64,000 bases of DNA from Pelagibacteraceae bacterium. Lineage in GTDB: Bacteria > Pseudomonadota > Alphaproteobacteria > Pelagibacterales > Pelagibacteraceae. The stretch is taken from NCBI GenBank assembly GCA_008638205.1, contig VTPO01000004.1:1-64000 (forward strand). The letters are read 5' to 3'. A program made the translations under genes and the position numbers. The notes beneath the pieces are model-generated. The model was not told the DNA's origin. It made no database searches and worked only from the letters and a program-made list of their open reading frames with translations. Of the stretch, positions 1 through 64,000 are shown piece after piece. Within the stretch, counting starts at the first letter, position 1. Each line of letters starts with the position of its first letter.

Positions 1-61
1 CTCTATGAAAAGCATTGCTTTTATAAAAGATCCTGACGGCTACTGGATTGAAATTGTCTAA
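1..61 (+). CDS. gloA: Lactoylglutathione lyase (glyoxalase I), C-terminal end only
   Basis: Only the last 19 codons and the TAA stop lie in the window, read from base 2. They encode a tail containing FIKDPDGYWIEIV, the conserved end of glyoxalase I, whose Glu is a metal ligand in this family. The enzyme isomerises the methylglyoxal-glutathione hemithioacetal to lactoylglutathione. The rhodanese gene begins inside this tail in another frame, overlapping by 14 nt, so the two are probably cotranscribed. The call rests on a short but characteristic motif. Confidence 0.75.
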   Translation, partial: SMKSIAFIKDPDGYWIEIV

Positions 62-1337
62 TCCTTCTTATTTAAATTGCCAAGAAGTTGTGGCTATTTT
101 TAAAAACAAAAAAAATAATGTAGCTTTTGTAGATATACGTAATAGAAAAAAATATGTTCAAGGTTTTGCTTTTGGAGCAATCAACTGCCCGCTAGAACGT
201 TTTTCTAAAACTATAGATGATCTGGTACCAGACAAATCTACATATTTAATTCTCATAGGAACTAGCGTTGCATCTGTTAAAAAAACTATTTTACTTCTAT
301 CTAAAAAAAAATATTCAAATTTCCATTACATTAAAGATGACTATAAAGCGTGGTCCAAGGCCAAATTACCCATGTGGGCTGGTGAACATACTTTCTGTAA
401 GGCTTTTGGGGAATGGATAGAAGTCTCTGGGAATATTAATAATATATACCCAAAACAGCTAAAAAAGTTACATCAAAAAGATATGAGCTCTGTGGCTCAG
501 ATAGATGCTCGTCCTAAAGCAGAGTATGAAAAATTTACTCTTCCTTTTTCAAAGCAGTGTTCCGGAGGTGAACTGCCGGTGTATTTAAAAGATAAAAAAT
601 ATAACTCCCAAACGTTCGTTGTCCACTGTGCGGGAAGGACTAGAAGTATTATAGCTTACCAAACGTTAACGGATTTCAATTTTTCTAATAAAAAGTATGT
701 TTTAAATGGTGGCACCCAAAACTGGGAATTGAATGGTTTTCAAAGAGATTACAAACAAAAATCAAAAATTCACCAAAAAAAAATTGACTTAGCTAGAGAT
801 AAAAAATTAGCTTCTAAAATTCAGAAAAAATTTCAACTACCTTCTGTAAATCAAGCTAGGAGCATTCAAAATTGCTATTCTTTTATTATAGAATCAGAAA
901 TAAAAAAAAATACCACTCCACCTGTTTGGAAAAAAGTAAATGCAACAACTCTTATACAAAGTGGGGACAAATTTATTGCAGCAACTAACACGCCTATTTA
1001 TATATTTTCTGAAATTTCTACTTCGGCAATTTTTACTGTGCTGTGGTTGCGCCGATTAGGCTACCCAGCTATTTGGCACAAGAACCCTCCTAGAAAAAAT
1101 CTAACTAGAATGTTTAACAAAAAAGATTTTAACGATCCTACTTATTTTTTTCCGAAACGTCATAAGGGAAACAAACAAGATGCCAAAGGATATTTAAATT
1201 GGGAGCATCAACTCATTCCTACCTTTGCAAAGTGGGGTTGTCCTAATCCTTGGCTCAGTATTCGTTCTAAACAATTAAAAAAAGTTACTCATCCTTTGTC
1301 AAAAGTGTACGCAAAAACTATTTTGAAAAAAAATTAA
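48..1337 (+). CDS. Multi-domain rhodanese-like sulfurtransferase
   Basis: A 429-residue protein built from rhodanese-like folds. Residues ~8-110 form a first rhodanese-like domain with no Cys at the active-loop position (the loop reads LIGTSVAS). Residues ~135-232 form a second domain with a proper loop, HCAGRTRS, with Cys194 as likely persulfide carrier. Residues ~290-345 look like a third, degenerate domain. Rhodaneses move sulfane sulfur to thiophilic acceptors; the substrate here cannot be inferred. The start is a TTG inside the gloA tail; no ATG occurs in frame before residue 109, which is inside domain one, so a non-ATG start is likely. It converges on pdxH with a 4-nt overlap. Confidence 0.7.
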   Translation: MKLSNPSYLNCQEVVAIFKNKKNNVAFVDIRNRKKYVQGFAFGAINCPLERFSKTIDDLVPDKSTYLILIGTSVASVKKTILLLSKKKYSNFHYIKDDYKAWSKAKLPMWAGEHTFCKAFGEWIEVSGNINNIYPKQLKKLHQKDMSSVAQIDARPKAEYEKFTLPFSKQCSGGELPVYLKDKKYNSQTFVVHCAGRTRSIIAYQTLTDFNFSNKKYVLNGGTQNWELNGFQRDYKQKSKIHQKKIDLARDKKLASKIQKKFQLPSVNQARSIQNCYSFIIESEIKKNTTPPVWKKVNATTLIQSGDKFIAATNTPIYIFSEISTSAIFTVLWLRRLGYPAIWHKNPPRKNLTRMFNKKDFNDPTYFFPKRHKGNKQDAKGYLNWEHQLIPTFAKWGCPNPWLSIRSKQLKKVTHPLSKVYAKTILKKN

Positions 1338-1951
1338 GGATATAAAATTTCTTGGTGCCAAGCGTTACCAATTTTAGAGTAACATAATCTTTGGTGCAGA
1401 CGATTTTTCACATCCATCCAGAATTCTATTTTGTAAGGGCTAAGCAACCAACCAGACCAATATGATGGTCTTGGTACATTGTTTGGGTCAGGATATTTCT
1501 TTTTAAATTCTTCCACTTTTTTTTCAAACTCATCTCTAGTTTGCATCACTTCTGACTGAGTAGAAGCCCACGCTCCTATCCTACTTTCATAAGCTCTAGA
1601 ATTGTAATATTCATCTGCAGTTTGATTATCCACTAAAGTAACTGATCCTTGAATTCTCACCTGTCTTTGAAGAGATTTCCAATGAAAACACATGGAGGCT
1701 TTAGGATTAGCTTTTAAATCCTTACCTTTTTTGCTCTCTAAATTGGTGTAAAAAACAAAACCCTCTTCTGTTAAACCTTTAAGTAACACCATTCTATTAT
1801 CTGGCTGACCAGCGCTATCAACTGTTGCAACAGACAATGCGTTAGGGTCATTGATTTCAGACTTCTCTGCTTCTTTCATCCAAATCTTAAAGAGATTGTA
1901 TGGATTCTCTTCATTTAAAAAAGCTGGGTCTAATCCTAATTTTTCGTTCAT
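1334..1951 (-). CDS. pdxH: Pyridoxamine 5'-phosphate oxidase
   Basis: A cytosolic FMN enzyme that oxidises pyridoxine or pyridoxamine 5'-phosphate to PLP, the last step of vitamin B6 biosynthesis or salvage. At 205 residues it is close to the family length. Family motifs are in order: RMVLLKG (53-59) and FYTN..S.KG (FMN/phosphate binding), SRIGAWASTQS (123-133), VPRPSYWSGW (159-168; the usual GGW is SGW here) and RLHQR (184-188, substrate binding). It is divergent from aroC, with 32 nt between the two starts. Confidence 0.95.
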   Translation of the reverse strand: MNEKLGLDPAFLNEENPYNLFKIWMKEAEKSEINDPNALSVATVDSAGQPDNRMVLLKGLTEEGFVFYTNLESKKGKDLKANPKASMCFHWKSLQRQVRIQGSVTLVDNQTADEYYNSRAYESRIGAWASTQSEVMQTRDEFEKKVEEFKKKYPDPNNVPRPSYWSGWLLSPYKIEFWMDVKNRLHQRLCYSKIGNAWHQEILYP

Positions 1952-1983
1952 AATTCAGTCAAATTAACTTATATAATACCTAT

Positions 1984-3066
1984 ATGTCATTTAATACATT
2001 TGGAAAAGTTTTTAGATTTACTACTTGGGGGGAATCTCACGGTCCTGCCATAGGCTGTGTAGTGGATGGTTGTCCTCCTAACATTGCTTTGTCTGAAAAG
2101 GATATACAGGGCGACTTAAATCGAAGAAAGCCAGGACAATCAAAATTTACCACCCAAAGAAAAGAACGTGATTTAGTTCAAATTTTATCGGGTGTCTTTG
2201 AAGGAAAAACAACCGGGACTCCTATATCTATGATTATTTATAATGAGGATATGAAGTCTAAAGATTATGGAAATATTAAAAATAAATTTCGTCCTGGTCA
2301 CGCCGATTACACTTACTTTAAAAAATACGGTATTCGAGATTACCGAGGTGGTGGAAGATCTTCTGCAAGAGAAACGGCTTCTCGTGTAGCAGCAGGTGCA
2401 ATTGCTAAAAAAGTATTGTCTCAATTGTTAGGTAAAAAATTTGGAGTTATAGGTGCAGTAACTCAAATAGGCCCCATCATGAGTAACCCTGATAATTGGG
2501 ATGAAAAACAAATTCGAAAAAATCCTTTTTTCTCAGCTGATAAAGATATTGTAGAAGTTTATGAAGATTATTTATTAGATATTCGAAAACAAGGAAGCTC
2601 TTGTGGCGCATTAATTGAACTTAGGGCCAAAGGTATTCCTGTTGGATTGGGTGCTCCCATTTATTCTAAATTAGATTCAGATATTGCGTCAGCTTTGATG
2701 AGCATCAATGCAGTCAAAGCTGTCAATATTGGAGCTGGAATGGATGCTGCTAGTTTAACCGGTGAAACCAATTCTGATGAGATTAGAAATAAAAATGGAA
2801 AAGTAAATTTTAAAACTAATAATGCCGGTGGAATTTTAGGTGGCATCTCTTCTGGACAAGATATTATCTGTTCTTTTTCCGTGAAACCAACTTCTTCCAT
2901 CTTAAATACTAGGGAGACAATTGATAAATCTGGAAAGAATACAAAAATTTCCGTTCATGGTAGGCATGATCCTTGCGTTGGTATTCGAGCAGTACCTATT
3001 GGAGAGGCTATGTTAGCATGCGTTCTGCTGGATCATTTTCTTCTTAATCGTGGACAGTGCGGTTAA
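1984..3066 (+). CDS. aroC: Chorismate synthase
   Basis: Converts 5-enolpyruvylshikimate-3-phosphate to chorismate, the final shikimate step, using reduced FMN. At 360 residues it is full length. The N-terminal GESHGPAIG (16-24), RPGHADYT (103-110) and [11 protein letters not shown] (121-131) are the three signature blocks of the family, and the C-terminal RHDPC..R..P..EAM segment is present. The rhomboid gene follows 11 nt downstream, suggesting cotranscription without functional linkage. Confidence 0.97.
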
Positions 3067-3077
3067 TCTGAAAAAAA

Positions 3078-3803
3078 TTGATACCATTAAAAGACGATAA
3101 TCCCACACATAACAAGCCAATCATAACCTATGTGTTAATTGGAATTTGCGTTCTTGTATTTATTTTAGAAATTACATCAGCGTCTTACAGTAATGGAAGA
3201 ATTTTTTATTCGTACGGCATAATCCCGGCAGTATTCACTGGAAAAGCAGAACTTCCCATGGAGCTTTCGGCGGTTCCAACCGAACTTACACTTATTACCT
3301 CTATGTTTATGCATGGTGGATTTATGCACCTCGCAGGTAATATGCTGTATATGTGGATTTTTGCTGACAATATTGAGGATGAATTAGGTCCTGTTAAATT
3401 TATTGCTTTTTATATTTTAGCGGGAATAGCTGCAGCCTTAACGCAAGTGTATATGAATACAGAATCTACCATTCCTATGGTGGGGGCTAGTGGTGCTATT
3501 GGTGGAGTGCTGGGAGCTTATATTGTGAATCATCCTAAGGCTAAAGTTTTAGTATTAATACCTCTTGGTTTTTTTTCACAGATTGTAAGAATTCCTGCTA
3601 TCTATGTTTTGGGTTTTTGGTTTGTTTTACAATTTATTAGCTCTTATTTTTCCTCTTCCACAGGTGGTGGAGTTGCTTATGGTGCTCACATAGGAGGATT
3701 TATATTTGGGGTTATTGCTATTTTATTTTTTAACCGAAAAGCAAAAACAAGAATTGTTAAAACAAGCAGTAAAAAAAAACCTAATAATCCATGGAGCTCT
3801 TAA
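3078..3803 (+). CDS. Rhomboid family intramembrane serine protease
   Basis: A polytopic inner-membrane protein of 241 residues with about six hydrophobic segments, typical of bacterial rhomboids. The catalytic dyad is visible: Ser138 in GASGA and His204 in AHIGG. The oxyanion/HxxxxHxxxN motif on TM2 (His79, His84, Asn88) is also present. These proteases cleave transmembrane segments of client proteins, but the client cannot be read from the sequence. The start is a TTG just after aroC. Its stop overlaps the next gene's ATG. Confidence 0.85.
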   Translation: MIPLKDDNPTHNKPIITYVLIGICVLVFILEITSASYSNGRIFYSYGIIPAVFTGKAELPMELSAVPTELTLITSMFMHGGFMHLAGNMLYMWIFADNIEDELGPVKFIAFYILAGIAAALTQVYMNTESTIPMVGASGAIGGVLGAYIVNHPKAKVLVLIPLGFFSQIVRIPAIYVLGFWFVLQFISSYFSSSTGGGVAYGAHIGGFIFGVIAILFFNRKAKTRIVKTSSKKKPNNPWSS

Positions 3804-4549
3804 TGGAGTTTTTTTATCTCCCAGAAGAAATTAGCAACCTAACTGCAGTGTTAATGATTACAGTTAGCTTACTATGTTCTTTTATCTCTGCCGCTGCTGG
3901 AATTGGAGGAGGATTAATGATGCTGGCATTTTTATCAGCCTTACTTCCACCTATGTATTTGGTTCCCATTCATGGAATCATACAATTTGGTTCTAACTTT
4001 TTTAGGGCTACTCTTTCTTTTAAAGAAATTAACAAACAGGCGGTTATTCCGTTTGTAATAGGTTGTCTTATTGGTTCTACCATGGGAGGCTTTATCTTTA
4101 CCAGCCTTCCTACCAATTATTTAAAATTTGGAATTGCTTTTTTTATTTTATGGTCTGTGTTTGGAAAGGTTCCAGCTATTAAAAGTAAATTATTACTTCC
4201 AATTGGTTTTTTAGTTTCCTTAATCTCCATGTTGTTTGGTGCCTCTGGTTTTATTATGGTAGCGGTAGTTAAGAGTATGAAACTTCCACCTGTTAATCAT
4301 GTGGCAACTCATGGAGCTATGATGACTTTTCAACATTTAATTAAATGTATTGTGTTTGGAATTTTTGGTTTTTCTTTTGCCTCTTATGCGCCTTTAGTTG
4401 TAGCTATGATTATTGGTGGATTTTTTGGAACTTACATTGGAAAAAAATTCCTTATTAGCAAAGGACAATACTACTTTAAAACCGTTCTTAACCTCTTCTT
4501 AATATTTGCAGCTATCAGGCTAGTATGGAGTGCCATCCAATCCATGTAG
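3803..4549 (+). CDS. TauE/SafE-family membrane permease
   Basis: An integral membrane protein of 248 residues with about eight hydrophobic helices. An internal duplication is typical of the TauE/SafE (DUF81) family: a Gly-rich AAAGIGGGLMM motif in the first half and a weaker counterpart in LFGASGFIMV in the second. Members export or import sulfite, sulfoacetate or other small anions; the substrate is unknown here. I favour the ATG at 3803: it overlaps the rhomboid stop as TAATG and has GGAG six bases upstream. An in-frame ATG at 3791 is the alternative. Confidence 0.8.
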   Translation: MEFFYLPEEISNLTAVLMITVSLLCSFISAAAGIGGGLMMLAFLSALLPPMYLVPIHGIIQFGSNFFRATLSFKEINKQAVIPFVIGCLIGSTMGGFIFTSLPTNYLKFGIAFFILWSVFGKVPAIKSKLLLPIGFLVSLISMLFGASGFIMVAVVKSMKLPPVNHVATHGAMMTFQHLIKCIVFGIFGFSFASYAPLVVAMIIGGFFGTYIGKKFLISKGQYYFKTVLNLFLIFAAIRLVWSAIQSM

Positions 4550-4552
4550 AAC

Positions 4553-4629
4553 ATTTATCCACAATTTGTATGGATAAATTGCCCGATGTTCTCGCTTTGA
4601 TTCCGTTTTGATTCTATTTTGAATCAAAA
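4553..4629. terminator. Two AT-rich palindromes between convergent genes
   Basis: Two perfect 9-bp stems lie in the gap between the TauE gene and the GMC oxidoreductase gene. The first pairs 4553-4561 with 4571-4579 (9-nt loop). The second pairs 4606-4614 with 4621-4629 (6-nt loop TATTTT). The position between two 3' ends suggests bidirectional termination or 3'-end protection, although GC content is low and neither stem has a long T tract. Confidence 0.4.
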
Positions 4630-4656
4630 ATGCAACCTAAAAGAGTGTATTGATAG

Positions 4657-6351
4657 TTAGTTAGATCTTATTATTTTCTTAGCAATAGTCTCTGCAATCA
4701 ACATTACAGGCGCATTAGTATTTCCAGAAGGAATGCTCGGCATAGCAGAAGCATCGATGACTCGTAATTTAGATACTCCCCTTAGCCTACATTCTGAATC
4801 AAGAACAGTCATAGGGTCTTCCGCAACTCCTTGACCATCTACTTTGCCCATAGCGCAAGTTCCTATGGGATGAAAAATAGTAGTTCCCAAATTTTTTGCT
4901 TCATTTTCTAAATCTTTATCTGTTTTTACACTTGTTCCAGGCAATATTTCTTCTGGTTGAAAAGATTCTAAAGCCTTACTGCTCATAATATTACGAGTTA
5001 TTTTCATTCCTGCAACTGCTACATCTAAATCTTCTTTGGTAGATAAATAATTGCATAAAATTTTTGGGTACTCCAATGGATCGGAACTAACTGCACGTAT
5101 CCATCCTCTAGAACTTGGCCTAAGATTAAGTACACTTGGAGTAATAGCATTAAAAGTATGGAGTGGTTCACCAAACTTATCAAGAGACAAGGGCTGAACA
5201 TGCCATTCTAAATTAGCACTTTTCTGACTTGGATCACTTTTAGCAAAGGCTCCCAGTGTCGAAGGTGGCATAGTCATAGGGCCCTTTCTAAATAAAGCAT
5301 ATTGAATTCCCATCATCATTCTCGAAAACAAATTGTGATATAAAGTGTTTACTGTTGTGCAATTTGTAACTTTGTAAACAGTTCTAATTTGCAAATGATC
5401 TTGTAAATTCTCCCCTACCCCTGGTAAATCATGTGTAGAGCTTATTCCAATACTATTTAATAAAGAAGCTGGTCCTATTCCTGAGACTTGCAACAAGTGT
5501 GGAGAACTTACTGCACCTGCGGATAAAATAACTTGATCCGATGCAGTGACTATTTGTTTTTCTCCTTTGTTTAAAATTTCCAGTCCATATGTTTCCAATT
5601 TAGAATTAGCCCAAGCATATTCTGAATATTTAGATTGATTATTTGTTTCGTTAGTAATGGGTTTGGTTAATATTTTTAATACTTGAGTATTAATCATGAT
5701 GGTTAAGTTTTTTCTGTGCTTAATAGGTTTTAAAAAAGCATCTGCCATAGACCAGCGAATTCCTTTTTTTTGAGTTTGGTGAAAATAAGCACAACCTTCG
5801 TTGTCTCCTCTATTAAATTCTTCAATACTAGGAATGCCTTGTTCACTTGCAGCTTTTCTCCAAGAATCTAAAATAGGCCATTGCACTCTAGGCTCTTCCA
5901 CTCTCATTTCTCCTTTACTGCCATGCCATTCATTCTCTCCTGCAAAATAGTTTTCTATCGATTTAAAAGTAGATAAGGAATTATTCCAATCCCAAATAGT
6001 ATCTCCTGTAAGCTTACTCCATTGTTGATAATCACTTTCTTGGCCACGCATATAAATCATAGCGTTGATAGAGGAAGATCCTCCTATCACTTTGCCTCTG
6101 GCATAATGAATAGATCTTCCATTCAATCCAGGGTCGGGTTCAGTCTTAAAGCACCAGTCAGTTCTAGGATTGTTAATAGTAAATAAATATCCCACAGGAA
6201 TTTTAATCCAAATCCAGTCATCTTGACCGCCCGCCTCAATTAAAAGGACTTTGTGATTTGGATTGGCCGACAGTCTGTTTGCTAATAAGCAGCCGGCACT
6301 TCCGGCACCAACTATTATCGTGTCATAGTTGTAATTTTCAGAAGTATCCAT
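4657..6351 (-). CDS. GMC-family FAD-dependent oxidoreductase (choline dehydrogenase-like)
   Basis: A flavoprotein of 564 residues of the glucose-methanol-choline family, oxidising an alcohol with FAD. It shows the N-terminal dinucleotide fold motif GAGSAG, the GMC signature GKVIGGSSSINAMIYMRG, the second signature around SGIGP, NLQDHLQ, and the C-terminal HPIGTCAMG and SGNTNAPVM blocks that carry the active-site His/Asn pair. It resembles choline and long-chain-alcohol dehydrogenases, but no betaine-aldehyde dehydrogenase or betI lies nearby, so the substrate is open. ATG at 6351 is preferred over a TTG two codons upstream. Confidence 0.85.
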   Translation of the reverse strand: MDTSENYNYDTIIVGAGSAGCLLANRLSANPNHKVLLIEAGGQDDWIWIKIPVGYLFTINNPRTDWCFKTEPDPGLNGRSIHYARGKVIGGSSSINAMIYMRGQESDYQQWSKLTGDTIWDWNNSLSTFKSIENYFAGENEWHGSKGEMRVEEPRVQWPILDSWRKAASEQGIPSIEEFNRGDNEGCAYFHQTQKKGIRWSMADAFLKPIKHRKNLTIMINTQVLKILTKPITNETNNQSKYSEYAWANSKLETYGLEILNKGEKQIVTASDQVILSAGAVSSPHLLQVSGIGPASLLNSIGISSTHDLPGVGENLQDHLQIRTVYKVTNCTTVNTLYHNLFSRMMMGIQYALFRKGPMTMPPSTLGAFAKSDPSQKSANLEWHVQPLSLDKFGEPLHTFNAITPSVLNLRPSSRGWIRAVSSDPLEYPKILCNYLSTKEDLDVAVAGMKITRNIMSSKALESFQPEEILPGTSVKTDKDLENEAKNLGTTIFHPIGTCAMGKVDGQGVAEDPMTVLDSECRLRGVSKLRVIDASAMPSIPSGNTNAPVMLIAETIAKKIIRSN

Positions 6352-6456
6352 AATCAAGGTATATAAGCTTTATTCAGAAATTTACACCCAATATGAGTGA
6401 AAAATATCTATGCCTTTATTGAATGATTAAAAAAAATTTGTTCAAATATAATCTTT

Positions 6457-7155
6457 ATGACTAAGAAAAAAAAGAAGAAAATAGTTAAAAAAAAGAAAAA
6501 ATTAAAAAAAGTTTTAAAACCAAAAAAAAAGGTAAAGAAAAAAACATCCAAAATCAAAGTAAAGAAAATTATAAAAAATAAAAAACCTAAATCTATTAAA
6601 AAAGTTTTAAAACCTAAAAAAAAGGTAAAGAAAAAAACATCCAAAATTATAGCAAAGAAAATTTTAAAAAATAAAAAACCTAAATCAATTAAAAAAGTTA
6701 AAAATAAATCAAAGAAGAGTATTATTAAATCCAAGACTAAAATAAAAAAAAATAAACAAACTAAACAAGTAAAGGAAAATATAGATAAAAATAACATTCC
6801 ACATTCAGAATATATTGAAAATATTTTAAAACAGATCAACACGACTTCAGAAGAGAAAAATGACAAAAGTATAATTAATACAGACGAAAAAATTGAAGAA
6901 ATTTCACCAGAATTAAATATTAGAACTGAAGAATTACAATCAGAACAAGAAAAAGAAATTTTAAGCCCTGAATCTGAGGACACTCCTGTTCGGGAGGAGG
7001 GGGTTGAGACTGATGGTACTCGCTTATTCGCTGAAATTAAAACAGAATCAGATGATTTAAAAAACAATCGTGAAGAAGAACCTTCTGATCAGCCAAGTGA
7101 TGAAACACCCATTGTGAAAAAAAACTCTGATGATGATGAAGATACGAACAAATAA
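6457..7155 (+). CDS. Lys-rich repeat protein with acidic tail, histone-H1-like composition
   Basis: Not recognised as a defined family. The first ~100 of 232 residues are mostly Lys with some Ile, Val, Ser and Pro. They include a 31-residue repeat (about residues 17-47 and 48-78) built on the core KKVLKPKKKVKKKTSKI, followed by a partial third copy. From ~115 on the protein turns acidic (Glu/Asp/Ser/Thr-rich, ending DDDEDTNK). There is no signal peptide or membrane segment. The basic half could bind nucleic acid or polyphosphate; this is inference from charge only. The reverse strand is also open over much of this region, but that reflects poly-A content. Confidence 0.65.
   Translation: MTKKKKKKIVKKKKKLKKVLKPKKKVKKKTSKIKVKKIIKNKKPKSIKKVLKPKKKVKKKTSKIIAKKILKNKKPKSIKKVKNKSKKSIIKSKTKIKKNKQTKQVKENIDKNNIPHSEYIENILKQINTTSEEKNDKSIINTDEKIEEISPELNIRTEELQSEQEKEILSPESEDTPVREEGVETDGTRLFAEIKTESDDLKNNREEEPSDQPSDETPIVKKNSDDDEDTNK
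6505..6696 (+). repeat. 93-nt tandem duplication inside the Lys-rich gene
   Basis: Two nearly identical 93-nt units (6505-6597 and 6598-6690), with the beginning of a third, encode the 31-residue basic repeat. The copies differ at only a few bases, suggesting a fairly recent in-frame duplication. Confidence 0.75.
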
Positions 7156-7231
7156 TTTCTCTACCCCCACCCCCCCATTTTGGGTGCTCATTAGATTGAA
7201 AAATTAAAATAATTATAGTTCAATCAAATTT

Positions 7232-7672
7232 ATGATATTTCCAATAATTAAACGCTGTCCATGCTGTAGCAAAGTTTTATTTATTAAAACGAATGGTATT
7301 ACTTACGAAAATAATTTTAGAAATATTCAAGATTACACAGTCAAAAAAAGATTTAATTGCGATAATTGCGGTCAGAATATTGCTTTATTTATTCACAATA
7401 AAACGGGAGTGCAAAAACTTCTCTGGATGGAATATTTAGAAAATATGGATCCTTTATTTTTTGAACTAAAAAACCTAGATATAAGAAAAAAAGATTTACT
7501 CAGCAGAAACGCTAATGGTGGTAGCGCAATAAAAAATATTTCCAAAGAAATAGAAAGAATTAAAACACAAATTTCAGAGAAACAATCAAAACTGAGAATT
7601 AAAGTAAGACTTATAGCTGGTCACGGAAGCGAAAACTCAGACCATCTTTCTAATAATCACAAATTTTTTTAA
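7232..7672 (+). CDS. Small zinc-ribbon protein with C-terminal coiled coil, unknown function
   Basis: A 146-residue protein. The N-terminal part carries two Cys pairs, Cys9/Cys12 (CPCC) and Cys43/Cys46 (CDNC), spaced as in a treble-clef or zinc-ribbon fold. Residues ~80-125 are charged and heptad-like and probably helical. No catalytic motif is seen. It follows the Lys-rich gene on the same strand after a 76-nt gap, and is followed by a strong hairpin. A nucleic-acid or protein-binding role is plausible, but only from the zinc-ribbon appearance. Confidence 0.6.
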   Translation: MIFPIIKRCPCCSKVLFIKTNGITYENNFRNIQDYTVKKRFNCDNCGQNIALFIHNKTGVQKLLWMEYLENMDPLFFELKNLDIRKKDLLSRNANGGSAIKNISKEIERIKTQISEKQSKLRIKVRLIAGHGSENSDHLSNNHKFF

Positions 7673-7679
7673 AGGACCT

Positions 7680-7731
7680 TTAAAAAAATATTAAAACCAG
7701 GTGGTAGTCCCAATTACACCTGGTTTTAATT
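7680..7731. terminator. Strong bidirectional intrinsic terminator
   Basis: A perfect 14-bp stem pairs 7690-7703 with 7717-7730, including a GC-containing CCAGGTG core and a 13-nt loop. Read on the minus strand it is followed by a run of T (complement of the A tract near 7682-7688), making a canonical rho-independent terminator for the MFS gene. It can also end transcription from the zinc-ribbon gene on the plus strand. Confidence 0.85.
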
Positions 7732-7806
7732 ATTACAATTAATTCTCATCTTCTTCTTTTCTTCACTTTTTATATTAAATTCTAAACTATCCTATGAATA
7801 AAAATT

Positions 7807-9042
7807 TTAATTTTTATTATCCAGTTTTAATTTCGATAGCATAAACAAGCTTAATAAAAACAAGATAGATATCGAGGCAAATCCTGCCTGCTGAGATACA
7901 AAATAAGTAATAGAACCTGCCATCAACGGACCAACAAATGCAGTTGCTTTACTGGACAATGCATAAAGACCAAAGGATTTACCTTGCGTATTTTGTGGGC
8001 TAATTCTAGACATTAATGTTCGACTAGCACTTTGCAAAGGTCCAATAACGCCAGCAACTAGTAGTAATGAAAAGAAAAAAAATTCCTTTGATGGTGAAAA
8101 AACAACAGCAAAAACAGCTAACACCAGTGCAGCAATTGACCACATAATAATCATCTTGCTATTAAATTTATCATTTAAGTATCCTCCAAGATAGGTAAAA
8201 ACTCCAGCGACTAGATTACCTACGATAAGAACAGAGATTAATTCCTTAAAGTTAAAACCATGAACTCCAACTGCATAAACACCGCCGCCCGTCTGCATCG
8301 CAATTACAGCATCTGCATAAAACATTCTCGCAATCAAAAATTTTCCCGTAGTAGTTAATTTATTATTCCAAATAATTTTTTTAATATCTTTTATAGAAGT
8401 GTATTTTTTTTTCTTACTTTTTTTACCTTTCCAAAAAAATGTCATCATTGGTATTGCAAAGATAAAAAACCAAAAACTTACTAAAATTGCTATAAATCTA
8501 ATATGTTCAAAATTTTCTTTTTGTAAGTTCAGTATTGGCTGATCAGTCTTGATTACAAAGAGTAAAATAAATAATAAGAAGGGAACTATTCCAATGTAGC
8601 CTAAGGCATATCCTAATCCTGAAGTTCTACCGATTTCATCTTTTTTATTAGAGCTATCTCTTAATAAAGAATTATAAGAAGCATTAGAAATTTCAAAAAA
8701 ATAGCTACTTAAAAAGAAAATTATTAAAGTATATACAATAAATGAATCTCTAGCTTCAGAAAACCAGAATAAAGCATTTATCAATACTGTCAGAACAGTG
8801 GAGACGATTAATACTTTAATTCTTCCATTTGCCACATGGTCTGCATAGGAACCAATAAAAGGGGCTGTAAGAGCAACTAAAATTCCGACTGCTCCAGAGG
8901 TCCACTGCCAATATGCTGATCCTAATTGAATATCACCAACTATCTCTTTTGCAAAATAAGGACCAAAAATAAAACTTAAAGTGACTATTAAGTAAGCTGA
9001 GTTACCTACATCAAACAATCCATAACTGTATTTCTTATTCAC
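7807..9042 (-). CDS. MFS transporter, UMF1/Atg22-like family
   Basis: An integral membrane protein of 411 residues with about twelve hydrophobic helices. The N-terminal YGLFDVGNSAYLIVTLSFIFGPYF resembles the UMF1 (Atg22-like) group of the major facilitator superfamily, and a short loop GSYADHVANGR matches the MFS A-motif region. Substrates of bacterial UMF1 proteins are mostly undefined. The start is GTG, overlapping the stop of the upstream regulator by 4 nt (GTGA), so the two are translationally coupled and the regulator may respond to the carrier's substrate. It ends ~77 nt before the strong terminator. Confidence 0.8.
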   Translation of the reverse strand: MNKKYSYGLFDVGNSAYLIVTLSFIFGPYFAKEIVGDIQLGSAYWQWTSGAVGILVALTAPFIGSYADHVANGRIKVLIVSTVLTVLINALFWFSEARDSFIVYTLIIFFLSSYFFEISNASYNSLLRDSSNKKDEIGRTSGLGYALGYIGIVPFLLFILLFVIKTDQPILNLQKENFEHIRFIAILVSFWFFIFAIPMMTFFWKGKKSKKKKYTSIKDIKKIIWNNKLTTTGKFLIARMFYADAVIAMQTGGGVYAVGVHGFNFKELISVLIVGNLVAGVFTYLGGYLNDKFNSKMIIMWSIAALVLAVFAVVFSPSKEFFFFSLLLVAGVIGPLQSASRTLMSRISPQNTQGKSFGLYALSSKATAFVGPLMAGSITYFVSQQAGFASISILFLLSLFMLSKLKLDNKN

Positions 9043-9617
9043 AGCTTAGTTTTTGTACCAAACACTTCGAAAGGTAGAGTCAAGCCTTTGATCAAATTTT
9101 GTTTAGTAAATATTCTCATTAAAATTTTAACCTCTTTCAATGTTTGCAATCCGAACACCTTATGCTTTTTTACAAGATTTTGGTGCACAGTAATTCCTTG
9201 CTCAGTTGACCTTATAAGTAAATTCTTTTTAATTAATTGTTGAATTTTTCTTCTACATGTCTCTTCTGGTAACCCCAAAACATGCGCGATACTAGTAGAT
9301 CCTAATCCTCGACCCTTTACTGATAAAGGTTCTTTTTGCATTAATGATGAATACATATCTTCCAAAAAACTATCAATATCTTCCACTGATTTTTTAGATT
9401 TTTTTTTTTTTGTTACGTAATTAATATGACTTAAAACTACTAAGATAATCATAAACGAATCGAAATCTATTTTATAAAAACTTCTTGCGCGCGAGTAAAA
9501 GCTTATAATAGTAGCAACCCATCCATAAGAAGCCTCTGCAATTTGATTTTGTGATAAGTGATTTTTAGTTTGATCGTCCTTTAGACCATCTTTAACTTGC
9601 TTATAAATATCAGTCAT
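9039..9617 (-). CDS. Winged-helix transcriptional regulator-like protein
   Basis: A 192-residue soluble protein. Residues ~95-145 contain a helix-turn-helix/wing pattern (STSIAHVLGLPEETCRRKIQ, then an LIKKNLLIRS strand) as in Crp/MarR/ArsR-type DNA-binding domains. The N-terminal ~90 residues are helical with no recognised effector domain. It overlaps the MFS transporter gene by 4 nt, forming a two-gene unit. An 11-bp palindrome lies ~50-75 nt upstream of its start and could be its operator. The family is not certain. Confidence 0.6.
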   Translation of the reverse strand: MTDIYKQVKDGLKDDQTKNHLSQNQIAEASYGWVATIISFYSRARSFYKIDFDSFMIILVVLSHINYVTKKKKSKKSVEDIDSFLEDMYSSLMQKEPLSVKGRGLGSTSIAHVLGLPEETCRRKIQQLIKKNLLIRSTEQGITVHQNLVKKHKVFGLQTLKEVKILMRIFTKQNLIKGLTLPFEVFGTKTKL

Positions 9618-9666
9618 TAAAAATAATACCCCCGAAATTATTTTTATATTTTTTAAATTAAAATAT

Positions 9667-9693
9667 TTAATTATTCAATTTATGAATAATTAA
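9667..9693. promoter_or_regulatory. 11-bp perfect palindrome upstream of the winged-helix gene
   Basis: Bases 9667-9677 are the exact reverse complement of 9683-9693, with a 5-nt centre. It lies between the stop of the outer-membrane gene and the start of the regulator, both on the minus strand. It may be an operator for the adjacent regulator or a weak AT-rich terminator for the upstream gene. A GGGGG tract just before the regulator start could act as its ribosome binding site. Confidence 0.4.
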
Positions 9694-9762
9694 GAATTGC
9701 TGCTTAGTCTACATTAATCTTGAAATATTCCTTAAATTGATGATTTAAATTAAGAATTTTTT

Positions 9763-10494
9763 TTAAAACTTATATCCTATGTCCATAACTAAATAGTTTC
9801 TATTTTGCGCAACATTATTTTTGAATAAGCCTTTACCTTTATTGTCTACATGCTTAATTGATAAGTCTATTTTCTTAGTAATATCTATTGTTGCCTTAAC
9901 TACGGTAGATCTTCTAAGATTTTTTCCATCTGTTTGCCCCAACTTAAAATGAACAGGCATGCTATTAATAAAAAATACATTTTTTTTCACTAACCTCATG
10001 TCTGTTACAACATCTCCATAAACTGTACCTGCTAGTTTAGCGCCATTGGTATTTTCTTCTCGATAGTCATAAGAAAAAGTTAAATCTTTTGCTATCTCTA
10101 CCTGGCCTACAATACCGAAATGAGAATTGTCATTTTGCTTAGGTCCATTTTTATCATGGTGTACAATTTTTCCATATGGAATTAGTGTAAAATTTTTTTC
10201 TTTTATTATAAGTCCTAATCTTTGATTAAATTCATAATTTTGGGTTGTTCCATCGTTGTTGGTATCATCATAGGGAACAATGTAATTAAGGCTGCGTATA
10301 GCAAAATTTTTATTTAATAGATAAGTAAAATGTAAATCAAAAGTCACCCCTGGTCTTGTATTGTCGTAGTTTTTTCCTAAATCATCAACTAAAGTTGAGT
10401 AATATCTAATTTTTCCTTCAGGGTAAAATCTTTTTATTTCAGCAAAAGACATGGAGGAATATAAAAAAAGAAAAAAAAATATTAACTGTTTCAT
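9763..10494 (-). CDS. Putative outer-membrane beta-barrel protein
   Basis: A 243-residue protein with a clear signal peptide (MKQLIFFFLFLYSSMSFA, cleavage probably after SFA). Alternating hydrophobic/polar strands continue to the end, and the chain finishes with an aromatic residue (DIGYKF), the usual outer-membrane insertion signal. The size fits a 10-12-strand barrel. No enzymatic motif is seen and the family is not recognised. It lies 5 nt downstream of dxs on the same strand, so it may be cotranscribed with the isoprenoid genes. Confidence 0.6.
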   Translation of the reverse strand: MKQLIFFFLFLYSSMSFAEIKRFYPEGKIRYYSTLVDDLGKNYDNTRPGVTFDLHFTYLLNKNFAIRSLNYIVPYDDTNNDGTTQNYEFNQRLGLIIKEKNFTLIPYGKIVHHDKNGPKQNDNSHFGIVGQVEIAKDLTFSYDYREENTNGAKLAGTVYGDVVTDMRLVKKNVFFINSMPVHFKLGQTDGKNLRRSTVVKATIDITKKIDLSIKHVDNKGKGLFKNNVAQNRNYLVMDIGYKF

Positions 10495-10499
10495 TATAT

Positions 10500-12410
10500 T
10501 TATTTGATTACTTTAATTGTCTCTTTATTAAAAAAAATGTCTAGTATTTTTTCTGTAATTTGCTTAGCGTTTAAACCTGCCACATCGTACATTTTTTCTG
10601 GTGTGTCTTGATCGATAAAAACATCTGGCAACATCAACGACCTAAACTTTAATCCTTTATCAAAAATTCCTTTTTCTGCTAATAGATTTGCTACATGCGA
10701 CCCAAATCCACCGATCGATCCTTCTTCTATAGTAATCATCATTTCGTGCTCTCTGGCGCATCGAATGATCAACTCTTCATCAAGGGGTTTTGCAAATCTA
10801 GCATCTACGATAGTAGTGCTAATTCCTTTATTTTTTAATTCTTTCGCTGCAATTTTACATTCTTCCAATCTAGTTCCCAAACTCAAAATACAAACGTTAG
10901 TTCCCTCTTGAACAACTCTTCCTTTTCCAATTTTTAATTTTTCATCTATAGATGGAAGATCTATTCCTATTCCATTTCCTCTTGGGTATCTAAAAGCGCA
11001 AGGTCTGTCGTTAATATCAATAGAAGTATTAATCATTCGAACCAGTTCCGCCTCATCACTAGCAGCCATGACAACAAAGTTAGGAAGAGTTGCAAGATAC
11101 GTAATATCAAAAGATCCTGCATGTGTGGGTCCATCCGCTCCGACTAAACCTGCTCTATCAATAGCAAATCGTACCGGTAAACTTTGAATAGCCACATCGT
11201 GTACTACCTGGTCGTAGGCACGTTGTAAAAAAGTAGAATAAATAGCAGCATAAGGCTTGTATCCTTCTGTTGCTAATCCTGCAGCAAAAGTTACTGCATG
11301 CTGTTCTGCAATTCCCACATCAAAAGTTCTTTTAGGAAATTGTTTTTGAAAAATATTAATCCCAGTTCCAGAAGGCATAGCCCCTGTCACAGCTACAATT
11401 TTATTATCTTGCTGTGCATGGGCAGCTAAGGTTTCTCCAAATACATTGGTGTAAGAAGGTTTGTTCGAAGAGCTTTTGGACTGCTCTCCGGTTGCTACAT
11501 TAAATTTTGTAACTCCATGGTACTTGTCTTTAGAATCTTCTGCAGGCTGATATCCTTTTCCTTTTTGAGTGATAGCATGAATTAAAAAGGGGCCTTCATG
11601 TGTAGAATTTTTAACATTCTCGAGTACCGGTAATAACTGATCAAAACTGTGTCCATCAACTGATCCTACATAAAAGAAACCCATCTCTTCAAATAAAGTT
11701 CCCCCTACTGCCATTCCTCTTAGATACTCTTCAGCTTGTCCTATCCTTTGTTTCAATCTTCCAGGAAACTTATCTGATATTTTTTTAAAGAAATTTCTAA
11801 AACCTATATATTTTTTCCCCGATAATAATTTTGCAAGATAAGAACTCATAGCTCCAACTGGTGGCGCAATCGACATGTCATTATCATTTAAAATAACTAT
11901 TAATCTAGAATCCATAGCTCCAGCATTATTCATTGCTTCATAAGCCATCCCAGCACTCATAGCCCCATCTCCTATGACGCTAATGATACTATTATTTTTA
12001 CCTTCCAAATCTCTAGCAACTGCCATTCCCAATCCTGCAGAAATAGAAGTGGAACTATGTGCAGTACCGAAAGGATCATATTGACTCTCAGCTCTTTTTG
12101 TAAAGCCAGATAATCCACCCCCTTGTCTTAAAGTTCTAATTTTATTTCTTCTTCCAGTTAAAATTTTGTGTGGGTATGCTTGATGTCCTACATCCCAAAT
12201 CAATCTGTCATCAGGTGTGTTAAATAAATAATGGATTGCTATGGTTAATTCGACCACTCCTAAACCTGCCCCTAAGTGTCCTCCAGTAAAAGAAACAGCG
12301 TCCACCAGCTCCTCTCTCAATTCTGAAGCTAATTGAGTAAGTTGTTTTTTTTCTAACTTTCTTAAATCTGCCGGGTAATGAATGGTATCTAATAGAGGTG
12401 TATTTGGCAT
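10500..12410 (-). CDS. dxs: 1-deoxy-D-xylulose-5-phosphate synthase
   Basis: A thiamine-diphosphate enzyme that condenses pyruvate and glyceraldehyde-3-phosphate, the entry step of the MEP isoprenoid pathway. It is full length at 636 residues. [13 protein letters not shown] (~42-54), [10 protein letters not shown] (73-82), the TPP/Mg motif [13 protein letters not shown] (147-162) and the transketolase-like [15 protein letters not shown] block are present. Its ATG overlaps the ispA stop by 1 nt, so geranyl/farnesyl diphosphate synthesis and DXP synthesis are coupled. Confidence 0.97.
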
Positions 12411-13291
12411 TAATGATCTCTTTTTAAAATAAACTCTGCTGATGATAACAGTCTATTTGCTTTGGTTCCATATTTTTCTAGAGAGTGCTTTATCTTATCG
12501 TGTAATTCATTTGCTAGAGCATTTGTTTTATCCAGTCCAAGAGTAGCTATTAAAGTAGCCTTGCCTTTTTTATCATCTTGTTTAGAAGGCTTACCTAATT
12601 TGTTCTGATCTCCATAGACATCCAATAGATCGTCTGCAATTTGAAATAACAATCCAATATCTAATCCAATTTTTTTTAATTCTTCTCTATCATTATTTTT
12701 TTTTGCTACGATAGCCGCTGCCTCTGTGCAAAACCCCATTAGCTCGCCAGTTTTTTTATTTTGCATATGGATAATAGTTTTTTCATCCTGTGCTTTTCCT
12801 TCAAAAGACAAATCCAAAAACTGGCCTCCAGCAATACCTAAGTGTCCTGAACAAGATGCTAAGGCAAATACCAAATCACTTTTTACTTCCTTGTCTAAAT
12901 TTAAATGATTACTAGTTAAGATTTCAAAAGCGATAGTAAGCAAAGAGTTTCCAGCTAAGATAGCTGTAGATTCTCCAAATTTTTTATGTGTACTTTCTTT
13001 ACCTCTTCTAAAATCATCATTATCCATAGATGGCAAATCATCATGAATTAAAGAGTAGCTATGAACACACTCAATTGCTGCAGCAACCGCAATTGCAGTC
13101 TCTTCCTTTATGTCAAACAAGTCAAAAGCAGCAACGGTTAGATAAGATCTAATTTTTTTTCCACCAGCAAACAGGCCATACCCCATAGCTTCGAATAATT
13201 CGTTATTTTGCTTTTGTTGGGAAAAGTAAGATTTTAAATATTGATCAGTTTTGTCTGCAACTAATTTAATATCGGTATCAAAAGTAGACAT
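12410..13291 (-). CDS. ispA: Polyprenyl (farnesyl/geranyl) diphosphate synthase
   Basis: A 293-residue class I trans-prenyltransferase that elongates DMAPP with IPP. Residues 84-92 are DDLPSMDND, the first aspartate-rich motif with the two-residue insertion of bacterial IspA-type enzymes. The second motif is in [15 protein letters not shown], and [11 protein letters not shown] near residues 41-51 binds IPP. Product chain length is not certain from sequence. It lies between xseB and dxs on the minus strand, as in many proteobacteria. Confidence 0.92.
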
Positions 13292-13296
13292 AACGA

Positions 13297-13557
13297 CTAC
13301 TCTCTTACAAAATCTTTTTTGCTTATTTTGCCATTCTTGTCGATGGAAATTTGCTCAACTTTCATCGCAGCTTCTTTAAGTTTGGCTTCACATTGTTTTT
13401 TTAACTGAATACCCCTTGTGTACTCATCAATCGATTCTTCTAATTTGGCACTTCCATCCTCTAATTTTGATACAATTTGCTCTAATTGCTCTAGTGCTTG
13501 TTCAAAGGATAGCTTTTCTATATCAGCTGGAATATTGTTTTTTTTCATTAAAAGCAT
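13297..13557 (-). CDS. xseB: Exodeoxyribonuclease VII small subunit
   Basis: An 86-residue helical protein. Its SFEQALEQLEQIVSKLEDGS and L.ESI..Y..G..L...CE..L..A motifs are those of XseB, which assembles around the XseA catalytic subunit to degrade single-stranded DNA. It is the first gene of xseB-ispA-dxs, 5 nt upstream of ispA. Translation may start at the first ATG or three codons later (position 13548). No xseA lies in the window. Confidence 0.9.
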   Translation of the reverse strand: MLLMKKNNIPADIEKLSFEQALEQLEQIVSKLEDGSAKLEESIDEYTRGIQLKKQCEAKLKEAAMKVEQISIDKNGKISKKDFVRE

Positions 13558-13572
13558 AATAAATATTTAACA

Positions 13573-14520
13573 ATGAAATTCTATTCAAATATCTACCAGC
13601 CGAATAAAAAAAATTTAACCAAAGCCTCAAAGCTTATAAAATCAGGCAAAGTTATAGCAATACCCTCAGAAACGGTTTATGGACTTGCTGGAAATGCTTA
13701 CCGAAACGACTCTATAAAAAAAATATACTCTTTAAAGAAAAGGCCAAAAAACAATCCTTTGATTGTTCATTTTTCAAATATCAAAACAATGAAGCAAGAA
13801 GTGGTAATAAATGAACAATTAATCAAGCTAGCTAAGAAGTTTTCTCCTGGTCCGTTAACTTACATTCTTCCTCTAAAAAAAGAATCTAAAATTTCAAAAT
13901 TAGTATTAAATAAGAAGAATCAAATTGCCTGCAGAATTCCTAATAACAAAACTTTTTTGGCTGTGCTTAAACAGTCTGGGGTTCCCATCGCAGCTCCTAG
14001 TGCAAACCTAAGTAACAAGCTTAGTACTACAAGATCTGTTGATGTAGAAAAAGAGTTTGGAAAAAAATTGTCTTACATATTAGACTCTAAGAAAACTTCA
14101 ATTGGATTAGAATCTACAGTTTTGCTGTTGGGTGCTTCGCTAAAAATTTTAAGACCTGGCGCTATCACTAAAGAGATGATTTTTAAAGTATTGCGAGAGA
14201 AAGTCCATGAAGTAAAAAAACAAGGAGACATAATATCTCCTGGTCAATTTAAAAAACATTACTCCCCAGGAATTCCCGTTTATTTAAATCAAAAAAAACC
14301 TAAACCGAATGGAGCATTATTAGTACTTGGGAAACACAAAATTAAAAAAAATATTTTTTTTCTTAGTAAACGATCTTCTTTAAAAGAGGCAGCTAGTAAT
14401 TTGTATGTTCTTTTACGAAAAATTAAAGAACTAGGATATAAGAGTATATCAATCACTAACATTCCCAACACAGGAATTGGCAAAGCTATTAATGATCGTA
14501 TACGCAGAGCATCCTCATGA
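13573..14520 (+). CDS. tsaC: L-threonylcarbamoyladenylate synthase, long Sua5/TsaC2 type
   Basis: Makes threonylcarbamoyl-AMP from Thr, bicarbonate and ATP for t6A at position 37 of ANN-decoding tRNAs. The YrdC domain (~10-200) has SGKVIAIPSETVYGL, the KKRPKNNPLIVH substrate loop and the AAPSANLS motif. Residues ~220-315 form the extra Sua5 domain, joined by the SPGQFKKHYSPG linker conserved in long forms. It is divergent from xseB with only 15 nt between starts, and overlaps the following ABC ATPase gene by 4 nt. Confidence 0.92.
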   Translation: MKFYSNIYQPNKKNLTKASKLIKSGKVIAIPSETVYGLAGNAYRNDSIKKIYSLKKRPKNNPLIVHFSNIKTMKQEVVINEQLIKLAKKFSPGPLTYILPLKKESKISKLVLNKKNQIACRIPNNKTFLAVLKQSGVPIAAPSANLSNKLSTTRSVDVEKEFGKKLSYILDSKKTSIGLESTVLLLGASLKILRPGAITKEMIFKVLREKVHEVKKQGDIISPGQFKKHYSPGIPVYLNQKKPKPNGALLVLGKHKIKKNIFFLSKRSSLKEAASNLYVLLRKIKELGYKSISITNIPNTGIGKAINDRIRRASS

Positions 14521-15242
14521 ACAAACTAAACATAAATAATTTACAAAAAAAATTTGGGTCGTTTGAGGCTGTAAAAAAAATTTCTTTTTCTATCGCCGAA
14601 AACCAAACTGTTGCTTTGCTGGGCCCGAATGGTTGTGGCAAGACAACTACTATTGCAATGATCTTGGGCTTAATTACTCCAACCTCTGGTTCTATTTCAA
14701 TTAATAATCAAATGCTCAAGCAAGATCATCACTATCTATCCAAGATGAATTTTGCATCTCCTTATGTAGAGCTTCCTAAAAAATTAACAGTCCTGGAGAA
14801 CCTAAATGTATATGCCATGATGTATGAAGTACCTGATACTAAAAATAGAATAGAACAATTGGTGGAGGAGCTAAATCTTGCTCCTATACTGAATAAAAAG
14901 ACAGGAGAACTTTCTTCTGGGCAAAGAAACAGGGTTTCATTGGCCAAGTCCATTATTAACAATCCTGAAATCCTTCTATTAGATGAGCCTACAGCCAGTT
15001 TGGATCCAGACACTGGTGATTTTATAAGAACTTTTTTAGAAAATTATAAAAAGAAAAACTCCATGGCTACCTTGTTAGCTTCTCATAACATGGATGAAGT
15101 TTCCAGACTGAGCGATTATGTTCTGATGATGAAAGAAGGCTCTATTATAGATGAAGGTACTGCACTTAATTTAATTTCCAAACATGGTAAGGAAAATCTA
15201 GAACAGGTATTTTTAAAATTGGTGAGGCAGAATGAAAATTAG
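14517..15242 (+). CDS. ABC transporter ATP-binding protein
   Basis: A 241-residue nucleotide-binding subunit with Walker A GPNGCGKTT (36-44), ABC signature LSSGQ (132-136; Thr or Gly often precedes the S) and Walker B plus D-loop ILLLDEPTASLD (152-163), followed by the switch His in LASHNMDEV. It overlaps the permease gene by 11 nt, forming an ABC-2-type exporter pair. Substrate is unknown; ABC-2 systems move drugs, polysaccharides or lipids outward. Confidence 0.9.
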   Translation: MNKLNINNLQKKFGSFEAVKKISFSIAENQTVALLGPNGCGKTTTIAMILGLITPTSGSISINNQMLKQDHHYLSKMNFASPYVELPKKLTVLENLNVYAMMYEVPDTKNRIEQLVEELNLAPILNKKTGELSSGQRNRVSLAKSIINNPEILLLDEPTASLDPDTGDFIRTFLENYKKKNSMATLLASHNMDEVSRLSDYVLMMKEGSIIDEGTALNLISKHGKENLEQVFLKLVRQNEN

Positions 15243-16023
15243 AAGAATCTTGTCATTGATGCTCAGGCATTTATATTTAATAAAAGCTTCTTTTCCGAGA
15301 ATTATTGATCTTATTTACTGGCCAACTGTTCAAATTATTTTATGGGGCTTTGTTTCCAAATTCTTTACGATGCATAGCACTTATTTTAACAATACAGCTG
15401 GTATTATTCTAACTGCAGCTATTTTGTATGATTTTTTATTTAGATCTAGCATTAGCTATAATATGTTATTTTTAGAAGAAATTTGGAGCAGGAATTTAAT
15501 TAATCTTTTTGTTTCTCCATTAAAAATTAGTGAAATTATAGTCGCATTGACTTGCACCGCTCTTATTCGAACCTTAATAGGACTGGTTCCGGCAGTGCTC
15601 ATTGCTATTCCTCTTTTTGGTATTTCCCTTATAGATTTAGGCTTACCTCTAATGTTGCTACTACTTAGTCTTTATCTGTTTGGAATTACTTTAGGCCTGT
15701 TAGTTACGGCAGGATTAGTAAGATTTGGACCATCTTTTGAAAATATTGCTTGGGCAAGTTTATTTTTTATAGCTCCACTAGGCTGCATTTATTATCCTGT
15801 AGAAATATTACCTAACTGGCTACAAGTCGTTGCATTAGCCTTGCCATTGGCTCACATTTTTGAAGAAACAAGATCTATACTAATTACCAATACAGTTAAC
15901 TATGTGAATATTTACAATGCTCTTATGCTGAACTTAGTTTACCTAAGTATCGCCCTGTTGACTTTTTATCGATCTTTCAAAACTGCTAAAATTAAAGGTA
16001 GTTTAATAAATGTCGGAGAATAA
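15232..16023 (+). CDS. ABC-2 type transporter permease
   Basis: A membrane protein of 263 residues with about six hydrophobic helices, typical of ABC-2 permeases. The region around LGCIYYPVEILPNWLQVVALALPLAHIFEE matches the family signature before the last helices. It pairs with the overlapping upstream ATPase gene. It ends 5 nt before the convergent ATP-grasp gene. Confidence 0.87.
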   Translation: MKIRRILSLMLRHLYLIKASFPRIIDLIYWPTVQIILWGFVSKFFTMHSTYFNNTAGIILTAAILYDFLFRSSISYNMLFLEEIWSRNLINLFVSPLKISEIIVALTCTALIRTLIGLVPAVLIAIPLFGISLIDLGLPLMLLLLSLYLFGITLGLLVTAGLVRFGPSFENIAWASLFFIAPLGCIYYPVEILPNWLQVVALALPLAHIFEETRSILITNTVNYVNIYNALMLNLVYLSIALLTFYRSFKTAKIKGSLINVGE

Positions 16024-16028
16024 ATTTT

Positions 16029-17141
16029 TTAGTTTAGAGAGACTGATTCCACAATTTCCAAAATAGATGCTTTGGAGATAATGGGAGCTTTACTTGAGGC
16101 TATTCCATTTTTAGCAATTAATAAAATCATTTCCTCGTAACTCATATTAAGATTTAAAAAACATGATCTGAAAAAATATCCCTTGCTTAAGCCCGGCATA
16201 AGATTTGCTTCGATGAAATGAGGTTCGTTTAAATGATTCATTTTAATATCAATACGTCCTAAAGATTTTCCACCCAATGCAATAAAAGACTTTTTAGCTA
16301 AATTGCACAATTGATTAAATATCTCTTTGTCGGTTACGGCAATGACTACTTCTTCATCATTTTTTTTAATATCAAAGTCAAGAATACAATGGCCATTAAT
16401 ATTTTTATCAACCATAATCTCAACAGGCATTGCATTTAAAGTTCCACTAATACTATCTTGCAAAATTCCAACACTATATTCTTTTCCAGAGAGAAAAGTC
16501 TCTACTAGAGAAGTGGATTTTTGTTTTATTTTAATATCTAGCACCTTTGCTTCGAAACTTTCAAAATCATGCACAACAGATTTAAAATCTACACCTCTAC
16601 TATCTCCACCGGTTACAGGCTTAATAAACAAAGGAAATTTAACTGGTAAAGATTCTTTATTTGGATGCTCTCCAGGCTCTGCGGTAAAAAAGTCAGCAGT
16701 TTTAATGTCGGCTTTTTGCATGATCTCTTTTGCTCTACTCTTGTCATGCTCGTACTCTAACGCCTCTCTTCCTGATGCAATGTAAGATATTCCATGCGTT
16801 TCAAGATAATCATTTAACCAAATAACCCTGTCGTTAAATGTAAAATATTTAACACCTGAGAAAACCAAATCTGGCTTTCTTAAAGCTAATTGCTTTAAGT
16901 CATTTTCAGATTTTATTTCCGTAATAATTACACAGTTGTATGCTGATGATAATATATTAAAAATGGAATGCTCATCCCAAACAATCGCAACATTTTTTTG
17001 ATTTTTATTTGGATTCAGGCCCTTCGGAACAATAAGCACTTCAATTTTCTTATCACTTTTTAATATAGCTGGATGCTTTACTTTAAAAGGGATGATCTTT
17101 TTTTCGATCGTTTTAATACTATCAGTTCTCATATCTTTCAT
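16029..17141 (-). CDS. D-alanine-D-alanine ligase-like ATP-grasp protein
   Basis: A 370-residue protein with an ATP-grasp fold. Residues ~130-345 contain ATP-binding elements (FPLFIKPVTGGDSRGVD, LVETFLSGKEYSVGIL) and the Mg-binding end GRIDIKMN..N.PHFIEANLMPGL, close to the D-Ala-D-Ala ligase pattern GR.D......P...E.N..PG. The first ~40 residues are an extension unlike Ddl, and the region between differs from Ddl enough that I do not call it ddl. It likely ligates a carboxylate to an amine via acylphosphate; substrate unknown. It stands alone, facing the ABC exporter pair, with a structured 185-nt leader upstream. Confidence 0.7.
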   Translation of the reverse strand: MKDMRTDSIKTIEKKIIPFKVKHPAILKSDKKIEVLIVPKGLNPNKNQKNVAIVWDEHSIFNILSSAYNCVIITEIKSENDLKQLALRKPDLVFSGVKYFTFNDRVIWLNDYLETHGISYIASGREALEYEHDKSRAKEIMQKADIKTADFFTAEPGEHPNKESLPVKFPLFIKPVTGGDSRGVDFKSVVHDFESFEAKVLDIKIKQKSTSLVETFLSGKEYSVGILQDSISGTLNAMPVEIMVDKNINGHCILDFDIKKNDEEVVIAVTDKEIFNQLCNLAKKSFIALGGKSLGRIDIKMNHLNEPHFIEANLMPGLSKGYFFRSCFLNLNMSYEEMILLIAKNGIASSKAPIISKASILEIVESVSLN

Positions 17142-17149
17142 AAATTTTA

Positions 17150-17327
17150 ACTTTCTAACAAGCAGTAGGTTACATTCAGAGCAAAGCCTGTGAATGTTCC
17201 ATAATTTTAGATCGGTACTTTTCGAAAAATACTTACCAAGGCGTTGGGAATGACGAAATAATTAGTTATGGTAGTATCTAAAAAATAGATAGTAGCACAT
17301 AGTCTTGCTAATAAGAAGCTTATTTTT
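17150..17327 (+). ncRNA. Candidate structured RNA (small RNA or leader); strand uncertain
   Basis: No ORF is supported here, but several stems are visible. A closing pair joins 17156-17162 and 17304-17310 (one mismatch). Others are a 7-bp hairpin 17172-17178/17191-17197, an 8-bp stem 17199-17206/17264-17271 enclosing a GGTA/TACC hairpin, a 6-bp hairpin 17275-17280/17286-17291, and a plus-strand terminator-like hairpin 17310-17315/17319-17324 followed by TTT. It may be a plus-strand small RNA ending at the tRNA, or a minus-strand 5' leader of the ATP-grasp gene. No known family was recognised. Confidence 0.35.
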
Positions 17328-17401
17328 GGTGGTCCTGTTAGGATTCGAACCTAAAACGCTTGTTTCGAAGACAAGAATGATATCCATTTCACTACAAGAC
17401 C
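17327..17401 (-). tRNA. tRNA-Arg (anticodon UCG)
   Basis: Read on the minus strand it folds as a complete cloverleaf. The acceptor GGTCTTG pairs with CAGGACC (one G-U). There is a 4-bp D stem, a 5-bp anticodon stem CTTGT/ACAAG with loop CTTCGAA (anticodon TCG), a 4-nt variable region and T stem TTAGG/CCTAA with loop TTCGAAT. A discriminator A and an encoded CCA follow. It is 75 nt including CCA. It should read CGA and other CGN Arg codons. Confidence 0.95.
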
Positions 17402-17423
17402 ATAAAGATGTTATATCAGGATA

Positions 17424-18407
17424 ATGCCAGATAAAAAATACAAGTTTACTGTTTCAGAAGAGCAGAATTTAAAAAGAGTGGATCAGTTTATTGTGGAAGA
17501 ACTGCCCACATTTAGCCGAACTAAAATAAGCAAACTAATTAAAGAGGGTGCTCTTCTGGTCAACAATGATTCTATAAAAGAAAGGTCCAAAAAAGTTTCC
17601 TTTGGTGATGAGGTGGAGCTATCCGTACCAGAGCCAGTACCCACAGATCTTAAACCTCAAAATATTCCTTTGGATGTTGTTTATGAAGATGATGACTTGC
17701 TTGTAATTAACAAGCCAATTGGCATGGTGGTTCATCCTGGTGCAGGAAATCCAGATGGCACATTGGTCAATGCCTTGTTGCATCATTGTAAGGAAAATTT
17801 ATCTGGAATTAATGGAGAACTTCGTCCTGGTATCGTTCACAGAATAGATAAAGATACTTCTGGTTTATTGGTTGTAGCTAAAAATGACATTGCACATAAC
17901 GTCCTAGCAAAACAATTTGAAGATCATTCTATTCAACGAACTTATCTTGCATTTGTATGGGGTATGCCAAGACCTATTCATGGAAGAATTGAAACACTGA
18001 TTGGAAGGAGTAAATATAATCGCCAAAAAATGAGTGCGGAGGTTGGAATTGGTAAAGATGCAATTACGAATTATAAAACTCTAGAAGTATTTAAGGGAAA
18101 AACAATTCCTGACATTAGCTTAATAGAATGTAGATTGGAAACTGGAAGAACCCATCAAATTCGTGTTCACCTAGCTCATCAAGGAAATCCTATTTTAGGC
18201 GATCAGATGTATGGTAAAAAAGTTAGAAAAATTAGAGATTTGGATGAGCAGCTTTCTATTGTTTTGGAGAATATAAATTTTCAAGCATTACACGCTCAAT
18301 CACTGGGTTTCCTGCATCCAAAATCTGAGAAAGAACTATTTTTTACCGCAGAATTGCCTAAAGATTTGTTAAACTTACAAAAAATGTTAAAAAAACTTGG
18401 AAATTAA
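17424..18407 (+). CDS. rluD: RluD-type 23S rRNA pseudouridine synthase
   Basis: A 327-residue protein with an N-terminal S4 RNA-binding domain (~15-75, RVDQFIVEELPTFSRTKISKLI) and a RluA/RluD catalytic domain. The signature HRIDKDTSGLLV holds the catalytic Asp142, and GRTHQIRVH near residue 250 is the second family block. RluD modifies helix 69 of 23S rRNA; assignment to RluD rather than RluC rests on overall length and the S4 domain. Its start lies 22 nt beyond the 5' end of tRNA-Arg on the opposite strand, and rpoH follows. Confidence 0.88.
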   Translation: MPDKKYKFTVSEEQNLKRVDQFIVEELPTFSRTKISKLIKEGALLVNNDSIKERSKKVSFGDEVELSVPEPVPTDLKPQNIPLDVVYEDDDLLVINKPIGMVVHPGAGNPDGTLVNALLHHCKENLSGINGELRPGIVHRIDKDTSGLLVVAKNDIAHNVLAKQFEDHSIQRTYLAFVWGMPRPIHGRIETLIGRSKYNRQKMSAEVGIGKDAITNYKTLEVFKGKTIPDISLIECRLETGRTHQIRVHLAHQGNPILGDQMYGKKVRKIRDLDEQLSIVLENINFQALHAQSLGFLHPKSEKELFFTAELPKDLLNLQKMLKKLGN

Positions 18408-18450
18408 CCTCTTGTTTTTTTAATTTTAGAAATTACATAAATATATAAAT

Positions 18451-19353
18451 ATGAACCAAGACCTAACCAAAACTAGCTTACCTACCCTTACGCCTGAGGG
18501 AAGTTTTTCTTCTTATCTTTCTAAGATTAGAAAATTTCCCATGTTGGATGCTGCAGAAGAATATGTACTCGCTAAAAACTGGAGAGAACAAGGAGACAAA
18601 GAGGCTGCTCACAAGTTGGTGACTAGTCATTTGCGATTAGTTGCAAAGATTGCCATGGGTTATCGAGGTTATGGATTACCAGTTAGTGAATTAGTATCTG
18701 AGGGAAATATTGGATTGATGCAAGCGGTAAAAAAATTCGACCCTGAGAAAGGGTTTCGACTTGCAACGTATGCTATGTGGTGGATTAAAGCCTCTATTCA
18801 AGAATATGTATTACGCTCTTGGAGTTTGGTTAAAATTGGAACTACCGCTGCTCAAAAGAAACTATTTTTTAATTTAAAAAAAATTAAGAACCAAATTTTT
18901 GCTGCAGAACAAGGTAATATGCTACCAGAGCATATTACTGAGATTGCTACGCAGTTGGACGTTAGGGAAGATGAGGTGGTATCAATGAATCAAAGATTAG
19001 CAGGCCATGAGCATTCATTAAATGCACCTGTGGGTAGTGAAGAAGGTGATGCAGAATGGCAAGATTGGGTAGTAGATGAAAATGCAGATCAAGAATTACA
19101 AGTTTCCCAACGTCAAGAATTACAACAAAAACAAGCTTTATTAAAAAATGCGATGTCTGTGCTTGATGAGAGGGAAAAAGAAATTCTACAAGACCGAAGA
19201 CTAATTGACGAACCTAAAACCCTAGAAGAGCTTAGTCAAAAACATAAAGTAAGTAGAGAACGAATTCGTCAAATCGAAAATAGAGCTTTTGAAAAATTAC
19301 AAAAAGCGATGCTTGAAAATATTAAGCAACCAAAGCAACTTTCTATAAATTAA
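18451..19353 (+). CDS. rpoH: RNA polymerase sigma-32 (heat-shock) factor
   Basis: A 300-residue alternative sigma factor of the RpoH group. It has region 1.2 (YLSKIRKFPMLDAAEEYVLA), region 2 (SHLRLVAKIAMGYRGYGLP, then the -10-reading YAMWWIKASIQEYVLRSWSLVK), the RpoH-type QKKLFFNLKK segment, and region 4.2 helix-turn-helix TLEELSQKHKVSRERIRQIE. It directs transcription of chaperone and protease genes, and ftsH and degP-type genes occur elsewhere in the window. No obvious thermosensor structure was found in the 43-nt leader. Confidence 0.95.
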   Translation: MNQDLTKTSLPTLTPEGSFSSYLSKIRKFPMLDAAEEYVLAKNWREQGDKEAAHKLVTSHLRLVAKIAMGYRGYGLPVSELVSEGNIGLMQAVKKFDPEKGFRLATYAMWWIKASIQEYVLRSWSLVKIGTTAAQKKLFFNLKKIKNQIFAAEQGNMLPEHITEIATQLDVREDEVVSMNQRLAGHEHSLNAPVGSEEGDAEWQDWVVDENADQELQVSQRQELQQKQALLKNAMSVLDEREKEILQDRRLIDEPKTLEELSQKHKVSRERIRQIENRAFEKLQKAMLENIKQPKQLSIN

Positions 19354-19399
19354 TTATTCTTTACTAAAAATTTTTCTTAAAAGTATAAGACAGTATTGT

Positions 19400-20692
19400 T
19401 TATATTTTAAAAGGATTTTCAACTAATATTGTATCTTCTCGTTCTGGACTTGTGGAAATGCTTGAGATTTTGGTTTCAATAAAATCTTCTAGTTCACTTA
19501 AATAAATTTTTGCTTCTTGAGGTAACTCTTCATAGCTTCTTGTACCTACTGTACTTTTCATCCATCCAGGAAAAGTTTTATAAATAGGCTTAATTCTTGC
19601 TTGATCTTCTGCAGCAGCAGGTAAATAGTCTAGTTTTTTCCCATCTAGCTCATACTCTACACACATCTTAATTTCTGAACAGGCATCTAACACATCCAAC
19701 TTAGTTAAAGCTATTCCCGAAATTCCTGAAACTTTTGCTGTTTGTCTTACTAGGACTGCATCAAACCAACCGCACCTTCTTTTTCTTCCCGTAACAGTAC
19801 CAAATTCATTTCCTCGTTCTCCTAGCAATTCTCCCATTTTATCATTCAATTCGGTTGGAAAAGGTCCTTCACCTACTCTGGTGGTGTATGCCTTGGTAAT
19901 TCCAAGTACATAATCAATTACATTAGGTCCGCATCCTGTTCCAGTGGCTGCAGCCCCTGCTACTGTATTGGAAGAGGTTACGTAAGGATAAGTACCATGA
20001 TCCACATCGAGTAAAATTCCTTGGGCACCTTCAAACAATATTCTTTTTGCTTCGTTTCTATATTGATCCATTTTTCTCCACACAGGTTGAGAAAACTTTA
20101 AAATTTCTGGAGCAATGGTAAGAAGATCTTTCATTAGATCGTCTTTCTTAAATTCTTTTTTCTTCAAACCTTTTCGAATAGCATTGTGGTGCTCTAGAAC
20201 TATTTCTAGGCGGTTACTTAAATTACTTTCTGATTTTAAATCCATTACTCGAATAGAACGTCTTCCTACCTTATCTTCATAAGCTGGTCCTATGCCTCTT
20301 CTGGTTGTTCCAATTTTTCCTTTACCAGCTGAATCTTCTCTAATCTCATCCATCTCTCTATGAAATGGCATAATCAAACTTGCTGTCTCTGCTAAAATAA
20401 GATTTTTTTCATTTACGGTCACGCCTTGTTTAGTAATTTGTTCTATTTCATCTAATAGAGCCCAAGGGTCTACCACCACTCCATTTCCTATGACCGATAT
20501 TTTGTCAGATCTAACAATTCCAGATGGAAGAAGTTTTAATTTATATACTTTACCATCAATAACTAATGTGTGTCCTGCGTTGTGTCCCCCTTGAAAACGA
20601 ACGACCACATCCGCTTGCTCAGATAACCAATCTACAATTTTTCCTTTTCCTTCGTCTCCCCACTGAGAGCCTACGACTACAACGTTTTTCAT
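19400..20692 (-). CDS. purA: Adenylosuccinate synthetase
   Basis: Joins IMP and Asp with GTP to form adenylosuccinate, the first committed AMP step. It is 430 residues, full family length. [16 protein letters not shown] (8-23, GTP/Mg binding), [38 protein letters not shown] and [10 protein letters not shown] are all intact. It is the most downstream gene of the long minus-strand run and begins directly after the thiD stop, with no gap. Confidence 0.97.
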
Positions 20693-21505
20693 TTATTTAA
20701 ATTTTTTATTAAGTTCTATAGAGTTTAAGTGGTTAATTGGTCCACGACCTTTTCCATAAGTTAGATTAGATCGTATAGCATTATTAACATAGAGAATTCC
20801 TAGTTCACATGATTTATATAAAGGTTTTCCACAGCCTAAAAAAGTAGCAATGGCAGAAGATAAGGTACATCCTGTTCCATGTGTATTATGCGTGGATAGT
20901 TTTTTATTTTTAAATATATGAAGTTCTTTTTGATTCACCAAAACATCTTGGACATTGTTGCCTTTTAAGTGACCCCCTTTTAACAAAACATTGTTGGCTC
21001 CTAAATGAATAAGTGTATATGCGGCAAGTATCATCTCGTCTAAATTAGTTATTTTTTTTCCTACCAAAACTTCAGCTTCTGGAATATTGGGTGTGATTAA
21101 AAAAACTTTTTTCATAAGCTTATTTTTTAAAATAGAAATTGCTGGATTATTTATTAATTTAGTTCCTCCCTTGGCCACCATCACTGGATCTAAAACTATT
21201 TTTGAATTTTTTATTTTATTTAATGAAAACAAGACCTTCTCGATCACTTCCTTAGAATGCAACATTCCTATTTTGATAGCATCAGGCTTTATATCTTTTG
21301 CGGTAAATAAAATTTGATTCTCAATTTCTTTTGGAGGAATGCTTACAATAGACAATACTCCGGTAGTATTTTGTGCTGTAATTGCAGTAACAGCGGTCAT
21401 GGCATAACCTCCTAGTGAAGTTACAGTTTTAATATCTGCTTGAATACCTGCTCCTCCTGAAGAGTCTGATCCTGCAATAATTAAAATTTTAGTTTTTGGT
21501 TTCAC
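20693..21505 (-). CDS. thiD: Hydroxymethylpyrimidine / phosphomethylpyrimidine kinase
   Basis: A ribokinase-fold kinase that phosphorylates HMP and then HMP-P for thiamine synthesis. At 270 residues it has AGSDSSGGAGIQADIKT near the N-terminus, DPVMVAKGG in the middle and NTHGTGCTLSSAIA near the end (anion hole and catalytic Asp region). It overlaps glmM by 4 nt and abuts purA. thiE lies elsewhere in the window, while no thiC or thiG is present here. HMP salvage is known for SAR11 bacteria and fits, but absence from one window proves nothing about the genome. Confidence 0.93.
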   Translation of the reverse strand: MKPKTKILIIAGSDSSGGAGIQADIKTVTSLGGYAMTAVTAITAQNTTGVLSIVSIPPKEIENQILFTAKDIKPDAIKIGMLHSKEVIEKVLFSLNKIKNSKIVLDPVMVAKGGTKLINNPAISILKNKLMKKVFLITPNIPEAEVLVGKKITNLDEMILAAYTLIHLGANNVLLKGGHLKGNNVQDVLVNQKELHIFKNKKLSTHNTHGTGCTLSSAIATFLGCGKPLYKSCELGILYVNNAIRSNLTYGKGRGPINHLNSIELNKKFK

Positions 21506-22830
21506 TTGATAGATCTAGATACTACTTGAATGGCTTTGGCTAATAACTTTGCATTATGACACTCACCCATAATTCTTACCTTTGATTCTGTTCCTGATTT
21601 TCTAACTAGCAAACGACCTTCTGTTCCTAATAATTTTTTTGCTTTCTTAATGGCAATTTTGCAACCTTTACTATGAATGATATTTTTATCAGCTACTTCT
21701 TTATTTTCTAATATTTGAGGAACCGGTTTGAATACTTTTAACAATTTACTAGACTTAATTCCTTTCCTCATGGAAAACAAAACTTCTAGAGCAACTAACA
21801 GTCCGTCTCCCGTAGTGGTGAAGTCTCCTAAAATAACATGACCTGACTGTTCGCCTCCTAAATTATATTTCATTGCTTGCATGGTTTCTTTAACGTATCG
21901 ATCTCCCACATCTGATCTTACGAATGGAATATTTTCTTTTTCAAAATAGTGCTCTAATCCTAAATTGCTCATCAAAGTTCCGACCACACCACCTTTAAGA
22001 ATATTTTTCTTATGCCATCTCGTAGCAATCATTCCTATAATTTGATCACCATCTACTATCGCTCCCTTTTCATCACATAAAATAACTCGGTCCGCATCTC
22101 CGTCTAAAGCAATACCAAGATTGGCTTTGTGTTTTTTAACTGCCTGTTTTAACATTTGTGGATAGGTGGATCCGCATTTTTGATTAATATTAATTCCATT
22201 GGGATCAATTCCGATCGCGAATACTTTTGCTCCTAATTCTTCTAGTATTTTAGGTGCAGCTTTATATCCAGCTCCATTAGCGCAATCGACTACAATCTTC
22301 ATTCCTTTTAAATCAAAATTATTTGGAAAATTGCTCTTTAGAATTTCAATATATCTTGAATTTCCATCCTCTAGTCTTTTCACTCTACCTAACTCTTTAA
22401 CAGAGACAAGTAACTTAGATTGCTTAGCATCAATTAACGTTTCAATTCTTTTTTCAACTTGGTCGGATAACTTTAATCCATCGGGTCCAAATAATTTTAA
22501 GCCGTTATCTGTATAAGGGTTATGAGATGCTGTAATCATAATTCCCATATCTGCCTTCATGGATCTGGTGAGCATGGCCAGTCCATTAGTAGGAATAGGC
22601 CCAAAAGTGATCACATCCATTCCAGCAGAAGTCAGTCCTGAAACCAATGCTGGCTCTAACATGTAGCCCGATACTCTGGTATCTTTAGCAATAATAGCTA
22701 AATGTTTTTTCTTATCTTTAATTTTAAAAAAAGATCCTGCTGCTAATCCAAATTTATAAAAATGTTCACCAGTGATATTACCTTGATTTACTACTCCTCT
22801 TATTCCATCTGTTCCAAAATATTTTTTCAT
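21502..22830 (-). CDS. glmM: Phosphoglucosamine mutase
   Basis: Interconverts glucosamine-6-phosphate and glucosamine-1-phosphate on the way to UDP-GlcNAc for peptidoglycan and lipid A. It is 442 residues. The phosphoserine loop ITASHNPYTDNG carries Ser102, the metal-binding DGDADR motif is present, and GEQSGH and RKSGTESKVRIM (phosphate binding) follow. Length and N-terminal KYFGTDGIRG match GlmM rather than phosphomannomutase. It lies in the conserved ftsH-folP-glmM order, overlapping folP by 1 nt. Confidence 0.96.
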   Translation of the reverse strand: MKKYFGTDGIRGVVNQGNITGEHFYKFGLAAGSFFKIKDKKKHLAIIAKDTRVSGYMLEPALVSGLTSAGMDVITFGPIPTNGLAMLTRSMKADMGIMITASHNPYTDNGLKLFGPDGLKLSDQVEKRIETLIDAKQSKLLVSVKELGRVKRLEDGNSRYIEILKSNFPNNFDLKGMKIVVDCANGAGYKAAPKILEELGAKVFAIGIDPNGININQKCGSTYPQMLKQAVKKHKANLGIALDGDADRVILCDEKGAIVDGDQIIGMIATRWHKKNILKGGVVGTLMSNLGLEHYFEKENIPFVRSDVGDRYVKETMQAMKYNLGGEQSGHVILGDFTTTGDGLLVALEVLFSMRKGIKSSKLLKVFKPVPQILENKEVADKNIIHSKGCKIAIKKAKKLLGTEGRLLVRKSGTESKVRIMGECHNAKLLAKAIQVVSRSIK

Positions 22831-23891
22831 TAAATTGCCTGCAGCTCTGCATTAATTGTTAATGCTTCTTGTATCTCTTTTATATCATGCACTCTAAAAA
22901 ATTGAACGCCTTGGTTCGCACCAATTATTACCGATGATATCGTCCCACCTAATCTTGAAATAGTATCTTTAGATCCCATAATTTTTCCAATAAAACTTTT
23001 TCTAGAAGGCCCTAGCATTAACGGACAACCCAGAGAATGAAAAAAAGAAATTTTACTCATTAAAGTTAAGTTGTGTTGAACATTTTTTCCAAAACCAATG
23101 CCCGGATCTAAAATAATATTGTTTCTTTTAAAGCCTCTTTTTTCCAACTGATTAATTTTATTTTCAAAATAATCATAAATATCGATTAAGACATTTTGAT
23201 AGTTTGGATTTTTTTGCATAGTCTTTGGAGTTCCTTGAGAGTGATTTAAAATAATTGGTTTTCTTAACTTGGCTACGAGCGATATAGAGTTTGAATCAAA
23301 ATCTAAAGCTGAAACATCGTTAATAATTTTGGCTCCTGCCTTGACTGCGGCCTCCATCACAGAAGATTTTCTGGTATCTATAGAAACAATACATTTTTTT
23401 ATTTGACTAATTTTTTTTACAATTTGGATAACTCTTTTACATTCTTCTTGTTCCGAAATAAGCTCGGCACCTGGTCTGGTGGATTCTCCCCCTATATCAA
23501 TAATCTGAGCTCCTTGCTCAAGCATCAATTTTGCATGTTGAATTGCAGGTTTGAGTTTATTAAACTTTCCTCCATCTGAGAAACTATCTGGTGTTGCATT
23601 TAGCACTCCCATGAGTACAGGCTTGGTATTATTTAGGTTGATAATCGTGCTTCGTTTTTTTTGAATATATTTTAAATCTTTAAGAATTTGTTTTTTATTT
23701 TTATTTTTTAACTTATTTATTTGAGAAATATCGATCAGTATGGATTTGTTATTTTTTTTGTTAACAATTTCTATTTTAGTAAATCCTAAAAATTTATTTC
23801 CACAAACAGAAGCTGCTAATTTTTTTTGAATATGGAATTGAGCGTCTTTTCCATGCAGAAAATTAAGGGGCCTAATGTAAACAGACCTCAT
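22830..23891 (-). CDS. folP: Dihydropteroate synthase
   Basis: Condenses dihydropterin pyrophosphate with p-aminobenzoate in folate synthesis. The TIM-barrel domain (~90-353) shows GVLNATPDSFSDGGKF, IIDIGGESTRPGA, INDVSALD, LDPGIGFGKN and GPSRKSFIG. Residues 1-85 are an N-terminal extension (starting RPLNFLHGKD) that lengthens it to 353 residues; similar extensions occur in other alphaproteobacterial enzymes. It sits between ftsH and glmM. Confidence 0.94.
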   Translation of the reverse strand: MRSVYIRPLNFLHGKDAQFHIQKKLAASVCGNKFLGFTKIEIVNKKNNKSILIDISQINKLKNKNKKQILKDLKYIQKKRSTIINLNNTKPVLMGVLNATPDSFSDGGKFNKLKPAIQHAKLMLEQGAQIIDIGGESTRPGAELISEQEECKRVIQIVKKISQIKKCIVSIDTRKSSVMEAAVKAGAKIINDVSALDFDSNSISLVAKLRKPIILNHSQGTPKTMQKNPNYQNVLIDIYDYFENKINQLEKRGFKRNNIILDPGIGFGKNVQHNLTLMSKISFFHSLGCPLMLGPSRKSFIGKIMGSKDTISRLGGTISSVIIGANQGVQFFRVHDIKEIQEALTINAELQAI

Positions 23892-23899
23892 AGAACAGT

Positions 23900-25789
23900 T
23901 TAGTTTTGTAATTTTGGTTTTAAACCAATGGTTCCTAGAGCGCTAGCAGACGAAGAGTCTTCATCATCTTTGGAGACCCCTCTACTTGGTTGAATATTTT
24001 TATAAATTAAATCTCTAATTTCATCTCCATTTAATGTTTCGTACACTAATAGAGCTTTAGAAATTTTGTGCAAATCTTCTAACTTTTCTGTAAGAATTTT
24101 TTTAGCACGATTGTACCCGCTATCTACAATTTTTCTTACCTCTGCATCAATTTTTTTAGCTGTTTCTTCTGAAACATTTTGAGTTCTAGAAACAGATCTT
24201 CCCAAAAATACCTCTTCTTCATTTTCTTGGTAAGAAACAGGTCCCATAATTTCACTCATTCCCCATCTTGTAACCATATTTTTTGCCATTTTAGTTACCA
24301 TTTCAATGTCCGATGAAGCTCCAGAAGTTACTTGGTCATGACCAAAAATAATCTCTTCTGCAATTCTTCCCCCCATGGCAACAGAAATATCCGCATACAT
24401 TTTTTCTCTAGTCATAGAAAGCTGGTCTCGTTCTGGCAGTCTCATCACCATTCCCAATGCTCTTCCTCTTGGAATGATAGTTGCTTTATGAATAGGGTCG
24501 GATGCTTTTTCAAATAATGCTACAATTGCATGGCCACCCTCATGATAAGCTGTTAATTTTTTTTCATCTTCTGACATCACCATAGATCTTCTCTCAGATC
24601 CCATCATGACTTTGTCTTTAGCTTCTTCTAAATCAGAAAGAGTTACAATTCTTTTATTTTTTCTAGCTGCCAATAATGCAGCTTCGTTACAAATATTTGC
24701 AAGATCCGCTCCTGAAAATCCTGGAGTCCCACGAGCAATCGTTCTTGGATTTACATCTGGACCAGTAGTAATCTTTTTTAAATGGACTTTTAAAATTGCT
24801 TCTCTTCCAAGAATATCTGGATTAGGTACTACTACCTGTCTATCAAAACGTCCTGGTCTTAATAATGCAGGGTCTAATACATCTGGTCTGTTAGTGGCTG
24901 CAATTAAAATAACGCCTTCATTCGTTTCAAAGCCATCCATTTCAACTAACAATTGGTTTAATGTTTGTTCACGCTCATCATTTCCACCACCCAAACCTGC
25001 TCCTCTACTTCTTCCAACTGCATCGATTTCATCGATAAAAATAATACAAGGTGCATTTTTCTTTCCTTGTTCAAACATATCTCTTACTCGAGAAGCACCT
25101 ACACCCACAAACATTTCAACGAAATCAGAACCTGAAATAGTAAAGAAAGGAACGTTTGCTTCACCAGCAACTGCTCTTGCAATTAATGTCTTACCGGTAC
25201 CGGGAGGTCCAATTAGCAATGCACCTTTAGGAATTTTTCCTCCTAATTTTTGAAATTTTCTTGGATCTTTTAAAAAATCTACTACTTCTTCCAGCTCTTC
25301 TTTTGCCTCATCTACACCAGCCACATCCTTAAAGGTAACTCGACCATGTGCTTCTGTTAATAATTTTGCTTTTGATTTTCCAAAACCCATGGCTCCGCCT
25401 TTTCCACCTTGCATCTGACGCATGAAAAAAATCCAAACTGCAATTAATAATATCATAGGAAACCAAGATAAAAGGACACTGAAAAAAGAAGGCATTTTAT
25501 CTTCTACTGGTCCTGCTGAAAAAGAAATTCCTTTAGACGTAAGCTTCTCTACTAAATTTGGGTAATTAGGAGAATATGTTTTAAATTTACTACCGTTGGA
25601 AAAAGTACCTGCAATATTATTTCCCTTAATGTCAACAGAGATCACATTTCCTTTATCTAGTTCTTCAATAAAAGTGGAGAAAGGTAAATCTTTAGATGCA
25701 GTAATCGTTGCTGGATTTTGGAATAAATTAAATAGTCCCAGCACCAACAGAGCTATAATTCCCCACATCGTCAAATTTTTCATATTCAT
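23900..25789 (-). CDS. ftsH: ATP-dependent zinc metalloprotease FtsH
   Basis: A membrane-anchored AAA+ protease of 629 residues. Two transmembrane helices (~8-22 and ~104-123) flank a periplasmic domain. The AAA module has Walker A GPPGTGKT (194-201), Walker [12 protein letters not shown] and the second region of homology ([20 protein letters not shown]). The protease domain has the zinc motif HEGGH (416-420). It degrades membrane and regulatory proteins; HflK and HflC, encoded at 57-59 kb, are its usual partners, and RpoH is a known substrate in other bacteria. Confidence 0.97.
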
Positions 25790-25856
25790 AAGTTATAAAA
25801 TAAGTATTTAAATTAATCTTACAAGGAGCAAAATATCACAGAAAACAACTAAATAA

Positions 25857-26897
25857 CTAAATTTCTTTGTTATTTCTATTTTCTTTTGTCATTATAATTT
25901 TTTTTTCACTTAAGCTAAACACAAATCCTCCCAAAGTTACTCTTTTAAAATTCTTTTTTTGAACAGAATTCATAAGGTTCAGAATTCCTTTTGCTCTTGG
26001 TGGATAATCCTTTTTTGATTTTTTTTTAATTAAAGAGGCTATAACACGATAACTTATTTCGGAGGGCTGCTCTTGAAACAATTTTAAATCAATTTGGATT
26101 TTGTTGTTTGGCTTAGTTTGGATATATTTTTTTTCAGAGTAGCGAACATAAAAATCAATCGCTTCTTTAGCGGTATTTAAATTATCAATAGTTTTTAATA
26201 TACGAGTTTGATCCAATCCTTCCTTTTCCAAATTAGATTTTAATTTTCTAATTCTAGATCTTAAAAAACGGTCATTCGTATTGGATGGGTCTTTAATAAA
26301 TGTGGTAAATATTTTTTTAGCAATCTGTATTAGAGTTTTTTTAGAACTAGACAAAAAAGGACGAACAATAGTAATTTTCTCTTTATTTTTTTCAGCAATT
26401 TTCATGGATGAAAGTCCCTGCAAACCACTACCCCTACTTAAGCGAATATAAAAATTTTCTATCTGGTCGTCTAAATGATGGGCGGTTAACATATAGCTAA
26501 TTTTATTTTTTTTACAAAAATCACTCATTATTTTATATCTATGATCTCTTGCATTTTTTTGAATACTTCGAGAAATTGTTTTTTTTATAGTTAAAATTTT
26601 AGCTTTAGCAGAAATTTTTAATAAATTTTTCTGCACTCTCTTTGCCTCCAGGGCACTGTTTGCTCGAATATTGTGGTCTACAATTAAATAAAAAACTTTT
26701 ATCAAATTTCTTTCTGAATAAATTTTAGAACAAACCGCAAGAGCCAAGCTATCAGGACCGCCAGAGATACAGGCAACATATGGCTTGGAGCCAATGTTTT
26801 TTTTTACAATTTTTTCAAATTGAAGATAGATTTCTGAGGTTAGTTTGTTTTGTAAAAAGCTATTATGATTTTGCACATTTGAACTTTTTGGTTTCAT
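25857..26897 (-). CDS. tilS: tRNA(Ile)-lysidine synthase
   Basis: Converts C34 of the CAU-anticodon tRNA-Ile to lysidine so that it reads AUA. The PP-loop motif SGGPDSLALA is at ~45-54 of this start, with YMLTAHHLDDQIENFYIRLSRGSGL typical of TilS downstream and a C-terminal substrate-recognition region. The start chosen is ATG 26897. A longer frame begins at 26954 but would overlap cpoB by 92 nt; even the shorter form overlaps by 35 nt. It lies between cpoB and ftsH, a common alphaproteobacterial order. Confidence 0.9.
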   Translation of the reverse strand: MKPKSSNVQNHNSFLQNKLTSEIYLQFEKIVKKNIGSKPYVACISGGPDSLALAVCSKIYSERNLIKVFYLIVDHNIRANSALEAKRVQKNLLKISAKAKILTIKKTISRSIQKNARDHRYKIMSDFCKKNKISYMLTAHHLDDQIENFYIRLSRGSGLQGLSSMKIAEKNKEKITIVRPFLSSSKKTLIQIAKKIFTTFIKDPSNTNDRFLRSRIRKLKSNLEKEGLDQTRILKTIDNLNTAKEAIDFYVRYSEKKYIQTKPNNKIQIDLKLFQEQPSEISYRVIASLIKKKSKKDYPPRAKGILNLMNSVQKKNFKRVTLGGFVFSLSEKKIIMTKENRNNKEI

Positions 26898-27828
26898 ATT
26901 TAGCTTTCTGAAGAATTGACTTATCTGCTTTTGGATATTGTTTTTTAACACCACTCAACATTAAACAGCCCTGGTCTTTTTCTCCTAATTCATTCATGAC
27001 AATTCCTAACTTCAAAAGATTTTGTGGAGCTTTTGTACTTTTGGGAAATTTTTGATATCCATCTAAATACGCTGCTGCTGCATCATGATACAATTGTCTG
27101 ATATAAAATGTTTCAGCAAACCAATACTGTGCGCTTCCCGACAATGTGTGATTGGGATTTTTTTCAATAAATTCTTTTAATGCGATCTCTGCTTTTTGAT
27201 AATCTCCTACTTTAATAAAATTAGTTGCAAACTTATATTGGCTTGCTGGAGTCCCTTTGGGTAAAATAGATTCTGCTTCCACATCAGCAGTCTGCACCAC
27301 TGCAGCTGGACTTATGCTTCTAATTTCTTGTTTTTGATTCGATGCAACTTTTGTATCATTGGATGAGGTATCTAATACTTTACTAAAATCTTGCATCTTT
27401 CCAGTTCCAGGTAATTTTTTTGGTGTATTTGTTTTTTGTACGCTATCGGAAGTAGGAACGGATCCTGATCCTAGCTCACTAAATCGTAACTCTGTATCTT
27501 TTTGAATTTTATCAACTCGGTCGGAAATTTTTTGTAAATTAAATAGTGTTTCTTCATTACTGGCAGTCATTTTTTGAATTTGCTCTTCTAATTCAGAAAG
27601 TTTTACCAATTGTCTTGTAAGAGCTCCTTCTAAAGTAGCTGGAATATTACCAGATGAAGAATTGGTAGAACTTTGTGAAGAAAAACTTTTACTATAAACT
27701 GCTTTTTCTAAAGTTTTTAAATCCTTATTTAAAGTTTTTAGCTCATTAATAATTGTGGTGAGCTGCTCATCTGCCTGTGCTCCCCAGGCATACATACAAA
27801 AAATTATAAATATAAATATTTTTTTCAT
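26863..27828 (-). CDS. cpoB: Tol-Pal system periplasmic protein CpoB (YbgF)
   Basis: A 321-residue secreted protein with signal peptide (MKKIFIFIIFCMYAWGAQA), an N-terminal trimerising coiled coil (~22-110, with LVKLSELEEQIQKMTASNEE), a low-complexity linker, and C-terminal TPR repeats (~195-315: YKFATNFIKVGDYQKAEIAL, ..GSAQYWFAETFYIRQLYHDAAAAY). CpoB couples peptidoglycan synthesis to outer-membrane constriction with the Tol complex. It lies downstream of pal, beyond a terminator hairpin. Confidence 0.9.
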   Translation of the reverse strand: MKKIFIFIIFCMYAWGAQADEQLTTIINELKTLNKDLKTLEKAVYSKSFSSQSSTNSSSGNIPATLEGALTRQLVKLSELEEQIQKMTASNEETLFNLQKISDRVDKIQKDTELRFSELGSGSVPTSDSVQKTNTPKKLPGTGKMQDFSKVLDTSSNDTKVASNQKQEIRSISPAAVVQTADVEAESILPKGTPASQYKFATNFIKVGDYQKAEIALKEFIEKNPNHTLSGSAQYWFAETFYIRQLYHDAAAAYLDGYQKFPKSTKAPQNLLKLGIVMNELGEKDQGCLMLSGVKKQYPKADKSILQKAKYETKKFKCAKS

Positions 27829-27860
27829 TCTATTAAGACATTAGTACAATAAATTTAGGC

Positions 27861-27900
27861 AAAAAAAAGACCCTGGAACATTTCTATTCCAAGGTCTTTA
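27861..27900 (-). terminator. Intrinsic terminator downstream of pal
   Basis: On the minus strand a 13-bp stem (27887-27899 with 27866-27878, one G-U pair) with GACC/GGTC in the core is followed by T residues (complement of the A tract at 27861-27868). It lies 22 nt past the pal stop and would end or attenuate the tol-pal transcript before cpoB. Confidence 0.85.
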
Positions 27901-27921
27901 GATACTTAAAAAAATTAATTA

Positions 27922-28395
27922 TTAATTAGCTTTAACAGTAACTGATCTTCTGTTTTGAGACCAAGCTAGTTTAGAAGAGTCAGTGTTTGCTGGTCTTTCT
28001 TTTCCATAGCTGATTACTTTAATTGAAGATTTTGCAACACCTTTGGTCATTAAATAATCCCTAGCTGCATTTGCACGTCTTTCACCAAGTGCTAAGTTAT
28101 ATTCTCTAGTACCACGTTCATCTGCATGACCTTCAATCACCACAGAAATTTTGCTAGCTTTAATATATCCTGCTTGTTTAGTTAAAGTTGCTTTTGCTGC
28201 TGAAGTTAGTCCAGTGCTGTTAGTTGCGAAAAATACTCTGTCAGCAACACCTGTTGCTAAATACTTAACTGTATCAGTTCCGGTGTAGACATCTCCTGCA
28301 CTTGTACTTTTACTTTTTTTTGCAGTTGTTGAACACGCAGAAATAAAAATTCCTAATATTACGACTAAAAATGTATTCTTTAAAATTTTAAACAT
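27922..28395 (-). CDS. pal: Peptidoglycan-associated lipoprotein Pal
   Basis: An outer-membrane lipoprotein of 157 residues. The lipobox ISAC ends at Cys21, and the following residues are not Asp, consistent with outer-membrane sorting. The OmpA-like domain (~50-155) shows VVIEGHADERGTREYNLALGERRA, the meso-diaminopimelate-binding signature. It anchors the outer membrane to peptidoglycan and interacts with TolB and TolA. It is encoded downstream of tolB after a 109-nt gap that could hold its own promoter. Confidence 0.96.
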   Translation of the reverse strand: MFKILKNTFLVVILGIFISACSTTAKKSKSTSAGDVYTGTDTVKYLATGVADRVFFATNSTGLTSAAKATLTKQAGYIKASKISVVIEGHADERGTREYNLALGERRANAARDYLMTKGVAKSSIKVISYGKERPANTDSSKLAWSQNRRSVTVKAN

Positions 28396-28504
28396 TAACG
28401 ATACCTCTCAAAAAATGATTTACTTACCACTACTTCTACATAATTAGGCTTTTGTGCGCAACTATAAAAATCAAGCAAAGGTACCAAAATGGGTTATTTT
28501 TTAA

Positions 28505-29851
28505 TTATTTTGAAAGCAAGCCTGACCATGCAGGGTCTGAAGCATCGGTTAACGTTTTGATTTTTCTTTCATTATATCCGGTCAAATCAATGGACCATAA
28601 GGACGAGGATGTGCTAAACCCAGTTTTTGATTTTTTAGTTCTCGATTCTCTATAAAAAATTAATACACGACCATTCGGTGACCAAGAAGGTGCTTCTTGA
28701 TAATAGTTTTCTGTTAATAGCCTCTCTCCTGTTCCATCACTTCTCATGACTCCTATATAAAATTTTCCTCTATATATTTTAGTAAACGCAATTAGATCTC
28801 CTCTTGGTGACCAGACTGGGGTTCCATATAAGCCCTGACCAAAAGATATTCTTTTTACTTTGGAGCCATCGCTTTTCATAACGTAAATTTGCTGTGCGCC
28901 GCTACGATCTGAATTAAAAGTAATTTGGCTTCCATCGGATGAATAGGATGGTGAGGTATCAATGGAGGGGTGGGATGTTAACTGTTCTACTACTCGAGAT
29001 TTAATGTCCATAGAATAAATGTCGGAATTTCCATCTTTTGCAAAACTCATAATAATTTTCTTACCGTCTGGAGAAAATCTAGGAGCAAATGTCATGCCAG
29101 GAAAATCTCCTACCAGTTCCTGCATCCCCGTTTCAATATTTAACAAATACACTCTCGGTAAATTCTTAAAATAAGACATGTAGGTAACCATTTGTGAAGC
29201 TGGGTTAAACCTTGGGGTTAATACTAACTCGTTACCAAGAGTTAAATATTTATTATTGGCTCCATCCTGGTCCATGATAGCTAATTTTTTAATTCTTTGA
29301 TCTTTTGGTCCGGATTCTGCTACGTAAATAATTCTAGTGTCAAAATAACCGAGCTCCCCCGTCATTCGTTCATAAATTTTATCTGAAATAATGTGAGCAA
29401 TTCGTCTCCAACTATTAGGAGTTGCAAACAAAGCCAACCCTTCTATTTCTTTTGCATTAACCACATCCCAAAGCCTAAACTCTACTCTCAATCGTTTTTT
29501 TTCATCAATAACTAATTTACCCGAAACCATAATTTGTGCCTTGATCAAAGCCCAATCTTGAAAGGTTGGCTTGGCATGAGCAATGCGAGGGGACTGAATA
29601 TATGACTCTTGGTCAATAATAGAAAAGAGTCCCGATCTTTTTAAATTATTAGAAATAACTTCAGATATTTTTTTATCTAACTCTAAAGCTTTGAGTTCAG
29701 GTGAAAATTTAGATGGCTTATCTATGTAAAATTTAGATATCGCTGTGGGCAATGGTTCTAAATTACCTCTAGTAATATCAATTTTTACAACCGCAAAAGC
29801 GCTGTGGTTCAAAAAAAGAATTGAAATAAAAATTAAACAAAGTTTCTTCAT
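28505..29851 (-). CDS. tolB: Tol-Pal system translocation protein TolB
   Basis: A 448-residue periplasmic protein with a signal peptide (first ~20 residues, ending SAFA), an N-terminal alpha/beta domain (~22-165) and a six-bladed beta-propeller (~180-448). Propeller repeats are seen as [35 protein letters not shown] and [19 protein letters not shown], with SPDGKK/SSDGSQ/SPRGD turns. It cycles between Pal and TolA. It follows tolA by 10 nt in the tolQRAB operon. Confidence 0.96.
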
Positions 29852-29861
29852 AGCTTTTATA

Positions 29862-30683
29862 TTATCCTCTTAACATTTCCTTTGCATCAAAATTAAGCTG
29901 AAGATCTTTCCACTTGTCATAGCCTGTGGTTGGCATCTTTAATGGATCACAAAGTTTTACTGCTCGAAGAGCACTTTCCGCAAGTACTTTATAATAAGCT
30001 TGGCCTGGCTGATTCATTCTTCTATGATCTAGCACTTCTGAAGACAGAATGGATCCATCCTCTTTTAATTTAAGTTTTATTCTAACAAGTAAATTTTGAT
30101 CAAAAGGAAGTCCTAAAGGAATATTCCAACATTTGTAAATTTGAGCTTTGATGGCGTCTTGCTGGCTAAGAGTAATCCCTTTGTTTAAAGTGACGGAGCT
30201 ATCCTGATTTTGAGTTAGCTCTAAGCTTTGTTTTTTTTTTATATCTGCTGTTTCTTCTTTAGATTTATCAATAAGGGCGGCTATTTTATTAGGATCAAAT
30301 AATTCTTTTTTTTCAAATTCGGAGGACTGTCTTATTAATTCTTTTACTTCCTTGGGATTTTGTTTCTTTTTCTTTTCTTCTTTTTTCTTCAATTTTAATT
30401 GGTCTGGAAGTGGGACAGTATCTGGCTTTTCTTTGGGAATAATTTTAGGCGGAGCTTGTTTGGTAACCACCCTCTCTTTCTTTTTTTCTTTTTTAATTTT
30501 TTCAATGATCTCTCTAGCTTTAGGAGCAAAAGGAAGTTGTGTTTTTTCTGAAATTTGAATGATATCTATAGCTATTAATTGTTGAGCGGTAATAGGTTCT
30601 TTTTTGACAAAGGGTAAGGTGAGAACCGTCAACAACACAAAAGCCAAGTGCAAAAAGACCGAAAGCGATACACTTTTATACAT
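29862..30683 (-). CDS. tolA: TolA-like inner-membrane energy-transducing protein
   Basis: A 273-residue protein with one N-terminal transmembrane helix ([19 protein letters not shown]), a Lys/Glu-rich helical and Pro-containing linker (~40-170) and a C-terminal TonB/TolA-like domain (~185-270, with CWNIPLG and [18 protein letters not shown]). It transmits proton-motive force from TolQR across the periplasm to TolB/Pal. Operon position between tolR and tolB supports tolA over tonB. Confidence 0.9.
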
Positions 30684-30686
30684 GAA

Positions 30687-31106
30687 CTACCTTTTTGTTT
30701 CAGAAATAAGTGCTACCTTAGAAAATCCTGATCCAGATAGCTTACCCATAACCTCCATTACTCTCCCGTAATCTATATTCTTATCTCCACGCACATAAAT
30801 TCTAGTATCAGTTCTGTTTTTGGCAATAGCTAATAATTTTGGTATTAACTCACTAAATCCTACTTTAGTTTTTTGAATAAAAATTTCTCCTTTAGAATTT
30901 ATTGTCAAAGTCAGAGGCTCTTTGTCGTCGGGTAAAGAATCGGCATTGCTATCCGGTAAGTTTACAGGAACACCAACCGTTAGCATTGGCGCGGTAACCA
31001 TAAATACAATCAATAGCACCAACATAACATCTACAAATGGAGTGACGTTGATATCGCTCATCAATGTTCTCGAGCGAGAGTTAGATTTTGAAAACTGAAA
31101 TGCCAT
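30687..31106 (-). CDS. tolR: Tol-Pal system protein TolR (ExbD family)
   Basis: A 139-residue inner-membrane protein with one transmembrane helix (~22-42, INVTPFVDVMLVLLIVFMVT) whose Asp is the conserved proton-path residue of ExbD/TolR. The periplasmic domain follows, with IYVRGDKNIDYGRVMEVM. It forms the proton channel with TolQ. Its start lies directly after the tolQ stop. Confidence 0.95.
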   Translation of the reverse strand: MAFQFSKSNSRSRTLMSDINVTPFVDVMLVLLIVFMVTAPMLTVGVPVNLPDSNADSLPDDKEPLTLTINSKGEIFIQKTKVGFSELIPKLLAIAKNRTDTRIYVRGDKNIDYGRVMEVMGKLSGSGFSKVALISETKR

Positions 31107-31775
31107 TTAAATGATCGTTAAAAAGCTTTGGGTAAAATTTTCTAATTTTTGAGTGTATCTTCTAGAATCGCTAGAAAATTTATTGTAGGCAACAACCGCT
31201 GGTATAGCAGCCAGTAGACCTAGGGCAGTTGCAAATAATGCTTCTGCAATTCCAGGAGCAACAATTGCCAAACTAGTATTTCTAGAAATAGCAATAGATT
31301 GAAACGAATTCATAATACCCCAAACAGTTCCGAACAATCCAACAAATGGAGCAACTGAACCAACGGTTGCAAGAAAAGTTAAGTTTTTTTCATATTTGTC
31401 AATTTGCTTATCAATTGCCACATCCATCACTCGCTTAGTTCTCTCGACAATTTGACCTTTGCTTTTGTGATCTTGAACACATTCCATTCCAGCTCTAAAG
31501 ACAACCACCAAAGGATTGTCTGAACTGCTACTTGTTTTTTTATAAAAATCTCCAGCTGATTTCGATGACCAAAATTGGTCTTCTGCAATATCGGTTTCTT
31601 TAAATATTTTTTTAAATATTTTAATTTTATCAATAATAAGCGCCCAAGAAAAAATAGAGGCTAATACTAAAGATATCATTACTAATTTTACTACTAAATC
31701 AGCACGCATAAAAAGCGTTACGATTGAAAAATCAGTAGTTCCTAAACTGGTTGCTGCTGTAGTAACTGGATCCAT
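31107..31775 (-). CDS. tolQ: Tol-Pal system protein TolQ (ExbB/MotA family)
   Basis: A 222-residue inner-membrane protein with three transmembrane helices: ~28-48, ~130-155 (FLATVGSVAPFVGLFGTVWGIMNSF, the family signature) and ~165-190 (GIAEALFATALGLLAAIPAVVAYN). With TolR it uses the proton gradient to drive TolA. It is the first of the tolQRAB genes and follows ybgC after a 63-nt gap containing a stem-loop. Confidence 0.95.
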   Translation of the reverse strand: MDPVTTAATSLGTTDFSIVTLFMRADLVVKLVMISLVLASIFSWALIIDKIKIFKKIFKETDIAEDQFWSSKSAGDFYKKTSSSSDNPLVVVFRAGMECVQDHKSKGQIVERTKRVMDVAIDKQIDKYEKNLTFLATVGSVAPFVGLFGTVWGIMNSFQSIAISRNTSLAIVAPGIAEALFATALGLLAAIPAVVAYNKFSSDSRRYTQKLENFTQSFLTII

Positions 31776-31810
31776 AATTATGTTCTAGTTTTAAATATTG
31801 TCATTATTTT

Positions 31811-31846
31811 GTCTTTTTAGGACTACAAAGGTTCGTAGTTAAAGAC
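31811..31846. other. Stem-loop spanning the ybgC stop, upstream of tolQ
   Basis: Outer pair GTCTTT/AAAGAC (31811-31816 with 31841-31846) and inner pair ACTAC/GTAGT (31822-31826 with 31835-31839, 8-nt loop) can form one hairpin with an asymmetric bulge. It overlaps the ybgC stop codon. It may protect or separate the ybgC and tolQ messages. Confidence 0.3.
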
Positions 31847-32267
31847 AACTTTTAAATAAAAGTGAAGCTGCTGATGGCATTTTTTTTGGCTTTCCTTGTG
31901 GATTAACGCAAGCCAAAGTTACTTTTGCATCCACTAACAACTCTTCTTCTGTTGTGGTCGTCCAGCAGTCTACTTTGTAGACTTTTTGAACCATTTCTAG
32001 CTTAACTGCAGATAAGCTTTTTAGTTCCGTCTTAATAACCAAATGGTCTTCGAAATAAGCTGGTTTTTTAAATGCAATATCGCAATGAGCTACTATAATT
32101 TGAAAGCCATACTCTTCAATAAGCTTCTTATGTTTTAAGCCGAGACTATAAATCAGCTCTGTTCTAGCTCGTTCTAAATACTTGAGATAATTTGCATAAT
32201 ATACTATTCCACCAGCATCCGTGTCTTCATAATATACTCTAATCTTTATTTCAAAATTTTTAGCCAT
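31839..32267 (-). CDS. ybgC: Tol-Pal-associated acyl-CoA thioesterase YbgC
   Basis: A hot-dog-fold thioesterase of 142 residues. YYEDTDAGGIVYYANYLKYLER carries the catalytic Asp of the 4-hydroxybenzoyl-CoA thioesterase/YbgC family, and the remaining strands match in length. It hydrolyses acyl-CoA or acyl-ACP and is usually the first gene of the tol cluster. I start it at ATG 32267 (MAKNFEIK), which overlaps the RuvC-like gene by 8 nt; an in-frame ATG ten codons earlier would add residues foreign to the family. Confidence 0.92.
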   Translation of the reverse strand: MAKNFEIKIRVYYEDTDAGGIVYYANYLKYLERARTELIYSLGLKHKKLIEEYGFQIIVAHCDIAFKKPAYFEDHLVIKTELKSLSAVKLEMVQKVYKVDCWTTTTEEELLVDAKVTLACVNPQGKPKKMPSAASLLFKSCL

Positions 32268-32757
32268 GAAATCCTTCGTTAGAATAATGATCAACAAAAT
32301 ACTTTCCTATTAAAATTGCATCCGTCTTGTTGGAATCCTTTTTTTTAGTAAGCTGTGGAGACAAATCAGGAAACATTTCTATAACTTTAGTTCTGCTGGC
32401 ATCTTTTTCTGTACCTATTAAATTAAAATGCTTTTTCCATTTTACTGGTCTAATGAAATAAATTGGAATTCCTAGGGCAGAACATATTCCTTTGATAACT
32501 CCAAAAGATTGTCCAAAATTAAACATGCTGGTAACTCCCTGTCCTGGCATAGCACCTACTTGCTCGATTAATACTGCTGAATCATCTCTATCTATTATTC
32601 TCGATTTTATTTCATGAGCTAACTGGGCTGCATTCACTTGTCGTTTATTCTTTTTTCCTTCGATCATCGTTGGCATATCAAAAAAGGTAGTAATCTTTTT
32701 ATCCTCAAATACACTGATGGCTCCACTTACTCCAGGGTCTATTCCAAATACAATCAA
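32260..32757 (-). CDS. ruvC: RuvC-like Holliday junction endonuclease, divergent
   Basis: A 165-residue RNase H-fold nuclease of the RuvC type. The first strand FGIDPGVSGAI places Asp7, LIEQVGAMPGQG gives Glu65, and DSNKTDAILIGKY near the C-terminus gives Asp146 (with Asp141 or Asn143 nearby), matching the catalytic set. The middle differs from standard RuvC (SMFNFGQSFGVIKGICSALG, RPVKWKKHF) and resembles phage or RuvC-related forms. It holds the normal ruvC position between yebC and ybgC, but ruvA and ruvB, which commonly lie here, are absent. Confidence 0.75.
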   Translation of the reverse strand: MIVFGIDPGVSGAISVFEDKKITTFFDMPTMIEGKKNKRQVNAAQLAHEIKSRIIDRDDSAVLIEQVGAMPGQGVTSMFNFGQSFGVIKGICSALGIPIYFIRPVKWKKHFNLIGTEKDASRTKVIEMFPDLSPQLTKKKDSNKTDAILIGKYFVDHYSNEGFHG

Positions 32758-33503
32758 AGCTCTAGCTCCTTTAATATATTTTCATCAATATCAAAATTGG
32801 TATACACATTTTGAACATCCTCATCATCCTCTAGCAAGTCTATAAAATTAATAATCTTTTCAAACACTTCTTTGTTTATAGAGACTGTATTTTTAGGTTT
32901 CCAAATAATTCCGGAAAAACTCAGCTCTTTTATTTTTGTCTCAATAGAAACTCTCACTTCATTAAATTTTTCTTTTTTACAATAAATTTCATGATGTTCT
33001 TCTCCACTTATGCAATCCTCTGCGCCTGCTTCTATCGCATGAGAAAAAATTTCATCTTCTGTGATTAATTCTTTTTTAATTTTGATATGGCCAACCTCTT
33101 CAAATTGATATGAAACGGAACCTTCCACTCCTAGAGAAGCATTATTCTTTTCAAATAAAAGTCTTAGATTGGTAAAAGTTCTATTTTTATTATCCGTCAG
33201 TGCCTCTACAATAAAAGCAACTCCTCCTGGACCAAATCCTTCATACTGACTTTTTTCATAATTAGATTCTTCACTAGGTCCTTGAGATTTCTTAATGGCT
33301 CTTAAAATATTGTCTTTAGGCATGTTAGCCTCTCTAGCAGCCTGAACTGCAGATCGTAATCTTGGGTTAAATTCAATATCTGGTAGTCCCAATTTTGCAG
33401 CAACCGTAATCTCTCTACTTAATTTAGAAAATAGTTTTGATCGTTGCTTATCTGCTTTTCCTTTTTTATGTTTAATACCCGCCCAATGAGAGTGACCTGC
33501 CAT
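32754..33503 (-). CDS. yebC: YebC/PmpR-family protein (TACO1 family)
   Basis: A 249-residue protein of the YebC family, with MAGHSHWAGIKHKKGKADK at the N-terminus (family signature), ...MPKDNILRAIKKSQG and YEGFGPGGVAFIVEALTDNKNRT. Family members have been described as DNA-binding regulators and as ribosome-associated factors that relieve stalling. It lies upstream of the RuvC-like gene with a 4-nt overlap, the usual alphaproteobacterial neighbour order. Confidence 0.95.
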   Translation of the reverse strand: MAGHSHWAGIKHKKGKADKQRSKLFSKLSREITVAAKLGLPDIEFNPRLRSAVQAAREANMPKDNILRAIKKSQGPSEESNYEKSQYEGFGPGGVAFIVEALTDNKNRTFTNLRLLFEKNNASLGVEGSVSYQFEEVGHIKIKKELITEDEIFSHAIEAGAEDCISGEEHHEIYCKKEKFNEVRVSIETKIKELSFSGIIWKPKNTVSINKEVFEKIINFIDLLEDDEDVQNVYTNFDIDENILKELEL

Positions 33504-33504
33504 A

Positions 33505-34311
33505 TTAATTGAATTTTTTAGTTAAGTTTCCGCCAATAATAATGGGTTCGATTTCTTTAGCGAGTCCTGTTTGCTCATCTGCAACTACACGAATTCCAGA
33601 AATAGTTGCTACTTTATTGGAAGGTACCAACCTTTCTCCTCGTTCATGCTTAAAAAATCTTTGTAGTGCTATGTCTCGGTCCATACCAATAATAGAATTA
33701 TAATCACCACACATTCCTGCATCTGTTTGATAAGCAGTTCCATTCTCAAGAACTCTAAAGTCCAACGTAGGTGTGTGAGTGTGGGTTCCTACCACTAGAG
33801 TCGCTGTTCCATCTAAAAAATATCCCATGGCTTGTTTTTCACTAGTGATTTCAGCATGAATATCTACTAATAAAAAATCTACCTCTTTTTTTAATCTTAT
33901 TGTTTTCATTTTTTCTTCAATGAATGGGAATACATCATCTGTTTTCTTCATATACACATTGCCCATTAAATTCATAACTCCAACCTTAAAACCTTTTTTT
34001 TCATATATTTGAAAACCATTGCCAGGTGTTCCTTCTCCCCAATTCCAAGGTCTTAACAATCTATTTTCCTCTCTAATAAAATCTATTGTCTCTTTTTGAT
34101 CCCAAATGTGATTTCCAGAGGTGATGACATCCACTCCACACTTAAATAGGTCTTTGCAAATAGCTTGTGTAATACCATAGCCGCCAGCAGAATTTTCTCC
34201 ATTGGCAATTACAAAGTCAATTTTGTGAGATTGAATAAGTGAAGGAAGTTTTTCTATGACAATGTTTCTTCCTGCTCTTCCCATAATATCTCCTAGAAAT
34301 AAAAAATTCAT
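33505..34311 (-). CDS. YmdB-family metallophosphoesterase
   Basis: A 268-residue cytosolic calcineurin-like phosphoesterase. Metal-binding motifs are visible in order: FLGDIMGRAGR (Asp8), ANGENSAGGYGIT (Asn/Glu), TSGNHIWDQ (Asn-His), DIHAEITSEKQ (His) and VGTHTHTPT (His pair). In Bacillus the family homologue hydrolyses cyclic AMP and affects biofilm and RNA turnover; the role here is unknown. It is flanked by the folate cyclo-ligase gene and yebC with gaps of 0-1 nt. Confidence 0.88.
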   Translation of the reverse strand: MNFLFLGDIMGRAGRNIVIEKLPSLIQSHKIDFVIANGENSAGGYGITQAICKDLFKCGVDVITSGNHIWDQKETIDFIREENRLLRPWNWGEGTPGNGFQIYEKKGFKVGVMNLMGNVYMKKTDDVFPFIEEKMKTIRLKKEVDFLLVDIHAEITSEKQAMGYFLDGTATLVVGTHTHTPTLDFRVLENGTAYQTDAGMCGDYNSIIGMDRDIALQRFFKHERGERLVPSNKVATISGIRVVADEQTGLAKEIEPIIIGGNLTKKFN

Positions 34312-34854
34312 TTAGTTAATGACACTCCCCTCTTCTGTAATAATTCCTTTTAAAACAACGTCATTTTTATGAACGGGTATTGTTTTTGCTTGCTGAAAAG
34401 AAAAAGCAATTCCATAAGTTAAAAAATTTTTATTTTTTGATAAATATTTATCATAATACCCTCTTCCATAACCTAGTCGGTTAAAATTTAAATCAAATGC
34501 TAACAATGGAGCTAAAAATAGCTGTGGTACTAATTTTTTATTTTTTGCTGACGGCTCTAAAATTCCAAACTTACTTACATATAATGGATCGTGCTCATTC
34601 CAAGCTCTGAACTCCATGTTGTTTTTGTTTAATACTCTAGGTAATGCAATAACACACTTCTTCTTTAGCAATTCTAGTACTGGCTTAATATTTAGCTCCG
34701 TGTGGATTGGTTGATAGCTTCCTATAACTTTTATTTTATGCTGTTTAATAATACGCAATAAAGAAGAGTAAATAGTTTGGATTTGCTTAGAATTTAACTC
34801 TAGATATTTTTTTGCACGTAATTGTGTGAATTTTTTTCGTAACTTATTTTTCAT
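34312..34854 (-). CDS. ygfA: 5-formyltetrahydrofolate cyclo-ligase
   Basis: A 180-residue enzyme that converts 5-formyl-THF to 5,10-methenyl-THF with ATP. The C-terminal substrate/ATP motif LAPLLAFDLNFNRLGYGRGYYDKYL is intact, and GSYQPIHTELNI in the first half matches the family. It lies 5 nt downstream of zapA. In many proteobacteria the 6S RNA gene lies between or beside these two, but there is no room for it here. Confidence 0.9.
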   Translation of the reverse strand: MKNKLRKKFTQLRAKKYLELNSKQIQTIYSSLLRIIKQHKIKVIGSYQPIHTELNIKPVLELLKKKCVIALPRVLNKNNMEFRAWNEHDPLYVSKFGILEPSAKNKKLVPQLFLAPLLAFDLNFNRLGYGRGYYDKYLSKNKNFLTYGIAFSFQQAKTIPVHKNDVVLKGIITEEGSVIN

Positions 34855-34859
34855 TCAAG

Positions 34860-35288
34860 CTAGATAGCTTTGGATAAGAAATTATCAATAGAGCTATTAA
34901 CTTTAGTTAGAACTTCATTATAACTACTTTCACTTTGAGTGATCATTGCTTTGAGATTGGCTAATTCTTCATTTAAGTTTCTAACTTCCCTGTCTCGATC
35001 ATCCTTGTATTGAACTGACAGGTCTTTAATTTCTTTAAATTTAATTTCTAACTCTTTGTTGTGCTCTTTAAATTTTTGCATAGAGCCTTTCATAGCTGAC
35101 ATTTCGTCTACAAGCTGAATAGCGGTTATCAATAAAAGCTTTCCTTCACCAAGATTTCCCAAATCTGCTTTTAATTTACCAAATTTGTTATTTAGTTCAG
35201 TGGTAAGCTTTTCTAATTCTTTTTCTTGCCCGTCCTCACAAGCAAGTAAATAATCCCTGGAATTAAAACGTACATTTACATTTACCAT
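34860..35288 (-). CDS. zapA: Cell division protein ZapA
   Basis: A 142-residue protein with an N-terminal ZapA domain (VNVNVRFNSRDYLLACEDGQE, ...GEGKLLLITAIQLVDEMSAMK) and a long C-terminal coiled coil (~75-135). ZapA bundles FtsZ filaments at the division site. It overlaps the preceding coiled-coil gene by 7 nt. Position beside the folate cyclo-ligase gene supports the call. Confidence 0.85.
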   Translation of the reverse strand: MVNVNVRFNSRDYLLACEDGQEKELEKLTTELNNKFGKLKADLGNLGEGKLLLITAIQLVDEMSAMKGSMQKFKEHNKELEIKFKEIKDLSVQYKDDRDREVRNLNEELANLKAMITQSESSYNEVLTKVNSSIDNFLSKAI

Positions 35289-35722
35289 TCTTGACCATCC
35301 AGCATTGTATTGGTTTCTTGACTTAGTTCGTCAATTTTTTTTTCTACCTCTTGTTTTTTTTCTTCGTGCTCTGCTAACTTATACCTTGAAACCTCTAGCT
35401 CTTTTTCCATATCGGTAATTTCGTTTTTAAGCTTATTGTTTTCTTGTTCAACCAGTTCAATCTTTGCCTTTAGTTCGTTAGAAGACTGGTCTTCAAGGTT
35501 AACCCTATCTTGAATTGTTTTTAAACTTTCTTTTAAAACAATATTCTCTGAATCTAATGTGGATAACTTTGATCGTAAACTCAGTTTTTCTTGCTCTAAC
35601 TCTATCTTTAACTGTTCTAAGTCTACTATTTTTCTTTTGGAATTTTGTACTAAATCAGTAATTGAATCTAGCTTAGATAAGGATCTAAGTAGGTTCTCTT
35701 CTTTATCTTTTAAATTAATCAT
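35282..35722 (-). CDS. Coiled-coil protein upstream of zapA
   Basis: A 146-residue protein, almost entirely heptad-repeat alpha helix from about residue 3 to 135 and rich in Leu, Glu, Lys and Gln. It has no signal peptide, membrane segment or catalytic motif. It overlaps zapA by 7 nt, so it is translated with it and may act in cell division. A small coiled-coil protein at this place is common in alphaproteobacteria (similar to DUF4164), but I cannot confirm that family. Confidence 0.6.
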   Translation of the reverse strand: MINLKDKEENLLRSLSKLDSITDLVQNSKRKIVDLEQLKIELEQEKLSLRSKLSTLDSENIVLKESLKTIQDRVNLEDQSSNELKAKIELVEQENNKLKNEITDMEKELEVSRYKLAEHEEKKQEVEKKIDELSQETNTMLDGQEW

Positions 35723-35805
35723 AAATACTAATATTTATATATTTATGTTTTTATTTATATAACAAAGTAATATTAATTTCGAGAAGCAAAGTCTAAAAGG
35801 TTTTA

Positions 35806-37767
35806 ATGAAACAAGTTACACATACCGATCTCGCGAATGCTATTCGTTTTTTATCAATAGATGCTGTACAAAAAGCAAATTCAGGACATCCTGGAATGCC
35901 CATGGGTATGGCAGATGTGTGTACCGTTCTTTTTAGGCATTTTTTAAAATTTGATCCTAGTAGACCTGATTGGATTAATAGAGATCGATTCGTTTTATCT
36001 GCGGGACATGGCTCCATGTTGCTTTATGCTCTTCTGCATTTAACAGGTTATAAAAGTGTTTCTTTAGATGATATAAAAAATTTTAGACAACTAAATTCTA
36101 TTTGTGCTGGGCACCCAGAATATGAAAAAGGAACTGGCATTGAAACTACCACCGGTCCTCTTGGACAAGGTATTGCTAATGCGGTAGGCTTTGCCATTTC
36201 AGAAGAAATTTTAAAATCGAAAAAAGGAAAAGATATTTATAATCACAAAACTTATGTAGTTGCAGGAGATGGTTGCTTGATGGAAGGTATAAGCCACGAG
36301 GCTTTAAGTTTAGCTGGCCATTTAAAGTTGAAAAATCTAGTTATGTTTTTTGATAACAATTCCATTTCTATAGATGGTCCAACTAGTCTTGCAGTATCAG
36401 ATAATTATAAAAAACGACTTGAAGCTTACGGATGGGACTACATTGACATAAATGGTCATAATGAAAAGCAAATATTTAAAGCAATTAAAAAATGTCAAAA
36501 TGCAAAAAGACCTACGGTTATAGCTTGCAAAACTACTATTGGCTTTGGGTCTCCAAACAAATCAGGAAAGTCCTCTGCTCATGGAAGTCCTTTGGGAGAT
36601 GAGGAAATACAACTGGTTCGAAAAAAACTAAAATGGAAACACGAACCATTTGAAATACCGAAAGAAATTTTACAAGAATGGAGAAGTGTTGGTGAGAACG
36701 GAAAAAGAGAAGTAAAAAAATGGGAAAAAAAAGCAGAATCTAAATTAAAAAAAATAACACATAAGAATTCTCAAAAACTAACAAAACTTTTTGCCGATGC
36801 TAAAAATATGGCAATAAAAGAATCTAAACCTATGGCAACTAGGAAATCTTCTGAAGATATTTTAAATCTATTAACTGTGCATATCCCAGAATTAATAGGA
36901 GGATCTGCAGATCTTGCCGGATCCAACAACACAAAAACAAAGAGTCAAAAAATTATTAAGCCAGGAAATTTTGCGGGTAGCTATATTCACTATGGTGTTC
37001 GAGAGCATGCAATGTGCGGTATCATGAATGGTATAGCTCTTCATGGAGAGCTTATTCCTTACGGGGGCACTTTTTTAATTTTTAGCGATTACTGTAAACC
37101 ATCCATTAGACTATCTGCTTTAATGAAACAGCGTGTTGTTTATGTCATGACTCACGACTCTATTGGCCTTGGAGAAGACGGACCGACCCATCAGCCGGTT
37201 GAACAAATTGCTGGATTAAGAGCCATTCCTAACTTGAATGTATTTAGACCAGCCGACACAATAGAAACTATAGAATGTTGGGATTTGGCATTAAGACAAA
37301 CAAATACTCCTAGTGTTCTTTCTCTCACAAGACAAAATTTAAAATTACTTAGAACGAACAATGATCAAATAAATAAATGCTCATACGGTGCTTATGAAAT
37401 TTACCGAAGCAATCCAGAAATTAACCTAACTATTATAGCGACTGGTTCAGAAGTGGAAATTGCAGTCGAGGCAAGCCAACAACTGGCAAAAGAAAACATT
37501 CATAGCAAAGTAATCTCAATGCCGTGCCAAGAACTATTTGAGCAGCAAGAAAGTTCTTATAAAAAAAATCTACTGGAAGAAACTACTGCCAAAATATCGA
37601 TAGAAGCGGCCTCTACCATGGGTTGGAAAAAATATACAGGAAATCAGGGTGTGGAACTTGGTATTGATACCTTTGGAAAAAGCGCTCCATATAAAAAAAT
37701 ATATGAACATTTTAAATTAACGAGTAATAATATAATACAACAAGCAAAAAAAATTATTCAAAAATAA
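35806..37767 (+). CDS. tkt: Transketolase
   Basis: A thiamine-diphosphate enzyme that transfers two-carbon units between sugar phosphates. It is 653 residues, full length. N-terminal DAVQKANSGHPGMPMGMAD, SAGHGSMLLYALLHL, the TPP motif GDGCLMEGISHEALSLAGH (from 154), and the pyrimidine domain THDSIGLGEDGPTHQPVEQ are present. It heads a tkt-gap-pgk-fba-thiE run on the plus strand and is divergent from the zapA group. Confidence 0.97.
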   Translation: MKQVTHTDLANAIRFLSIDAVQKANSGHPGMPMGMADVCTVLFRHFLKFDPSRPDWINRDRFVLSAGHGSMLLYALLHLTGYKSVSLDDIKNFRQLNSICAGHPEYEKGTGIETTTGPLGQGIANAVGFAISEEILKSKKGKDIYNHKTYVVAGDGCLMEGISHEALSLAGHLKLKNLVMFFDNNSISIDGPTSLAVSDNYKKRLEAYGWDYIDINGHNEKQIFKAIKKCQNAKRPTVIACKTTIGFGSPNKSGKSSAHGSPLGDEEIQLVRKKLKWKHEPFEIPKEILQEWRSVGENGKREVKKWEKKAESKLKKITHKNSQKLTKLFADAKNMAIKESKPMATRKSSEDILNLLTVHIPELIGGSADLAGSNNTKTKSQKIIKPGNFAGSYIHYGVREHAMCGIMNGIALHGELIPYGGTFLIFSDYCKPSIRLSALMKQRVVYVMTHDSIGLGEDGPTHQPVEQIAGLRAIPNLNVFRPADTIETIECWDLALRQTNTPSVLSLTRQNLKLLRTNNDQINKCSYGAYEIYRSNPEINLTIIATGSEVEIAVEASQQLAKENIHSKVISMPCQELFEQQESSYKKNLLEETTAKISIEAASTMGWKKYTGNQGVELGIDTFGKSAPYKKIYEHFKLTSNNIIQQAKKIIQK

Positions 37768-38765
37768 TGAACAAAGTTGCAATTAATGGTTTTGGTAGAA
37801 TTGGAAGAATGGTTCTAAGATCTATAATTGAAAACAAAACCAAAGGCATCAAAGTGGTTGCTATAAATAATAGAGCCGATTCTGGAACAAGCGCTTTTTT
37901 ATTAGAAAAAGATAGCATACATGGAAATTTAGATGCTTCTATTCAATTTGATAAAAAAAGCATCACAGTCAATGGTCAAAAAATTATTTTATTCCATGAA
38001 GACGATCCGACTAACCTTCCTTGGAAAAGGCTAGGCATTAATACAGTTTTTGAATGTACAGGAAAATTCAACTCTAAAGAACAGTCATCTAAGCACTTAA
38101 CTGCTGGGGCTAAAAGAGTTTTGGTTTCTGCTCCTTGCAAAAATGCCGATCAAACTGTTGTGTATGGAGTAAACGAAAAAAAAATAAAAGCAAAAGATAA
38201 AATTATTTCTGTTGCTTCGTGTACTACCAATTGTTTAGCGCCTTTAGCATATGTGATGGATAAAAATTTTTCTATTGAAAAAGGATATATGACTACTATT
38301 CATTCTTATACTAGCGATCAAAGACTATTAGACAATTCTCATAAAGATTTAAGAAGAGCAAGAAGTGCTCCCAACGCAATAGTACCCACCAGCACAGGAG
38401 CTGCAAAGTCATTGTCTTTAATTTTACCAAACCTTAAGAACAAAGTAGACGGCATATCTATAAGAGTACCCACGCCCAACGTTTCCTTGGTACAACTTTC
38501 TTTCACTGCAAAAAGAAAAGTAAATGAAAGATCTATTAATTTAGCATTAAAAAAAGCTAGCAAAACTTATCTAAAAAATATTTTAGGTGTAACAGACCAA
38601 CCCTTGGTTTCTTCAGATTTTAATCATGATCCAAGATCTTCTATTGTGGACACTCTATTAACTAAAGTCGTAGACCATAAAATCGCAACTGTATTTGCTT
38701 GGTATGATAACGAGTGGGGTTTTTCTAATAGAATGATCGACTTAGCATTATACCTAAAAAAATAA
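37767..38765 (+). CDS. gap: Glyceraldehyde-3-phosphate dehydrogenase
   Basis: A 332-residue type I GAPDH interconverting glyceraldehyde-3-phosphate and 1,3-bisphosphoglycerate. NGFGRIGR (7-14) binds the dinucleotide, SVASCTTNCLAP carries catalytic Cys152, and WYDNEWGFS closes the catalytic domain. At the end of the second strand the usual Asn-Asp is Asn34-Asn35, a change at the residue that normally favours NAD over NADP. Its ATG overlaps the transketolase stop (TAATG). Confidence 0.96.
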   Translation: MNKVAINGFGRIGRMVLRSIIENKTKGIKVVAINNRADSGTSAFLLEKDSIHGNLDASIQFDKKSITVNGQKIILFHEDDPTNLPWKRLGINTVFECTGKFNSKEQSSKHLTAGAKRVLVSAPCKNADQTVVYGVNEKKIKAKDKIISVASCTTNCLAPLAYVMDKNFSIEKGYMTTIHSYTSDQRLLDNSHKDLRRARSAPNAIVPTSTGAAKSLSLILPNLKNKVDGISIRVPTPNVSLVQLSFTAKRKVNERSINLALKKASKTYLKNILGVTDQPLVSSDFNHDPRSSIVDTLLTKVVDHKIATVFAWYDNEWGFSNRMIDLALYLKK

Positions 38766-38772
38766 TAAGTTA

Positions 38773-39963
38773 ATGCAGGAATTAAAGCTTCTAGAAAAAA
38801 ATAAAGATATTAAAAATTTAAAAGTTTTTCTGAGGGTAGACTTTAATGTTCCCATGCAAAACCAAGCCGTTTCTGATTCAACCAAAATAACTAAAGTAAA
38901 AACTATAGTTGAAGATCTTTTAAATAGAGGTGCAGTTGTTATCTTATGCTCCCATTTAGGAAGACCACAGGTAAAAGGTAAAGAAGGATTCTCATTAGAA
39001 CCTATTCGATCTGAAGCAGAAAAGATTATTGGAAGAGAAGTTGTTTTTGTTGCTGAAGACTTTAAAAATATTATTTCAAAAAAAATATCTGAAAATAAAA
39101 AACTTTTTTTGCTGGAGAATATACGCTTTGATCCTAATGAAGAAAAAAATGGTGATGAATTATCAAAAAAATTAGCAGATCTTTGTGATATTTATATTAA
39201 TGAAGCATTTTCTTGTTCTCACCGTAAACACGCCTCTATATTTGGAATTACTCAATTTGTAGATTCTTATGCTGGAGAAACTATTCATCAAGAACTGACT
39301 GCTTTAAATTCAATTGTTACAAACACTCAAAAGCCAGTGGCTTGCTTAATAGGAGGATCTAAAATCTCTACTAAAATAGATTTAATCACGTCCCTTATGC
39401 CAAAAATAGACTACATGATTATTGGAGGTGCAATGGCAAATAACTTTTTTAAACACCAAGGATTCCAAGTGGGAAAATCTAAGATAGAGGAAAATATAGA
39501 TTCTGTAATTAAAAACATTATTGCCACAGCCTCTAAGAATAATTGTAAATTAGTACTACCTATTGATGTAGTCACGGCAAAAACATTTGAAGACCAAGGA
39601 GTAAACAAAACCTTAGACCAAGTAACGGATGATGAAATGATTCTAGATATTGGAACCGAAACAATAGCCTCTATATCTAAGATTCTACAAGAATCTAAAA
39701 CTGTTTTCTGGAATGGTCCATTTGGTTTTTTTGAAAAAGATAACTTTGCAAATGGTACGAAAGAAATTTCCAATACTGTTGCTGACTTAACAAAACAGGG
39801 GAAACTAGTCTCAATTGCAGGAGGTGGTGATACCTTTGCTTCAATTAAGAAATCTAAACGAGAAAATGAATTTACTTATATATCCACAGCTGGAGGTGCC
39901 TTTCTTGAGTGGCTGGAAGGAAAAGTTTTACCGGGATTAAAAGTTCTTGAAATTAAAAATTAA
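38773..39963 (+). CDS. pgk: Phosphoglycerate kinase
   Basis: Transfers phosphate between 1,3-bisphosphoglycerate and ADP. It is 396 residues. The N-terminal FLRVDFNVPMQ, CSHLGRPQVKG, LLENIRFDPNEEKN and the C-terminal nucleotide motif GGGDTFASIKK and TAGGAFLEWLEGK are present. It lies 7 nt after gap and 17 nt before the aldolase, a classical lower-glycolysis operon. Confidence 0.97.
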   Translation: MQELKLLEKNKDIKNLKVFLRVDFNVPMQNQAVSDSTKITKVKTIVEDLLNRGAVVILCSHLGRPQVKGKEGFSLEPIRSEAEKIIGREVVFVAEDFKNIISKKISENKKLFLLENIRFDPNEEKNGDELSKKLADLCDIYINEAFSCSHRKHASIFGITQFVDSYAGETIHQELTALNSIVTNTQKPVACLIGGSKISTKIDLITSLMPKIDYMIIGGAMANNFFKHQGFQVGKSKIEENIDSVIKNIIATASKNNCKLVLPIDVVTAKTFEDQGVNKTLDQVTDDEMILDIGTETIASISKILQESKTVFWNGPFGFFEKDNFANGTKEISNTVADLTKQGKLVSIAGGGDTFASIKKSKRENEFTYISTAGGAFLEWLEGKVLPGLKVLEIKN

Positions 39964-39980
39964 ATTTATAGTTTATTGTC

Positions 39981-40991
39981 ATGGAAATTGAAAAAATTGC
40001 CCTTCAAATGCTAACTTCTGGAAAAGGAATTCTTGCTGCTGACGAAAGCACGGGAACTATGACTAAAAGATTAGATTCGGTAAAGGTCTCTTCTACAGAA
40101 GAAAATAGATTAGGATTTAGAGAAACGTTATTCACTTCCAACAAAGTAGGTTCTTATGTGAGTGGAGTTATTCTTTATGATGAAACAATTAAACAAAAGT
40201 CCAGCAATGGGGATACTATTCCTGAACTTTTAAATAAACAAAATATACTTCCAGGAATAAAAGTAGATGCTGGGACCAAACCTTTAGATGGATCACCTGA
40301 CGAATTATATACAGATGGTTTAACTGGTCTTACTGAAAGATTAAAAGAATATTATAATTTAGGTGCTCGCTTTACAAAGTGGAGAGCTGTATACAAAATA
40401 TCAAAAGACCATCCTAGCCAAAATGCAATTACTAATAATGCAAAATCCCTTGCAAAATACGCGGCGTTAGTTCAAGAAGCGAACATGGTACCTATTGTGG
40501 AACCAGAAGTGTTAATGGATGGCGATCACGATATCAATAGATGCTTTGAGGTTACTTCCGCTGTTCTTAAAGAATGTTTTCAAGAATTAAAAAATGAAAA
40601 AGTTAAAATGGAAGGAATTGTACTGAAGCCAAATATGATTTTAAATGGAGCAGACTCTGGATTAAAAAATGACCCAGCAATTGTTGCTGCCAAAACTTTA
40701 GAATGCTTAAAGACTAATGTACCCAAAGAAGTTCCTGGTATTGCGTTCTTGTCAGGAGGCCAAAGTGAACTTGAGGCCACTATTAATCTCAATGAAATTA
40801 ACAAAATAAACGACACTAAGTTAATATTTACATTTTCTTATGGAAGAGCGTTGCAACAAGGTGCTCTAAAACAATGGGCAAAAAATATTCACGATAAAAA
40901 GGCTGCTCAATCTGTTTTTAGCCACAGAGCTTATATGAACAGTCTTGCAGCTACAGGCAGTTGGAAGCAAGATAAAGAAGTATTGTCATAA
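39981..40991 (+). CDS. fba: Class I fructose-bisphosphate aldolase
   Basis: A 336-residue Schiff-base aldolase of the classical (eukaryote-like) class I family rather than the zinc class II type. LTSGKGILAADESTGT (11-26) and EGIVLKPNMIL with Lys216 as the Schiff-base lysine are diagnostic, and FLSGGQSE (phosphate binding) follows. It cleaves fructose-1,6-bisphosphate, or forms it in gluconeogenesis. It completes the tkt-gap-pgk-fba run. Confidence 0.95.
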   Translation: MEIEKIALQMLTSGKGILAADESTGTMTKRLDSVKVSSTEENRLGFRETLFTSNKVGSYVSGVILYDETIKQKSSNGDTIPELLNKQNILPGIKVDAGTKPLDGSPDELYTDGLTGLTERLKEYYNLGARFTKWRAVYKISKDHPSQNAITNNAKSLAKYAALVQEANMVPIVEPEVLMDGDHDINRCFEVTSAVLKECFQELKNEKVKMEGIVLKPNMILNGADSGLKNDPAIVAAKTLECLKTNVPKEVPGIAFLSGGQSELEATINLNEINKINDTKLIFTFSYGRALQQGALKQWAKNIHDKKAAQSVFSHRAYMNSLAATGSWKQDKEVLS

Positions 40992-40995
40992 TAGA

Positions 40996-41601
40996 TTGTT
41001 AAACAAAAACATTTATCTAATTACACCCAACACACTCAATAAATCTTTTTATTACTTTCTTCCAAAATTATTAAAAACAAAACGTATCAGATATCTTCAA
41101 ATAAGATTAAAAAAATTGTCTAAAAAAAAACTTGTCCAAGAAATTAAAAAAATAAAAAAAATTGTTAATAAGAAAACAAAAATTATTATTAATGATTTTC
41201 CTGAAATAGCTTCTTTATTAAATTGTGACGGTTGCCACCTCGGTCAAAAAGATGAGGAAATTTCTCTAGTAAAGAAAAAGTTTAAAACCCTAAACATTGT
41301 GGGTGTTACTTGTCACAATTCTAAAAAAATAGCTTTGAGCTCAGTAAAAAAAGGTGCCTCCTATGTTGCTTTTGGATCATTTTATAAGACCAGCACCAAG
41401 AAGACAAAATTTAATGCAACGGTAGCTTTGTTAAAATGGGCAAAAGATAAAATCAAAGTTCCAGTCGTTGCTATTGGCGGAATCAATGAGCATAATTACC
41501 AGCCTTTATTAAAAAATGGAGCCAATCTTATTGCTTGCTCTAGTTTTGTATGGAAAAATAAGAAATACAACCCCTTGCAAGCTCTGAATAGATTAAAGTA
41601 A
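40996..41601 (+). CDS. thiE: Thiamine-phosphate synthase
   Basis: A TIM-barrel enzyme that joins HMP-PP and the thiazole phosphate. Family motifs are YLQIRLK, IIINDFPEIASLLNCDGCHLGQKD, GVTCHN, ASYVAFGSFYKTSTK and VVAIGGI. An open frame reaches back to 40945 inside fba; I prefer the TTG at 40996, just past the fba stop, giving 201 residues, close to the family length. The sequence is Lys-rich and rather divergent, so thiazole tautomerase-like function is a remote alternative. Confidence 0.82.
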   Translation: MLNKNIYLITPNTLNKSFYYFLPKLLKTKRIRYLQIRLKKLSKKKLVQEIKKIKKIVNKKTKIIINDFPEIASLLNCDGCHLGQKDEEISLVKKKFKTLNIVGVTCHNSKKIALSSVKKGASYVAFGSFYKTSTKKTKFNATVALLKWAKDKIKVPVVAIGGINEHNYQPLLKNGANLIACSSFVWKNKKYNPLQALNRLK

Positions 41602-41640
41602 TTTATTTAAAAGCAAAAAAAGTGTATTACCCTCTTCATT

Positions 41641-42204
41641 ATGAAAATATCTGCAATTGAAATTAAGCCTGGAAATATCATTGAGCATAAGAATGATTTG
41701 TATCTTTGTCTTAAAACTCAGCATGTAAAACCTGGAAAAGGTGGTGCATTTAATCAAGTAGAATTAAAAAGTATCACTAAGGGAACTAAACTTAATGAAA
41801 GATTTAGATCTGATGAAACTATTGAGAAAGCTTCCTTAGATGAAAGAAATTATCAATTTCTATATAGTGACGAACAAAGCTTATATTTTATGGATACAAA
41901 AGATTATGAACAAATTTCTATTTCCAAAGAGCTGATAGGTGAAGATGAAGATTTATTGACTGAAAATTTAGATGTGGCCATTGAATTTTATGAAGATAAA
42001 CCTTTAAAAGTCAATTTGCCTAAGCACCTAGAGTTTGAAATTATTGAGACGGATGGTGTGGTCAAAGGCCAAACGGCTTCTAGTTCTTACAAACCTGCTG
42101 TGATTCAAAATAATATTAAAATTCAAGTTCCTCCTTTTATTAATCAAGGGGATAAAGTAGTAATTGAATCTGCTTCCAGAGACTATGTGAAGAAGGTTAG
42201 CTAA
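41641..42204 (+). CDS. efp: Translation elongation factor P
   Basis: A 187-residue three-domain protein that relieves ribosome stalling at polyproline. The KOW-like domain I has the loop HVKPGKGGAF with Lys33 in the position that is often modified, and the EF-P signature is near ~150 (SYKPAVIQNNIKIQVPPFINQGDKV). No epmA-like gene is seen in this window. suhB follows immediately after the stop. Confidence 0.95.
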   Translation: MKISAIEIKPGNIIEHKNDLYLCLKTQHVKPGKGGAFNQVELKSITKGTKLNERFRSDETIEKASLDERNYQFLYSDEQSLYFMDTKDYEQISISKELIGEDEDLLTENLDVAIEFYEDKPLKVNLPKHLEFEIIETDGVVKGQTASSSYKPAVIQNNIKIQVPPFINQGDKVVIESASRDYVKKVS

Positions 42205-42999
42205 GTGCCATTACTATCACCAGAAATTAACATTTTAGAAAAAGTTTGTATTAAAGCCTCTAAGATAATCATCCGTGATTTTGGAGAGATTGAAAAACTT
42301 CAAGTTTCTAAAAAAGGTCCAGGTGACTTTGTTACTAAAACTGATCAAAAAGTTGAGGAAATCATTATTGAAGAGCTTGGAAGAGCAAGACCAGGTTATA
42401 ATTTTATTGCTGAAGAAGGTGGAACTACCAAAGAAAAAAAAAGTGAATTTACATGGATTATAGATCCTATCGATGGAACCAATAATTTTTTACATGGGAT
42501 TCCCCACTTTGCGATTTCTATAGGACTAGAAAAAAATAATGAAGTTATTGCAGGAATGATTTTTGACCCTATTAAAAATGAAATGTTTTTTGCTGAAAAA
42601 GGACGCGGCGCTTACTTAAATAATAGTAGAATTCGAGTCTCTTCAAGAAATATTGTTGCTGATTCTATCGCCTTAACCGGGGGCCCAGCTTATGCAGAAC
42701 CCAATAAGAAAATTTTTTATGAAGAGTACATTGCTATGTGTAACAACTTTAACCAAGTAAGAAAGTTAGGAAGTGCTGCTTTGGATTTGGCTTATATTGC
42801 GGCAGGTAGAGCTGAAATTTTTTGGCACAAGAATTTAAAATATTGGGATATTGCTGCTGGGCTTATTATAGTTAGAGAAGCCGGTGGAACCATTACTGAT
42901 TTCAGGGGCAAAACCTTTGATCTTACAAACAATCAATTACTAGCAACAAACTCTAGACTTGATAATGAGACTAGCAAAATATTATCTTCTATTAAATGA
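42205..42999 (+). CDS. suhB: Inositol-1-monophosphatase family protein (SuhB-like)
   Basis: A 264-residue Mg-dependent phosphatase of the inositol monophosphatase family. The metal sites are seen in order: FVTKTDQKVE, AEEGG, WIIDPIDGTNNFLHGIPHF (with the two Asp ligands) and KYWDIAAGLIIVREAGG. Substrates can include inositol or other sugar phosphates. The start is a GTG directly after the efp stop. It overlaps the MFS gene by 4 nt (ATGA). Confidence 0.92.
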   Translation: MPLLSPEINILEKVCIKASKIIIRDFGEIEKLQVSKKGPGDFVTKTDQKVEEIIIEELGRARPGYNFIAEEGGTTKEKKSEFTWIIDPIDGTNNFLHGIPHFAISIGLEKNNEVIAGMIFDPIKNEMFFAEKGRGAYLNNSRIRVSSRNIVADSIALTGGPAYAEPNKKIFYEEYIAMCNNFNQVRKLGSAALDLAYIAAGRAEIFWHKNLKYWDIAAGLIIVREAGGTITDFRGKTFDLTNNQLLATNSRLDNETSKILSSIK

Positions 43000-44168
43000 T
43001 AAAATTTATCATTTTCTTATTCCTAGATGTTCTTGCATTTAGTGGAATACTAATTTCTACCCTTCCTTTTCTTATAAATAACTATGGTGGTGATATTTTT
43101 ATAATCACTTTAGCTTTTGGATCTTTTTCTTTTTTTCAATTTTTTGTATCTCCTTTTTGGGGAGGTCTTTCAGATAAGTTTGGACGAAAACCATTATTAC
43201 TAATGAATTGTATTGCAGAATTGATTGCAAATATTATTTTAGCCTTAAGTGGAACTATATTGATTATATTTATTTCTAGACTTATAGCCGGATTGTTTAA
43301 AACTAATGTTTCAGTGGGTACAGCTTATATTGCTGATATCACGGATGAAAAAAATAGAGCCAAAGGAATGGGAATGTTTGGTGTAGCTTTTGGACTAGGC
43401 TTTACCATTGGACCCTTAGTGGGAGGGTTAATTGCAGGATCTAATTTTACATTAGACTCTTTGCAAAATGTTGCTTGGTTTGCCTGCTTTATTAATTTAA
43501 TTAATTTGCTTTATGTTTTCTTTTTTTTAGATGAAAGTTTAATAGAAAAAAAAGACTACAGGATCAGCTATTCATTTGAAAAATTTAGATCTCAAATAAA
43601 TATTGTTACTAACAAAAACCTACTTCCTTTTTTTTTTCTAATATTTTGTATTCATTTAACTTTTTCAGGAATGGAAGGAACTATAGCAATCTGGGGACAG
43701 GAAACCTTTGTTTGGGGACCAAAAGAAATAGGATTTATCATGTTACTTGCTGGGCTTACTCAAATTTTAGTTCAAGGAGTGTTGTTAAGAGTGCTATTAA
43801 AATATTTAAATGAAATAATAATTATTCGAAGCGGTTACATTTCTTTAATTTTAGGATTTTTTATTATCCCATTTTCTAATTTATACCTTATGCCCATTGC
43901 AGTTATCTTGCTTTGTTATGGGATTGGAGTTTCAAACCCTTGTTTAAACAGTTTAATATCCAAAAATGCTACCCCCGATTCTAGAGGGCTTGCTATGGGC
44001 TCAGCATATTCTTCCCAAGCAGCAGCAAGGTTTTTAGGGCAACCTCTTGCTGGACTTATGTTTTTATATCTTGGTAAAAATTATCATTTTTATTTTGATG
44101 TAATTTTTCTCTCGCTTTTGGCTCTTTTTTATTTCTTTATTAATTTAAATCGAACGAAAACCCTTTAA
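42996..44168 (+). CDS. MFS transporter (TetA/drug:proton antiporter-like)
   Basis: A 390-residue membrane protein with about twelve helices. After TM2 the MFS A-motif appears as GGLSDKFGRKPLLL (~66-80), and the AYIADITDEKNRAKGMGMFG segment resembles TetA-type exporters. TM5 has GPLVGG, the antiporter C-motif region. The substrate is not deducible. It overlaps suhB by 4 nt. Confidence 0.85.
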   Translation: MIKFIIFLFLDVLAFSGILISTLPFLINNYGGDIFIITLAFGSFSFFQFFVSPFWGGLSDKFGRKPLLLMNCIAELIANIILALSGTILIIFISRLIAGLFKTNVSVGTAYIADITDEKNRAKGMGMFGVAFGLGFTIGPLVGGLIAGSNFTLDSLQNVAWFACFINLINLLYVFFFLDESLIEKKDYRISYSFEKFRSQINIVTNKNLLPFFFLIFCIHLTFSGMEGTIAIWGQETFVWGPKEIGFIMLLAGLTQILVQGVLLRVLLKYLNEIIIIRSGYISLILGFFIIPFSNLYLMPIAVILLCYGIGVSNPCLNSLISKNATPDSRGLAMGSAYSSQAAARFLGQPLAGLMFLYLGKNYHFYFDVIFLSLLALFYFFINLNRTKTL

Positions 44169-44187
44169 TTGTCTTTTGTATAGTTTC

Positions 44188-44215
44188 TTGTTTATTTCCA
44201 CTTATTTGCTATAAA
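44188..44215 (+). promoter_or_regulatory. Candidate sigma-70-like promoter of rpmE
   Basis: TTGTTT at 44188-44193 and TATAAA at 44210-44215 are separated by 16 bp, in the 61-nt gap before the L31 gene. Transcription would start about 8 nt before the ATG. In AT-rich DNA such matches arise easily, so this is tentative. Confidence 0.35.
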
Positions 44216-44229
44216 CCCCTCTTATTATT

Positions 44230-44451
44230 ATGAAAAAAAACGTGCACCCAAACTTACATCCCATTAAAGTACAAATGACAGATGGTACTGAATTTGAAAC
44301 TATGTCTACATGGGGAAAAGATGGTGATGTTATGAAACTCGATATTGATCCAAAATCTCATCCGGCATGGACAGGAGTTACCCAAAAGCTTCAAGACAAA
44401 GGAAGAGTAAGCAAATTTAATAAAAGGTTTGCAAATTTAAAGAAGGCTTAA
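44230..44451 (+). CDS. rpmE: 50S ribosomal protein L31
   Basis: A 73-residue ribosomal protein. [19 protein letters not shown] and the C-terminal SHPAWTG...[10 protein letters not shown] match bacterial L31. It has no Cys, so it is of the zinc-free (C-minus) type although it keeps the longer alphaproteobacterial form. It is followed 6 nt downstream by the trcR gene. Confidence 0.95.
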
Positions 44452-44457
44452 ATTTTT

Positions 44458-45045
44458 ATGAATCTACCATTAATGCCAAAAGCGACAGCTGTTTGGCTGA
44501 TTGAAAACACAACATTAACATTTAAACAAATTGCAGATTTTTCTGGATTGCATGAATTGGAAATTAAAGGAATTGCAGATGGAGATGTTGCGATAGGTAT
44601 TAAGGCTTACAATCCCATTTTATCTAATCAGCTTACTAGAGAGGAAATTCAATTATCCTCCGAAGACCCATCTAGACCTTTGACCATGAAGAAAAAAAAT
44701 ATGGATATCGAAGTAAAAAAGATGGTTGGAACGAAATATACTCCTATTGCAAAAAGAGAAGATCGACCTAATGCAATTGCGTGGTTAACAAAAAATTATC
44801 CTCATTTAGCAGACAGTCAAATTTGTAGATTGGTTGGAACTACCAAGAATACTGTAGTGGGAATTAGAACAAGGAAATATTGGAATATGTCTAATGTGTC
44901 TCCAAAAGATCCTGTGGCTGCAAATTTATGTACACAAACAGATTTGGTTGCTGCAATAGAAAAAGCTAAAAGAAAACAAGAACGAATTGAAAAAGAAAAA
45001 AAGAAAGAAAAAGAAAAAGCAAAACAAGCTAATCCTTCTGAATAG
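44458..45045 (+). CDS. trcR: DUF1013 / TrcR-type cell-cycle regulator
   Basis: A 195-residue protein of the alphaproteobacterial DUF1013 family, starting NLPLMPKATAVWLIENTTLTF. It contains two helix-turn-helix-like halves (QIADFSGLHELEIKGIADG and DSQICRLVGTTKNTVVGIRTR) and ends in a highly charged Lys/Glu helix (~165-190). The Rickettsia/Caulobacter-type name TrcR refers to an essential transcriptional role. It lies between rpmE and purE. Confidence 0.88.
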   Translation: MNLPLMPKATAVWLIENTTLTFKQIADFSGLHELEIKGIADGDVAIGIKAYNPILSNQLTREEIQLSSEDPSRPLTMKKKNMDIEVKKMVGTKYTPIAKREDRPNAIAWLTKNYPHLADSQICRLVGTTKNTVVGIRTRKYWNMSNVSPKDPVAANLCTQTDLVAAIEKAKRKQERIEKEKKKEKEKAKQANPSE

Positions 45046-45058
45046 GAGACTTTTTTCC

Positions 45059-45556
45059 GTGAAAACAAAAAAAAATTCTAGTCCAAAAGTTGCTGTCATA
45101 ATGGGTAGTAAATCAGACTGGCCAACCATGAAATTCTGCACGGAAACTTTAAAAAAACTTCAAGTGAAGTTTGATGTTAAAATAATTTCTGCACACAGAA
45201 CTCCAGATCGAATGTATGCATTTGCCAAAAGTGCTGAAAAAGAAAATTATTCAGTTATTATTGCCGGAGCTGGTGGTTCCGCACATTTACCTGGTATGAT
45301 TGCGTCGATGAGTACATTGCCAGTAATAGGTGTTCCTATTGAAAGTAAAAAATTAAAAGGTTTAGATAGCTTGTTATCAATTGTTCAAATGCCAAAAGGT
45401 ATTCCTGTGGGAACAGTTGCCATTGGAGAGGATGGAGCTATCAATGCTGGGATTATGGCAGCTTCCATTATTGCTCTTGAAAATAAAAAAGTTAAAAAAA
45501 ACTTAGTTCTTTGGAGAAACAAACAAACTAATTCTGTTAAAAAAAAACCTAATTAA
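45059..45556 (+). CDS. purE: N5-carboxyaminoimidazole ribonucleotide mutase
   Basis: Rearranges N5-CAIR to CAIR in purine synthesis. The MGSKSDWPTM, ISAHRTPDRM and GAGGSAHLPGMIASMSTLPVIGVP motifs belong to class I PurE. A longer open frame reaches back into the Lys-rich tail of trcR, but GTG 45059 has an AGGAG sequence 10 nt upstream and gives a normal 165 residues. Its stop overlaps the purK ATG by 1 nt. Confidence 0.95.
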   Translation: MKTKKNSSPKVAVIMGSKSDWPTMKFCTETLKKLQVKFDVKIISAHRTPDRMYAFAKSAEKENYSVIIAGAGGSAHLPGMIASMSTLPVIGVPIESKKLKGLDSLLSIVQMPKGIPVGTVAIGEDGAINAGIMAASIIALENKKVKKNLVLWRNKQTNSVKKKPN

Positions 45557-46608
45557 TGAGTTCTGACAAGCCAATTTTAGGTATTATTGGTGGTGGACAA
45601 TTGGGAAGTATGCTTTGTCAGGCTGCCAAAAAACTTAACATTTTAACTACGATTCTAACAGACGATCTACACGCCCCTGCTCAAAGCTTTTGTGATACCT
45701 TTGTCCATTCTGATTACAAAGATTCTTCCACTTTAGAAAAGTTCGCTAAATCGTGTGATTATATTACTTTTGAATTTGAAAATATTCCTTTTGAAATTTT
45801 AGAAAAAATTTCATCTATTACTAAAGTTCATCCAGATCCAAACATTAATAAAATTGTGCAAAACAGATTTACTGAAAAAAATTTCCTCAAGACTTTAGGA
45901 ATTGCAACCACCTCTTATACATTTATTAAATCTAAAATAGATATAGAAAAAAATCAAAATTTATTACCTGGAATTTTAAAAACTTGTACACTTGGATACG
46001 ATGGCAAGGGACAGCATGTCCTTAACAGTATGAAAGATGTAAAAGAGGATTGGTGCTTTTCATCTGATTATATTTTAGAAAAATTTATTGATTTGAAACA
46101 AGAAATTTCTGTAATTATAACTAGATATTCAGATGGGGGTTTGTCAATTTATGAACCTATAGAAAATATACACAAAGAACAGATTTTAAATACCTCCGTT
46201 ATTCCAGCTACCATTAGCTTAGAAATGAAGGAGGAGGCAAAAACTGTAGCAAAAAAAATATCAGAAAAATTAAAATATATAGGAACGATGTGTGTTGAGT
46301 TTTTTATAGATAAGGAAAATAAGCTCTATGTAAATGAAATTGCACCCAGAGTGCACAACTCTGGACACTTAACAATCAATGCTTTTAATATCAGTCAATT
46401 TGAAAATCATGTGAGAGCTGTATGCGATTTAGAAAAAATTGAATTACAAAAAAAATCTAATGCAAAAATGTTTAATATTATAGGCCATGAAATTAAAGAA
46501 TACCGAGGTAAAACACTAAACAAAAACCAGTTCTTGTTTGATTATCTTAAAAAAGAAATTAAAGACAAAAGAAAAATGGGCCATATAACCACTCTTCTCG
46601 ACACATAA
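45556..46608 (+). CDS. purK: N5-carboxyaminoimidazole ribonucleotide synthase
   Basis: An ATP-grasp enzyme of 350 residues that carboxylates AIR with bicarbonate and ATP, the partner step of PurE. GIIGGGQLGSML (8-19), FEFENIP, LKTCTLGYDGKGQ and the C-terminal EIAPRVHNSGHLTINA are typical PurK blocks. It is coupled to purE (1-nt overlap) and converges on the COQ9 gene, with 18 nt between the stops. Confidence 0.95.
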   Translation: MSSDKPILGIIGGGQLGSMLCQAAKKLNILTTILTDDLHAPAQSFCDTFVHSDYKDSSTLEKFAKSCDYITFEFENIPFEILEKISSITKVHPDPNINKIVQNRFTEKNFLKTLGIATTSYTFIKSKIDIEKNQNLLPGILKTCTLGYDGKGQHVLNSMKDVKEDWCFSSDYILEKFIDLKQEISVIITRYSDGGLSIYEPIENIHKEQILNTSVIPATISLEMKEEAKTVAKKISEKLKYIGTMCVEFFIDKENKLYVNEIAPRVHNSGHLTINAFNISQFENHVRAVCDLEKIELQKKSNAKMFNIIGHEIKEYRGKTLNKNQFLFDYLKKEIKDKRKMGHITTLLDT

Positions 46609-46626
46609 GGTAATTGACTAGGAAAC

Positions 46627-47256
46627 TTAAAATCCTCGACCTTTTGCCTTTGAGCCGAAATTAAAGTTTTTAATTATAGACAAAATGTCAGTGGAGCAAA
46701 TTTTAGATTTAAAATCATTAAATTGTTTTACTTTTTTGAGAGAGCTTTGAATGTCCTCCTCAATAAGTTCTTTTGAATAATTAGAAAGATTTAACATTTT
46801 GATAAAAATTTTAGAATAAATTGAGGCTAATATTAATCTTTTAGAATAGTAATTAATATCTGTAGCCGTGTCACCTGCTAGACTCCACATTTTACTGCTG
46901 GTCGAAAAAAAATAATCTAAAATTTGCGACACTTTTTTTTCGGTGACTAAAAATAAAAAGCTTTTTTTTAAAAAGTTCTTTTTTTTAAGATCAGCCTCTA
47001 GCTGAAATTGTAGAAATTGTTTAATTTTAACTGTAGTGCTCTTAGTTTTTTGAGTTTTGGGAATCAACCAGTCAAGTTGTTTAAGATTTTGTTCAAAATA
47101 AAATGAAAGTATTATAAACGCTATTTCTTTACTATCTAAATAGCGACAATTCTTGTTTTTTTTTACCAAATCTAATTCTTTTAATCTTAAAAAACTAAAA
47201 GAAGAATTTTGTTTCAATAACAAATTTAAAATTTTTTTCTTTTCTATGTTAGTCAT
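46627..47256 (-). CDS. COQ9-family protein
   Basis: A 209-residue protein whose C-terminal half contains WSLAGDTATDINYYSKRLILASIYSK, the hallmark of COQ9, a lipid-binding helper of the ubiquinone hydroxylase COQ7. The N-terminal ~95 residues are Lys-rich and divergent. It overlaps mreD by 8 nt, an odd pairing with cell-shape genes and probably positional. Lipid-binding function is inferred from the motif. Confidence 0.8.
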   Translation of the reverse strand: MTNIEKKKILNLLLKQNSSFSFLRLKELDLVKKNKNCRYLDSKEIAFIILSFYFEQNLKQLDWLIPKTQKTKSTTVKIKQFLQFQLEADLKKKNFLKKSFLFLVTEKKVSQILDYFFSTSSKMWSLAGDTATDINYYSKRLILASIYSKIFIKMLNLSNYSKELIEEDIQSSLKKVKQFNDFKSKICSTDILSIIKNFNFGSKAKGRGF

Positions 47257-47761
47257 TTGTTATTCTTTGATTATATTTAGAAAGTAAAAATTTTAAGATA
47301 AACCAAATAAACGGGTATAAAGCAAAAGATCCTATAAAATTATATGTGTGAATTAAGATGTCAAAAGACCTGCCGCTTAAAAAAAGCATAATTAAAACTA
47401 TTGCGTATGCAATAAAAAGAGCACTTCCTAAGGCCACCCATTCAGATAAAAAAACAGTTCGTAATTTAATTGTTTCTTGAAAAACTGCTATTCTATAAAT
47501 CACCATATAAGCTATCGACGAAGTCCCAAATGGAATTCCAGAAATTGAATCTGAAATAAGACCTATTACAAACATAGAAGTAAAAGAAAAATATTTATAA
47601 TTGTGGAATGTAAAAAAATATATCAACACATATGTTATGTTTGAGAATTTGTATAAATTCAGATTTAATGAGAATTGTGCCAAAATAGTGTTACTCCAGA
47701 TGGATAACAAAACTAACGTTATTCCTAAAAGTTCATAATAATCCTTTTTTCTTTTATTCAT
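47249..47761 (-). CDS. mreD: Rod shape-determining protein MreD
   Basis: A 170-residue inner-membrane protein with about five or six hydrophobic helices. The GLISDSISGIPFGTSSIAYMVIYRI segment matches the conserved MreD motif (GL..D...G.P.G). It acts in the elongasome with MreC and RodA. It lies 2 nt after mreC in mreBCD order. No rodA or mrdA is seen downstream, which is unlike many alphaproteobacterial mre operons. Confidence 0.88.
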   Translation of the reverse strand: MNKRKKDYYELLGITLVLLSIWSNTILAQFSLNLNLYKFSNITYVLIYFFTFHNYKYFSFTSMFVIGLISDSISGIPFGTSSIAYMVIYRIAVFQETIKLRTVFLSEWVALGSALFIAYAIVLIMLFLSGRSFDILIHTYNFIGSFALYPFIWFILKFLLSKYNQRITND

Positions 47762-47763
47762 GA

Positions 47764-48585
47764 CTAATTAATGAAAACAGAAACATAGTCTGTTTGATAC
47801 GGATTGTAATTAAAGTTTATGCTATAAGTTTGCTTTTTGGTACTCTCATCATATTTTACATCAGAAACTGTTCCAACTAAAATACCTTTTTTTAAAATCC
47901 CATCTATATCGGAAGTGTAAATACTATCTCCATTGTTCAATCGAAAATTTTTAGGCAAGTATTGAATATTAAATTTGCTTTTAGAGCTTGGATCTCCTGA
48001 AAAAATAGCTTGAGTTAATAATTCTCCTATTACAACAGGTATGTTGCTATTAATATCGTTTAATAATTTTACTCTGGATGATTTATAATTCACTTCCTCT
48101 ATCTGTCCTATCAAATTATTATTTTTGACCACTGGATTTCCAATTTTTAGCCCGTCTCCTGCCCCTTTGTTAATAGTCATTGAGCTTGCCGTGATTGTAT
48201 TTGCTTTTAAAATTACCTTGGCTAGAATTACTTCATCTTGATATATTTTTTCTTCTTGAATAAATTTTTGAATTTTTTGACTCTCTTGTCTTAAGAAATT
48301 GTTATCAGCTATTAATTTTTGTTTTTCTTCTTGCAAAATACTTATCTGCTCATTTTCTTTTTTAAGAGTAGCAATATGGATAACATAATTGGGTATATTC
48401 AAAGCTTCTTTGATCGGCCAGGTAATGATGAAACTGGTGTGGGCAATTACATCATTAATAACTGCTTTTGTGTTTTTAAAGTATTTTTGATTAGAACTGT
48501 CTAAATAAATAAATGAACAAGCAATAGAAAATAATAAAATAACTCTTAAATTGCTTTGTTCAAACCAACCATTTTTTGCATTCAT
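47764..48585 (-). CDS. mreC: Rod shape-determining protein MreC
   Basis: A 273-residue bitopic protein with an N-terminal transmembrane helix (~12-29), a coiled coil (~70-115) and a beta-domain with MTINKGAGDGLKIGNPVV..NNLIGQI (~135-160), the MreC signature. It bridges MreB to periplasmic cell-wall enzymes. It lies 7 nt after mreB. Confidence 0.93.
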   Translation of the reverse strand: MNAKNGWFEQSNLRVILLFSIACSFIYLDSSNQKYFKNTKAVINDVIAHTSFIITWPIKEALNIPNYVIHIATLKKENEQISILQEEKQKLIADNNFLRQESQKIQKFIQEEKIYQDEVILAKVILKANTITASSMTINKGAGDGLKIGNPVVKNNNLIGQIEEVNYKSSRVKLLNDINSNIPVVIGELLTQAIFSGDPSSKSKFNIQYLPKNFRLNNGDSIYTSDIDGILKKGILVGTVSDVKYDESTKKQTYSINFNYNPYQTDYVSVFIN

Positions 48586-48592
48586 TTAACCT

Positions 48593-49627
<1,035 letters not shown>

Positions 49628-49640
49628 TTATCCTTTCTTA

Positions 49641-51191
49641 TTAAATAGCAGTTGAAAACTCTTCGTTTGGCGCGGTTCTTTTTCTTTTTATTATTAACTT
49701 ATTTAAAGCATTAATATAAGCTTTTGCAGAAGCTACCAATGTATCCGTATCTGCTGCTTGGCCTACAGAAATTTTTCCTTTTTCTTCAATTCTAACGCTA
49801 ACCGTTGCTTGTGCATCTGTACCTTCAGTCACAGCATGAACTTGATATAATTGTAAGTGTGCTTCATGGGGGAACAATTCTTTAATACCTTTAAAAATAG
49901 AATCTACAGGTCCATCTCCAGACTGTTCTGTTTTTGAGATAGTTCCATAAACATCAAGTTCTAAAACTGCTTTTTGACCCTTAGTTCCAGCAAACACATC
50001 TAGAGAAACCAACTTGATGACATTTTTATCGTTCATTAATTCATCGTCAACTAAAGCTGCTATATCATCATCAAATACATGTTTCTTTTTATCAGCCAGG
50101 TCTTTAAATTTTTTAAATGCCTCGTCAATTTTAGATTCGTCAAAGTTGGGGTATCCTAATACAATTAATTTTTCTTTAAATGCATGTCGACCAGAATGTT
50201 TTCCCATGACAAGAGAAGACTTGCTTACCCCAACGCTTTCTGGAGTCATAATTTCATAAGTATTTTTATTCTTTAACATTCCGTCTTGGTGAATTCCAGA
50301 TTCGTGGGCAAAGGCATTCTTTCCTACAATGGCTTTATTATACTGAACAGGAAAACCAATGGTACTAGATAATAATTTTGAACAAGGGCTAATTTTTTTC
50401 GTATTAATATTAGTTGTGTATGGCATTAAATCGTTTCTAGTTTTAATGGCCATTACCACTTCTTCTAAAGCAGCATTACCAGCTCTCTCTCCAATACCAT
50501 TAATAGTACATTCTACTTGCCTTGCACCTGCTGCCACACCTGCTAAAGCATTTGCTACTGCTAATCCTAAATCATTATGGGTATGAGTAGAAATGACTAC
50601 TTTGTCTATGTTGGGAACTCGATTATATAAATCTTTGATAATTCTTTCGTAATCTGAAGGAGTTGCGTAACCAACCGTATCTGGAATATTAATAGTAGTT
50701 GCTCCAGATTTAATTGCCAACTCTACAGTTTTGCATAAAAAATCAGAATCTGTTCTAGTTGCATCTTCTGGTGACCATTCGACATCTGGTGTAAATTTTT
50801 TTGCATACTCAACACTAAATTTAATTAAGCCTAACACCTCTTCACGTGTTTTTTGTAACTTGTGCTTCATATGAAGATCACTAGTGGCAATAAAAGTATG
50901 AATTCTAAAATGCTTAGAATGCTTTAATGACTCGTAACATTTGTCTAAATCATTTTTTAAAGATCTTGCCAAACCGCAGGGAATCGTTTTTGTTAAAATT
51001 TTACTAATTTCTGAAACAGCTTCAAAGTCACCTTGTGAAGCTGCTGGAAATCCAGCTTCCATAACATCCACACCCAAATCTTGAAATGCTTTTGCAATCT
51101 GAACTTTTTCTTCTAAGCTCATAGAAGCTCCAGGAGATTGTTCTCCATCTCTAAGAGTCGTGTCAAATATAATAATCTGGTTTTTATCCAT
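49641..51191 (-). CDS. leuA: 2-isopropylmalate synthase
   Basis: Condenses 2-ketoisovalerate and acetyl-CoA, the first step of leucine synthesis. It is 516 residues with the catalytic TIM barrel (FDTTLRDGEQSPGASM, VVISTHTHNDLGLAVANALAG, CTINGIGERAGNAALEEV) and a C-terminal LeuA dimer/regulatory domain (~385-500), the site of leucine feedback. I prefer ATG 51191; a GTG lies two codons upstream. It lies 107 nt downstream of ilvC, past a small hairpin. Confidence 0.95.
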   Translation of the reverse strand: MDKNQIIIFDTTLRDGEQSPGASMSLEEKVQIAKAFQDLGVDVMEAGFPAASQGDFEAVSEISKILTKTIPCGLARSLKNDLDKCYESLKHSKHFRIHTFIATSDLHMKHKLQKTREEVLGLIKFSVEYAKKFTPDVEWSPEDATRTDSDFLCKTVELAIKSGATTINIPDTVGYATPSDYERIIKDLYNRVPNIDKVVISTHTHNDLGLAVANALAGVAAGARQVECTINGIGERAGNAALEEVVMAIKTRNDLMPYTTNINTKKISPCSKLLSSTIGFPVQYNKAIVGKNAFAHESGIHQDGMLKNKNTYEIMTPESVGVSKSSLVMGKHSGRHAFKEKLIVLGYPNFDESKIDEAFKKFKDLADKKKHVFDDDIAALVDDELMNDKNVIKLVSLDVFAGTKGQKAVLELDVYGTISKTEQSGDGPVDSIFKGIKELFPHEAHLQLYQVHAVTEGTDAQATVSVRIEEKGKISVGQAADTDTLVASAKAYINALNKLIIKRKRTAPNEEFSTAI

Positions 51192-51267
51192 GGTCACAAT
51201 GTAATAAAGCTTTACGAAAAAATCTACTTTTAACGTATAAATTGTATTGTGTTCTTATAGCCTTGAT

Positions 51268-51296
51268 GCAAAAAAAGAAAGGGAAATACCCCCTAT
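51268..51296 (-). terminator. Candidate terminator after ilvC
   Basis: On the minus strand an AGGG/CCCT stem with a 7-nt loop (within 51280-51294) is followed by a T-rich run (complement of 51270-51279), directly after the ilvC stop. The short stem may be leaky, allowing read-through into leuA. Confidence 0.5.
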
Positions 51297-51297
51297 T

Positions 51298-52873
<1,576 letters not shown>

Positions 52874-52874
<1 letters not shown>

Positions 52875-54634
52875 TAAACTAACACCTTTCCTTCTTCTGT
52901 AATTACATCATCATCATCTGGTCCCAATATCATCTCATTATGAGCTTTTCCTGAAGGTATCATTGGAAAGCAATTTTCTTCCTTCGTAACACGACAATCA
53001 AAGATAACTGGCTTATCTACATCAATCATTTCTTTAATTTTTTCATCTAACTCATCTGGCTTACTAGCGCGAATTCCAATTGCCCCATACGCTTCTGCAA
53101 GCTTTACAAAATCTGGCAGAGCTTCCGAATAACTTTCTGAATAATTTTTATCATGCAGCAGTTCTTGCCATTGTCGCACCATTCCCATGTATTCATTGTT
53201 TAAGATGAATATCTTTACCGGAAGTCGGTATTGAACAGCTGTTGAAAGTTCTTGAATGTTCATTAAGATAGATGCCTCACCTGCAATATCTATTACTAGT
53301 CTTTTTGGATGAGCTACTTGAACGCCAATTGCAGCTGGCAAACCATAGCCCATAGTACCCAATCCACCAGACGTCATCCACCGGTTAGGTTTGTTAAATT
53401 TATAATGTTGTGCTGCCCACATTTGATGCTGGCCCACCTCTGTTGTGATGAAAGTATCTTGATTTTTAGTCAACTCATATAGTCTTTGAACTGCATACTG
53501 AGGTAAAATAGTTTTTTTATCCTCTTTAAAAGAAAGAGATTTTTTTTCTCTCCACTTTTCAATCTGTTTCCACCAGTCACTAATTTTTTCTTTATTAGAA
53601 TTTTTAAATCCTGGATATTTTTTTTTAATAATTTCATGCATAGTGCTCATTATGCTTTGAGCATCACCAACAATAGCAACATCCACCTTTACAATTTTAT
53701 TGATAGAAGAAGGATCTATATCGATATGAATTTTTTTTGAGTTGGGAGAAAACTTACTAACCATTCCAGTAATACGATCATCAAATCTTGCTCCAATGTT
53801 AATCATTAGATCACAATCATGCATGGCATTATTTGCTTCAAAAGTTCCATGCATTCCTAACATTCCTAAAAATTGAGAATCTTCTCCTGGATAACAACCC
53901 AAACCTTGCAAAGTAGAAGTGATGGGAAATCCAGTTATAGAAACTAGCTCTCGAAGAATTTCAGATGCTTTTTCTCCAGCGTTAATTACTCCTCCTCCTG
54001 TATAAAAAATAGGTTTTTTTGCCTGTGATATCATCTCTACCGCTTTTTCAATTTGATCGGGATCTCCTTTGTAATTTGGACGATAGCTATCTATTTCAAT
54101 TTTTTCTTCTGATTGATAAATTCCTTTTTTAAACTGAATATCTTTCGGGATATCAATTAATACTGGTCCTGGCCTTCCTGTTGTTGCTATTCGAAAGGCT
54201 TTGTGAATTGTTTCTGCAATTTGATTTACATCTTTAACTAACCAATTGTGTTTTGTGCAAGGTCTCGTAATTCCAGTGGTGTCACATTCTTGGAATGCGT
54301 CTGTACCAATTAAATGAGTAGGAACTTGTCCCGTAATACAAACTAAGGGAATAGAATCCATATACGCATCGGTTAATGCTGTAACCATATTGGTAGCGCC
54401 TGGTCCTGAAGTAACTAAAACTACTCCCGGTTTTCCAGTAGACCTGGCATACCCTTCTGCAGCGTGTCCTGCGCCTTGTTCATGACGAACTAATATATGC
54501 TTTATTTTTTTTTGTTTCGATAGCTGATCATACAGAGGAAGTACCGCTCCTCCTGGATAACCAAAAATATATTCAACCTTATGATCGGTCAGAGCTTTAA
54601 AAACTATCTCCGCACCGGTCAATTCCGTGCTCAT
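52874..54634 (-). CDS. ilvB: Acetolactate synthase large (catalytic) subunit
   Basis: A TPP- and FAD-dependent enzyme of 586 residues that condenses two pyruvates or pyruvate plus 2-ketobutyrate. FGYPGGAVLPLYD, VRHEQGAGHAAEGYAR with the TPP-activating Glu52, LVTSGPGATNMVT and the second TPP region GLGTMGYGLPAAIG ... NNEYMGMVRQWQEL are intact. GGAG lies 6 nt before the ATG. It heads the ilvBHC operon. A 10-bp palindrome lies 30-55 nt upstream. Confidence 0.96.
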
Positions 54635-54663
54635 AGAAATCTCCTAAAAGTTGAATTTATCTT

Positions 54664-54689
54664 TCTAAAACTTTTGGTCAAGTTTTAGA
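54664..54689. promoter_or_regulatory. 10-bp palindrome spanning the miaA stop, upstream of ilvB
   Basis: 54664-54673 is the exact reverse complement of 54680-54689, with a 6-nt loop. It includes the miaA stop codon and lies 30 nt before ilvB on the same strand. It could be a weak terminator for miaA or a regulatory element of the ilv operon. No T tract follows on the minus strand. Confidence 0.4.
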
Positions 54690-55595
54690 TAGCAATATTG
54701 AAACTTTTTTTAATAATTTAGAATAATTGACTTCATCAAATCGATTCCAGTCCTGCATTTGACCTCTTTGCCATGTAAATTGTCTTTTAGCGTACTGTCT
54801 GGTGCGAATAATAACTCTTTCATGAAGAATTTTTTTGGTAATTTTATTTTGCAAATAGTCATTTATTTCATTAATTCCAATAATAAAGTTAGCTGGAAGT
54901 TTTTTGTTTAGCTTAAGTTTGGTAAATTTTTTCACCTCTAGAATAGATTTCGGATTAACTATTTGTTTAGAGCGTCTAACAATCTCATTGTGCAAATGCT
55001 GCCTATCTGGGTTCAGTGCTATTTTAATAAATGTTTCTTTTGCATAGTTGGATTTCGTTTCTTTTTGCCACTGATAAAAAGATTTCTTTGTTTTTAAAAA
55101 AACCTCATAAGCCCTGATCATTCTTTGAGGGTCTGAAGATTTAAGATTTTTTTTACATTCCGGGTCTAAAGATATTAATTTTTTATAAAAAGAATGGTTA
55201 CCAAGCTTGGAATGAATTTTCATAACCTGCTTTCTAGTAGTTTTGGATATAATTGGTATTTTTGCCATACCATTAATCAATGATTTAAAGTAAAGACCAG
55301 TTCCGCCCACAATGATTGGTGTTTTCTTTTTTTTAAGAATTTCTTGAATTTTTTTATCAACTAATTTTAACCAATGACCTGTAGAAAATTTTTTTTTAAC
55401 ACTTACAAATCCATATAAATGATGTTTAATTTTTTTAGTATCAGTTGGTCTAGCTGATAAAATTTTAATTTCTTTATAAACTTGCATGCTATCCGCATTC
55501 ACGATCTCTCCTTTAAATTTTTTAGCAATATCAATCGCAAGCTTAGATTTTCCTGAGGCGGTAGGACCCGAGATTAAAATTATTTTAGGTTGCAT
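54678..55595 (-). CDS. miaA: tRNA dimethylallyltransferase
   Basis: Transfers a dimethylallyl group to A37 of tRNAs that read UNN codons. It is 305 residues. The P-loop GPTASGKS (10-17), NADSMQVYKEI, GGTGLYFKSLI and the C-terminal RTRQYAKRQFTWQRGQ block are all present. It lies 10 nt downstream of the DegP-type protease gene. Confidence 0.95.
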   Translation of the reverse strand: MQPKIILISGPTASGKSKLAIDIAKKFKGEIVNADSMQVYKEIKILSARPTDTKKIKHHLYGFVSVKKKFSTGHWLKLVDKKIQEILKKKKTPIIVGGTGLYFKSLINGMAKIPIISKTTRKQVMKIHSKLGNHSFYKKLISLDPECKKNLKSSDPQRMIRAYEVFLKTKKSFYQWQKETKSNYAKETFIKIALNPDRQHLHNEIVRRSKQIVNPKSILEVKKFTKLKLNKKLPANFIIGINEINDYLQNKITKKILHERVIIRTRQYAKRQFTWQRGQMQDWNRFDEVNYSKLLKKVSILLSKT

Positions 55596-55605
55596 GAAGT
55601 GTGAA

Positions 55606-57075
55606 TTATTTAATTTTCACACCAACAAATCTACTTCTATTCTGAGAATCTATAATTGTTAATAAAACAGAAGTGTTTTTAGATTTTTTCAATTTTTTTA
55701 GTTTACTTTCAAGATCCGATACATTTTTTACTATCTCATTTTGCAAACCGATAATGATATTTCCTACTTCGATGGGTGAATCGGATAAAGCACCCTCTGT
55801 TTTAATTTCTAGAATAACAACTCCATTAATACCTGTGGTCAATTTTCGACTAGCAACATCCTTATCGGTTACGTCACGAACTTTAACTCCTAAAGCTTTT
55901 AATAAAGTATCCGCTTCCTTATTTTCTTTTTTTTTGATCTTAGGTTTTTTCTTGAATTGCTCTGTATCTTCTAGTCTGCCAAGTACAATTTTTTTAGTTA
56001 GTATTTTCTCATTTCTCCAAATTTTTAAAGTCGCTGCTTTACCAACTGGAGCTTCTCCTACTACCTTGGGAAGCACTCTCATAGAATCTATTTTAATTCC
56101 ATTGAATTCAATAATAACATCTCCATTTTGAATTCCTGCTTTTTTAGCTGGTCCTTCCTCATTTACATCTGCAACTAAGGCTCCTATTGCTTCTTTCATT
56201 CCTAAGCTGTCAGCAATTTCTTTAGTAACTGTTTGAATTCTAACGCCTAGCCAACCTCGTCTTGTTTCTCCGTATTCCCTTAGTTGTTTCACTACATTTT
56301 TTGCAAAGCTAGATGGAATGGCAAATCCGATTCCAACAGAGCCTCCTGAAGTTGAGAAAATTGCTGTATTAATTCCAACTACTTCTCCATCCATATTAAA
56401 TAAAGGTCCGCCGGAATTTCCTTGGTTGATAGAGGCGTCGGTTTGAATAAAATTATCATATCTCCCTATGTTGATGTCTCTATTAATCGCAGAAATAATT
56501 CCTGCTGTAACTGTTCCACCAAGACCAAAAGGATTTCCAATAGCAAGCACCCAATCTCCTACTCTTGCTTTGCTTGAGTCTGCGAGCGGTACTGGTTTAA
56601 ATTTTTCTTTAGATTGTATTTGCAAAACAGCAATATCACTTACAGGATCTGTTCCAATTAATTTTGCATTGTATTCTTTTTTATTCGTAAATCTGACTAT
56701 AATTCCCTCAGATCCTTGGATAACATGATTGTTAGTAATCACAATACCATCTTCACTGATTACAAATCCAGATCCAAGTGCTGTCGATTTTCTTTTTTGG
56801 GGTGTTTGCTGCTGTTGATTAAATTCTTTAAAAAAATCTTCAAAGGGTGATCCGGGCGGAAACTGAAAAGGAAATGGTTGTTGTGGTTGCGGTCTTGTTT
56901 CTACTACACTTGTTGCAGATATATTTACAACTGAGGGCATTAATTTTTCTGCTAAATTTGCAAAACTAGAGGGAGCGTCTTTGGCAAAAGAGTGATTGCT
57001 AAAAAATAAAATTGATAAAAATAAAAAAACAATAGTAAAGGTAAATTTTTTATTAATTAAATAATTTTTCATCAT
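55606..57075 (-). CDS. degP: DegP/HtrA-type periplasmic serine protease
   Basis: A 489-residue Do-like protease. It has a signal peptide (~1-31, ending HSFA), then a trypsin-like domain with the triad His117 (NNHVI), Asp147 (SDIAV) and Ser221 (GNSGGPLF), then two PDZ domains (~270-360 and ~390-485). It degrades or refolds misfolded envelope proteins. It sits with hflKC, whose products regulate the membrane protease FtsH, forming an envelope quality-control group. Confidence 0.94.
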   Translation of the reverse strand: MMKNYLINKKFTFTIVFLFLSILFFSNHSFAKDAPSSFANLAEKLMPSVVNISATSVVETRPQPQQPFPFQFPPGSPFEDFFKEFNQQQQTPQKRKSTALGSGFVISEDGIVITNNHVIQGSEGIIVRFTNKKEYNAKLIGTDPVSDIAVLQIQSKEKFKPVPLADSSKARVGDWVLAIGNPFGLGGTVTAGIISAINRDINIGRYDNFIQTDASINQGNSGGPLFNMDGEVVGINTAIFSTSGGSVGIGFAIPSSFAKNVVKQLREYGETRRGWLGVRIQTVTKEIADSLGMKEAIGALVADVNEEGPAKKAGIQNGDVIIEFNGIKIDSMRVLPKVVGEAPVGKAATLKIWRNEKILTKKIVLGRLEDTEQFKKKPKIKKKENKEADTLLKALGVKVRDVTDKDVASRKLTTGINGVVILEIKTEGALSDSPIEVGNIIIGLQNEIVKNVSDLESKLKKLKKSKNTSVLLTIIDSQNRSRFVGVKIK

Positions 57076-57078
57076 AAT

Positions 57079-57264
57079 TTATCTTTTTATATACCAGACT
57101 ATAATAAATCCTAATAAGGCAAAAATAAGTCCACCAGATCTAAGTTTAGGAATAGGCAAATCCTTCATGGTATTTAACATGCTTTTCATTGCGCTTGGAA
57201 ACATGGCGTACAACAATCCTTCAATCACTAAAAGCAGACCGATGGCTATGCCAAACTCTTTCAT
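57079..57264 (-). CDS. DUF2065 family small membrane protein
   Basis: A 61-residue protein with two hydrophobic helices (~4-22 and ~45-59), matching the YjeT/DUF2065 family: an N-terminal GLLLVIEGLLYAMFP and a C-terminal RSGGLIFALLGFIIVW. It lies between hflC and degP, the usual place of this family. Function unknown, likely linked to membrane protease complexes. Confidence 0.88.
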   Translation of the reverse strand: MKEFGIAIGLLLVIEGLLYAMFPSAMKSMLNTMKDLPIPKLRSGGLIFALLGFIIVWYIKR

Positions 57265-57273
57265 ACTAGGAGA

Positions 57274-58155
57274 TTATTTTTTGATAAGACTTAATCCTGA
57301 TTTTCCAAAAAATCTAAAGAACTCGCTATCAGGAGATAATATTAAAGAGGTTTCACCTCCAATAAGTGATTTCTCATAAGACTGCATTGCACGATAAAAA
57401 CTAAAAAAATTAGGATCTTTTCCGAAAGCATCTGCAAAAATTTTATTTCTTTTTCCGTCACCTTCTCCTTTTAAAATTTCAGATTTTTTATTAGCTTCTG
57501 CCAAAATAATAGTAACTTCTTTATCAGCAGTAGATCTTACGGTTTGAGCAATCTCAGCTCCTTCTGCTCTAAATTCTTTTGCTTCCCTTAAACGTTCTGT
57601 TTGCATTCTTCGATAAACAGCTTCACTATTTGCCTGGGGAAGATCTGCTCTTTTAATTCTTACATCAATAATTTCTATACCAAGTTTAGAAGCTTCCGCA
57701 TTTACATCTTCTGTAATTTTGTCCATCAGTCTTGCTCGCTCTTTAGAGACTAAAGTTGCAAGCTCTTCTTTACCCAAAACACCTCTTATTCTAGAGTTAA
57801 TAATGGTCGACAACCTTGATCTAGCTACTCTTTCGTTTCCAACTGAAATATAAAATTTTAAAGGATCTTTAATCTTAAATCTTGCAAACGCATCTACTAT
57901 CAATCTTTTTTGGTCAGACGCAATAATTTCTTCTGATGGAGCATCTAAATTTAAAATTCTCTTATCAAGCAATACTACGTTTTGAATAAAAGGAATCTTA
58001 AAGTTAAGCCCTGCTTTTTGTATCACTCTTTTTGGATCACCGAATTGCAAGATAATGGCCTGTTGAATTTCATTAACCGTAAACAAAGTCGTATAACTAA
58101 TGAAAGCAAGCACTCCAATAATAGGTAATAATATTTTTAATTTTTTTTCACTCAT
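57274..58155 (-). CDS. hflC: HflC, membrane protease regulator
   Basis: A 293-residue bitopic SPFH/prohibitin protein with an N-terminal transmembrane helix (~8-25) and a band-7 domain (FTVNEIQQAIILQFGDPKRVI onward), then an Ala/Glu-rich helix (REAKEFRAEGAEIAQ). With HflK it forms a large membrane assembly around FtsH. It overlaps hflK by 1 nt. Confidence 0.95.
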   Translation of the reverse strand: MSEKKLKILLPIIGVLAFISYTTLFTVNEIQQAIILQFGDPKRVIQKAGLNFKIPFIQNVVLLDKRILNLDAPSEEIIASDQKRLIVDAFARFKIKDPLKFYISVGNERVARSRLSTIINSRIRGVLGKEELATLVSKERARLMDKITEDVNAEASKLGIEIIDVRIKRADLPQANSEAVYRRMQTERLREAKEFRAEGAEIAQTVRSTADKEVTIILAEANKKSEILKGEGDGKRNKIFADAFGKDPNFFSFYRAMQSYEKSLIGGETSLILSPDSEFFRFFGKSGLSLIKK

Positions 58156-59270
58156 TATTTTTTTTCAGCTTTCTTTTTCCCAAGTTCTGGCAAAGGTAAG
58201 TAAGGAACTACACCACCGCTTGATTTTTGGTCTATAATAATTTTATCAATTCCCGCTAATACTTTTTCCATAGTCTCTAGGTACATACGTTCTTGAGTTA
58301 CTGCTTTTGCATTTTTATATTCATCATAAATTGCAAGAAATCTACTTGCTTCACCTTCCGCAGAAGCAACTACTTGTTGCTTATAACCTTCGGCTTGCTG
58401 AACAACCTGCGCAGCTTCCCCTCGAGCTCTTGGTATTACATCATTTGCGTAAGCATCTGCTTCATTTTGCAATCGTTCTTTATCTGCTTTAGCGGCCTGA
58501 ACATCTCTAAAAGAATCTATCACTTCTTTTGGTGGATCTGCTTTTTGTGTTTGAACTTGTGTAATTTGAATTCCAGACTCATAAAAGTCTAAAATTTCTT
58601 GCATAATTTTTTGCGTATCATTTTCAATTTGAGCTCTTCCACCAGTCAGCACTGTTTGAATTGGGTTTCTTGCAATCACCTCTCTCATCGCAGTCTCTGC
58701 AACGCTCTTAACTGTTTCTTGTGGATCTTGAATATTAAAAAGAAATTTTCCACCATCTTTAATTAACCAAAAAACAGAGTAATCTATATCAACTATATTC
58801 TCATCTCCGGTTAACATTAAACTTTCTTCTGGAACATCTGAAATACTAGTAGCTCTTCCAGTATCTGATGCTGACCTATAACCAACATCAATTCTATTTA
58901 CTCTCGTAACTTTGGGAGTTAGGGCTGTTTCTACTGGAAAAGGTAAGTGATAATTTAAACCTGGTTGAGTTAAATTAACAAACTTTCCAAATCTTAAAAC
59001 TACTCCCTGCTCATCAGGCAATACTCTGTAAAATCCACTTCCAAGCCACAAGGCTAAAGCAATAATAATAAATAATCCTATTGGCTTTTTTCCTCCGGGA
59101 ACATTCGCTCCTCCTGGGAATATTTTTTTAATCGAATCTTGAAACTGTCCAGCTAGATCATCAATACTAGGCGGTCTTTGTCCACCACCTCCGGAACCCT
59201 GTCTGGGACCGTCATTATTTCCGCCATTGCCCCAAGGAGATTGAACCATATTTAAAATATTTTTAATCAT
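58155..59270 (-). CDS. hflK: HflK, membrane protease regulator
   Basis: A 371-residue SPFH protein with a Gly/Pro-rich cytoplasmic N-terminus (~11-60, PWGNGGNNDGPRQGSGGGGQ), a transmembrane helix (~66-82) and a band-7 domain (YRVLPDEQGVVLRFGKFV). A long Ala/Glu/Gln helix follows (~265-325). It partners HflC. It is divergent from mrp, with a palindromic 73-nt intergenic region. Confidence 0.95.
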   Translation of the reverse strand: MIKNILNMVQSPWGNGGNNDGPRQGSGGGGQRPPSIDDLAGQFQDSIKKIFPGGANVPGGKKPIGLFIIIALALWLGSGFYRVLPDEQGVVLRFGKFVNLTQPGLNYHLPFPVETALTPKVTRVNRIDVGYRSASDTGRATSISDVPEESLMLTGDENIVDIDYSVFWLIKDGGKFLFNIQDPQETVKSVAETAMREVIARNPIQTVLTGGRAQIENDTQKIMQEILDFYESGIQITQVQTQKADPPKEVIDSFRDVQAAKADKERLQNEADAYANDVIPRARGEAAQVVQQAEGYKQQVVASAEGEASRFLAIYDEYKNAKAVTQERMYLETMEKVLAGIDKIIIDQKSSGGVVPYLPLPELGKKKAEKK

Positions 59271-59293
59271 TGATAAATTTAAAATTTATTGAT

Positions 59294-59320
59294 GTAACTA
59301 ATATAGTAGAAGTTAGTTAC
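59294..59320. promoter_or_regulatory. 8-bp inverted repeat between hflK and mrp
   Basis: GTAACTAA at 59294-59301 is mirrored by TTAGTTAC at 59313-59320 with an 11-nt centre, in the short gap between two divergent genes. The geometry (centre-to-centre 19 bp) fits a dimeric regulator site, but the regulator is unknown. Confidence 0.35.
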
Positions 59321-59343
59321 TTAAAACAAAATTACAAGGGCAA

Positions 59344-60174
59344 ATGGACGCAAAATCAGTAAATTTAAGCAAGGAGTTTGTAGACAAAATTTCTCCTGGT
59401 TCAAAAAAACTAAAACTACCTATTAACGGGGTTAAAAAAATTATTGCAATTTCAAGTGCTAAAGGTGGTGTAGGAAAATCCACCATCGCAGTTAATTTAG
59501 CTATTGCTTTAAAAAAATTAAATTACAAAGTGGGAATATTAGATGCGGATATTTATGGCCCTTCTATTCCACAAATGCTTGGTGTCTCTGATAAGCCAAA
59601 AAGTGAAGACGGTAAAAACTTAATTCCTATTTCTAAATACGGACTTCAATGCATGTCTATTGGATTCATGGTCAATCAAGATACGGCTATGATTTGGAGA
59701 GGACCCATGGTCATCAGTGCTATCAAAACTTTCACCACTAATGTTTTTTGGGATAATTTAGATTATTTAGTTATTGATTTACCTCCTGGAACTGGGGATG
59801 CCTTGTTAACTTTTTCTCAAGAAATTCAAATTGATGGTGCAGTAGTAATTTCTACTCCTCAGGAAATTGCACTATTAGATGCAAACCGTGGAATTAAAAT
59901 GTTTCAAAAAACAAACGTTAAGATTTTAGGAATCATTGAAAATATGAGCAGCTTTACTTCCGATGATGGAAAAGAACATTTTATTTTTGGTGAAAGTGGA
60001 GCACAAAAAATGTCAAAAAATTTAAATATTGATTTGCTTGGAACTATTCCTATTGAAATAGGCTTAAGAGAAGGTGCTGATAAAGGTGAGCCTTATATGG
60101 AGTTTATTAACGACAGCCTAACATCAAACAAAATACTTAAAATTGCTAAAAAGATTTCGGAAAAAATTAAATAA
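59344..60174 (+). CDS. mrp: Mrp/NBP35-family iron-sulfur carrier ATPase
   Basis: A 276-residue P-loop ATPase. [18 protein letters not shown] carries the deviant Walker A (40-47), [14 protein letters not shown] the Walker A' partner, and [17 protein letters not shown] the switch II. Mrp/ApbC proteins carry Fe-S clusters. The usual N-terminal DUF59/MIP18 domain (~100 residues) is missing, so this is the short form, and the C-terminal CxxC motif typical of many Mrp proteins is not seen (the matching site reads [10 protein letters not shown]). A cluster-free or other role is possible. Confidence 0.85.
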
Positions 60175-61114
60175 TCTTATCTTTAAGCTCAAGAGTTTCC
60201 ATTAATTCATTCCACTCTCTTTTACCCAGTCCAGAATCTTCGTAAGAAACTTGTTTTCCACTAATCATAGATTTTACAATCTTTAATCCTTTCGAAGAAA
60301 CGTGTGCTGCTCCTACTCTATAATCTAAAAATGCAGAGTGTGTGATGGGAACCCATTTTTTAACTGTCTCCAACATAGCTTCTGCATATACTCTAATTTC
60401 ATATTGCGCATGACTATCCGCTCTTAGAAATAAAAAATTTAACAGATTTAACAAGTCTGTTTTCCAGTACCACTGAGTATATGAATTCAAAGTTAAGTTC
60501 ATTCTTGCAAGCTCTCTTGCTAAACCAGATTTTCCTTCATCAATAATTGTTCCGTCAAACCTTTCATTCAACATTTTTTCATAGTTATCGTATGTACGTA
60601 CGGAATCATCTTTTAAAATTTTAAGAACTTCATTGGCCTGATCTCCTGTGATCAAATCTCCTCTTCCTTGCCTGTTGTTAGTGGCCTGTGCAGACAATTG
60701 TTCTTTTTCAGGAATGTAAAACTCTTTATCTAGAATAGAATATCTTGCAGAATATTCATTAACATTTGCAGTTCTGTGTCTAATCCACTGTCTTGCTATA
60801 AAAATTGGAAGTTTTACATGATATTTAATTTCACACATCTCAAAAGGTGTGCTGTGCCAATGTCTCATTAAATATTTAATTAACCCTTCATCAGTCGAAA
60901 CTTTTTTAGTTCCTTTTCCATAAGAAACTCTAGCTGACTGAACGATAGAGCTATCATCACCCATATAATCCACCACTCTTACAAAACCATGATCCAATAT
61001 AGGAATCGCATCATAAAGGATTTTTTCTAACTCTGGAGAGGTGACTCTTTTGGTTGGATATTCTTGAGCTTTTTGATCAGCTATTTCTTGATTTTGTTGC
61101 TCTGTAAGTTTCAT
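60167..61114 (-). CDS. thyX: Flavin-dependent thymidylate synthase
   Basis: Makes dTMP from dUMP with methylene-THF, FAD and NADPH. The ThyX motif [15 protein letters not shown] is present, with the [21 protein letters not shown] lead-in. It is 315 residues, longer than the minimal ~220-residue ThyX but normal for alphaproteobacteria and Rickettsia. It overlaps the mrp 3' end by 8 nt and is divergent from the tmRNA gene. Confidence 0.95.
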
Positions 61115-61199
61115 TTACGAATTGTCTTTGAATCAGTTTCAGAAAGTTTTATATTATTGGTGTTGGTTTTCCAACTATAACGATAAACGAAATTCGTAA

Positions 61200-61425
61200 T
61201 AAACATTTTGGACCAGGGGGCGGTACCCTGCACCTCCACCATTTTACAACTCATGGGGGTGAAATAGGCTCGACAGATGTCTAAAAGTTTTTCTTTCGTT
61301 CGGTATTGTTCCGCCGTAACGGGCTACATTTTAAATGCTAACGAAAGTTACGCTATTGCTGCTTAATTAACTTCGGTTAATTAAAAAGCAGGGGTCCGGG
61401 GCACCTTGCAACAGAACGCCCCACT
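61200..61425 (+). ncRNA. ssrA: Transfer-messenger RNA, permuted (two-piece) form
   Basis: The acceptor piece comes first. It has a T-arm-like hairpin (CAGGG 61214-61218 / CCCTG 61226-61230), then CACCTCC, a discriminator A and CCA (61239-61241). After only 13 nt the coding piece starts with GGGGGTG (61255-61261), which pairs with CACCTCC, followed by AAATAGGCTCGACAG. A P2 helix joins 61206-61213 with 61279-61286. The tag reading frame is 61337-61366 (ANESYAIAA, stop TAA), and the stop lies in a 9-bp stem with a TTCG loop. The two ends of the gene are approximate. Confidence 0.93.
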
Positions 61426-61488
61426 ATTAATTAAAACATTATATTATCCAACGATTATTTTTAAAAATATATAATATAATTTAAATTA

Positions 61489-62208
61489 ATGGAAAATGAA
61501 GCAATAATAATACCTGCATTTAACGAGGAAAAAAACATAAAAAAAATAGTTCATTTAATTCGAGATAAAACGCAAGCTTTAATAATAATTGTCGATGACT
61601 CGGCAAATAGTAAAAGTAAAAATATAATAGTTAAAGAAAAAATAAATAATTTATTATATTACCACAGAAAAAAAAAACTTGGAAGAGGCTCTGCAATTGT
61701 ATTTGGATTTAAGAAAATTCTGAAATCTAAAAGAAAAATAAATTGCTTTATAGAAATGGACGCAGATCTCTCTCACAATCCAAACGAATTAATAAGAAAT
61801 ATTTCATTTTTTTACAAACATTCAATAGATTTGCTAATAGCAAGCAGATATTTAAAAAAAAGCAAGATTATAAATTGGCCTACATCTAGAAAAATTTTAT
61901 CTAGACTTTCAAATATGCTTGCAAGGATTTTTTTAGGAGTCCCTGTAAAAGATTACACTAATGGTTTCAGATTCTACTCAAAAAGAGCTGCTAAAGTTGT
62001 GGCCTCTGAATGCAAAAATCTTGATGGATTTATAATTTTATCAGAAATTTTACTTCGTACTTATCGAAAGAATTATAAAATATTAGAAATTAATACAATT
62101 TTTAAAAATAGAGTAAGAGGGGAAAGTACTGTAAATGTAGATTTAATACTTAAGTCATTTTTGGGACTATGGAAATTGTTTTTCTTAAAAATATTTAAAA
62201 AAATTTAG
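61489..62208 (+). CDS. Family 2 glycosyltransferase (dolichol-phosphate mannosyltransferase-like)
   Basis: A 239-residue GT-A-fold enzyme. IIIPAFNEEKNIKKIV opens the fold, IIVDDSANSKSK gives the nucleotide-binding Asp, and FIEMDADLSHNPNEL carries the DxD-like metal motif typical of DPM1/polyprenol-phosphate sugar transferases; SRYL and NGFRFYS follow. There is no transmembrane anchor. It likely transfers a sugar to a lipid phosphate or surface glycan. It is the first gene past tmRNA and is very AT-rich, converging with the epimerase by a 24-nt overlap. Confidence 0.82.
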   Translation: MENEAIIIPAFNEEKNIKKIVHLIRDKTQALIIIVDDSANSKSKNIIVKEKINNLLYYHRKKKLGRGSAIVFGFKKILKSKRKINCFIEMDADLSHNPNELIRNISFFYKHSIDLLIASRYLKKSKIINWPTSRKILSRLSNMLARIFLGVPVKDYTNGFRFYSKRAAKVVASECKNLDGFIILSEILLRTYRKNYKILEINTIFKNRVRGESTVNVDLILKSFLGLWKLFFLKIFKKI

Positions 62209-62988
62209 TTTTTTTATTTTAAATCCATATTGTTTTAATTTGCCTATATCAGCTACTAATTGAGTTTTGTAATTGTTAGTGAAAACTAACTTTTTTTTAT
62301 ATTTTTTTGCTATTAATAAAGCAATTTTTTTTAAACTAGTTTTTTCCCCCCCTCCTATATTAACTATACCCTGATGCTTATTGTTCCACAGCACCAAGAT
62401 AGCTCTACAAATTTGTTCAGTAGATAAAAAATCTCTTGTATGATTTAAATTATCCAATTTTATTATTTTTTTGGTAGTATTTATTTTGTTTTTCAAGCTA
62501 TTTAAAAAAAAAAATTTATTTTTATTATCTATTATGCTAAAAATTCTACCTATACAGAATTTAATTTTAGAATTTCTTAGCTCTTTTTGAATTAATTTTT
62601 CAGCCAAATATTTTGTTTTTCCATATTTTGTAATAGGAGATGGATTTGTTGTCTCTTTTAATTTTTTATTTGAGAATGGATAAACATGAGAAGTTGATGA
62701 AAAAAAGAACCATTTTACACTAGTTTTTTTTTTTAATATTTCAATTATATTTTTAGTTCCGATTACATTAACATCTACCGCTTTTTTATAATTTTTATCA
62801 ACTTTTGCAATTGGGACGATTGCTGCAAAGTGTATAATAAGATCAAATTTTTTGTTTTTTAACCATTTTTCTAAATCAGCTTTTTTTCTAACGTCTCCTT
62901 TAAATTTTATAAATTTAAAATTATTTGCCACTTGCAAAAATTTTCTTCCTAAGTTTCCAGAGTAGCCCGTAATACCACAGATCAGCAT
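62185..62988 (-). CDS. NAD-dependent epimerase/dehydratase (extended SDR)
   Basis: A 267-residue Rossmann-fold protein. ICGITGYSGNLGRKF (3-17) binds NAD(P), FFFSSTSHVYPF carries the catalytic Ser/Thr and YGKTKYLAEKL the YxxxK pair. Members epimerise, dehydrate or reduce nucleotide sugars. It is shorter than most sugar epimerases (~310-340), and the C-terminal substrate region is compact. It overlaps the upstream aminotransferase-like gene by 1 nt, so both probably serve one sugar pathway. Confidence 0.8.
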   Translation of the reverse strand: MLICGITGYSGNLGRKFLQVANNFKFIKFKGDVRKKADLEKWLKNKKFDLIIHFAAIVPIAKVDKNYKKAVDVNVIGTKNIIEILKKKTSVKWFFFSSTSHVYPFSNKKLKETTNPSPITKYGKTKYLAEKLIQKELRNSKIKFCIGRIFSIIDNKNKFFFLNSLKNKINTTKKIIKLDNLNHTRDFLSTEQICRAILVLWNNKHQGIVNIGGGEKTSLKKIALLIAKKYKKKLVFTNNYKTQLVADIGKLKQYGFKIKKLNFFKYF

Positions 62989-64000
62989 TAATTTTTTTTA
63001 ATTTTTAACAAATTATCTATTAAAAAATTTAATTGCGTTTTTTCAATTTTTTTTGTAGGCAATCCTATAAAAAATCCTGTTTTGTCAATTTCTTCAGTGT
63101 TTCTCAATTCACTTTTATTCCTATCTAGTCCGTAAAGTTTTGAAGCTGGTTGTTTTAAAAAATTCCCACTTAGTATTGGTCTTGTTTCTATATTTTTAAA
63201 ATTCAAATTTTTAATAAAACTATTTTTATCATTTAAATAATCTTTGTTAATTAACAATGGAAAACCAAACCAGCTTGGATTCAGATTTTTATTAGGTTCA
63301 AAAAATTGAAATTGATTTTTCCACTTGTTTGAATTTTTTAATGATTTTGTAATCAAATCTTTATTTTCTTTTCTTGTTGCCATCATATCATTAAGTCTTT
63401 TTAATTGATTTAGTCCTATCGCCGCTGTCAAATCTAATGGTCTCAAATTAAATCCAGAATTTATAAAATTAAAAGTGTTTTTATTTTTTCCAGACAAGCC
63501 TCTGTCCCAACCGTGCGCTCTGAGAGTGTGTAGTAAGTTATAATCTTCTTTGTTTTTGCAAATAATCATACCTCCCTCTCCCGAAGTAATTTGGTGTGAA
63601 TAATAAAAAGAGAATGTTCCAAAATCTCCAAATGTACCAAGTGATTTTCCAAGGTATTTGGATCCCAATGCCTCACAAGTATCTTCTATTAAGTGCATTT
63701 TTTTATCTTTGGCAAAGTTTACAATTTTATTAACATTTGAGCAATTTCCTAAAATATGTAAATTCATTATTGCTTTGCATTTCTCATATTTTTTTTGCAT
63801 TAATAAATTTGGATCGATACAAAAAGTTTTCTTATCAACATCGATAAATTTGGGTTTTAAACCAGCTTGAATAAGGGGCCATAGAGATGTAGACCAGCAC
63901 AAAGCTGGTATTATAAATTCATCATTTCTCAATAGTTTATTTTTTTTTAGAGGATTAATAAGAGCAAAAGACACCAAAAGATTTGCAGAAGATCCTGAGT
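62988..64000 (-). CDS. RfbH/ColD-like PLP-dependent sugar 3-dehydratase (partial, start outside window)
   Basis: A fold type I PLP enzyme of the DegT/DnrJ/EryC1/StrS group, open to the window edge. The frame continues upstream of the TTG at 63977 with SGSSANLLVSFALINP, a family N-terminal motif, so the gene starts beyond 64000. Where aminotransferases have the PLP-binding Lys, this has His (FYYSHQITSGEGGMI), as in RfbH and ColD, which remove the C3 hydroxyl of 4-keto-6-deoxy sugars. It probably makes a 3-deoxy or 3,6-dideoxy sugar for surface polysaccharide. Confidence 0.8.
   Translation of the reverse strand, partial: SGSSANLLVSFALINPLKKNKLLRNDEFIIPALCWSTSLWPLIQAGLKPKFIDVDKKTFCIDPNLLMQKKYEKCKAIMNLHILGNCSNVNKIVNFAKDKKMHLIEDTCEALGSKYLGKSLGTFGDFGTFSFYYSHQITSGEGGMIICKNKEDYNLLHTLRAHGWDRGLSGKNKNTFNFINSGFNLRPLDLTAAIGLNQLKRLNDMMATRKENKDLITKSLKNSNKWKNQFQFFEPNKNLNPSWFGFPLLINKDYLNDKNSFIKNLNFKNIETRPILSGNFLKQPASKLYGLDRNKSELRNTEEIDKTGFFIGLPTKKIEKTQLNFLIDNLLKIKKN

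Follow-up and report, generated by a model that had tools for sequence, protein, structure and literature searches.

A conserved structured leader of a sporadic SAR11 ATP-grasp ligase gene is probably a cis-regulatory RNA

We identify, in a 64,000-nt stretch of Pelagibacteraceae DNA (the window), a 185-nt gap (17142-17326) that we read, at a probability of roughly 70%, as the minus-strand 5' untranslated leader of an ATP-grasp ligase gene, carried within a single-gene mobile cassette that is sporadic in SAR11 and in the class. The leader holds conserved sequence and at least two hairpins, P2 and P4, that are kept by compensatory or wobble changes. It moves with the gene and is missing with the gene from empty sites. 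Judged from sequence comparisons, it is probably a so far undescribed, narrowly distributed cis-regulatory RNA for one gene, and probably acts on its own mRNA by controlling translation or stability.

Results

A noncoding gap with unremarkable single-sequence folding

The gap separates the start codon of the ATP-grasp gene from the 3' end of tRNA-Arg(TCG) (17327-17401, minus strand). Because both flanking genes are on the minus strand, it lies downstream of the tRNA, a same-strand neighbour outside the conserved leader, and upstream of the ATP-grasp gene. Its longest open frame has 40 codons, and the gap contains no credible gene; the original prediction had likewise seen no ORF. Compared with shuffled sequences, its single-sequence folding energy is unremarkable on both strands (plus strand, z = -0.85, with 42 of 200 shuffles folding as well; minus strand, z = -1.73, with 9 of 200). 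Several possible stems are present, in line with the proposal of at least five, but those proposed mostly differ from the conserved ones described below. The suggested long-range closing pair (17156-17162/17304-17310) contains a mismatch, and the conservation seen in relatives begins only downstream of its outer arm. A terminator-like hairpin had been placed at the tRNA 3' end; scans of both strands of the gap found no terminator-like site. The Rfam 15 covariance models, whose use on the gap had been proposed as a check, gave no family above the gathering threshold and matched the adjacent tRNA alone; the original prediction had recognized no tmRNA, SRP RNA or RNase P motif here. At permissive thresholds, PYLIS_5, snoZ267, SpF41 and DdR6 appeared as sub-threshold matches at chance level and were set aside.

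Leader and gene form one inserted unit

In the extremely compact genomes of SAR11, spacers are very short. A search of same-genus genomes with window positions 17100-17420 gave matches of two kinds, to the tRNA alone in G002, G003 and G005 and to the gap alone in G003 and G002, the G003 gap match reaching 71% identity over 17167-17285. It is this comparative signal, together with the covarying hairpins described below, that exceeds chance. In both G003 and G002, the gap sequence stands directly upstream of an ATP-grasp homologue, with no tRNA there. At the site that corresponds to the window, the ABC-2 permease stop codon in G002, G003 and G005 is 0-20 nt from tRNA-Arg, and both gene and gap are absent. 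As the site is empty in three genomes and both parts occur elsewhere in two of them, gap and gene were gained (or lost) together as one unit of ~1.3 kb (16024-17326, minus strand, break points uncertain by ~20 nt), and this explains the large gap in a compact genome. These results strongly support the earlier alternative of a minus-strand 5' leader of the Ddl-like gene, since the sequence accompanies the gene in unrelated neighbourhoods and is lost with it from the empty site.

A sporadic gene of variable surroundings

The presumed target of the leader is an accessory gene of 370 codons (16029-17141, minus strand) whose product has a C-terminal ATP-grasp domain of the D-Ala-D-Ala-ligase-like type (PF07478, Pfam E 4.7e-20). 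The product scores 86.8 bits against a TIGR01205 cut-off of 245.65 and falls under every listed NCBIfam Ddl cut-off. It is probably not the cell-wall Ddl, to judge by these scores, because another Ddl in the same genome (G000:C13) passes the cut-off with 257.9 bits. Homologues share motifs such as FSGVKYF and EANLMPG. Searches of PADLOC and PHROGs with the ligase returned no match, and its AlphaFold model (pLDDT 48.5) is too poor for use.

The gene is rare. Counting the window's own genome, carriers number 6 among 297 genomes in the order, 10 among 397 in the family and 4 among 240 in the class; two genera, the first of them large, have 4 among 300 and 2 among 169. Named relatives are uncultured Pelagibacter and Pelagibacteraceae genomes and one other alphaproteobacterium. 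Gene neighbours differ almost everywhere; a single sub-clade (G029, G642, G671) has a common site, beside a gene that by eye resembles carbamoyl-phosphate synthase. Viral contigs carry the ligase gene inside operons, without the leader. Two IMG/VR loci (L024, L050) have it as an apparent auxiliary gene, one copy following an ORF that looks methyltransferase-like by eye. Near the G002 copy, two adjacent ORFs (L060:5306-7481) look EgtB/EgtD-like by eye, as in ergothioneine biosynthesis. In the G003 homologue, the aligned start lacks an ATG (L006 ~1615-1663), and TTG seems to be used instead.

This distribution raises the idea that the leader, instead of regulating the gene, is a cassette end used in recombination or attachment. 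Sporadic occurrence (10 of 397 family genomes), the empty site, the intact tRNA-Arg just upstream in the window, and duplications of tRNA 3' ends just upstream in G762 and G082 would all suit such a role. In most carriers, however, no tRNA adjoins the leader; no common element follows the ligase stop codon; the tRNA-end repeat is not found in the window; no integrase was recognized among the neighbours when translations were read by eye; and the RNA-type G-U compensation described below would be unexpected. We therefore regard a mobility signal as improbable. In G762 (L052:722-796, 1302-1360) a complete tRNA is followed, immediately upstream of the leader region, by a 59-nt copy of a tRNA 3' end, and the arrangement in G082 (L053:1205-1294, 2561-2619) is the same, the copies being of tRNA-Val type in G762 and tRNA-Ser type in G082. 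These attachment-site-like direct repeats suggest tRNA-targeted integrative elements beside the ligase gene.

Anatomy of the leader

Twelve leaders from distant SAR11 genomes with different gene neighbourhoods, partly related to one another, were aligned (12-13 leaders were used overall). The part conserved across these contexts extends from a TATCTAT box to the start codon (17142-17291, minus strand). From 5' to 3', it comprises the box, present in most leaders (17285-17291); a core of ~80 nt (17205-17285), supported by the alignments and by covariance-model matches, with the consensus UUUUUUAGAUAYURCC ... GGYAAGUAUUUUUCGAAAAGUACCSAUCUAAAA; a P4 hairpin of variable sequence; and a short stretch before the start codon. 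The distance from TATCTAT to the end of GATAYT is 42-47 nt in nine relatives and 19 nt in the window, and the G003 leader has no box. Core differences between G000, the window's own genome, and G001 all fall within the P2 loop.

TATCTA(T) also stands upstream of the ligase gene in carriers that have no core (L010, G888 and G316; loci L010, L022 and L045). It does not fit a sigma-70 -10 box, and TATCTAT occurs 23 times in the window against 13.9 expected. Two candidate features were rejected: a 12-codon leader peptide, MCYYLFFRYYHN, which is readable in G000 and G001 only, and a UAUCUA/UAGAUA pairing that would oppose P1, whose partners do not covary in G610 and G002.

Covariation supports P2 and P4

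The core helix with the best support is P2, in which the 5' arm AGAUACUACC (17270-17279, minus strand) pairs with the 3' arm GGUAAGUAUUU (17227-17237) around one bulged base. Across the 12 leaders (AGAUACURCC with GGYAAGUAUUU), 90% of cells are paired and two pairs are changed on both sides, by C-G/U-A and G-C/A-U exchanges. The core can be drawn in two ways. Extension of P2 by an outer UUUUU/AAAAG helix gives 90.7% of cells paired; a three-way junction that adds P1 and P3 (GUAUUUU-AAAAGUAC) gives 83.5%. Both added helices are alternatives to extended P2 and show no both-sided change: P1, formed by UUUUAGAU (17276-17283) and AUCUAAAA (17205-17212), has 80% of cells paired and is broken in G477 and G481 and partly in G029/L008, and the P3 hairpin GUAUUUUUCGAAAAGUAC (17215-17232) has 86%. 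Predicted minimum-energy folds of single cores take the junction form in G000, G001 and G307 and the extended-P2 type in several others.

P4 (ACAUUCA...UGAAUGU, 17172-17197, minus strand) lies 30 nt before the start codon in the window. Five of its pairs are changed on both sides, and its covariation is 0.293 against 0.186 for shuffled alignments (1 of 500 as high). Single-sequence folding of the P4 region gives a mean z of -1.68 over 13 leaders; folding of the core is weak (mean z = -0.80). In the 12-row alignment, P2 and P4 together reach a covariation of 0.237 against 0.145 +/- 0.021 for shuffles (0 of 500) and at most 0.150 for slid controls, figures that we take as support rather than proof because, as the tool itself warns, related sequences can score above shuffles of this kind without any structure. 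The percentage of paired positions is likewise above all 500 shuffles and above the slid controls. The search for compensatory changes in relatives that had been proposed thus returned covariation in both helices.

The same features could be read at the level of DNA, with TATCTAT, the GTATTTTTCGAAAAGTAC dyad and the P4 dyad serving as promoter or operator sites for some regulator and the region having no RNA function. The spacing between TATCTAT and the core is nearly constant, TATCTA also precedes the gene in the three core-less carriers, and the sequence of P3 is almost perfectly palindromic around a central TCGA, as such a reading would have it. P2 and P4 are harder to accommodate. The P2 arms are separated by ~35-40 nt, and the loop between them varies in length, which is unusual for an operator, and the halves of P4 diverge between species yet stay complementary, often by G-U, which breaks a DNA dyad. 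In the alignment, G029, G642 and L008 have inner P4 stems that deviate from perfect complementarity by G-U only, which points to RNA rather than to a DNA dyad. We consider a purely DNA-level function unlikely.

The core was found before one gene only

A covariance model of the core (CM R1) gave six strong matches (E < 1e-8) in 197 SAR11-family genomes, all directly upstream of the ligase gene, and eleven (E < 1e-5) in 19 selected genomes, one per genome and each at a ligase leader; since most matched sequences had built the model, the informative part is the lack of strong matches elsewhere. The next match after the strong six (G239, 39.5 bits, E 7e-4) falls inside an ABC transporter coding region and was judged to be chance. 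Among 279 genomes of the class, nothing further was found. Strong matches only before the ligase gene therefore indicate a leader of one gene rather than a widespread aptamer.

With filters off, CM R1 gave no match at the leader position of the distant carriers G888, G316, G762, G950, G082 and L010. By eye, G888 and G762 show apparent resemblances. Pattern scans of viral DNA for the core found none, and 80 chance loci gave no CM match. As distant carriers (G888, G950, L010, G316) and phage copies show no core match, the ligase can work without the core.

The original prediction had also offered a plus-strand small RNA of ~165 nt, and the gap is indeed noncoding and foldable on either strand. 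A free-standing or plus-strand RNA is nevertheless very improbable. Whatever the neighbourhood, order and spacing of the conserved features follow the minus-strand start codon, the tRNA-proximal part is unconserved, the plus-strand fold is no better than shuffles and no plus-strand terminator was found. A trans-acting small RNA would have its own promoter and terminator; here, strong matches are always coupled to the gene, none lies away from it, and a terminator was not found.

Discussion

We propose that the leader is transcribed within the ligase mRNA and would act in cis. The core may switch between two exclusive folds, extended P2 and the P1/P2/P3 three-way junction, and a protein or small molecule could bias one of them. 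The ligase itself would be one candidate signal, and a metabolite tied to its reaction another. P4, close ahead of the start codon, might then relay the state of the core by affecting how ribosomes gain access or how the mRNA decays. Control of translation or stability is likelier than transcription termination, because scans of the leader found no intrinsic terminator. The leader-less phage operons fit a control element that is useful in the host chromosome and dispensable for the enzyme.

A bolder version of this proposal is a new riboswitch class that senses a substrate or product of the ligase, spread as a self-contained cassette among streamlined marine genomes and absent from phage operons. 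The leader stands upstream of the ligase gene across contexts, as a riboswitch in a 5' untranslated region would (a placement read from sequence), and P2 and P4 provide structure with covariation. Aptamers typically, if not universally, precede several genes of a pathway, and the core was found before one gene family only. We hold this class assignment to be doubtful.

Riboswitches and candidate structured RNAs have been described in 'Candidatus Pelagibacter ubique' (PMC2704228), SAM-V among them (PMC6061858). The present element resembles these in being a structured leader before a SAR11 gene, and translational control is likely here, as with them, because no obvious terminator is seen. It differs in having no Rfam match, another target gene and a tie to one accessory gene; the words "ligase" and "ATP-grasp" are absent from the main text of PMC2704228. 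With ribosomal-protein-type autoregulatory leaders, it shares the link of an RNA element to a single gene family and a hairpin near the start codon, whereas its target is an enzyme, no Rfam leader matches it and self-binding would here be conjectural.

Phages and islands also bring single-gene insertions of the 'moron' type. The cassette is similar in being a lone gene with its own leader between host genes, but the phage copies of the ligase gene lie inside operons and have no leader. That a 150-nt structured leader is kept on a sporadic gene in compact SAR11 genomes suggests regulation worth its cost. If our reading is correct, it adds an undescribed leader RNA family, gives a handle on the reaction of a ligase also present on marine viral contigs, and provides a case of an RNA control element travelling as the cargo of a single gene.

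Elsewhere in the window, at 61123-61457, lies a tmRNA gene of the permuted alphaproteobacterial type (RF01849, RF04321), with the tag peptide ANESYAIAA.
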